Shown piece after piece: positions 1 through 32,524 of a stretch of DNA of 32,524 bases; position 1 is the first letter of the stretch; each line of letters opens with the position of its first letter. The notes below the pieces were generated by a model. It made no database searches and had not been told where the DNA came from. It was given only the letters and a program-made list of their open reading frames with translations. The DNA lies in IMG/VR virus record IMGVR_UViG_3300021956_000714, positions 1 through 32,524 of that record; one strand, written 5' to 3'. Origin of the DNA: a virus. Made by a program: the position numbers and the translations under genes.

Positions 1-1
1 A

Positions 2-139
2 ATTAAGGGTGATTCTGGCATTTATAAACTGCTGAATAATCTCGGTTTTGACAATATCCACCGCCGAGTTTCTTGGGAAGGCGCTTATAAGCATGAACAG
101 AACAGAGTAGATAAGGATTTGGGCGGCAAAAATGGATAG
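2..139 (+). CDS. C-terminal end of a possible methyltransferase (partial)
   Basis: An open frame enters from the left edge and stops with TAG at 137-139, leaving 45 residues. The visible part contains LLNNLGFDNIHRRVSW, a pattern typical of the last helix and strand of class I SAM-dependent methyltransferases, where a helix is followed by 'GF..I'. The minus-strand methyltransferase at 3679-4254 has a comparable 'MGFRNIENV' tail. No catalytic motif is in view, so the family call is an inference. The frame overlaps the next gene by 8 nt, which implies they belong to one operon. Confidence 0.4.
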   Translation: MKGDSGIYKLLNNLGFDNIHRRVSWEGAYKHEQNRVDKDLGGKNG

Positions 140-590
140 GGTTGTATTTTGTCCATCTATGGACGACATTAACGAGGCAGAAAAAATTGCTAAAGAATGG
201 TCTTTGCCAATCCAAATTGGAGACTCCGATAGAACCACTGAAATGGAATTTGATAAAACTAAAGTAGGTGTTGTTTTGATACCAGTATACCGCGGGTTTG
301 ATGAATTCCCGCCAGTTATTAAACCAAGCAAATCTATTTCTTTTAATTACTATGATGATTTTGTTGACTGCTCAAAACTTGATTTTATTCTTTCTATGAA
401 GAATTCGCTAGTCGGTAAAACATTCAAGATGAATGTAATAAATCACGACCTGCACCACTGTTCTCTGCCATCATTTTTTGAGTCAGAAGGTTTTTACTCT
501 ATTTCAGTATTTTCAGAGTCTTTGAAGATTATGGAGATAGACTTTGCTGTATCTAATGGAGAAGAATCAGAAATAGGTTCATATGCTTAA
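132..590 (+). CDS. Hypothetical protein, 152 aa
   Basis: I do not recognise this protein. It has no signal peptide or membrane segment. The N-terminus (MDRVVFCPSMDD) and the central VGVVLIPVYRG look like buried beta strands of a small alpha/beta protein, and there is an HDLHHC cluster near residue 107 that could bind metal. It overlaps the preceding methyltransferase-like gene by 8 nt and the following 2OG oxygenase gene by 8 nt, so it is probably co-translated with them. The tight overlaps and long open frame support a real gene. The function is unknown. Confidence 0.7.
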   Translation: MDRVVFCPSMDDINEAEKIAKEWSLPIQIGDSDRTTEMEFDKTKVGVVLIPVYRGFDEFPPVIKPSKSISFNYYDDFVDCSKLDFILSMKNSLVGKTFKMNVINHDLHHCSLPSFFESEGFYSISVFSESLKIMEIDFAVSNGEESEIGSYA

Positions 591-1281
591 ATACGCAGGG
601 AAAAAGTCCGAGCACATTGCCTTTATTGATGGTTTGATAACAGAGGAATGCTGTGAAGAATTAATCCAAGAATGTATTAAGAACTACGGACAGTTTTTTT
701 CCTATGGTCCCACAATGGGTGGCTTTAATCCGAGCATTAAGTCATCAATGGACTTTAATTTTTCCCCAGAGAATTATGAATCAATAGGTGTTCAGTCTCA
801 GTCGCTAAATAAAAATTACTTTGAGATTCAGAGTGCAGTTTCGTCAGCGATTTCATTATATGTAGAGGCATTCCCAGACCTTCAACAGGCGCCAGTTTTA
901 TATGACACTGGATTTAGGCTTCAGCACTATGTAAAAAACGGTGGTTTTTATAGGGTCCATCACGATGGTTCCCCGTGGGTTTCGTATCCAACCAATAAGC
1001 GCGTATTGGCAGTAATTGTATATTTGAATACAGTTGAAAAAGGTGGTGGAACTAAGTTCATAGAGCATGATTTATCAATTGATGCAGTTGCTGGAAGAGT
1101 TGCCGTATTCCCAGCATCGTGGACCCATCCACACGCTGGTCTTGTGTCTATTTCTAGTGATAAATGGATAATTAGTTCTTTTATACACTGCGATGAACCA
1201 AATAAAAATCAATCCTCGGAAATAGCGCCGAGAGAAGTATCAAATGAAGAATTGGATAATATTTTAAATGTACGAATTTAA
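583..1281 (+). CDS. 2-oxoglutarate/Fe(II) oxygenase, prolyl 4-hydroxylase-like
   Basis: A 232-residue protein with the double-stranded beta-helix signature of the P4Hc family. An HxD pair (His126, Asp128, in YRVHHDGS) is followed by VLAVIVYLN and GGGTKF, then a distal His (His184 in THPHAG) and a Lys ten residues later (Lys194) in the position that normally binds the 2-oxoglutarate carboxylate. All the residues needed for Fe(II)/2OG chemistry appear present, so it should be active. Enzymes of this type hydroxylate proline or other side chains and, in phages, occasionally nucleobases or sugars; the substrate here cannot be read from sequence. It overlaps both neighbours (8 nt upstream, 14 nt downstream) within a putative modification operon. 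Confidence 0.85.
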   Translation: MLKYAGKKSEHIAFIDGLITEECCEELIQECIKNYGQFFSYGPTMGGFNPSIKSSMDFNFSPENYESIGVQSQSLNKNYFEIQSAVSSAISLYVEAFPDLQQAPVLYDTGFRLQHYVKNGGFYRVHHDGSPWVSYPTNKRVLAVIVYLNTVEKGGGTKFIEHDLSIDAVAGRVAVFPASWTHPHAGLVSISSDKWIISSFIHCDEPNKNQSSEIAPREVSNEELDNILNVRI

Positions 1282-2029
1282 CTCAAATGACGATAGTAAA
1301 TACATAGATATCTACTGGGCTCCATATTGGAACCAGACACTTGCTTTTGACCTGAATCATCTATACCCATCTCCATACTCGCTATATAGCGAATGTGTTA
1401 AGAACTACGTTGGGAATCAGCAGAGAGACACATTTATTAAGTGCCCTGCTGTATCTAGCAAGATGAAGAACATCTTCGTTTTTAACAATTTAGTTAAAAA
1501 TCATACGACATACGTTGATGGTCAGGTGTATTACGACAACCCAGAAATATTGCAGACTCCAAGTTCAATTCTGCACCAGCCAACGCTAAAAGATAATATG
1601 CTTGTGAACTTTGAGTATTCACTTCTGCTTTTTTCTGAGGAAAGCGTTATGGCATCAATGACCTCTCCATACTTTCATAATGTTGAGAGTAGTAAATATG
1701 GGTCAATAGTTCCTGGGCAATTTGATATTGGCAAGTGGTATAGACCATTTAATGCAGAGTTCAATCTCTGGAACGGCGTGAATGAATTAAAGATAAATCA
1801 CGATGAACCACTTATGTATATTGAGTTCCATACGGATAAAAAGATTAGACTGCATCGTTACCAAGTTACAAAAAGACTTAGCACAATCGCACTATCTCTC
1901 ATTCAGTTAAATCCACTGCCAAGATTTTCAAAATTGACAGAAAAGTACGATATATTCAAGCGTGCTGGGCTGCGCAATCAAATACTTAGAGAAATCAAAA
2001 GCAATATAGTTGAAACTCAATGCGACTAA
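1268..2029 (+). CDS. Hypothetical protein, 253 aa
   Basis: No family is recognised with confidence. The protein is soluble-looking, rich in Tyr, Asn and aromatic residues, with YWAPYWNQ near the N-terminus and a basic C-terminal segment (residues about 215-245) that could form helices. I have an impression of similar unnamed proteins next to oxygenase genes in marine or freshwater phages, but cannot verify it. The chosen ATG lies 14 nt inside the end of the 2OG oxygenase gene. The upstream Shine-Dalgarno is weak, so translational coupling is likely. A role with the neighbouring oxygenase is inferred from position only. Confidence 0.65.
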   Translation: MYEFNSNDDSKYIDIYWAPYWNQTLAFDLNHLYPSPYSLYSECVKNYVGNQQRDTFIKCPAVSSKMKNIFVFNNLVKNHTTYVDGQVYYDNPEILQTPSSILHQPTLKDNMLVNFEYSLLLFSEESVMASMTSPYFHNVESSKYGSIVPGQFDIGKWYRPFNAEFNLWNGVNELKINHDEPLMYIEFHTDKKIRLHRYQVTKRLSTIALSLIQLNPLPRFSKLTEKYDIFKRAGLRNQILREIKSNIVETQCD

Positions 2030-2054
2030 TTAACTTTTAGAAATGGAGAACTAA

Positions 2055-2513
2055 ATGAATAGGTCATGCGGAACGTGTACAAGGTGCTGTGAGGGGTACT
2101 TCTCTGGAGAAATAAACGGTCATGTCTTTTATAATGGAAGACCATGCCACTATGTCAGCACAGGCGTGGGTTGTACTATCCACGAGGAAAGACCAGAGAT
2201 GTGCAGGGTTTTTGAGTGTGGCTGGATACAGGACCCACGCATACCAGAGTGGCTAAAGCCAGAATTGTCAAATGTCATAATTGCATATCCAGTTATTGAC
2301 GATATTCCATACATGTCTGTGCTTGAATCTGGAGAAAATATCAGCGCCTCAACGCTGAGTTGGGTCATACTTTTTGCTTTAGAGAATTCATATAACCTTC
2401 TCTATGAGGTTAATGGCGGACAGAATGTTATAGGTTCGCGAGAATTCATCGTTGCTTACGAGAATAGCAAGAGGAAAAAAGACTCAATAAAATACACTGA
2501 TATTTCGCAGTAA
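2055..2513 (+). CDS. YkgJ-type Cys-cluster (Zn/Fe-binding) protein
   Basis: A 152-residue protein that starts with a dense cysteine cluster, C5-x2-C8-x2-C11-C12, followed by C31, C40 and the characteristic RPEMCRVFEC (C50, C55). This CxxCxxCC plus RPxxCRxxxC arrangement defines the YkgJ-like family (putative zinc- or iron-chelating domain). The biochemical role of the family is poorly defined; some members sit beside oxygenases or methyltransferases. The start is supported by a GGAG sequence (in atggagaac) about 8 nt before the ATG. It lies directly downstream of the oxygenase group and may deliver or hold metal for it, which is inference. Confidence 0.75.
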   Translation: MNRSCGTCTRCCEGYFSGEINGHVFYNGRPCHYVSTGVGCTIHEERPEMCRVFECGWIQDPRIPEWLKPELSNVIIAYPVIDDIPYMSVLESGENISASTLSWVILFALENSYNLLYEVNGGQNVIGSREFIVAYENSKRKKDSIKYTDISQ

Positions 2514-2527
2514 TTATCTGACGGCCA

Positions 2528-2544
2528 TATAGTTGTGCTATCAT
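2528..2544 (+). promoter_or_regulatory. Putative promoter for the glycosyltransferase gene
   Basis: The 80-nt gap before the glycosyltransferase contains TATAGT at 2528-2533 and, further on, TGCTATCAT, an extended -10 (TG, one base, then TATCAT at 2539-2544). No convincing -35 box is seen at 17 nt from the second hexamer. Transcription from it would give a leader of about 40 nt ending in a purine-rich ribosome site (aggaag) before the ATG at 2594. Confidence 0.4.
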
Positions 2545-2593
2545 CGTATGATATTTACAGATAGGCACTTTGTAAAACAACATAGGAAGAAAA

Positions 2594-3682
2594 ATGGACG
2601 CGAACCCAAATATTGCATTTTTAACATTTGACTGGTCTTGGGGAACAAAACCACTTCAGCCAAATGGTTGTGCTTGGTATCGCTGTATGCTTCCATCTAA
2701 TGAGTTGAAAAAACATGGGTTCGGAACTGGATTAGGTTTTCCAGGATTTAATGATGAATTTGGATTTGGCCTAATGGTTGAAGATAATAAGGCAATTCAT
2801 GGTTGGGACGTAATTGTATTCAAACTAATTATGCATCAGCGAATTCTTGATGCAATGGAAAAAGCAAAAGAACTTGGCCAGACGATTGTCGTAGATATTG
2901 ATGACTGGCATGACGGTCTAGATAAAACAAATCGTGCGTATCAGGTCACAGACCCAGAAAATAGCCCCGAGAATAACCGAGATATTTATAATAAAATTAT
3001 CTCTTTGGCAGATGCGATAATTGTGTCAACCCCATTCCTCGGAGACTATTACTCAAAGATGAACAAAAATGTCTATATGGTCAGAAATGGAATTGACCTA
3101 GACAGATGGAACCAACGTAAAATTTCTTACACGGAAAAGCCAGTTGTTGGTTGGGTTGGTGCTACACCTTGGCGCTCAAAAGACCTTGAATCAGTCGCTC
3201 ATTCTGTTGGCAAGTTTATAAATGAAAACAAACTACCATTCCACCATTCTGGGCATACAACTGCGAGTGATGCACCATTTGCACATAGCCAATTAGAGAT
3301 TGACGGCGTAAATGTAACAACTATGCCATTAGTCCCAATTCTTGATTACCCAAAATTATTTGAACCGATTGATATCGGTATTGTTCCATTAAATGATGTT
3401 CCTTTTAACCATGCAAAATCATTCATCAAGGGCCTTGAGTATGCTGCTGCTGGCGTTCCTTTTATTGCTTCATATTCGCCAGAGTATCAATATCTAGCAG
3501 ATTCTGGAGTTGGAAGAGTTGCAAGAACTGAAAAGGAATGGGAATATCATCTTTCAGAATTAATGGACCCACAAATGAGAGAAGATGAAGCAGCCGTAAA
3601 TCTTGAGAATGTAAAAAAACTGTTCACCATGAATGTTCGTGGGGAAGAATGGGCATCTACATATTTAGAAATTGCAGATTAA
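2594..3682 (+). CDS. GT-B fold glycosyltransferase (GT4-like)
   Basis: A 362-residue protein with a two-domain glycosyltransferase layout. The N-terminal half has NGCAWYRCMLPSNELKKHG and the VDIDDWHDGL strand-loop (residues 100-109) often seen in phage and bacterial GT-B enzymes, followed by ADAIIVSTPFL and VRNGIDLDRW, the usual hinge before the donor-binding domain. The C-terminal half has VVGWVGATPWRSKDL and then FIKGLEYAAAGVPFIAS, the donor-sugar-binding motif with its conserved Glu. Length is normal for GT4-like enzymes. The donor and acceptor are unknown; phage decoration, host-surface alteration or modified DNA are all possible. Its stop codon overlaps the end of the convergent minus-strand methyltransferase by 4 nt. 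Confidence 0.85.
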   Translation: MDANPNIAFLTFDWSWGTKPLQPNGCAWYRCMLPSNELKKHGFGTGLGFPGFNDEFGFGLMVEDNKAIHGWDVIVFKLIMHQRILDAMEKAKELGQTIVVDIDDWHDGLDKTNRAYQVTDPENSPENNRDIYNKIISLADAIIVSTPFLGDYYSKMNKNVYMVRNGIDLDRWNQRKISYTEKPVVGWVGATPWRSKDLESVAHSVGKFINENKLPFHHSGHTTASDAPFAHSQLEIDGVNVTTMPLVPILDYPKLFEPIDIGIVPLNDVPFNHAKSFIKGLEYAAAGVPFIASYSPEYQYLADSGVGRVARTEKEWEYHLSELMDPQMREDEAAVNLENVKKLFTMNVRGEEWASTYLEIAD

Positions 3683-4254
3683 GGGTGATTTGTAAACCTT
3701 AAGCACAATTGCCATTCTGCTTTTCCGACTACTGGCCATGTTAGCCCAGGAACGTGATTATCATTCCATGAGTTTCCATTAAGTATTTTGTCAAAAACAT
3801 TTTCAATATTTCGGAATCCCATTTTGACTAACAAATCTTGAATGCGCTTTTCATGTGCGTTCCAGTGATGGGTTGCACCATCCCACCACTCCACATCCTG
3901 AAGATGTTCTGGTGCCACTTCCGCATGCTCCATGACTGATTCAACTAGCCACCATGGCATAGAACCTTGATGCCATAGATTAATGGTCTTATAAACGTCT
4001 GGACAGATAATTAGCATTGGGGCATCTGGTTTTGCGACACGGGACATGTCGTTTATAAATTCTGGTACATCGTGCCAATGAATATGTTCAAGAACATGGC
4101 TCATAAATACGGCGTCAAAAGTATTATCTTCAAATGGGTATGGCTTTCCAGGTTCTACGCGAATATCTGGTTTAGTGTCTGCATTTTCCCAGACATCTGT
4201 ATTTACCCAACCTTTTGCGTAATGTGTTCCACATCCTGCATTTAATAATTTCAC
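3679..4254 (-). CDS. Class I SAM-dependent methyltransferase
   Basis: A 191-residue protein that starts directly with the SAM-binding loop (LLNAGCGTHY, residues 3-12). It continues with NTDVW as the acidic ribose-binding strand, PYPFEDNTFDAVFMSHVLEHI as motif II/III, and LIICPDVY after it. This matches the Methyltransf_11 type of small-molecule or sugar methyltransferase; the absence of an N-terminal domain is normal for these compact forms. It forms a minus-strand pair with the PhyH-like gene, with an ATGA overlap of 4 nt, and converges on the glycosyltransferase. Tailoring of a sugar together with the neighbouring glycosyltransferase is a reasonable but unproven role. Confidence 0.8.
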   Translation of the reverse strand: MKLLNAGCGTHYAKGWVNTDVWENADTKPDIRVEPGKPYPFEDNTFDAVFMSHVLEHIHWHDVPEFINDMSRVAKPDAPMLIICPDVYKTINLWHQGSMPWWLVESVMEHAEVAPEHLQDVEWWDGATHHWNAHEKRIQDLLVKMGFRNIENVFDKILNGNSWNDNHVPGLTWPVVGKAEWQLCLRFTNHP

Positions 4255-5021
4255 GAGACAGGTCCCCCTTCAAGTGGGAAATACCATCCAGCATTATGTT
4301 TTTCTGCTGTCGGCATATCTTGGCGATGATTGATTCCTGAGTAATGCGCAATTAAGGATTTGCGCGGCATCCCAGGAACTTTTGGCTCAGAACCGCGATG
4401 AAGCAAGCGACCGTGCCAAAACAAAGTATCTCCACGCTCTGGAAGATAAGTGATTACCTCGGCGTTGCGTTTTTCAATTTCTTCTTCAAATATCGGCGTC
4501 AGGATTCTTTCACTATGTTTTGGCCATGTATGGTCTTGTTCGTCTGGACCAAGTGCTGCAAGAATTTTTTCTCGGGTTACAACTGGCCATCTATGCGAAC
4601 CACGAACAAATTGAAACGGTCCAGAATCTGGATGGATTGTTTCAAGGGCAATCCAAACAGCAACATAGTAATCACCAACATGTGGTGGGTTTAGATACGT
4701 ATCTTGATGCCAGTTACGACGAGTTGTGACCCATCCAGTCAGATTTAAATGAACTGCTGCAGGCTCACCGATGAGGTCAGCCATAGTGTCATTAATACCG
4801 CTATAAGTGAGAATGTCCATGACCTCTGGATGGCGACGATAAGGAGTGCAGTCAGGCCACCCACTAGGGCGCTCAGCGTTATTCTCCATCCAGCACGTCT
4901 CATAGTTGACCATTAAATCTTCTGGGATTAAGTTTTTCTTAATAACAAATCCATCTGCGTTCCAATCTTTTGGACTCGGTTCAGGCGCTGGAATTGTCAA
5001 ATCTTCTAATGTCAAGGCCAT
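4251..5021 (-). CDS. Phytanoyl-CoA dioxygenase (PhyH)-like 2OG/Fe(II) oxygenase
   Basis: A 256-residue PhyH-family protein. It has DWNADGFVIKKNLIPEDL at the N-terminus, the iron ligands His105 and Asp107 (NWHQDTYL), SGPFQFVRGSHRWP, the distal ligand His208 (LLHRGS) and Arg220, which fits the 2-oxoglutarate-binding arginine. The set of residues looks complete. Family members hydroxylate small molecules, lipids or natural products. This is the second 2OG oxygenase of this block, from a different subfamily than the gene at 583. It is the first gene of a two-gene minus-strand operon and is transcribed divergently from the surface-protein gene at 5113. Confidence 0.85.
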   Translation of the reverse strand: MALTLEDLTIPAPEPSPKDWNADGFVIKKNLIPEDLMVNYETCWMENNAERPSGWPDCTPYRRHPEVMDILTYSGINDTMADLIGEPAAVHLNLTGWVTTRRNWHQDTYLNPPHVGDYYVAVWIALETIHPDSGPFQFVRGSHRWPVVTREKILAALGPDEQDHTWPKHSERILTPIFEEEIEKRNAEVITYLPERGDTLFWHGRLLHRGSEPKVPGMPRKSLIAHYSGINHRQDMPTAEKHNAGWYFPLEGGPVS

Positions 5022-5112
5022 ACAATAAGCGTACCATATAGTCTTATTAGTTTATTTTTACTCACAGGGCTATAAGGGCTATCTAATAAAATAGTTTTAT
5101 TATATAACGGTT
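5022..5112. promoter_or_regulatory. Divergent intergenic control region with palindrome and direct repeats
   Basis: This 91-nt gap separates the minus-strand PhyH operon from the plus-strand surface protein. It contains AGGGCTAT twice (5066-5073 and 5075-5082, spacing 9 nt). It also contains a perfect 8-bp inverted repeat, TAATAAAA, TAG, TTTTATTA, at 5084-5102. The palindrome leads into TATATA at 5101-5106, six nt before the ATG at 5113. On the minus strand TATATG lies 13 nt before the PhyH start. The arrangement suits a repressor or activator site governing both directions, but the AT-richness weakens the palindrome as evidence. Confidence 0.45.
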
Positions 5113-7581
5113 ATGAGACTTCGCCGAGGATTTTGGATAGTTATCCCAGCACTTCTTCTGGCATTGTTCGGACCGATTTCGTCAGCAAAGGCAGATACCT
5201 TCACGACCACTGGTGCAAATGATTATTTCTTCACCCTAGAACAACCTCAGTTATTTACCGTTCGCGCATTTGCTCAGCAGTATGGCATTGACTCAATGTT
5301 GTGGCTTTATAACTCCAATAATCAAATGCTTGCCGCAAACGATGACTGGTATGGACTTGACTCATATATCTCAAGAAATCTTGATGCTGGCGTATACAGA
5401 TTGCGAACTGGAGTCTGCTGCGGAGACCCTAATCGTTGGTATGGAACATCGTATGTAATTGATGTCAACATCACCCCATCAAATGCTCCGTCTACAACGA
5501 CAACAACTAGTACTACCAGCACGACAACTACTAGTACAACCACGACTACTACGACCACGACTACTACGACCACGACTACTACGACCACGACTACCACCAC
5601 AACGACGATTCCGCCGACCACAACAACGCTTCCTCCGCTCGCGATGAATACACCAACAAATCTTCGCGCCGTTCCGCAAGACGGGAATGTTTGGCTTTCC
5701 TGGGATGCCCCTCAAGGCGGTAATGGATATGCCTCACCAGAGCGCTATGCGGTATTTTTTAGCGACGACAACTGGGCTACATCATATGCAATTGCTTCGT
5801 ATTCAACATCTGCAACTGTTTACAACTTGACAAATGGAACTCCATATCAATTCAGAGTTCGTGCGGATAATGATACGCTTCATGTTTACTCATCAATGGT
5901 TGAAACATTTACGGTGAGCGCAACACCGATTGCTCCGACATTTAGCGGTGGCGGATGTGGACCGTACAGCAGAATAGTGGTCACTGGTACATCTAACGGT
6001 GCTGTTTGGGGAAGTGGTCCATTCACCGATGATTCAAATTTTGGTGCTGCTGCAGTTCATGCTGGATTGATTTCCGTTGGACAGACAGCAACTATTGAAC
6101 CTTACGGAGTTAATAATTATCCGTACTATGAAGGCTCAACAAGAAATGGAGTTGAAACCGCTACATGGGATAGTGATTGGTGTGGTTATTACATCAAGAT
6201 TGCTGGAACAGCAACACCTAATTTCCAGTATGTAGCGCCAACGACTACTACAACTACCACCACTTCAACTACTACGACTACAGAGCCTCAGACTACTACT
6301 ACTACTACTACTACTACGACAGAGCCTCAGTCCACTACAACCACGGCTGCAACCACGTCAACAACAACAACGACGGAAGTGCCGACAACGACCACACAGC
6401 CAGCGGTTGTAGTCGCCCCTGTAGCGCCTGAGCCAGAGACCACAGTCCCAGAAGAGACCACGACAACCACAGAGGTCCCGCTGCCTGAAGAAACAACCAC
6501 AACAACGACAGAGCCAGAAATGGTAACGACAACAACTGAACCATCCCCTGATACTACAGTTGATATGCAGGAATTAGACCAGTTACCAGATTCGCAGCCC
6601 CTGGATGCTGCAACTTTGAATGCAATTATTGACAATGTAACTTTAGATAAAAATATATCTGCAGCCGAAGCAAGCGCAGTTCTTGTTGATGTATTAAATG
6701 CTGACATACCAGCAGAACAACTACAACAAGTTATGGATGCCGTGTTCAGTGAATCAGCATCTCAAGAACAGGTAGCCGCCGTTGTAAGCAATTTGCTTGA
6801 ACAGGACCTATCAAGTAGCGAACTTGCCGCAGTATTTAATGCCGTATTTGATGCCGACTTATCAGCCGAAGAAACTGTCGCTTTGGCTGGAAAAATCCTT
6901 GAAGCACCATTGAGTACCGAAGAATTCACCACTGTAGTTAATGCAATCTTTGACGAAAAAGTATCAGATGACGTTTTGCTTGGAACATTTGACGCAATTC
7001 TTAGTACGGAATTAGATGGTGAAAAATTTGCCGAAGTAGTTAATGTGCTTGAAAATGCAACTATTAGTAATGACCAAGTATCAAAAGTTGTTGATTTGAT
7101 TATCGGACAAGATGGAGGGGTTTCTAGTGACCAAGCAACAGAGTTGGCGACCAGCGCAAAAGTCCTTGAAAGCATTGACGCATCACAAGCAACTGAAGTG
7201 TTTGACGCGGTCGTCGTTGCCGAGGTCTCGCTGGAAGCGGGGCAAGCGATATCAGAGGCCCTTGCCAACGCCCCAGTAGATGTTAAAAATGCTTTTCAAG
7301 AACAAATAAATGTTTTTGCGGGAGTGTTTGATACCTATGTCCCACTTGGTTCATCAATCAATGTAGGCACAAGAAGGACGCTTGTCGCTGCAGGAGCGGC
7401 TGTAGCAGCCGTTGGAGCCGCTAGTGCACCTACCCCTTCTGGAGGCAATTCTGGCCCTTCTGGAGGCTCTGGAGGCCCTTCTGGAGGCAGTTCAGGTGGT
7501 GGTGGGGATGTTCCAACACCAGATAAGAAAAACAGTGCCAAAAAACAACGCCGTACGCGTCGGCGCGCCCGCGTAAAGTAG
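5113..7581 (+). CDS. Secreted multidomain surface protein (PPC-like, Fn3, LCCL-like, 17-residue repeats)
   Basis: An 822-residue protein with a clear signal peptide (residues 1-28: RLRR, a hydrophobic core, then SSAKAD). Next comes a beta domain resembling bacterial pre-peptidase C-terminal domains (about 29-120), a pure Thr/Ser linker (about 126-175), an Fn3-like domain (about 178-270) and an LCCL-like domain (about 276-365, with WGSGPFTDDSNFGAAAVHAG). After these are a second Thr/Pro/Glu linker, thirteen helical repeats of 17-18 residues (497-721), a hydrophobic alanine-rich segment (about 755-772), a Gly/Ser/Pro stretch and a strongly basic tail. It is built like an actinobacterial cell-surface adhesin and is unusual beside tail and lysis genes. 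It could be a virion decoration, an adhesin or a host-derived gene; function is not established. Confidence 0.75.
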   Translation: MRLRRGFWIVIPALLLALFGPISSAKADTFTTTGANDYFFTLEQPQLFTVRAFAQQYGIDSMLWLYNSNNQMLAANDDWYGLDSYISRNLDAGVYRLRTGVCCGDPNRWYGTSYVIDVNITPSNAPSTTTTTSTTSTTTTSTTTTTTTTTTTTTTTTTTTTTTTTIPPTTTTLPPLAMNTPTNLRAVPQDGNVWLSWDAPQGGNGYASPERYAVFFSDDNWATSYAIASYSTSATVYNLTNGTPYQFRVRADNDTLHVYSSMVETFTVSATPIAPTFSGGGCGPYSRIVVTGTSNGAVWGSGPFTDDSNFGAAAVHAGLISVGQTATIEPYGVNNYPYYEGSTRNGVETATWDSDWCGYYIKIAGTATPNFQYVAPTTTTTTTTSTTTTTEPQTTTTTTTTTTEPQSTTTTAATTSTTTTTEVPTTTTQPAVVVAPVAPEPETTVPEETTTTTEVPLPEETTTTTTEPEMVTTTTEPSPDTTVDMQELDQLPDSQPLDAATLNAIIDNVTLDKNISAAEASAVLVDVLNADIPAEQLQQVMDAVFSESASQEQVAAVVSNLLEQDLSSSELAAVFNAVFDADLSAEETVALAGKILEAPLSTEEFTTVVNAIFDEKVSDDVLLGTFDAILSTELDGEKFAEVVNVLENATISNDQVSKVVDLIIGQDGGVSSDQATELATSAKVLESIDASQATEVFDAVVVAEVSLEAGQAISEALANAPVDVKNAFQEQINVFAGVFDTYVPLGSSINVGTRRTLVAAGAAVAAVGAASAPTPSGGNSGPSGGSGGPSGGSSGGGGDVPTPDKKNSAKKQRRTRRRARVK
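5542..5595 (+). repeat. 15-bp tandem repeat encoding poly-Thr
   Basis: Three exact copies of ACGACTACTACGACC occupy 5542-5556, 5557-5571 and 5572-5586, followed by a partial copy. They encode part of an uninterrupted threonine run. Because the unit is a multiple of three, copy changes would lengthen or shorten the linker without breaking the frame. Confidence 0.85.
6292..6315 (+). repeat. (ACT)8 trinucleotide microsatellite
   Basis: Eight consecutive ACT codons within the second threonine-rich linker of the surface protein. Such a run is prone to slipped-strand length change while keeping the reading frame. Confidence 0.85.
6601..7275 (+). repeat. Tandem 17-residue helical repeats (protein-level)
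   Basis: Read in frame, nine successive units of exactly 17 residues run from 6655 to 7113, for example IPAEQLQQVMDAVFSES, LSSSELAAVFNAVFDAD and LSTEEFTTVVNAIFDEK. They are preceded by an 18-residue unit (6601-6654) and followed, after two glycines, by one 18-residue and two more 17-residue units to 7275. The consensus is roughly hydrophobic-Ser-x-Glu-Glu/Gln-x3-Val-x2-Ala-Val/Ile-Phe/Leu-x-Ala/Glu-Asp. The DNA units have diverged, so this is an old, selected repeat rather than a recent expansion. Confidence 0.85.
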
Positions 7582-7650
7582 CCGACCCCTCCTATACCAG
7601 TGGCTAATGATTAAATAAAATTACCATTCCCACTTGGTAAGGATATAGAT

Positions 7651-7824
7651 ATGCTGAAAAAGATTCTTGGAGAACTCTCGTCCCTTGGCTGGACTCTGGC
7701 TGGAACTGGTTTGGTATTGATTACCCTTAGTGGTCAGACTCAGAAATGGGGAATCTATATGTCTCTTGGAGCACTTGTTATACACGTCATCAGTTTTGTC
7801 CTGCCTTCGGGGGATGACGAATAA
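7651..7824 (+). CDS. Small two-helix membrane protein, 57 aa (possible holin)
   Basis: Below the usual ORF length limit but well supported. The ATG at 7651 is preceded by aagga, and the frame ends with TAA at 7822-7824, overlapping the next ATG by 1 nt. The sequence MLKKILGELSSLGWTL starts a first hydrophobic segment (about residues 12-29), and WGIYMSLGALVIHVISFVLP forms a second; the C-terminus is acidic (SGDDE). Two membrane helices with short charged ends are compatible with a small phage holin or an accessory membrane protein. There is no family-specific motif, so the holin assignment is inference. Confidence 0.65.
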   Translation: MLKKILGELSSLGWTLAGTGLVLITLSGQTQKWGIYMSLGALVIHVISFVLPSGDDE

Positions 7825-8084
7825 TGACTCAAATATATGTAACCCTGATTAGCACATTTGGATTAATCATTGTTGCATACATTGAGCACGGCAGGCGTTC
7901 TTCAAATCGTCGCTGGGAAGAAAATAAAGCGGACCACAACTTTGTGGTAGATAAAATTGAAACAGTTGCAAAGGGGCTTGGCATTTCAATTGACAGAGTT
8001 GAAAAAGGCGTAGAGCGAACGGAAGAAAAATTAGACAATCACATCCGCGACCATGCTCGTGGAGAATTTGAGCCGCAAAGTTAA
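7824..8084 (+). CDS. Single-TM protein with coiled coil, 86 aa (lysis-accessory-like)
   Basis: The N-terminus (about residues 3-20, IYVTLISTFGLIIVAYI) is one membrane helix. It is followed by a basic EHGRRSSNRRWEENKAD stretch and a heptad-like helical region (about 40-80, VDKIETVAKGLGISIDRVEKGVERTEEKLDNHI). This topology is like the small membrane/coiled-coil proteins (for example the DUF2746 type) that accompany holins in actinophages. It overlaps the upstream two-helix protein by 1 nt, so the two probably act as a pair. It could instead be a membrane anchor for a virion or surface component. Confidence 0.65.
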   Translation: MTQIYVTLISTFGLIIVAYIEHGRRSSNRRWEENKADHNFVVDKIETVAKGLGISIDRVEKGVERTEEKLDNHIRDHARGEFEPQS

Positions 8085-8137
8085 CCGCAATGGAAATTTG
8101 CTGATACTATATTTAGCAACTTAGTTCGGAGAAATTA

Positions 8138-8605
8138 ATGGTTGACCCAAATAACTTACTAGACATAGCAAAACGCGAATGCAAAGGTGATGCTACCGTT
8201 GAAGAGCAAGAGTGGTTGCAGGACCCTCAAAATCACCTGGCGTGGTGCCAAGCGCTCACTACTGCACTTTCTGATGCTGAATCATCAATGCAGTTTCATC
8301 ATAACAAGATTAGTTTATTGTCGCAAGAGGCAAAGTATGGCGGTTATGCGCTTGAAAAGTACCTTGAAGAAAAAGAAAAGTATGATTCTTGGCAAAGGAA
8401 AGCACAGCGTTACCGAAATGGTATTAGCCAGCGTTTGACTCAAGTAAAAATTCTTGTTGGAGAAAATGATTCGGTGTCACATACCGATGAAATCGTGCGT
8501 TTAACAAGAGCAATCTATGAACACAAGAAGGCCGCGATGGATGCAGATGCAATCCCAGAGGTTTATGACCAAATCTTGTGGGCAACGGTAAGTCCTCAAA
8601 AATAG
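8138..8605 (+). CDS. Hypothetical coiled-coil protein, 155 aa
   Basis: Not recognised. The protein is soluble, highly charged and mostly helical; residues about 45-105 (from SSMQFHHNKISLL to KAQRYRNGISQRL) look like a coiled coil. A ribosome site (cggagaaatta) precedes the ATG at 8138, and TGATACTAT at 8102-8110 resembles an extended -10 element that could start a transcript here. It ends 3 nt before the GTG of the helicase gene, so it is probably co-transcribed and perhaps translationally coupled with it. A helicase-accessory role is only positional inference. Confidence 0.65.
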   Translation: MVDPNNLLDIAKRECKGDATVEEQEWLQDPQNHLAWCQALTTALSDAESSMQFHHNKISLLSQEAKYGGYALEKYLEEKEKYDSWQRKAQRYRNGISQRLTQVKILVGENDSVSHTDEIVRLTRAIYEHKKAAMDADAIPEVYDQILWATVSPQK

Positions 8606-8608
8606 CGT

Positions 8609-10765
8609 GTGGAAAAAAGTTACTCGCAACTTTCTAAAGCGGTAAGAGCACTTGCCCTTGCTTGTGACGGGGCACAAACTGAAGACGGAATAGGTTTTTC
8701 ACGAGCAGATTCACGAATTGGAACCCAATTAGCACTAATTCCAGATTCGCTATGGACTCCGTCAATTGCCTACAGCGCGTGGTTAATGCTTGCCAAGTAT
8801 TCAAAGCAGTTGAAGACGCACGGGATTATCTATGATGATATAGAAACCCCAAAAAGAGCATCAAATGACCCAGTTGAAGAAATAAAACAACTTATTGGTA
8901 ATCCAGTTCAGCGTAAAATTACAAAAGTTGACAATTATTTTGTTATTCGTTCTGAGTATGACGAGCAAGTTACTGGTGAAATTAAACAAATTCCTAGTGC
9001 AGTATGGAATACTGCGGGAAATGTTTGGTTTGTTCAAGAATCGGCTAAAATAAAACTTGCTGAATTGGCAAGTAAATACAATTTCTCGGTTTCAGACGAA
9101 GCCTTAACACAATTACCAGAAGTAGATATGATTGAAACAGAAAAATCAGTAACTCTTGATAAGCGCGGTCTCGCGGTCATCAAATTTCCATATACAGAAT
9201 CTGCCGTTGTTGATATCAAGGCAATTCCTAATCGCAGGTGGGATGTAAAAAAGAAATATTGGCTCGCACCACTATCAATTTCGGTACTTGAATTCGCAGA
9301 TAAGTACGAATTAGATATTTCTCCGCAATTACGCAAAAATATTCTTGATTTGACTAAGAAATCTGCTGAATTGCTGGAGCAGTCAGCCTCAACGGATGCA
9401 GATATTGAAGTTCCAACGCTAAATGGAAAACTTATGCCATATCAAAGAGCCGCTGTTGCTTATGTATCAAAAGTTGGGCGCTGTTTAATAGCAGACCAGA
9501 TGGGCTTGGGAAAAACAGTAGAAGCGATTGCATCATTGGAGCACAGGAATGCGTTTCCCGCAGTAATTGTTTGCCCAGCATCACTAAAAGAGAACTGGAA
9601 GCGCGAATTTAATAAATGGTTGCCACATAGGACTGTAAATATCGTTTCTGGAAAGACAGATATTACAAGTGCGGACATAAATATTGTCAATTATGACATT
9701 GTTGGAAGATTTGTTGAGCCAATTCTGCATTTGCATTTGATGGGGCTTGTTCTTGATGAATCTCACTACATCAAGACTTCAAAAACCAAAAGAACTCTTG
9801 CTGTAAGAGATATTGCAAAGAGCATTCCGCAATCTGGAACCGTTTTGCTACTTTCTGGTACTCCAGTTACTAACAGGCCAGAAGAATTAGTCAGCCAACT
9901 TGAAGTGATGGGAATGATTGGTCGTTTTGGTGGCAAGTGGGCGTTCTTAAAACGATATACCGATGCAAAGCATAATGGGTTTGGATGGGATACGAAAGGC
10001 GCATCAAACCTCGGCGAACTAAACTTGAAGTTGCGTCAAAACTGCTATATGCGTCGGACAAAAGACGAGGTTCTTACAGAGTTGCCCGCTAAGACACGAA
10101 ATGTTGTTCATATTGAACCATCTGGAGAAGGATGGAAAGAATACAAAAAAGCAGAAAAAGATTTGACTGCTTTTCTTTCTGAAAACGGATACAAAACTTC
10201 TGATTCCGCAGAGCACTTGCGCCGCATAACAGTTCTTAAGAGATTAGCCGCAGATGCAAAGATGGAATCAGTGCTTGAATGGATTGATTCGTTCTTGGAG
10301 TCTTGCGATAGAAAACTAATTGTCTTTGCTCATAATGTTGATGTTGTTGACAAACTTTCTGCACGATATGGAAATCTGCGAGTAAGCGGTCGCGATTCAA
10401 TGGAAGATAGACAGAAATCTGTTGACTCATTCCAGAATGATAAAAAGTCGCGCGTAATTGTTCTTAACCTTCAGGCAGGTGGTGTTGGTCTTACTCTTAC
10501 GGCAGCGTCAGATGTTTGTTTTGTGCAGCAAGGATGGACCCCTGGAGAGCATGACCAAGCAGAAGACCGTGCCCACCGATTGGGGCAAAAAAATAGCGTT
10601 CAGGCTTGGTACTTAATTGGTGTAAATACGATTGACGAAGATATCTATGACCTGATTGAAGCAAAGCGGTCAATTGTTGATGCGGTTACAGAAGGAGATG
10701 AGGTCCAGCAGCAGAGCATTATCAGCGACCTAATGAAACGCTTCTACGGCAAAATTAAGCCATAG
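8609..10765 (+). CDS. SNF2-family helicase/ATPase with two HARP-like repeats (SMARCAL1-like)
   Basis: A 718-residue superfamily 2 motor. Visible motifs are DQMGLGKT (296-303, Walker A), DESH (383-386, Walker B), SGTP (416-419, motif III), and near the C-terminus NLQAGGVGLTLTAA and QAEDRAHRLGQ (motifs V and VI). Upstream of the motor, two similar segments, IKQIPSAVWNTAGNVWFV (about 125-142) and IKAIPNRRWDVKKKYWLA (about 203-220), match the HARP pattern of annealing helicases. An additional N-terminal domain (about 1-80) contains DGIGFSRADSRIGTQLA. The start is GTG at 8609, placed 3 nt after the previous stop. It probably remodels or anneals forked DNA during phage replication or recombination. 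The nearby HIRAN gene could serve it in trans. Confidence 0.9.
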   Translation: MEKSYSQLSKAVRALALACDGAQTEDGIGFSRADSRIGTQLALIPDSLWTPSIAYSAWLMLAKYSKQLKTHGIIYDDIETPKRASNDPVEEIKQLIGNPVQRKITKVDNYFVIRSEYDEQVTGEIKQIPSAVWNTAGNVWFVQESAKIKLAELASKYNFSVSDEALTQLPEVDMIETEKSVTLDKRGLAVIKFPYTESAVVDIKAIPNRRWDVKKKYWLAPLSISVLEFADKYELDISPQLRKNILDLTKKSAELLEQSASTDADIEVPTLNGKLMPYQRAAVAYVSKVGRCLIADQMGLGKTVEAIASLEHRNAFPAVIVCPASLKENWKREFNKWLPHRTVNIVSGKTDITSADINIVNYDIVGRFVEPILHLHLMGLVLDESHYIKTSKTKRTLAVRDIAKSIPQSGTVLLLSGTPVTNRPEELVSQLEVMGMIGRFGGKWAFLKRYTDAKHNGFGWDTKGASNLGELNLKLRQNCYMRRTKDEVLTELPAKTRNVVHIEPSGEGWKEYKKAEKDLTAFLSENGYKTSDSAEHLRRITVLKRLAADAKMESVLEWIDSFLESCDRKLIVFAHNVDVVDKLSARYGNLRVSGRDSMEDRQKSVDSFQNDKKSRVIVLNLQAGGVGLTLTAASDVCFVQQGWTPGEHDQAEDRAHRLGQKNSVQAWYLIGVNTIDEDIYDLIEAKRSIVDAVTEGDEVQQQSIISDLMKRFYGKIKP

Positions 10766-10821
10766 TCGGTATATACACCCTAATTGAGAGAGACTATCTG
10801 CAACCTAGTTAAGGAGCAGAT

Positions 10822-11028
10822 ATGAAAGCAACAACAGCAGCAGACGGTGTAGCAAAGGGTGGCGCAATGGGCGTCGTTGTTTACCTGTGCGACAAGTACA
10901 ACATTGACCCAATGCTTACAGCACTTGCAATGCCTTTGGTGGCAGCAGTTCTAGCAATGGCATCAACAAAGATTGGTGACCCAGCAGTTGCATCATTCTT
11001 CGCAGCAAAGAAAGAAGCAGCAAAATAA
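10822..11028 (+). CDS. Putative holin, 68 aa
   Basis: A small protein with a hydrophobic segment near the N-terminus (about residues 14-24, GAMGVVVYLCD) and a longer one (about 33-48, TALAMPLVAAVLAMAST), and a charged Lys/Ala-rich tail (FFAAKKEAAK). It has a strong aaggag ribosome site before the ATG. It ends in TAATG, overlapping the endolysin start by 1 nt. The size, membrane segments and direct coupling to a peptidoglycan peptidase make holin the best call, although holins have no universal motif. Confidence 0.7.
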   Translation: MKATTAADGVAKGGAMGVVVYLCDKYNIDPMLTALAMPLVAAVLAMASTKIGDPAVASFFAAKKEAAK

Positions 11029-11600
11029 TGTCAAAAGAAAACTGGCCAGTAGTAGAAATTAAGTTCTGCGAACATCTCAAGGGAAAGAAGCCAAGCGAAA
11101 TTACTCCTGCAATGCTCCGCAAACTTTCTTGTGGTGGTCATATGCATCATTGTGCCGCCCGTGCTTTTGAAGCAATGAAGGCAGCCGCTGCAGCAGAAGG
11201 TGTAGTACTAAAACCCACTAGCGACGGCGATACATTCCGCAGTATTGAGACCCAGAAAAAAGGATTCCTTTCTAGGTACACAAAGGATGTAGTGGAAGGT
11301 ACCTCAACCCGCACTTGGAATGGCGAAAAGTGGTATCTAAAGCCTGGCAATGCTCCTTTGGCTGCACCAAACGATGATGCTAAGACATGCTCGCGTCATA
11401 TGCTCGGTCTTGCCATTGACATCGCCAACGCAAACGGCAAGATTCTGAACTGGCTCCTCGCAAACGAGCAGAAGTTCGGGTTCAGCCATGAGGTAGTAAA
11501 CAACCCAGGCGCAGAGCCTTGGCATATCCGTTTTACAGAGGGTCAGGCAATGCCACAAGCAGTGCTGGACTACGAAGCCGCCAATGGTATTCCACAATAA
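11028..11600 (+). CDS. Endolysin: VanY-type (M15) D,D/L,D-carboxypeptidase-like peptidase
   Basis: A 190-residue protein whose C-terminal two-thirds carry the M15 zinc peptidase signature. RSIETQ (71-76) is the substrate-side motif, SRHMLGLAIDI supplies zinc ligands His124 and Asp131, and EPWHIRF supplies Glu163 and His166. The N-terminal part (1-60) has CEHLKGKKPSEITPAML and CGGHMHHCA, a Cys/His cluster that could be a small extra binding domain. It should cleave peptide cross-links or stem peptides of the host wall. It directly follows and overlaps the putative holin, forming a two-gene lysis cassette just upstream of the tail genes. Confidence 0.88.
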   Translation: MSKENWPVVEIKFCEHLKGKKPSEITPAMLRKLSCGGHMHHCAARAFEAMKAAAAAEGVVLKPTSDGDTFRSIETQKKGFLSRYTKDVVEGTSTRTWNGEKWYLKPGNAPLAAPNDDAKTCSRHMLGLAIDIANANGKILNWLLANEQKFGFSHEVVNNPGAEPWHIRFTEGQAMPQAVLDYEAANGIPQ

Positions 11601-11668
11601 CCCTCTCACACTTACCCATAAAAAGATATAAAATAAGCCAGTAGGCATACACCCCAAGGAGTTAGAAA

Positions 11669-12226
11669 ATGGCCGCAGTAAAGTCCACAATTACATTTGA
11701 TGTCCACGATTGCAAGGTTTACCCTGTAACGTCGGACACCGTCGCTGGAATCGTTTATGGTTCAGCAGTTGACGTTCCTGGTATTCAAGAAGTTTCGGTT
11801 GAGCCAAACTTCGTTAACCAAGAACTCAAGGGTGACGGAAAGATTCTTGCTAAAAAAGGCAAGATTGACCGTCTTAACTTCAAGGCAACTTACAGTGAGT
11901 TGAGCCTTGATGTTCTTGCAACCATCTTTGGTGGTTCAGTAGTTTCAGCAGGTTCTGGTTCTTCAGAGACCTCAACCTTGTCGTTTGATGGCCAGAGCCT
12001 TCCATACTTCAAAGTTGAATTCCTCATCAGCGACCTTGAAGCATCGTTGGCAGAACTCGTAATGACCCTCAACAAGTGCCAAGTCACTGGTGGAACCATT
12101 ATGAACTCGTCAACTGACAACTTCGGCAAGCCAGCATTTGACGCAGAAGCAATTCTGCCAATCTATGCTTCTGCTGGATTCGGTTCTGCACAGTTCCGTG
12201 AATCAGCATCAGGTTTGTCAGCCTAA
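11669..12226 (+). CDS. Major tail tube protein
   Basis: A 185-residue protein, mainly beta-rich, without signal or membrane segment. The assignment relies on its general look (VPGIQEVSVEPNFVNQEL, then KATYSELSLDVLATIFGG, then LVMTLNKCQVTGGTI), which matches siphophage tube proteins. It also relies on position: it lies immediately upstream of the frameshifted tail chaperones and the tape measure, the canonical order. A good ribosome site (aaggag) precedes the ATG, and TATAAA at 11627-11632 could be its -10 box with only a weak -35. A strong stem-loop terminator follows the gene, as expected for a highly expressed structural gene. Confidence 0.85.
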   Translation: MAAVKSTITFDVHDCKVYPVTSDTVAGIVYGSAVDVPGIQEVSVEPNFVNQELKGDGKILAKKGKIDRLNFKATYSELSLDVLATIFGGSVVSAGSGSSETSTLSFDGQSLPYFKVEFLISDLEASLAELVMTLNKCQVTGGTIMNSSTDNFGKPAFDAEAILPIYASAGFGSAQFRESASGLSA

Positions 12227-12253
12227 TAACTGATTAAATACACTCCTTGTTGT

Positions 12254-12281
12254 AAACGGCCCCTCTTCGGAGGGGTCGTTT
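12254..12281 (+). terminator. Stem-loop terminator after the tail tube gene
   Basis: A 12-bp stem (AAACGGCCCCTC pairing with GAGGGGTCGTTT, one G-T wobble) closes a TTCG tetraloop at 12266-12269. The C(UUCG)G loop is exceptionally stable. There is no long U-run after it (TGCATTACTG), so it may be a U-poor intrinsic terminator of the sort proposed in Actinobacteria, or an attenuator that lowers expression of the chaperones relative to the tube. Confidence 0.85.
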
Positions 12282-12308
12282 GCATTACTGCTCATAAGTG
12301 TGTATAGT
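12280..12308 (+). promoter_or_regulatory. Promoter for the tail chaperone gene (leaderless)
   Basis: TTGCAT at 12280-12285 and TATAGT at 12303-12308 are separated by exactly 17 nt. The ATG at 12316 is only 7 nt after the -10 hexamer, so transcription should begin on or next to the start codon. No Shine-Dalgarno is present. The same pair of hexamers with the same spacing occurs at 22727-22755. The -35 box abuts the end of the preceding terminator stem. Confidence 0.7.
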
Positions 12309-12315
12309 TACCCCC

Positions 12316-12846
12316 ATGGATTACACACCAATTATTTTAAAAAATAAAGGTATTGCCTCGGAGTTTGCAAAAGTCAAACAAGTTGAACCACAAGTGTGGG
12401 AACGCGAGTATGACGAAGTTGGCGAAACACTAAAAGAGACAGCATTTATTCGCTTTAGCAACAATATTATTTCTGATATTGAAGACCATTGGGGTTCTTT
12501 AGACCAGTGGCAACAAGCACTTGAAGCACGACCAGTTTCAACACTGCGTCAAACACTTTCTTACGCTCTGAAGAAGCCAGTTGAGGCAGTCGGAGAAATG
12601 ATGTTGGAGGGGCAAACGATGCATTATTCAAATGCAGTCGGTGTTGCTTGGGCGCTTGCCAACGGCGTGGACCCTACCGTAGCGAGTCGGATGCTGAAGC
12701 AGAGCGCCGAACTCGCAGAAGAGCAAAAGAGGCTGCTAAACGAGGCAATAAGCCAAAACAATCAGGAGATGGAAAACTCCCCTGGAAAGTCTGGTACACA
12801 ACCTGGAGTCAAACGGGCCGCTCGTACGAAGAGTTCTGGGAGTTAA
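12316..12846 (+). CDS. Tail assembly chaperone (short form)
   Basis: A 176-residue protein between the tail tube and tape measure genes, the standard position for the chaperone equivalent to lambda gpG. The ATG at 12316 (MDYTPIILKNKG) is preferred to the in-frame GTG at 12298, because the promoter's -10 hexamer lies between them and predicts a transcript start at about 12315. The C-terminal part (from about residue 120) is rich in Ala, Glu and Lys and overlaps a second frame used by the frameshift product. It should bind the tape measure during tail assembly and not appear in the virion. Confidence 0.8.
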   Translation: MDYTPIILKNKGIASEFAKVKQVEPQVWEREYDEVGETLKETAFIRFSNNIISDIEDHWGSLDQWQQALEARPVSTLRQTLSYALKKPVEAVGEMMLEGQTMHYSNAVGVAWALANGVDPTVASRMLKQSAELAEEQKRLLNEAISQNNQEMENSPGKSGTQPGVKRAARTKSSGS

Positions 12847-12953
12847 GTCCAGCACAAGTCAGTGCAGTTTTTGAAGGTGCTGGCTATATGAAACAGAAGT
12901 CAAGCACGGACGACATTATGAATTTTGCTCGTTCAATGGGGCTATCTACATAG
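12316..12953 (+). CDS. Tail assembly chaperone, -1 frameshift long form
   Basis: The -1 frame relative to the chaperone is open through the overlap and continues 107 nt past its stop to TAG at 12951-12953. It contains LPWKVWYTTWSQTGRSYEEF and then WELSPAQVSAVFEGAG, which resembles the second chaperone domain of siphophages. If slippage occurs at 12771-12777 the fusion has about 212 residues. There is no plausible independent start with a ribosome site before the conserved-looking part. This gpG/gpGT strategy is nearly universal in long-tailed phages, which makes the fusion likely even though the slip site is imperfect. Confidence 0.75.
12771..12777 (+). other. Candidate -1 frameshift site of the tail chaperone
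   Basis: G GAA AAC lies in the zero frame shortly before the part of the -1 frame that looks conserved. A second candidate, C CAA AAC, is at 12753-12759. Both share the form N NAA AAC, in which the A-site AAC can re-pair over AAA. Neither is a perfect X XXY YYZ heptamer, so the exact site is uncertain. Confidence 0.45.
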
Positions 12954-12982
12954 CATTGTAATTTGCATTTATGCGATAAGCG

Positions 12983-13010
12983 TTTGACATCGTGATGCAA
13001 TGATGTCAAA
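12983..13010 (+). promoter_or_regulatory. Perfect 9-bp inverted repeat overlapping a TTGACA box before the tape measure gene
   Basis: TTTGACATC (12983-12991) and GATGTCAAA (13002-13010) are perfect reverse complements separated by 10 nt. The left arm contains a consensus -35 (TTGACA, 12984-12989). At 17 nt lies CAAAAT (13007-13012), a modest -10, six nt before the ATG at 13019. The element can be read as an operator over a promoter for a leaderless tape measure transcript, or as a hairpin at the 5' side of the gene. Confidence 0.55.
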
Positions 13011-13018
13011 ATTATTTT

Positions 13019-16000
13019 ATGTCTAACGCGGGCGGCTCAGCAATACCACCACTCCATGTGCAGGTAATTATTTCTGCAACTGGTGCTGGCGCTGCTGCTG
13101 GCGCAATGCGCAATACTAATAATGCGCTTAGCGCAATGGCAAGCCAGTTTACTCGTTCGCAGGTGCCAATTCGTCAAATGGGTGATGCCATGCGGCAGAC
13201 CTCATCTCTAATTAACTACACAATGATTATGCCTCTTGCAAGGCTTGGAACAGCCGCAATTCAGGCATCCAGAAACTTTGAAATGTCAATGAAGAAGATT
13301 CAAGGTCTGGTAGGTCTTTCGGCTAAAGAAGTACAGTCATTTGAAAGAGACATTCTCAAAATGGCTGGAAATGTTGCTCGTTCACCACTTGAACTTGCAG
13401 ACGCTATGTACTTCATTTCATCTGCTGGTATTAGAGGTGCTGAAGCAGTTGATGTTCTTAAAGAATCTGCAAAAGCAGCAGCCGCTGGTCTGGGTGAAAC
13501 AAAAGTTATTGCTGACGCTTTAACTTCAGTAATCAACGCATACGGAGAAGGAAACTACAGTGCAGCAAGGGCTGCTGACGTTTTGACCGCTGCTGTAAAA
13601 GAAGGAAAAGTTGAAGCAGACCAGTTAGCCCCATCTCTAGGTAAAGTTCTTCCTATTGCCGCAACATTCGGCGCGACGTTTGAAGATGTTTCTGCTGGAA
13701 TGGCATCTTTGACTCGTACTGGTACCACAGCAGGAACTGCAGCAATTTATTTGCGTCAAGTTATGTCGCAGTTGCTGAAGCCAGCAAAAGCCGCTAAAGA
13801 TGAATTATATGCTGCTGGAACAAGCGCTGAAGAAGTCCGAAAAAATGTTCAAGAGCATGGTTTGCTTGATGCTCTATCAATGTTGAATGCAAAACTTGGT
13901 GGAACAGATGCAACAGTTGCTGTATCTGGACTGACAAAAGTATTCGGTAACGTGCGAGCACTCCAGGCAGTTCTTTCGTTACTCGGTCCAAACCTTGAAG
14001 AAAACAGAAGAATTTTTGAACAAGTAGGAATGTCCGCTGGCGATGCCGCTGAAGCATTTAGGGTTTATACAGAAACAGCAGATTATAAGTTTAAGCAAGC
14101 AATTTCAAGTTCACAGACTGCGCTCATTGGGCTTGGAAATTCATTAATGCCATTCGCTACTGGTTTAATGCAGATGGCATCAGTTTTGACTGGTGCGGTT
14201 GGTGGATTTTTTAGGCTTGCTCAAGGCACAAGTATTTTATCGCGAGGATTCAATGTTCTACTTAAGGTAATTGGGTCTTTTGCTTTTTCAGTATTTGCTG
14301 GTATGAAAATGGCAAACGGGCTATTCAGAACATGGGGTTCAATGGTCCGACTTGGCGGACACCTACAAACAGTGATTCGTGGTATCACGCAGGGCATCCG
14401 TCTTGGTGGACAAGCAGCACAAGCGTCAACACGAGCATTTGGTGGTTTGACAATGACCACACAGCAAGAATCCATGGCGCTTCAAGAATTAACCTTTGCA
14501 GAAAACGCAAATAATCTAACTCAGCGAGAAGCACTACTTATTGGTGCAAGGAATAACGGAAGTCTTGTTGAACGCAGACTTTTGACAATGGCTGCTGCAA
14601 GAGCGAATAATACAATGAGAATCACAACAGACCAGGCAACTGTTGCAATTGCAAATGCTGGAACAGCAACAGCAACATTTGGAATGAAAGTAATGGCATT
14701 CATGCCAGAAATTTTGGGTGCAATGATGTTGATTGCAACACTTGCATCAATGTTTGGAGCATTCGGTAAAAAGAACGAAGGATTAGACAAAACCGTTAAA
14801 CAACTCGGCGATATGAACACCTTCCTTGGTGACGCCGTAAAAATGGACCAGATTGACGTATCGCTTAATCTAAAACAAAACAAACTCAACTTTACTGGTG
14901 GCGCTCTTGATTCAGATACGAAAAAACAAATTGAAGAAGAACTATCTAAAGATGTTCAGAGTGCAGTAGCCGAGATTGGAAAACGTAATCCTGGTTCCGC
15001 AGAAGCGGCAGCATATGCTGCTTCAGTAATCAAGCGAATGACTGGATTGACTGAAGAGTCAAAGAAATCTTTGATGCTTTGGTTCCAAGATTCATTGTCT
15101 GTAACTCCAGGAATGATTGCGCAAGCAGCCGCTGGGATGGCTCCTCTTGGGCAAGAAATGGATAAAGTTGGTCAACTTGTTCAGGCACAGTTTATAACTG
15201 GGTTCCAGAGAGACTTTGGAAGTTTTACACCAACAGGTGGTCCTGCACCTATTACTGAAGATTATTCAAAACTGTTCCAGGAAATGCTCGCTAACACTAA
15301 AACTGATGTTAATGATGTTAACGCAGTTCTGTCAATGCTATTTGACCAAGGCGAAATTGGAGATGTTGGAGCAAAAGGAAGAACAGTAGCAGCAGTTGTA
15401 ACTGGTCTTGGAGATGAACTTAGTACTTCATTCTCACAAACAAAAAATCTAAATACGTTCCTTTATGGTTTGAAAACAATGGATGGTGCTATAAAAGACA
15501 GCACTTTAAGCACTGAACAACAGGGTCAGGCATTTAAGACATTTACGCAAGGTGCTTTTAAAGAAATTAAAGATATCGGAGGCTTGACAAAGGAGGCATC
15601 TGGAAGTTTTGCAGCGATGTTTGGTAATGCAGATAACCAAAAAGGAATTACTGCATTCTTTACAGAACTTGGAGTTGAGGAAGAAACTGCAAAACAAATA
15701 ACAGGTGAACTTGCTGATGGGTACAAAAACCTTGGAGATGCCACTCCGATTGAAGAGTTTGATGTATTCAATAGAGTAATTCAAGACCACATTGATGCTA
15801 CTGCTAATTCAATAAGCGAAACTGATAGACAAAAAATTGCTATTATGGAACTTGCTGATACATTCGGCACTGGTCTTAATCCTGCAATTCAAGCGCTTGC
15901 AGATGAATATGAAATGGCTACTGGAGCCATTAAACATTTTGAAGAAGGACAAAAAGCAGTTCTTGGGTTAGCCAATGATTTTATTGGTTCTCAAGTTAGC

Positions 16001-18100
16001 CTTGGCGACTCAATCCGTGATGTTAAAAAAGCACTTTCAGAGGCTGGTTCTGGTGGATTAGACCCGTACTCCGAAAAAGGCGGAGCAGCGATAACAAAAC
16101 TTCAGAAGTACAGAGATGCACTTCTTGATACAGCAAACCTTGAAGCGATGGACCCAGCAAAAGGTCTTTCTGTTGCAACTAACACAATTACAGAGGGATA
16201 CCAAAGATTAGTAGCACAAATGGTTTCTGGCGGAAAGATGACAACCGACCAGGCCAAAAAAACACTTGATTCAATTGGATTTAATGTTGCAGAACTTCAA
16301 GGAACCCTAATTGGCGCTGGTGCTGCAACTGAAAAAGATGGTGGGATTGACAAAAATCTACTTAACAAAGTTGCAGAAGGAATTAATGCAAACGGAGCCG
16401 CTGCAGCGACTGATGCTATCCCTGGAATGAAAGCATTTAACGATTCATTGCTACAGCAAATGAAGGATTACTGGGGAATCAAATCTCCTTCAAAACTTGC
16501 AGAAAATAAAATTGGTAAACCTATTACCGATGGTGTTATTAAAGGTGTTTTTAATCCTGATGCAGTAAGAAATCTTGTAGAAAAAATGAAATATGCTGGC
16601 AAAAACGGTGGTGTTGGATTTGTTGAAGGCATGACAGATGGAATGGGAGCATCTGAAAAAGCACTTGCTACTCAGACATCACGACTTGCTGCATTGGCTA
16701 ATTTTTATTTGAAAAATCCAAATGCTGGAACTGGTGCGCAGTTTGGTTCTTCTCCTCCATCTTCAGATATAAACAATCTATTTAACACCGCAGGAGATGC
16801 ATTCGCTAATGCTGGAACTTCTTCAAGCGGTGGTGAGAAGAAGATTGAAACAAAAGCAGAAGCAGCAATGCAAAAGGTTATTGACAAATTTGGCAAGTTT
16901 TCTAATGCATTTGCGGCAATGATTGACAAGGTAACAAAAGATTCAAAATCAGCACTTGACTCAATCGGTGGATATATAAATGCTCAAATTCGTCTTGCAA
17001 ACTCAATGCTTGACCGCCAAAAACTTGTTATTGAACAGCAGGGTCTTGCCGCAGCCGCAGCAAAGGCTGAGCGTGAACGAGCATACGCGGCAACCAAAGT
17101 GGGTTCTAGTCTTGGCGCTCAAGTAACAGATTATGAACTGTCACGAATTGAAGAACTGCAAACTGCATATGAAGAGGCCGCACGCGCTTACGCAATGAAG
17201 CGTGGAACATTTACGGCAATGATTGACGCAGAACAGGCTTTGATGGAGGCTCGTGCTTCTGCATCTGAAGTATCACCAGATGCGATTAAGGCTGAAACTA
17301 GCGTTTTAGATGCAAAACAAGAAGAGAAAAATAAGAATCTTGAACTTGCAAAAGCAACACTTGACATTGTAACTGCCCAAGAAGAACAAGCCGCAACCGC
17401 AATTGACCTTGCTGTGAATATGGACCAAGCAAGGTTGATATTTGCACAGTTTGCCAATGAGGCAATACCTGGAGTTGCTACGAGTATTGATGACCTTGGT
17501 CTCAGGTTAAATGATGCAAATGGAACATTCCAAAGGGCGTTGCACGCATTTGGTGAGACAATATTTGGTTATATCCCAACTGCAGCAACAGAGACAACCA
17601 ACCAATCAGCAGCAACCGATACTTATGTAACTACTCCAATTGCTCCAACGGCGCCAACAACAAACCCAGCGCTGTATACGTCTCCAAACTTTGGTTTAAG
17701 GCCAGATGGAAGTTTCTACAGGTCATTTACTGCTGCGGTAAAAGCGCTTCACCCAAGTTATACGAAGAGCATCACAGAAGCAAAAACTGATTTTTGGAGA
17801 CTCTATCAACTGTATAAGTCAAAGAATATTCCTCTTGCTCGTGGCGGTATTGTCGCAAACGGGCCAATCAATGCCTTAATCGGCGAGAGCGGTCCAGAAG
17901 CAGTAATTCCTCTCCAGGGATACAGCACAAGGATTGCTCTTGAGAAACTGTTTAAGGTCAGTCAAGATAATTCCGCAATGGGCTCATATGGTTCTGGAAA
18001 CAATGTTTATATTACGGTCAATAATCCAGTTGCCGAGACATCTGAGGAGTCAATTGCTCGCCGTATGAAAGCGCTTTCAACCGCTGGTCTATTTAGGTAG
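13019..18100 (+). CDS. Tail tape measure protein
   Basis: The largest gene, 1693 residues. The N-terminal 400 residues match the TP901-type tape measure pattern (FEMSMKKIQGLVGLS, SPLELADAMYFISSAGIRG, then AAIYLRQVMSQL). A hydrophobic segment near 555-580 (MKVMAFMPEILGAMMLIATL) is a typical internal membrane-like region. Ala/Glu/Lys-rich coiled coils follow (about 1330-1490). The C-terminus ends with LARGGIVANGPINALIGESG and then PEAVIPL, a common tape measure ending. At about 1.5 Å per residue the tail would be near 250 nm. No peptidase or lysozyme domain is evident. It sits directly after the chaperone genes and 9 nt before the distal tail gene. Confidence 0.93.
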   Translation: MSNAGGSAIPPLHVQVIISATGAGAAAGAMRNTNNALSAMASQFTRSQVPIRQMGDAMRQTSSLINYTMIMPLARLGTAAIQASRNFEMSMKKIQGLVGLSAKEVQSFERDILKMAGNVARSPLELADAMYFISSAGIRGAEAVDVLKESAKAAAAGLGETKVIADALTSVINAYGEGNYSAARAADVLTAAVKEGKVEADQLAPSLGKVLPIAATFGATFEDVSAGMASLTRTGTTAGTAAIYLRQVMSQLLKPAKAAKDELYAAGTSAEEVRKNVQEHGLLDALSMLNAKLGGTDATVAVSGLTKVFGNVRALQAVLSLLGPNLEENRRIFEQVGMSAGDAAEAFRVYTETADYKFKQAISSSQTALIGLGNSLMPFATGLMQMASVLTGAVGGFFRLAQGTSILSRGFNVLLKVIGSFAFSVFAGMKMANGLFRTWGSMVRLGGHLQTVIRGITQGIRLGGQAAQASTRAFGGLTMTTQQESMALQELTFAENANNLTQREALLIGARNNGSLVERRLLTMAAARANNTMRITTDQATVAIANAGTATATFGMKVMAFMPEILGAMMLIATLASMFGAFGKKNEGLDKTVKQLGDMNTFLGDAVKMDQIDVSLNLKQNKLNFTGGALDSDTKKQIEEELSKDVQSAVAEIGKRNPGSAEAAAYAASVIKRMTGLTEESKKSLMLWFQDSLSVTPGMIAQAAAGMAPLGQEMDKVGQLVQAQFITGFQRDFGSFTPTGGPAPITEDYSKLFQEMLANTKTDVNDVNAVLSMLFDQGEIGDVGAKGRTVAAVVTGLGDELSTSFSQTKNLNTFLYGLKTMDGAIKDSTLSTEQQGQAFKTFTQGAFKEIKDIGGLTKEASGSFAAMFGNADNQKGITAFFTELGVEEETAKQITGELADGYKNLGDATPIEEFDVFNRVIQDHIDATANSISETDRQKIAIMELADTFGTGLNPAIQALADEYEMATGAIKHFEEGQKAVLGLANDFIGSQVSLGDSIRDVKKALSEAGSGGLDPYSEKGGAAITKLQKYRDALLDTANLEAMDPAKGLSVATNTITEGYQRLVAQMVSGGKMTTDQAKKTLDSIGFNVAELQGTLIGAGAATEKDGGIDKNLLNKVAEGINANGAAAATDAIPGMKAFNDSLLQQMKDYWGIKSPSKLAENKIGKPITDGVIKGVFNPDAVRNLVEKMKYAGKNGGVGFVEGMTDGMGASEKALATQTSRLAALANFYLKNPNAGTGAQFGSSPPSSDINNLFNTAGDAFANAGTSSSGGEKKIETKAEAAMQKVIDKFGKFSNAFAAMIDKVTKDSKSALDSIGGYINAQIRLANSMLDRQKLVIEQQGLAAAAAKAERERAYAATKVGSSLGAQVTDYELSRIEELQTAYEEAARAYAMKRGTFTAMIDAEQALMEARASASEVSPDAIKAETSVLDAKQEEKNKNLELAKATLDIVTAQEEQAATAIDLAVNMDQARLIFAQFANEAIPGVATSIDDLGLRLNDANGTFQRALHAFGETIFGYIPTAATETTNQSAATDTYVTTPIAPTAPTTNPALYTSPNFGLRPDGSFYRSFTAAVKALHPSYTKSITEAKTDFWRLYQLYKSKNIPLARGGIVANGPINALIGESGPEAVIPLQGYSTRIALEKLFKVSQDNSAMGSYGSGNNVYITVNNPVAETSEESIARRMKALSTAGLFR

Positions 18101-18109
18101 GATTAAATT

Positions 18110-19000
18110 ATGTCAACGCTTCTTCCAAGATTTACCGAGTGGTACACAATCAACGGTACTGAATTTGCCACGCATGGATACTGGATTAATGCTATTACAA
18201 AAAGCCATGCTGCTAAAAAAGGAAATGACATTGATGTTCCGTCAATCCACGGTGTTGCATGGAGAGAAAAACGCTACTCATCACGCACTGAAACGTGGAA
18301 TATAACAATTACTGATGCCAACCCAACAACTGGCGTTGTGCCGACCACAGAGGCTGGGCGTCGTTCCCAATTCAATGCAAATTATGACACGGTAATGACT
18401 ATTCTAACATCAACTAATCAGTTGACTATTGCACATAGCCGCATAAATGTTTCTGCTTCTGCAACAGTGGATACACGATATGGGTATGGCGAAATCATCA
18501 GCGCATTTAGTATGGATGACCATAAGGCATTGACTTATTGCGAGTTCACAGTTGATGTCGTATTTGCTGACCCAAGATGGTATGACGCTGCCAACTATTC
18601 CCCATCGCTTGTGGGAACCATATCTACTGCATCTTTAACAGCCAGCGTTTCAAACTCTGCAGCGGTAATCGGAACTGCCCCAGTTACCTATATGACTATC
18701 ACTTTTGCAGCCACAACTAACGACATCGTCAATCCACGTCTAACTAATCAGACATATTCTGCTACTTCGGTTATTGGGTATACGGGAACAGTTGCTGCTG
18801 GTACAAGCATCGTTATTGATACGGAAGCATTGACTGTAAAAACTGGAACTGGAACTAATGTTATTTCTGGTTTATATCGTTCTGGAACTCGCCAAGACTG
18901 GATGGTTTTATTTCCAACGACAAACACTTTGGTATTTAGCCAAAATACAACTGCTGGTAGGGGAACTTGCACAATCGCATATAAGAGGGCATACATCTAA
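18110..19000 (+). CDS. Distal tail (Dit)-like protein
   Basis: A 296-residue beta-rich protein directly after the tape measure. The N-terminal part (FTEWYTINGTEFATHGYWIN, then IDVPSIHGVAWREKRYSSRT and TWNITITDANP) has the 'nominal position, frame and wire' feel of Dit N-terminal domains, where a loop-rich region forms the hexameric ring. The C-terminal half (from about 190) is Thr/Ser/Val-rich with alternating strands like a galectin-type domain. It should join the tail tube to the hub. It ends with TAA at 18998-19000, and the hub ATG follows without a gap. Confidence 0.75.
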   Translation: MSTLLPRFTEWYTINGTEFATHGYWINAITKSHAAKKGNDIDVPSIHGVAWREKRYSSRTETWNITITDANPTTGVVPTTEAGRRSQFNANYDTVMTILTSTNQLTIAHSRINVSASATVDTRYGYGEIISAFSMDDHKALTYCEFTVDVVFADPRWYDAANYSPSLVGTISTASLTASVSNSAAVIGTAPVTYMTITFAATTNDIVNPRLTNQTYSATSVIGYTGTVAAGTSIVIDTEALTVKTGTGTNVISGLYRSGTRQDWMVLFPTTNTLVFSQNTTAGRGTCTIAYKRAYI

Positions 19001-22000
19001 ATGCAAACTGTTGCTTCAACTTGGGATATCCGTGTAGTTTCAGCGATGAACGCTGCGAGCGTTATCGCCTATGTTCCGCGTTGGACGTCAATTGAGTTTT
19101 CTGACCAACTAAATGATTACGGAACTGGAAAACTAACACACGATTTTAAAGATTCATTTTTTGCAGATTTTGAGTCAGCAAATGGTATGTCATTACTCAC
19201 TGGTCCATATGCGCTTCAGATTGTTCGCAATGGAACTGCTGTATTTACATTTTTTATTGAAGATGTTCAGGTTGAACGGCTTCCAGATGGCGAAACAGTA
19301 ACTATTGCTGGAAAAGGAATTGGTTCTGCTCTTGAATGGGCGGTTGTTCTTCCAGAAGGATTTTCAAATCAAGGAAGAGTTGGAACTATTAACGGTTCAT
19401 TCCCACGACTTTGGGATAGAAATTTTGTGGGGTATGAGTGGATTGTAAGAGTTGCCACCACTTCTGCTTTAACCGCAAATTATGTTGCTGGAACTGTTAC
19501 TAATGGATTCCCTGGAGATGGTGCTGAACTGCAAGGAACTACGAACGGAAGCATTAATACGGCTGGAATTGACGGAATAACAGACCTTACCGTCGGCGAC
19601 TATGTTCTTGTAAAAAATCAAACCAATCAGGCTCATAATGGTATTTATTGGATTAAAGATGTTGGTTCTATTTCAACTGTATGGCGTTTAAATCGTGCAT
19701 CTACTGCAAATGGTTTGGTTCTAGACCATCTTCAGGTTGGAAAGCAAGCATTTATTTCTGAAGGTTCAACAAATGGTTACAGCATCTTTAAACTTACATC
19801 AAATGGTGGTTTAACTTCCCCAAGTCAAATTGGAAGCGTCAATCTAGTATTTGGTGCTGATACTGATGGTGGGATAAATGGTCTTAGCGCTTTTTGGGTT
19901 TTGTTTAAAGAAGCACAAACTGGGTATGAGTATTCAGCATCCCCATCATATTTTGGCTATCCAATTACAACTAATGGCCGTGGCGGAGCATCAAATGCTG
20001 TTAGTTGGCCAATTTACTTAAATTCTGTCATTGACGCAAATAAGGGATACCTTGACTCTAAAGGTAGTGTAATCCAAGACGCTGGGCGCTTCACCGTTCC
20101 ACAAGGCAAGACAATGGGTGAAGTTATTAAGCAAGTATCAGAACAGTGCGGTCTTTCATGGCACTTTGATGCGTCTGGGTCTGTAAGTTTTGCAGTTACG
20201 CCTTTTTCTCGCAATGGTGTAGTGCGTTCTACGCCATTTGGAACCGATAGAACTTCTGGCTCAAGTGCTCTTTTATTTACGCTTCCAAGTCTTACTAATT
20301 CCGAAACAAAATCTTCAGTTACCGACCGACGAACTGTTACATATGGCTCAGACCAGCGCGGAATTGAAAAAATTGTCTCAGTAAATAAGAATACATACGG
20401 AATACGCGAATCATGGTTTGAAAACTCAGCAGTTAGTTCGCCAGCAATTATAAACTTTACTAGCGCTGCAATGCGTAAAATTGATGGCGCAAAACTTTCT
20501 CAAACAGCAAAATTCCCAGAACGAACTGGGCAGGTTGCATGGGTTGATTTCTCAGTTGGGGATAAGGTTCTAGTTGAAACAGCAATTGGGTTGTACTCCC
20601 AGCAAATCATTAGCGCAATTTCAGCACAGATATCAAACTCTAATGAACAAACTATTGAATTAACGCTTGGAGAAGTATTCCCAGACCTTGCTTCAGACCT
20701 TGAAACGCAAGGTGGCTATGGTTCATTAAATTCTTCAATTATTGCGGGATTTACTGGCCACACCCCAAATATCAATCTTCCAGCACCAATGTCTGCTTCT
20801 GTTGTAACGGCAACAACTGGAATGAGCAACAGAGTCACGGTTACTTGGGACAATACAGATAGTCGCGCATCGCAATATGAGGTTTCAGTATTCCGCGAAG
20901 GAACTATGAAGACTGGATTCTCTCTTACCCGTTCAGGAAATATCTCATCTGGTTCAAAGTCTTTGCACGGTCTAACAAATGGAATGTTGGTTAATATTTA
21001 TCCAACAAAGTCACTTCCAACAGATGATGGTTTTGCTGGATTCAATATCCCGCTTCTAAACACAAGTTCTAGTGTTATCTATTGGGCAAATCAAGGTCCA
21101 GATATTTCAACGCCAGTAACTGCTTCAGTTGCTCAAGTTCTTGAATTTTCAACAGTAATTGTTGATGGTAGCAAGAACTCAGCAACAATTGAAAATCTTT
21201 CCTCTCCAGGTTCAACATATTCGTATGTGATTACGCCAATTAACGAACTTGGCTTAAAGGGAACAACATCTACTACTCGGTCATTTGTTTCATCAAATGA
21301 ACCATTTCAACTTGTTGCATCTGCCGTGCAGTCTGCAAGTTATTCCGCTGGAACTTCTGGGTGGAGAATATCTGGAGATGGAACTGCAGAGTTTAACGGT
21401 GGTGCTTTCTCTGTTACATCAATAGATATTGGTGGTTCAGACAATACATCTTTCCATGTAAATACTGCTGGAGATATGTGGTCTGGTGCTTCTGCTTTTG
21501 TATCTGCACCATTCCGAGTATCAAATGCTGGTTACCTCACGGCTACTACTGGTGCATTTAGCGGTCAATTGGATGTTGGTAGCGGTGCTACGTCCTTCCA
21601 TGTTGACACATCTGGAAATATGTGGCTTGGAGCAACATCATATGCTTCTGCGCCATTTAAGGTTTCAAATGCTGGAAGCATGACCGCAACCACTGGAACA
21701 TTTAGCGGTGCAATTAGTGGTTCTACAATTGATATTGGTAGCGGAAACACTTCATTCCATGTAAATACATCTGGCCAACTTTGGTCTGGAAATGCTGCTT
21801 ATGCATCTGCGCCTTTTAGGGTAAACAACGATGGGACACTGTACGCAAGTTCTGGAACACTTGGCGGGTCAATGACGATAAGTTCCAGCGGAACACTTAC
21901 AACTGGTGCTGGTCTTGGCGCAACAACACTCGGTTATGTCCCTGCGTATTCTGGTGGTCGTTCTGGCGTCTTTTCAGATGGCGGCTCTAATGTCTATTCA

Positions 22001-22579
22001 TCTTTTACATACGGCGATATTTCAATTTATTCAGCCAGTAACAGATTTACAACATTAACTAGTTCTGGTTCGCGCACCAATTGTTCTGTATTTGATTTTT
22101 TTACTAACATTCAGACCAATATATATCAAATTGGTTTTAACTTTCGTGAAGATTTAGTTACTCCTGCGAACAATAGAATTTATGCTGCGGCAAATGGAAC
22201 ACAGTCTACAACTTTTTGGTTTCAAGGTGGATATACACCAAACTATTCTTCTGACAGGAGATTGAAGAGCAATATAAGGAATGTCTCAAAAGAATCATTA
22301 GATAAATTTTATTCAATAAAAACACATGAGTGGGACTGGAATGAAAATGCTGAAGAAGTTCCGCATCTGCATTTTTGGAAAGATGAACATACGGCAATTG
22401 GGGTTATCGCTGATGAAATAAAAGAGATATATCCTTATGTCGTCATTGATGGCGAAGAAGATTCCGCAGATTTTAAATATGCTACAATCTCATACTCATG
22501 GCTTGTTCCACAAATTATTTGTGTGGTTCAAGATTTGAACGCACGAATCAAAGAACTTGAGGCTAGACTAGGCGCATGA
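19001..22579 (+). CDS. Tail hub/fibre fusion with C-terminal S74 intramolecular chaperone
   Basis: A 1192-residue composite. The N-terminal part (1-150 and about 295-590) resembles the Gp37-like hub protein of actinophages (GTGKLTHDFKDSFFADF, LQIVRNGTAVFTFFIEDVQV, then IKQVSEQCGLSWHFDASGSV). A fibre-type module is inserted at about 150-295 with VGDYVLVKNQTNQAHNGIYW. Fn3-like beta segments (about 595-770) lead to three repeats of about 50 residues (808-959). The end (1083-1192) is a peptidase S74 chaperone: SSDRRLKSNIRNVS, then HTAIGVIADEIKEIYPYVV and a terminal coiled coil. S74 domains trimerise fibres and then cut themselves off. One polypeptide thus joins baseplate hub and receptor-binding fibre. 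Confidence 0.85.
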   Translation: MQTVASTWDIRVVSAMNAASVIAYVPRWTSIEFSDQLNDYGTGKLTHDFKDSFFADFESANGMSLLTGPYALQIVRNGTAVFTFFIEDVQVERLPDGETVTIAGKGIGSALEWAVVLPEGFSNQGRVGTINGSFPRLWDRNFVGYEWIVRVATTSALTANYVAGTVTNGFPGDGAELQGTTNGSINTAGIDGITDLTVGDYVLVKNQTNQAHNGIYWIKDVGSISTVWRLNRASTANGLVLDHLQVGKQAFISEGSTNGYSIFKLTSNGGLTSPSQIGSVNLVFGADTDGGINGLSAFWVLFKEAQTGYEYSASPSYFGYPITTNGRGGASNAVSWPIYLNSVIDANKGYLDSKGSVIQDAGRFTVPQGKTMGEVIKQVSEQCGLSWHFDASGSVSFAVTPFSRNGVVRSTPFGTDRTSGSSALLFTLPSLTNSETKSSVTDRRTVTYGSDQRGIEKIVSVNKNTYGIRESWFENSAVSSPAIINFTSAAMRKIDGAKLSQTAKFPERTGQVAWVDFSVGDKVLVETAIGLYSQQIISAISAQISNSNEQTIELTLGEVFPDLASDLETQGGYGSLNSSIIAGFTGHTPNINLPAPMSASVVTATTGMSNRVTVTWDNTDSRASQYEVSVFREGTMKTGFSLTRSGNISSGSKSLHGLTNGMLVNIYPTKSLPTDDGFAGFNIPLLNTSSSVIYWANQGPDISTPVTASVAQVLEFSTVIVDGSKNSATIENLSSPGSTYSYVITPINELGLKGTTSTTRSFVSSNEPFQLVASAVQSASYSAGTSGWRISGDGTAEFNGGAFSVTSIDIGGSDNTSFHVNTAGDMWSGASAFVSAPFRVSNAGYLTATTGAFSGQLDVGSGATSFHVDTSGNMWLGATSYASAPFKVSNAGSMTATTGTFSGAISGSTIDIGSGNTSFHVNTSGQLWSGNAAYASAPFRVNNDGTLYASSGTLGGSMTISSSGTLTTGAGLGATTLGYVPAYSGGRSGVFSDGGSNVYSSFTYGDISIYSASNRFTTLTSSGSRTNCSVFDFFTNIQTNIYQIGFNFREDLVTPANNRIYAAANGTQSTTFWFQGGYTPNYSSDRRLKSNIRNVSKESLDKFYSIKTHEWDWNENAEEVPHLHFWKDEHTAIGVIADEIKEIYPYVVIDGEEDSADFKYATISYSWLVPQIICVVQDLNARIKELEARLGA
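21422..21877 (+). repeat. Three ~50-residue fibre repeats (protein-level)
   Basis: Each unit reads as DIG/DVGSG, (N/A)TSFHV(N/D)T, then (M/L)W.G...(Y/F).SAPF(R/K)V and ...TAT(T)G.F/L.G. The first unit starts at 21422 (IDIGGSDNTSFHVNT), the second at about 21572 (DVGSGATSFHVDT) and the third at about 21728 (IDIGSGNTSFHVNT). Such units form beta-helical shafts ahead of S74 chaperones, and copy changes are a way to vary fibre length. Confidence 0.8.
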
Positions 22580-22725
22580 GCGAAAACGAAATCCCACAAC
22601 CAGATGTAAATGAAGTCATTAATGACCTGTCAATGCAGGTCGCGACAATGTCGCGCGAAATGGCTATCCAGCGGTCTATCATCAGCCAATTGAACAAAAA
22701 GGTTGCTGAACTAGAAACCAAATAA
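22576..22725 (+). CDS. Small coiled-coil protein after the tail fibre, 49 aa
   Basis: ATGA overlap with the fibre stop (ATG at 22576, TGA at 22577-22579); the stop is TAA at 22723-22725. The product begins MSENEIPQPDVNEVINDL and continues as one predicted amphipathic helix (AIQRSIISQLNKKVAELETK) with heptad spacing of Leu, Ile and Val. The tight coupling to the fibre suggests a fibre-associated or assembly helper. No family is recognised. It is too short for standard ORF cut-offs and could easily be missed. Confidence 0.65.
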   Translation: MSENEIPQPDVNEVINDLSMQVATMSREMAIQRSIISQLNKKVAELETK

Positions 22726-22726
22726 C

Positions 22727-22755
22727 TTGCATTCTCAATTTTGAGGATGTATAGT
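22727..22755 (+). promoter_or_regulatory. Promoter of the recombination/replication operon
   Basis: TTGCAT (22727-22732), 17 nt, TATAGT (22750-22755): the same hexamers and spacing as at 12280-12308. Here the start codon is further away (22786) and is preceded by a very strong ribosome site, aaaggagg (22774-22781), so this transcript has a leader of about 25 nt. Confidence 0.7.
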
Positions 22756-22785
22756 TGAGACTCCCAGGAAATTAAAGGAGGCATT

Positions 22786-23670
22786 ATGCCGATTAATTAT
22801 GACGATTATCTATCCACCTCTGTTCGGTGGGCTCTATTCAAAGCAGACTGGCCAGATGCCACTGTTGAATTCAGCGAAGGAACTGCAGCGGATGTAAATA
22901 TCCCCACCACATTCACAAAGAAAGACGAAAAACTTTGCATTGCAAAAGTCAGTCGTTTTACTGGTGATGACCGAGTAATCACAGCGTTTAAGTCGCAAGG
23001 TGATGTTCGTGGTGCAAAAGATACGGACTCTTGGCATGCTCTATGCTCAAAAGCAATGGGTCGCGCACTCAAGAAGGCTGGCTATCCCGACACAATGACA
23101 GACCTTCGTATTCTTCTCAAGTTCCGTGACTCAAAGAATGGCATAAAGAAGTCAGCAGTTGCCGATGTGCAGCAGAACGTAACTCAGAGCATTGAGGTTA
23201 AGTCAGCAACAATCGCTGGTTCAACAGTAGAGAACAAAGTTCCTGCAATTGAATCAAAAGAAGCACCTGCCAAAGATTCACAAAAGCCACTTATGAGTGG
23301 TTGGAAGTCTCAAGATGAGGCTGGCGATGCACACGCAACATTTAAGACGATGTGTGCCGACCTTACTCCTGATGAACTTGAAACTCTTCGTGAGGAGCAT
23401 GACAAGTTGAATGGTCGTTTATGGCCTATGGAAAAGGGTGACTTGAACAACTTGATTATTACGCTTCAAGGAATTCGCAATCTTCGCAAGGATGAAAATC
23501 TTGTTGCTTCAGCACCTCTTGTGAGTCTTATCGCAATGTTGAGCCAAGAAGCACAGAAAGAAATTGTGCTTGCTTTCGGAGACCCATCATCGTGGGATGA
23601 GATGATTTCAGAAGTTGAATATGCCCAAATGATGGACATGTACGAGGCAGTCTCAAGAGACGAAGAATGA
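22786..23670 (+). CDS. Putative ERF/Rad52-like single-strand annealing protein
   Basis: A 294-residue protein. The N-terminal half has YLSTSVRWALFKADWPDATV, LCIAKVSRFTG and KDTDSWHALCSKAMGRALKK followed by AGYP. The last segment is like the '(E)TxAxGRALxxxGY' helix of ERF/Rad52-type annealing or SSB-like phage proteins. A variable Lys/Ser/Ala linker (about 130-175) and a helical C-terminal domain (about 190-294, LTPDELETLREEHDKLNGRL) follow. It is the first gene of an operon with a HIRAN protein, replication proteins and later a RusA-like resolvase, which supports a recombination role. The family call remains tentative and another ssDNA-binding role is possible. Confidence 0.5.
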   Translation: MPINYDDYLSTSVRWALFKADWPDATVEFSEGTAADVNIPTTFTKKDEKLCIAKVSRFTGDDRVITAFKSQGDVRGAKDTDSWHALCSKAMGRALKKAGYPDTMTDLRILLKFRDSKNGIKKSAVADVQQNVTQSIEVKSATIAGSTVENKVPAIESKEAPAKDSQKPLMSGWKSQDEAGDAHATFKTMCADLTPDELETLREEHDKLNGRLWPMEKGDLNNLIITLQGIRNLRKDENLVASAPLVSLIAMLSQEAQKEIVLAFGDPSSWDEMISEVEYAQMMDMYEAVSRDEE

Positions 23671-23996
23671 CCCCAGACGCCTTCACAACCAAGGTTGTGG
23701 GCGTTTCATTCTGTGAAAATTACCCACAATCAATATTTGGTCTTGGTGCCAGCGTTGCTACAGGTTCACTTGCAGTAACGCTGGAACGAGACAAACTTAA
23801 TGCGTACGATGAAAATGCAATCAAGGTCAAGCACAAAAATTTGATGCTTGGACATATCCCCAAATTTATTGCATCTGTAATCGCAAGCGAAATAGACAAT
23901 GGAAAAAACTGGTTTGCAGAAGTTGAATCAATTCTTGTTTCAGCAGAAAATCCCGAACAACCAGGTTTAAAACTTAGATTATGGAGACAACAATGA
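23667..23996 (+). CDS. Stand-alone HIRAN domain protein
   Basis: A 109-residue protein that is almost entirely one HIRAN domain: TKVVGVSFCENYPQSI at the start, LAVTLERDKLNAYDENAIKV in the middle (the 'EP.NP.D..AI.V' motif) and LGHIPKFIASVIA (the 'G.IP...A' motif). HIRAN domains bind 3' ends of ssDNA and are usually fused to SNF2 helicases such as HLTF; here the domain is separate while a SNF2/HARP motor is encoded at 8609. ATG overlaps the previous stop by 4 nt, so it is translationally coupled to the putative annealing protein. It probably acts at stalled or damaged DNA ends. Confidence 0.85.
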   Translation: MTPDAFTTKVVGVSFCENYPQSIFGLGASVATGSLAVTLERDKLNAYDENAIKVKHKNLMLGHIPKFIASVIASEIDNGKNWFAEVESILVSAENPEQPGLKLRLWRQQ

Positions 23997-24538
23997 GCAC
24001 TGAATTAAATGGCGGAATTATTGAGATGATGGATACGCTTGCCAAAGGTGTTCGTCCTAGTGTTAGGAGTCTCCAGGATGGTACTGCAGAGATTGACCCA
24101 GATGTACTCTTCAACACCCTTATTGAAATCGGTGAACTTAAGCGTGAAATTAGAGAGGTGGAAGACTCTGTAAACGAACTCCTTGTTACATGGATGCGTC
24201 TCAACGGTGAAAAGGTTCGTGTCCACGGAAATCACACTGCAGAGCGCAAGGTTAGTTCAAGCCGAAAGAATTGGGAACATAAGACATTGTTGGAAGCAGT
24301 TGTAAACATGTCTCTCTCTCAAGATGGTGGAACTGTAATTGACCCAAATACTGGTGAACTTGTTGATTTGATAACAATAGCCAAACCAATTATAGACGTA
24401 GTTGTCAAGAATGTTACAGAAGCAGCAGCAATTCGTGACTGGCGCGTTACAGCGCTACGCGCTATGCTTCCTGGACTAAATCCAGACGACTTCTGCGAAG
24501 TAGAAAAAGCAGAAAAGATTTCCATTAGGAGAAAATAA
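23993..24538 (+). CDS. Hypothetical protein, 181 aa
   Basis: Start chosen at 23993 (MSTELNGG), which overlaps the HIRAN stop in ATGA and has ggaga 5 nt upstream; an in-frame ATG at 23981 would lack a ribosome site. A helical region (about 35-75, DVLFNTLIEIGELKREIREV) is followed by a basic stretch (HTAERKVSSSRKNWEHKTLL) and an alpha-helical C-terminus ending in ISIRRK. It has no catalytic signature. The shape, helical with a basic middle, would suit a DNA- or protein-binding accessory factor of recombination. I do not recognise the family. Confidence 0.65.
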   Translation: MSTELNGGIIEMMDTLAKGVRPSVRSLQDGTAEIDPDVLFNTLIEIGELKREIREVEDSVNELLVTWMRLNGEKVRVHGNHTAERKVSSSRKNWEHKTLLEAVVNMSLSQDGGTVIDPNTGELVDLITIAKPIIDVVVKNVTEAAAIRDWRVTALRAMLPGLNPDDFCEVEKAEKISIRRK

Positions 24539-25230
24539 TGTCAGTTGAATGCATGAGCAGGGTATTCAAAAAATCTGAATCAACGGGAAACGATAGGTTT
24601 GTACTTCTTGCGATTGCAGATAATGCTTGGGAAGATGGCACTAATTCTTGGCCGTCGGTTGCTCTCCTTGCTTGGAAAACTGGATTGAGCGAGCGCACTG
24701 TTCGTAGGTGCTTGGACAATTTAGAAAAACTTGGTGAACTTCGCCGAGATTACCGAACTGGTACGAGCACAATGTATTCAGTTCTTATCTCTGACAAAAA
24801 GCCAGACCGTGCAAGACCAGCAAAAGACAAGAATTCGTGGGAGTCTGAAAAGGCTGAAAAAACTATGTCTATGGAAGTTGTTCCAGTAAAAGCAATGGCA
24901 ATTGATGAAGGAACAAGAAAGCCAAAAAGAGTTGACGACATTTGGACAGCAACAATGACCGCATGTGGAATCAATCAAGAAACACTAAATACCCAAGAAC
25001 GTAAAAAATATAACGCTGCTGTCAAGTTGCTAAAAGAATCATCTGCAACTGTTGATGAAATTTTTGTGCGCGTAGAAAACTACAAAATGAAATTTCCAGG
25101 TGCAGCATTGACGCCAATGGCGCTGGCTTCTCACTGGTCATCACTTGAGTATGTAGAGGTGGCAGCACCAAAACAAGTTCCAACAAACTGGGATGCAATT
25201 GCAGAAGCAAGAAAACAACGAGGAGCATAA
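24538..25230 (+). CDS. Replication initiator-like protein with N-terminal winged helix
   Basis: A 230-residue protein. Residues about 15-85 form a winged helix of the HTH_36 type seen in phage replication proteins: RFVLLAIADNAWEDGTNSWP, then SVALLAWKTGLSERTVRRCL and LEKLGELRRDYRTG. After a charged linker (about 85-135) comes a helical DnaD/replisome-organiser-like C-terminal region (KKYNAAVKLLKESSATVDEI, then PGAALTPMALASHWSSL). Such proteins bind the phage origin and recruit helicase. The start overlaps the previous TAA by 1 nt (TAATG). The small downstream gene at 25697 resembles a helicase loader, which supports this role. Confidence 0.75.
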   Translation: MSVECMSRVFKKSESTGNDRFVLLAIADNAWEDGTNSWPSVALLAWKTGLSERTVRRCLDNLEKLGELRRDYRTGTSTMYSVLISDKKPDRARPAKDKNSWESEKAEKTMSMEVVPVKAMAIDEGTRKPKRVDDIWTATMTACGINQETLNTQERKKYNAAVKLLKESSATVDEIFVRVENYKMKFPGAALTPMALASHWSSLEYVEVAAPKQVPTNWDAIAEARKQRGA

Positions 25231-25231
25231 T

Positions 25232-25456
25232 ATGGATTACAACGAATGGATGAAGTACGGAATTGAAAAGGGTTGGTGCGGGCCACCAGTTTGCTACACC
25301 CATGATGGTTTGCCATTGAGCATTGAAGAAGAAACTCTTCTTTACGAGGAAGACCCTTGTGTTCATATTGTACGCATGTACGAGAGTCCAGAAGCAGCAG
25401 AAGCGATAATTGAGAACCATTCACCATCTCAGTGGAGAGACCACTATACTCTCTAG
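25232..25456 (+). CDS. Small conserved phage protein (WCGPPVC motif), 74 aa
   Basis: The ATG at 25232 has a good ribosome site (gaggag) and is preferred over the in-frame ATG at 25193, which lies inside the upstream gene. The product reads DYNEWMKYGIEKGWCGPPVC, then THDGLPLSIEEE and EDPCVHIVRMY. To my knowledge this pattern (WCGPPVC...THDG...DPC.H..R) recurs in many actinophages as an unnamed protein, and I know no function. Three cysteines and several His residues suggest a metal or redox site. It is in the replication operon, 1 nt after the initiator-like gene. Confidence 0.75.
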   Translation: MDYNEWMKYGIEKGWCGPPVCYTHDGLPLSIEEETLLYEEDPCVHIVRMYESPEAAEAIIENHSPSQWRDHYTL

Positions 25457-25461
25457 TCGCT

Positions 25462-25731
25462 ATGTGGCTAAAACAAGATTGCACTTATACGGACTTCATT
25501 GCCACCGTAAGTATTGATTATGAACGGCTATACAAGCACACAGATTGGAACTACGGTAAAACTTTTTTCAACCTGTTGCGCAGAAAGAACATTTCACTTG
25601 CAGAAGAAATTCGTGGCACAAATCTTGACCCATCTGCACTTGACGTAATTTCACATGAACATCATTTAGAGTTAGAAAAGAAATGGAACGAACACAATGA
25701 CACTGGACGAAGCAGACAAGATAATCGCTGA
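25462..25731 (+). CDS. Hypothetical protein, 89 aa
   Basis: I place the start at the ATG at 25462 (MWLKQDCTYTDF), 5 nt after the previous stop; an upstream in-frame ATG at 25432 would overlap the previous gene by 25 nt. The protein is small and soluble, with FLxLLRRKNISLAEEI-like helical features (KTFFNLLRRKNISL) and a charged C-terminus. It overlaps the next gene by 35 nt in another frame. The family is not recognised. Its position among replication genes is the only clue. Confidence 0.6.
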   Translation: MWLKQDCTYTDFIATVSIDYERLYKHTDWNYGKTFFNLLRRKNISLAEEIRGTNLDPSALDVISHEHHLELEKKWNEHNDTGRSRQDNR

Positions 25732-26047
25732 ATTATCGTTAGTATTCCCTAATAAGAAACTAACGGTTGAAGAGGTTTACAGATGGGAAGAGAACCTTGC
25801 TCCATACCCCTATGCAACAGCCCGCGAGACTGTAAAGCATCTAGAACGGAGCCTACGCTTCTTCCCTGTATGGGCAGATTTTTATGAGAATATTCATCCA
25901 GCCCATATGCGCGAACTGCGTGAAGCAGACATGAAGCGCATGGAACTACAGCGCGCCCAAGACGATGAGCCATGTTCTACGGAAGAAAACCTACGGCAGA
26001 TTGCTAAGATAAAACAATTACTTGAAAAGCGTTTTACAGCAGACTGA
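25697..26047 (+). CDS. Possible replicative helicase loader/inhibitor-like protein
   Basis: A 116-residue helical protein. LSLVFPNKKLTVEEVYRWEE, then LAPYPYATARETVKHLE and RFFPVWADFYENI follow the pattern of small phage loader proteins (G39P-like), which have an N-terminal helical bundle with 'P....t...v..W...L..y.y..a...v' and a prediction-poor C-terminus. A charged helix (DMKRMELQRAQDDE) and LRQIAKIKQLLEKRF follow. It lies downstream of the initiator-like protein, the usual partner. The assignment rests on pattern and context, not on a unique motif. Confidence 0.5.
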   Translation: MTLDEADKIIAELSLVFPNKKLTVEEVYRWEENLAPYPYATARETVKHLERSLRFFPVWADFYENIHPAHMRELREADMKRMELQRAQDDEPCSTEENLRQIAKIKQLLEKRFTAD

Positions 26048-26062
26048 TACATAGTCTATACT
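26033..26062 (+). promoter_or_regulatory. Promoter of the ParB/CmoA-like cassette (near-leaderless)
   Basis: TTTACA (26033-26038) and TATACT (26057-26062) are 18 nt apart. The ATG at 26071 is 8 nt after the -10 hexamer, so the transcript should start within about 1-2 nt of the start codon. No Shine-Dalgarno is visible, which fits leaderless translation. Confidence 0.6.
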
Positions 26063-26070
26063 AATGCTCT

Positions 26071-27390
26071 ATGGAAGAGCAGATTAAAGTAGACACTGAG
26101 ATTGTTGACATCTCTACCCTAAAGTCGTACCACCAAAACCCCCGCCGTGGAGATGTTGAGGCGATTGCTAAATCCCTTGAGGTTAATGGTCAGTATAAGC
26201 CAATCGTTGTAAATAGGGCTGACAATTCAATACTTGCTGGAAACCATACATGGCGCGCTGCTCGCAGCCTTGGCTGGACAAAGATTGCGGTTTCCTGGGT
26301 TGACGTTAATGAACACGAAGCACAAAAGATTGTTCTTGCTGATAACAGAACTTCTGATGGCTCATCTTACGATGATTTTAAATTACTAGAACTATTGCAG
26401 TCTTTGCCCACTCTTGATGGAACTGGATTCAATCAAGTTGATGTTGACCAACTCCAATCCCTTTTAGACGGTGCTGGAGAATTCACCGCTCCAGAAACAG
26501 AGCGAACAGGCAAAGTCGGAGAAGAGATTCGCGTCTGTGTCGGCTCATACCGAATCATGGTTGACGACGATGTTTACGAACATTGGGCAAGCGACGTTAT
26601 GAAAGCCTATGGCGACGATGATGCAGTAGTTGTAGAACTAAAGCGCCGACTCAACCTTAGCGGAGCAGTTGCTAGTCCACCAAAGCCGCGCAAAAAGACA
26701 ATCCGCAAAAAGCCAGTAGAGAAGTCTGGAATGAAGTCAGTTATTGCTGGAACTACGAATGTTGATATCAACAGCGTATTTCCGTACCCAATGAATGCTC
26801 GTCAGGGAGATATCGGTGCAATTGCTGAAAGCCTGCGAGAGAACGGTCAATTCCGACCAATCGTCGTTAGCAATTCAGATAATTCTATTCTTGTTGGCAA
26901 CCATACTTGGAAAGCCGCAAAGATGCTGGGCTGGAAAGAAATCGCTGCAACATTTGTTGATGTTGACGATGAAGCGGCAGCGCGAATTGTTCTTGCTGAT
27001 AATAAGACTGCAGACTTAGGAACATACGACCATGTTGAACTAGCAGAGATGCTTCGTGGCATGACCTCGTTTGCTGGAACTGGCTATGACGGAGACGCAG
27101 TAGATGACCTTATGCGTGATGTTGCTGGTTGGGGAATCAAAGATGCCCCAGTTAAAGAAGAGGATGATGATGTACAGCGCAATATCACCTCTGTTATTGG
27201 AAGATGGGAATTCAAGTTTATTCGTGAGCAATTTGATGCATGGGAAGAAGAAATGTTTAAGGCATTTGGTTTCTCCTATGAAGAAGTCTGTGGCGGCATG
27301 GCGGAGATGCTGAATATTCCAGATGATTCATGGGTCAGCACTCGTCAACGTCGCTCTAAGAGAAAGAGCGCTCGCCGAACAGAGCAATGA
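26071..27390 (+). CDS. Tandem double ParB/Srx-fold protein
   Basis: A 439-residue protein made of two copies of one unit. Each has a ParB-type domain: DISTLKSYHQNPRRGDVEAI with AGNHTWRAA (GNHT at 57-60), and DINSVFPYPMNARQGDIGAI with VGNHTWKAA (GNHT at 276-279). Each is followed by the same DNRTSDG/DNKTADL segment and a tail domain (VGSYRIMV...WASDVMKAYG against IGRWEFKF...WEEEMFKAFG). A Lys/Arg/Pro-rich linker (about 208-222) joins them. ParB-fold proteins bind DNA, hydrolyse CTP or act as nucleases; phage copies are often tied to DNA modification. The stop overlaps the next gene's ATG by 4 nt. Confidence 0.85.
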   Translation: MEEQIKVDTEIVDISTLKSYHQNPRRGDVEAIAKSLEVNGQYKPIVVNRADNSILAGNHTWRAARSLGWTKIAVSWVDVNEHEAQKIVLADNRTSDGSSYDDFKLLELLQSLPTLDGTGFNQVDVDQLQSLLDGAGEFTAPETERTGKVGEEIRVCVGSYRIMVDDDVYEHWASDVMKAYGDDDAVVVELKRRLNLSGAVASPPKPRKKTIRKKPVEKSGMKSVIAGTTNVDINSVFPYPMNARQGDIGAIAESLRENGQFRPIVVSNSDNSILVGNHTWKAAKMLGWKEIAATFVDVDDEAAARIVLADNKTADLGTYDHVELAEMLRGMTSFAGTGYDGDAVDDLMRDVAGWGIKDAPVKEEDDDVQRNITSVIGRWEFKFIREQFDAWEEEMFKAFGFSYEEVCGGMAEMLNIPDDSWVSTRQRRSKRKSARRTEQ

Positions 27391-28934
27391 AGCCAAAATT
27401 AGTTCCGATTGACGAACTGAGACCGTCCGCCTATAACCCAAGAAAGGCTGACCCAGAACGCCTGAATATGGTTGAACTCTCCCTGCGCAAGTTTGGCTGG
27501 CTACTACCCATCTATGCAGACGCCAATGGGGAGATTCTAAGTGGCCACCAGAGGCACCTAGTAGCCTCCAGGATGGGCGCAAAGATGGTTCCTGTGGTTA
27601 GGACACCCGAAATGCCCGTAGAGCGTCGTATGGGCATAAATGTTCTTTACAACCGTGCTACAAATGATGTTTACAAGAACCAGTCATCTAAGGATATGAG
27701 GGAACAACTCTTGTCAATGGACGGACTTTTTGACAAGATTTCATCCCTTCCAGATATTGAAGTTGATACCCCAGAGTGGTATCCAGTGATGAAACTAAAG
27801 CCAGTTTCAGTTCTTCGCTTAATGAAATTAAATGAAAGATGGACTGAAAATCATGCAATAATGATGGCTGGTCAATTCCGCTCAAAGGGTCTTCCAGCGA
27901 TGCCGATTGTCTGCACACCACAAAATGAAGTGCTCAATGGTCGTGCTCGTTTGACATTTTCGGCAATGGAGAATGTTGACTTCATTGACTGCGTAATTGT
28001 TCCAGAGAACGTCAAAGAAGAAGTTAAAGCAATGATGAATCTTCTTTCAATGGACTTTGATATTCAGGAACGATATGCAGACCTACTCCGTCATAACTCT
28101 TTTAGACGCAGAAATCAAAAACAAACCATTCTCACTCCAACTTTTCTAGAGGATTTTTTACGGAACTTTGTATCTTCTGGAAATCGTAATGGTGCGTTTC
28201 ATCTTGACGACCCAAAGCATATTGAGTTATGGAAGAAGTACTACGGGAATACGGTAATTGATTTTGGTGCTGGGCTTTGCGATAAAACGGAAATATTGAA
28301 AAATATGGGAGTTGATGCAATTCCATTTGAGCCATTCTTCCTGGGGCCAGATAATGAAACAATTGATACCGATGGAGCAAGAACGGTTACTGCGCGATTC
28401 TTGGAAAGAGTTGCGGATGGAACCCAGTGGACTTCAATATTTATGTCCAGTGTTTTCAATAGCATTCCGTTTTATCAAGACAGATTGCATGTTGTGAATC
28501 TGATTGCTGCACTTTGTTCTCCAAGCACAAAGTTCTACACATCTGCAATTTCAAGCGAATCAGACCGCTGGCATAACCACGCTCAGGGCGATATCAAGAA
28601 GGGGCACGACACGATTAGCGGTGGTTTTCCACTTGACTATGAGCCAAGAATTATCGTTGCCGATGTCGCGGCAAAGCCAAAAGTTCAGAAGTATCACACT
28701 CCAATTGAATTCAAGGAACTTGTCCTTAACGGTTTTAAAACAGTTGAAGTATTCAATACGGCAAAAAACGGTCTAGTTCAAGCCGTTGCATCAAATCCGC
28801 GTACGATTAGCACAGAAGATTTAATCGCGGCAATTGAATTTGAGTTTGATTTACCACATCCTGGCGGGAAAAGGCTCGGAATGGTTAATGAAGCCAAAAA
28901 AGCATTCTCGCAAAGATTAGGAGTGAGTTTATGA
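27387..28934 (+). CDS. ParB domain fused to a methyltransferase-like domain
   Basis: A 515-residue protein. Residues 1-95 are a ParB-type domain (VPIDELRPSAYNPRKADPER, then LSGHQRHLVASRMGAKMVPV with the GHQR motif at 53-56). The middle (about 95-270) is helical and unassigned. Residues about 288-430 look like a Rossmann methyltransferase: TVIDFGAGLCDKTEILKNMG for SAM binding, then IPFEPF, then SIFMSSVFNSIPF where motif IV would lie. No DPPY or PC catalytic motif of the classical DNA methylases is apparent, so the target is unclear. It is coupled to genes on both sides by 4-nt overlaps. Confidence 0.75.
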   Translation: MKPKLVPIDELRPSAYNPRKADPERLNMVELSLRKFGWLLPIYADANGEILSGHQRHLVASRMGAKMVPVVRTPEMPVERRMGINVLYNRATNDVYKNQSSKDMREQLLSMDGLFDKISSLPDIEVDTPEWYPVMKLKPVSVLRLMKLNERWTENHAIMMAGQFRSKGLPAMPIVCTPQNEVLNGRARLTFSAMENVDFIDCVIVPENVKEEVKAMMNLLSMDFDIQERYADLLRHNSFRRRNQKQTILTPTFLEDFLRNFVSSGNRNGAFHLDDPKHIELWKKYYGNTVIDFGAGLCDKTEILKNMGVDAIPFEPFFLGPDNETIDTDGARTVTARFLERVADGTQWTSIFMSSVFNSIPFYQDRLHVVNLIAALCSPSTKFYTSAISSESDRWHNHAQGDIKKGHDTISGGFPLDYEPRIIVADVAAKPKVQKYHTPIEFKELVLNGFKTVEVFNTAKNGLVQAVASNPRTISTEDLIAAIEFEFDLPHPGGKRLGMVNEAKKAFSQRLGVSL

Positions 28935-29644
28935 AAGACGAAATTATTGCTGGTAAGGAATGGTCTTTTGATGAGACTGTATCTGTCGTATTTGATGACA
29001 TGCTGAGTCGCTCAATACCTGGCTACACGGAGATGCGTGAAGCGGTTCTAAGAATGGTTGAACCAATTGCCCCGAATGGTGGATTCGTTTTAGATATGGG
29101 CTGTTCGCATGGTGAGATGATTGAAAAAATGCAAAAGAAGTTTGGAAACACTTTGCATTTGTCATATGTCGGACTTGATTATTCTGCGGCGATGGTATCT
29201 AAGGCAAGGCAGAGATTTGCAAATGACGATGCAGTTTCAATTTTGCATGCAGATTTGCGAGAAGTTGAACTGACCCGCCTTCGCTATGACATTATTCTTT
29301 CATTATTGACACTTCAATTTATTCCAGTTGAGTATCGTCAGGAACTTCTTCGTCAAGTTTATAATTCTTTGACTCACAACGGGTGCTTTGTCCTAGTTGA
29401 AAAGGTGCTTGGGGAAAACCATGTATCTCAAGACCATCTTGTAAGCGTTTATCTTCAAATGAAAAAAGATAATCACTACACAGATGAGCAAATTGAATCA
29501 AAGCGTAAGTCACTTGAAAACGTACTTGTTCCTCTGCGAACATCAGAAAATATCCGCATGCTCAAGGAGGCTGGATTTACGACTGTCCAGCCTTTCTGGC
29601 AGAATCTCAACTTCGTAGGAATTTATGCCTCCAAAGAAAAATAA
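28931..29644 (+). CDS. CmoA-like carboxy-SAM synthase
   Basis: A 237-residue protein that aligns along nearly its whole length with my recollection of E. coli CmoA. Examples are FDETVSVVFDDMLSRSIPGY (CmoA FDE.VAEVFPDMIQRSVPGY), VLDMGCSHG, LTLQFIPVEYRQELLRQVYN (CmoA [20 protein letters not shown]) and SKRKSLENVLV. Arg192 aligns with E. coli Arg199, reported to contact the carboxylate of carboxy-SAM and absent from ordinary methyltransferases. The enzyme should therefore convert SAM plus prephenate to carboxy-SAM. No CmoB partner is visible in the window, and CmoA is not usual for actinobacterial phages. It is translationally coupled to the ParB-methyltransferase gene. I give no symbol because the function is unproven. 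Confidence 0.8.
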   Translation: MKDEIIAGKEWSFDETVSVVFDDMLSRSIPGYTEMREAVLRMVEPIAPNGGFVLDMGCSHGEMIEKMQKKFGNTLHLSYVGLDYSAAMVSKARQRFANDDAVSILHADLREVELTRLRYDIILSLLTLQFIPVEYRQELLRQVYNSLTHNGCFVLVEKVLGENHVSQDHLVSVYLQMKKDNHYTDEQIESKRKSLENVLVPLRTSENIRMLKEAGFTTVQPFWQNLNFVGIYASKEK

Positions 29645-30029
29645 AGAGCCAAAAGAATTACGCACATTTATAGTTGAAGTGTGGGGTGAGAAATTATGGA
29701 CATTGAATAAAGAGCGCTCAATCCATCATATGCAGCGTTCAAAATTAGTAAAGGAGTGGCGTGAAGCAACAGAAACTGTAGCGCTTGCCAGAAAAATTCC
29801 CAAAAAACTAAAAGCAGTTGAAATAAAGTTCACTCCACACAGAAGAAATCGTCAGGGACGGGCAGACACTGGCGGACATTTTCCCGTAGCCAAAGCCTGT
29901 ATAGATGGACTGGTTGATGCTGGTATACTTTTGGAAGATGGACCAGACATAGTGCGTCGCCTTATTTTTGAGGCACCAATTATATCTGGAGAGTCTAAAG
30001 TTGTTTTAGAAATTACCGAGTTGGAGTAG
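29625..30029 (+). CDS. RusA-like Holliday junction resolvase
   Basis: A 134-residue basic protein. RTFIVEVWGEKLWTLNKERS is the N-terminal strand region. The core is KFTPHRRNRQGRADTGGHFP, then VAKACIDGLVDAGILLEDGP, which matches the RusA pattern 'RR..D..N..K...D.L...G...DD' in its actinophage form. The acidic residues expected at the active site (Asp in ADTGG, Asp in CIDGL and the EDGPD cluster) are present. It cuts branched DNA made in replication or recombination. It overlaps the CmoA-like gene by 20 nt, so it is the last gene of that coupled run. Confidence 0.8.
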   Translation: MPPKKNKEPKELRTFIVEVWGEKLWTLNKERSIHHMQRSKLVKEWREATETVALARKIPKKLKAVEIKFTPHRRNRQGRADTGGHFPVAKACIDGLVDAGILLEDGPDIVRRLIFEAPIISGESKVVLEITELE

Positions 30030-30031
30030 AC

Positions 30032-30316
30032 ATGATTGAGTCAAAGTTAAAGGAAACCCTTCAGGAAGTTGACCCAGTAAAGAGGGCTAAAAAACTTCAC
30101 TCAGAAATGCTCCCAGCAGTTGCTGAAGTTCGTCGCCAAATTATTGAGGCACGCGCACTGGCGATTAAAGAGTCTTGTGAATTTGGTGGACCAGATAAAG
30201 ATGGTCTATCATATTTTGAAATTGCAGAAGAATTAAAAGTTTCTAAACCACTGATTCAACAGATGGTTGCTCTTGCGCGCAAAATTATTGCTGGTGGAAG
30301 GGCACCATTAGAATGA
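30032..30316 (+). CDS. Helix-turn-helix DNA-binding protein, 94 aa
   Basis: The C-terminal half has LSYFEIAEELKVSKPLIQQM, then VALARKI, a sigma-70-region-4-like or MerR-like HTH in which EIAEELKVS is the first helix and turn and KPLIQQMVALA the recognition helix. The N-terminal half is a charged helix (KLKETLQEVDPVKRAKKLHS). Similar short HTH proteins are frequent in actinophage replication regions. The ATG follows the RusA-like stop by 2 nt and its own stop overlaps the next ATG by 4 nt. A transcriptional role is likely but untested. Confidence 0.7.
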   Translation: MIESKLKETLQEVDPVKRAKKLHSEMLPAVAEVRRQIIEARALAIKESCEFGGPDKDGLSYFEIAEELKVSKPLIQQMVALARKIIAGGRAPLE

Positions 30317-30510
30317 CTCTGCTGTTAGCAGTAATTGCTTTGCTTGGTTGGGTTTGTGCAGTTGTATTTTTTATTTTGTTTATTTTGGCTGGAATGAGTA
30401 TTGGCGTAATTAGCGGACAACTCAGTGAGGCAAAACAGGATTTGGAGATTTACAAGAACACTGCTAATGTCTTCGGCAAGAACTCGCAAGGGCGGTTCAG
30501 GAACGACTAA
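30313..30510 (+). CDS. Small single-TM protein, 65 aa
   Basis: Residues 2-33 are strongly hydrophobic (LLLAVIALLGWVCAVVFFIL and beyond), forming one long or two short membrane helices. A cytoplasm-like amphipathic tail follows (QLSEAKQDLEIYKNTANVFG). The 4-nt ATGA overlap with the HTH gene shows coupling. No family is recognised. It might anchor a complex or act in superinfection exclusion, but nothing specific supports either. Confidence 0.65.
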   Translation: MTLLLAVIALLGWVCAVVFFILFILAGMSIGVISGQLSEAKQDLEIYKNTANVFGKNSQGRFRND

Positions 30511-30524
30511 AATTGAGGGAAGAG

Positions 30525-30749
30525 ATGCAAGAACAAAATCCATACGAAAATCAGCATCGTCTCCTCAAAGCAGTAAGAATTGTTGATGCACTTGAAGAAA
30601 TTGGTGTATCACTACAAACTTCAAGACAGTTTGACAAGAAGCAAAGAATTGCAATTGCTGCACATATTGAATCTGGACCACCTTCAGACGAAACGTGGGA
30701 CATAGTTTGTAGTCTCTACGAGAAACGAGTCTCCGCCCCTTTTCTGTAG
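30525..30749 (+). CDS. Zero-frame product of a -1 frameshift pair, 74 aa
   Basis: The ATG at 30525 (MQEQNPYENQHRLL) is preceded by gagggaagag, a fair ribosome site; an in-frame TTG at 30513 is less likely. The protein is helical and charged with VRIVDALEEIGVSLQT and KKQRIAIAAHIESG. It ends at TAG 30747-30749, four nt after a perfect slippery heptamer. The family is not recognised. As read without slippage, the product stops shortly after VSAPFL. See the fusion entry for the longer form. Confidence 0.65.
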   Translation: MQEQNPYENQHRLLKAVRIVDALEEIGVSLQTSRQFDKKQRIAIAAHIESGPPSDETWDIVCSLYEKRVSAPFL

Positions 30750-30979
30750 AGGGCGATGACCCAAAATACTGGCAGCATGTTTATGCAACTGCCGTAGTTA
30801 TCGCCCAGATACTTCAATCAAACGCAGTAGACCCACAAGAATGTCAGGAGTTTAATCAGTCCAACATTCACCAGATTTTTCTATCACAGCGGATTTTTAC
30901 TTTTGATGAGAGTTTGATATTCTCTATCGCAGTGAAACTCTTGGAAGAGCGTCATAATTACACATACAAGACAAACTAA
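30525..30979 (+). CDS. -1 frameshift fusion protein, about 151 aa
   Basis: The -1 frame is open from after 30712 to TAA at 30977-30979 and contains no ATG, GTG or TTG start in its first two-thirds, so it cannot easily be translated alone. Slippage at CCCTTTT (30737-30743) joins 73 zero-frame residues to 78 more: SVEGDDPKYWQHVYATAVVI, then AQILQSNAVDPQECQEFN, RIFTFDESLIF and a terminal ERHNYTYKTN. The frame ends 10 nt before the WhiB start and fills what would otherwise be a 240-nt gap in a dense operon. The alternative is a one-base sequencing error in the CCCCTTTT run. Confidence 0.65.
30737..30806 (+). other. -1 frameshift signal: CCCTTTT heptamer plus downstream stem
   Basis: C CCT TTT at 30737-30743 is a canonical X XXY YYZ heptamer in the zero frame. 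After a 7-nt spacer comes GGGCGAT (30751-30757), which pairs with ATCGCCC (30800-30806). Inside this loop, GGCA (30771-30774) can pair with TGCC (30790-30793) and GCAT (30775-30778) with ATGC (30783-30786). The spacing is what a stimulatory stem or pseudoknot needs. Confidence 0.65.
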
Positions 30980-30989
30980 TTGGAGAAAA

Positions 30990-31385
30990 ATGACAATTGA
31001 TACCTGCAGCCGAATTCAGCGTTCAATTATGTTCGTTGATAGGACAACAGCACCATTGCCACCAAGGGGTGGAGAATGTGAGGGGAAAGATACAAGTTGG
31101 TGGTTTCCAGGATTTGGCGCAAATAAGGCAGAAAGAATAAATAATGACCACGCAATCAGAATGTGCCGTCAGTGCCCAGTTCGCTTAAATTGCTTGCAGT
31201 ATGCCCTTGAATGGGAAGCATTTGGTATCTGGGGTGGTTTTACAGAACGTCAAAGAGACTTTATTCGGAAGCGTAAAGGAATTCTTCAGCAGAGAAAAGC
31301 CCTCGCGCAATCACGGGCAGATAAGTCCTATGATAGAACTTTCACAAATGACGATAAGCGCTGGCTAATAAAGAACGGATATTAA
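30990..31385 (+). CDS. WhiB-family Fe-S transcriptional regulator
   Basis: A 131-residue protein with the four cysteines of WhiB proteins: one in RGGEC (residue 30), then C-x2-C in MCRQCPVRLNC plus the third cysteine of that run, which together hold a [4Fe-4S] cluster. These are followed by the GIWGGFTE turn and a basic tail (RQRDFIRKRKG) that contacts DNA. DTSWWFPG near the first Cys is typical. WhiB proteins occur in Actinobacteria and their phages, which anchors the host call; they act by binding the principal sigma factor. A ggag ribosome site is placed 8 nt before the ATG. It follows the frameshift gene by 10 nt. Confidence 0.92.
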   Translation: MTIDTCSRIQRSIMFVDRTTAPLPPRGGECEGKDTSWWFPGFGANKAERINNDHAIRMCRQCPVRLNCLQYALEWEAFGIWGGFTERQRDFIRKRKGILQQRKALAQSRADKSYDRTFTNDDKRWLIKNGY

Positions 31386-31386
31386 A

Positions 31387-31809
31387 ATGCCACTTCACAA
31401 TCACTTGCTATTGAATGGGTACATGAACAATCCTCCCATGGATAAAGAGGCTGTCATGTCATGGCTTGAAGACCTCGTTGCTGAAATCGGTATGAAAGTT
31501 GCTGCTGGCCCAATCGCTTCATATGTCACCAAAGAAGGAAATCGCGGCATGACCGTTGGTTGTCTAATTGAGACATCGCATATTGCAATGCATGTTTGGG
31601 ATGAGACAACTCCATCGTTTGTCCAGTTTGACCTTTACACATGCTCAACCCTTCCAACTGAAGGTGTTATCCGCAATCTTGTAGATAACTTTGGCCTACA
31701 TAACTACGTTCACATGGTTCTTGAGCGCTCAGAAGGCTTCAATGTGGTGTCTTCTGATACATCAGCCATAGTTGAGAGTGAATTCCCACAAGATACGCTA
31801 CCTTTTTAG
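31387..31809 (+). CDS. S-adenosylmethionine decarboxylase (SpeD)-like protein
   Basis: A 140-residue homologue of prokaryotic AdoMetDC. HNHLLLNGY opens the fold, GMTVGCLIETSHIAMHVWDE spans the self-processing site, and FDLYTCSTLP holds the expected Cys86. Canonical enzymes cleave between Glu and Ser of AESH to make a pyruvoyl group from Ser; here the sequence is Glu62-Thr63-Ser64-His65, so Ser64 is kept but the residue before it is Thr. His65 and His69 are retained. It may be an active AdoMetDC, a phage variant that decarboxylates another amino acid (I recall ornithine and arginine decarboxylases reported among such homologues), or a protein with altered processing. Confidence 0.8.
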   Translation: MPLHNHLLLNGYMNNPPMDKEAVMSWLEDLVAEIGMKVAAGPIASYVTKEGNRGMTVGCLIETSHIAMHVWDETTPSFVQFDLYTCSTLPTEGVIRNLVDNFGLHNYVHMVLERSEGFNVVSSDTSAIVESEFPQDTLPF

Positions 31810-31837
31810 CCTAAAACCTTTCTATCCATATAGCGAT

Positions 31838-31843
31838 TATTAT
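31838..31843 (+). promoter_or_regulatory. -10-like element before the basic small protein
   Basis: TATTAT at 31838-31843 is 7 nt before the ATG at 31851, the same geometry as the leaderless promoter at 12303. No good -35 is seen 17 nt upstream, so this is a weak call supported mainly by the repeated spacing. Confidence 0.35.
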
Positions 31844-31850
31844 TCGCTTC

Positions 31851-32033
31851 ATGGGAAAACAGAAAAAAGGCAAAGCAGGCGCTGGCGAAGGTCGCACGCG
31901 TAAAAATCCATTAACTGGAGAAGTTGAACATATTGCTGGCACTAAAGCAGGCAAGCGTCGCCAATATCTTCCTGTAGGTCATCCTCTGCGTACCCATAAA
32001 GACAAAAAAGGCCACAAAGAAGGAACACGGTAA
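31851..32033 (+). CDS. Small basic protein, 60 aa
   Basis: Very rich in Lys, Arg and Gly (GKQKKGKAGAGEGRTRKNPL, then KAGKRRQYLPVGHPLRTHKD). It has no hydrophobic core, so it is likely a nucleic-acid-binding or disordered protein. The stop TAA overlaps the next ATG by 1 nt. It might condense DNA or bind RNA; neither is shown. Confidence 0.6.
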   Translation: MGKQKKGKAGAGEGRTRKNPLTGEVEHIAGTKAGKRRQYLPVGHPLRTHKDKKGHKEGTR

Positions 32034-32350
32034 TGGAACAGATTAAAAATATTGTTTTGCGTATTCTTGCAACATTCGCAGCATCTGGTTTGGGCGTTAT
32101 TGGTGCTGGAACAATTGCTGGAGTTCCATTATGGAAGGCAATCTTCATGGCTGGTATCGCTGGAGTCGCAACTGTTGTTGAGGGTCTGTCACGCGCATTT
32201 CTTGATGATGGAAAACTCAGCGTTGAAGAAATCAACAGCGTATTTAACAAGGTTGATGGAAGCGCCCGCAAAGAAGAATTTGCACAAGCATTCAATGACT
32301 CAACAATGGGAAGCGCAACAGCAAGCGCATATATGGCGCATAAGGCGTGA
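32033..32350 (+). CDS. Holin-like membrane protein, 105 aa
   Basis: Two hydrophobic segments (about residues 8-28, VLRILATFAASGLGVIGAGT, and 33-49, LWKAIFMAGIAGVATVV) are followed by a charged EGLSRAFLDDGKLSVEEINS region and a helical C-terminus. This 'TM, TM, SRAFLDDGKLS.EEIN' layout is common in small phage proteins often labelled as holin-like. The gene is distant from the endolysin at 11028, so it may be a second holin, an antiholin, or another membrane protein. It overlaps the previous stop by 1 nt. Confidence 0.6.
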   Translation: MEQIKNIVLRILATFAASGLGVIGAGTIAGVPLWKAIFMAGIAGVATVVEGLSRAFLDDGKLSVEEINSVFNKVDGSARKEEFAQAFNDSTMGSATASAYMAHKA

Positions 32351-32351
32351 T

Positions 32352-32524
32352 ATGCGCAAGGTACATAAGTTTATTATTGGCGCTATTTTTATTAGTTCAT
32401 TGGCCTCTTGCGGATACCAAGGAAGTTATCGCTATTCGTGCCAAGACCCAGATAATTGGTCAAAACAGGAGTGTAAGTTACCGCGATGCAAAGTAGATGG
32501 AAATTGTACAGAATACCTTCTTGG
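32352..32524 (+). CDS. Cysteine-rich lipoprotein, truncated at the window edge
   Basis: ATG at 32352, one nt after the preceding stop; 57 codons are visible before the edge. The N-terminus is a lipoprotein signal: KVHK, a hydrophobic FIIGAIFISS stretch and the lipobox LASC with Cys20 as the lipidation site. The mature part has YRYSCQDPDNWSKQEC, then RCKVDGNCTEY, with regularly placed cysteines. Similar short Cys-rich lipoproteins ('YRY.CQDP.NW....C') occur in other aquatic phages as I remember. The function is unknown. Confidence 0.7.
   Translation, partial: MRKVHKFIIGAIFISSLASCGYQGSYRYSCQDPDNWSKQECKLPRCKVDGNCTEYLL

Follow-up and report, generated by a model that had tools for sequence, protein, structure and literature searches.

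We identified a gene at positions 30525 to 30979 of a viral sequence record (IMG/VR record IMGVR_UViG_3300021956_000714; its full 32,524 nucleotides are referred to here as the window) that, with high confidence, represents a single gene whose expression involves programmed -1 ribosomal frameshifting. This is the best explanation for a frame break conserved among relatives, slippery heptamers that have been exchanged, compensatory changes in a downstream stem and purifying selection in both reading frames. Judged from these sequence comparisons, the mechanism is of the known bacterial -1 type, and the gene family is a new, well conserved, non-tail family.

The zero-frame open reading frame (ORF; 30525..30749, plus strand) begins with an ATG preceded by GAGGGAAGAG, encodes 74 amino acids and ends in the codons GCC CCT TTT CTG TAG. 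It contains, in frame, the slippery heptamer C CCT TTT (30737..30743, plus strand), and the stop codon TAG (30747..30749) follows one codon past it. A 7-nt spacer, CTGTAGA (30744..30750), separates the heptamer from a predicted stem-loop. The open stretch of the -1 frame extends from 30713 to a stop codon ending at 30979; counted from the heptamer (30737..30979, plus strand) this frame comprises 80 sense codons, 78 codons lie beyond the heptamer, and the fusion is 151 amino acids long. There is no ATG, GTG or TTG in the -1 frame within 150 nt after the heptamer, the earliest being a TTG about 60 codons in, and no start codon upstream within the window's open -1 frame. The C-terminal half (C half) appears to be reached only via the shift. 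The initial annotation had described an in-frame CCCTTTT with the zero frame stopping right after it, and a -1 frame of 78 codons that lacks its own start and reaches up to the gene for WhiB. These features were all recovered, with WhiB starting at 30990. Matches to XXXYYYZ (Y = A/T) occur in frame 36 times in the plus-strand ORFs of the window, and the heptamer at 30737 is alone among them in combining a zero-frame stop within three codons with a long (80-codon) open -1 frame. The probability of 80 open codons is 0.005 under the local base composition.

The 3' stem-loop (30751..30806, plus strand) consists of a 10-bp stem (30751-30760/30797-30806) and an inner helix (30767-30773/30791-30796). 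A 7-bp stem (30751-30757/30800-30806) had originally been proposed 7 nt after the heptamer; the spacer length holds and the stem is longer, so that heptamer, spacer and structure are all present, as had been claimed. The minimum free energy of the predicted fold is -27.9 kcal/mol, with z-scores of -3.9 on 90 nt and -4.45 on 77 nt, and none of 200 shuffles matched its stability. Every sequence of the window clade, and L027, can form the outer stem (99% of cells paired in six sequences), and two stem pairs are altered on both sides among these six: one is G-C or A-U, the other C-G, U-G or U-A. The compensatory changes are G-C to A-U in L005/L007 (that is, L017/L018) and C-G to U-A in L027; L003 and L004 carry a G-U pair. 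Sliding the partner strand by 1-3 columns led to loss of pairing. The covariation is modest with only six sequences, as 14 of 500 shuffles reach its score. Synonymous differences amount to 23% in the stretch from heptamer to stem, versus 33-36% elsewhere.

Scans with single proteins, two-sequence alignments and the upstream helix-turn-helix (HTH) protein revealed relatives in 14 IMG/VR contigs from other assemblies (L014-L027), down to about 45% identity. Together with the window, these represent 12 different fusion proteins. An exact-peptide scan using the window's C half alone gave no match, and alignments were needed; because the scans rely on short peptide patterns, very distant relatives may be missed. 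The N-terminal half (N half) is 41-73% identical to relatives in the 14 contigs, and the C half 46-83% identical across the half. Scans with the two halves converged on the same 14 contigs, so that no contig with one half only was seen; both halves always co-occur, and the six contigs that were searched along their full length have a single copy of each. In all 14 relatives the break falls at the same codon, with the C half in the -1 frame after the N half. When the fusions of all 15 records are read across the shift and aligned, the junction is free of gaps. Scans of bacterial genome contigs with the gene found no relative. The more distant contigs L028-L035 encode an HTH neighbor 50-57% identical, but the frameshift gene was not detectable in them; a RusA-like neighbor is also present in those that were checked.

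Gene order around the locus is mostly kept, in the sequence ParB-like protein, methyltransferase, RusA-like protein, HTH protein, membrane protein, frameshift gene, WhiB and S-adenosylmethionine (AdoMet) decarboxylase. The HTH/sigma-r4-like protein (30032..30316, plus strand) is the conserved neighbor that served as bait for distant relatives. The next gene after the frameshift gene, also a conserved neighbor, encodes a WhiB-like regulator (30990..31385, plus strand; Pfam Whib, 7.9e-15), and the AdoMet decarboxylase lies beside it (31387-31809; Pfam AdoMet_dc, 1.1e-12) and was found in the majority of the related phages that were compared. The decarboxylase and the small membrane protein were recognisable by similarity in some contigs but not in all. 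The presence of WhiB and the type of contig lead us to infer freshwater Actinobacteria as the hosts. Elsewhere in the window, two ParB-like ORFs occur in succession (26071-28934), the first of which (26071-27390) has a similar N-terminal motif twice, suggesting an internal duplication. An 822-amino-acid ORF (5113-7581) whose start is signal-like and which has long runs rich in Thr, located beside glycosyltransferase- and methyltransferase-like genes, is likely to encode a phage surface or secreted repeat protein.

The slippery site takes four forms: CCCTTTT in the window and L014, AAATTTT in L015-L018, CCCTTTA in L019-L026 and GCCTTTT in L027. The first three satisfy the published consensus X XXY YYZ, with Y = A/U (PMC10885494), and GCCTTTT departs from it at the first base. 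The homologue comparison proposed in the initial annotation thus gave a break at the same codon in all 14 contigs, with a canonical heptamer in 13 of them. At least three site changes are required on the tree, and the AAATTTT and CCCTTTA groups each fall on one side of a supported branch. The residues encoded at the site vary (Pro/Asn and Phe/Leu) while the XXXYYYZ pattern is kept, which argues for selection on the nucleotide pattern. No other single argument for ribosomal frameshifting is, in our view, as strong as this apparent selection. The zero-frame stop is TAG in five near relatives and TAA in L027, and lies about 20 codons later in the CCCTTTA clade, where the short product has 92-93 amino acids. 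Fusions range from 151 to 168 amino acids across the family.

The stimulatory elements also seem to differ between clades. For the CCCTTTA clade, shuffled sequences are as stable as the RNA 3' of the site. This result and the GCCTTTT of L027 are among the points that we count against frameshifting. A conserved hairpin in the CCCTTTA clade (GGCGGCAGCGC...GCGCATGTACGCC) was considered as a stimulator and rejected, being no better than shuffles; the low synonymous change around it can be attributed to the overlap of two frames. The same clade (L019-L026) has a Shine-Dalgarno (SD)-like AAAGAGGGTGG upstream of the heptamer (for example, L024:4677-4689). For AAAGAGGGTGGT, directly 5' of the CCCTTTA heptamer, the predicted anti-SD pairing is -8.1 kcal/mol, within the best 1-4% of local stretches. 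AGG is used by all six sequences at this stretch, and accounts for 11% of Arg codons there. L027 also has AAGAGGAAA upstream of its slippery site. A programmed site is expected to have a stimulatory structure 5-9 nt downstream and/or an upstream SD; the window clade and L027 have the stem, and the CCCTTTA clade has the SD-like stretch. In dnaX and many IS elements, an SD upstream of the site is an established stimulator (PMC5009743). The stimulator may have been exchanged between clades, a 3' stem-loop in one and a 5' SD-like sequence in another.

We considered whether an indel had entered the CCCCTTTT run during sequencing or assembly, or whether the gene is a pseudogene in decay after a recent frameshift mutation. 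The C/T run is a plausible site of error and the protein is an orphan, but the 14 other contigs are broken at the same codon, including relatives without the long run (CCCTTTA and AAATTTT), and the rate of nonsynonymous change (dN) is far below that of synonymous change (dS) in both frames. Both an indel confined to one assembly and an uninterrupted homologue without a heptamer were looked for, and neither was seen. The signal is kept with exchanged slippery letters in all 15 sequences and is thus very probably real, and the 14 further contigs that conserve it dispel what doubt remained about the site; we regard the probability of an error or a pseudogene as negligible.

Two readings accept the frame arrangement and explain it otherwise. 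The halves could be separate proteins, with translation of the C half beginning independently, by reinitiation or coupling once the zero-frame stop has been reached. The stop codon TAG is nearby, an ATG lies 42 nt into the -1 frame in the CCCTTTA clade and a TTG lies 42 nt before the heptamer in the AAATTTT clade, and the SD-like AAAGAGGGTGG could act in initiation. However, these alternative starts differ by clade, with no position common to them, the window lacks any start in the corresponding region, and retention of XXXYYYZ despite codon changes would be left unexplained. This reading is very improbable. Transcriptional slippage at the run, yielding length-altered mRNAs that are each read in one frame, would have the same protein outcome and is known for other bacterial genes (PMC5009743). 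Against it, the runs comprise just 3-4 identical bases (CCC, TTT or AAA), a downstream stem is not expected, and it is the two-codon re-pairing pattern that is conserved and not the run length. We give slippage of the polymerase hardly any weight.

Under programmed ribosomal frameshifting, we infer that the ribosome shifts here at some frequency. Most ribosomes would translate from the ATG at 30525 to the TAG at 30749 and produce the 74-amino-acid helical protein. A fraction would pause at C CCT TTT owing to the stem-loop 7 nt downstream, whereupon tRNA-Pro and tRNA-Phe could re-pair one base back, on CCC TTT. The shifted ribosomes would then read 78 more codons to complete the 151-amino-acid fusion.

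Both halves are under purifying selection, as dN is well below dS in each, measured in its own frame (in the -1 frame, dN is 0.13 and dS is 2.7 between the window and L014). AlphaFold models built from the family alignments predict four helices in the N-terminal unit (N unit; residues 6-26, 30-34, 38-47 and 55-70; pLDDT 80) and four in the C-terminal unit (C unit; 9-28, 33-38, 41-50 and 58-79; pLDDT 87), and the helix patterns of these predicted models match at an offset of about 3. An hhalign comparison placed N-unit residues 8-50 onto C-unit residues 11-53 without gaps and in the same register, at a non-significant E of 0.058. Sequence similarity between the N and C units over the family was not above that of column shuffles (z 0.14). 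Among the 50 best viral fold matches of each unit, eight targets are common to both, all with E > 0.5. Fold searches gave best Z scores of 4.9 for the N unit (the C-terminal part of HAT1) and 2.7 for the C unit, and E > 0.8 in the viral library, all of them at the level of common helical bundles. A tandem duplication of one four-helix unit is plausible from the models but unproved.

Neither half gave anything beyond chance in PHROGs, Pfam, NCBIfam, PADLOC, PDB sequences or INPHARED phages (tblastn), in agreement with the earlier description of the product as unrecognised. An Rfam search likewise gave nothing beyond chance, a plasmid tblastn search with the N half gave no match, and we found no published account of the gene in the literature. 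Specifically for tail chaperone families, the C half of 11 members had no PHROG or Pfam match at E 0.1, and the N half of the 11 members had only chance-level Pfam matches, to other families.

Since the same four-helix unit is predicted in both halves, the shift may set the ratio of one-unit to two-unit protein, although the models do no more than suggest this. We tentatively propose, at somewhat less than even probability, that the gene is a valency switch, in which a tandemly duplicated helical domain is made as a one- and two-unit protein in a fixed ratio, with a regulatory role next to WhiB, and in which heptamer and stimulator were exchanged while the shift was kept. Alternatively, the shift is real and the 74-amino-acid product a mere regulatory by-product, the fusion being the sole functional protein whose amount frameshifting throttles. 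In favor of this, the zero frame of the window clade ends almost directly past the heptamer, and conservation between the window and AAATTTT clades is higher for the C unit (83%) than for the N unit (62%). Yet the N unit is predicted to fold alone, the end of the short product is conserved, and in one clade this product has an 18-19-residue longer tail under two-frame constraint. We consider the by-product reading less likely than not. We speculate that the product is a regulatory or adaptor protein of a non-virion module beside WhiB.

The best-known phage frameshift is that of the lambda-type tail chaperone G/GT (Xu, Hendrix and Duda 2004; reviewed in PMC5009743), which likewise combines a -1 shift late in a small ORF, a short and a minor C-extended product, and a canonical heptamer. 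In contrast, the gene studied here is flanked by WhiB and the HTH/membrane protein pair; it is distant from the tape measure-like ORF (13019-18100), not just upstream of it, and has no sequence match to the chaperone families. We therefore rejected it as a tail chaperone, and its placement outside the tail module, as originally noted, stands. Directly before the tape measure-like ORF are overlapping ORFs (12298-12846, with a -1 frame open at 12585-12953). This pair (12298-12953) is a candidate for the expected tail-chaperone frameshift, with T GGA AAG (12783-12789) as a non-canonical site.

The dnaX gene (tau/gamma) resembles the window gene in its heptamer with a 3' stem-loop and/or 5' SD stimulator and, in some bacteria, in a zero-frame stop directly past the shift site (PMC5009743). 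The proteins are unrelated, and the E. coli dnaX shift shortens the product whereas the shift in the window lengthens it. Frameshifts in phage genes other than tail chaperones include those of capsid/tail proteins of A2, T3/T7 and a Listeria phage, and A2 cro in E. coli (PMC5009743); one was also inferred for a gut-phage reverse transcriptase (PMC8008677). Of the 2476 joined genes annotated in SEA-PHAGES, tail chaperones account for 2397 and hypothetical genes for 79 (PMC10885494). Non-tail frameshifts are thus a minority though not unheard of, consistent with the initial statement that they are uncommon. The window gene is similar in being shifted outside the chaperones. It differs in that the known products are mostly virion proteins or enzymes, whereas this family is uncharacterised and has kept its shift across divergent genomes with an exchanged heptamer.

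The relatives form a natural experiment, in which a single shift position is combined with four slippery sequences and, it seems, two types of stimulator. They add an uncharacterised family of proteins whose gene would be split or cut short by standard gene callers and is located in a non-virion regulatory region of apparent freshwater actinobacterial phages. The conserved arrangement indicates that it matters in what ratio the two products are made, or that both are made at all; as the shift is kept across wide divergence, it is evidently their ratio that is of importance to these phages.
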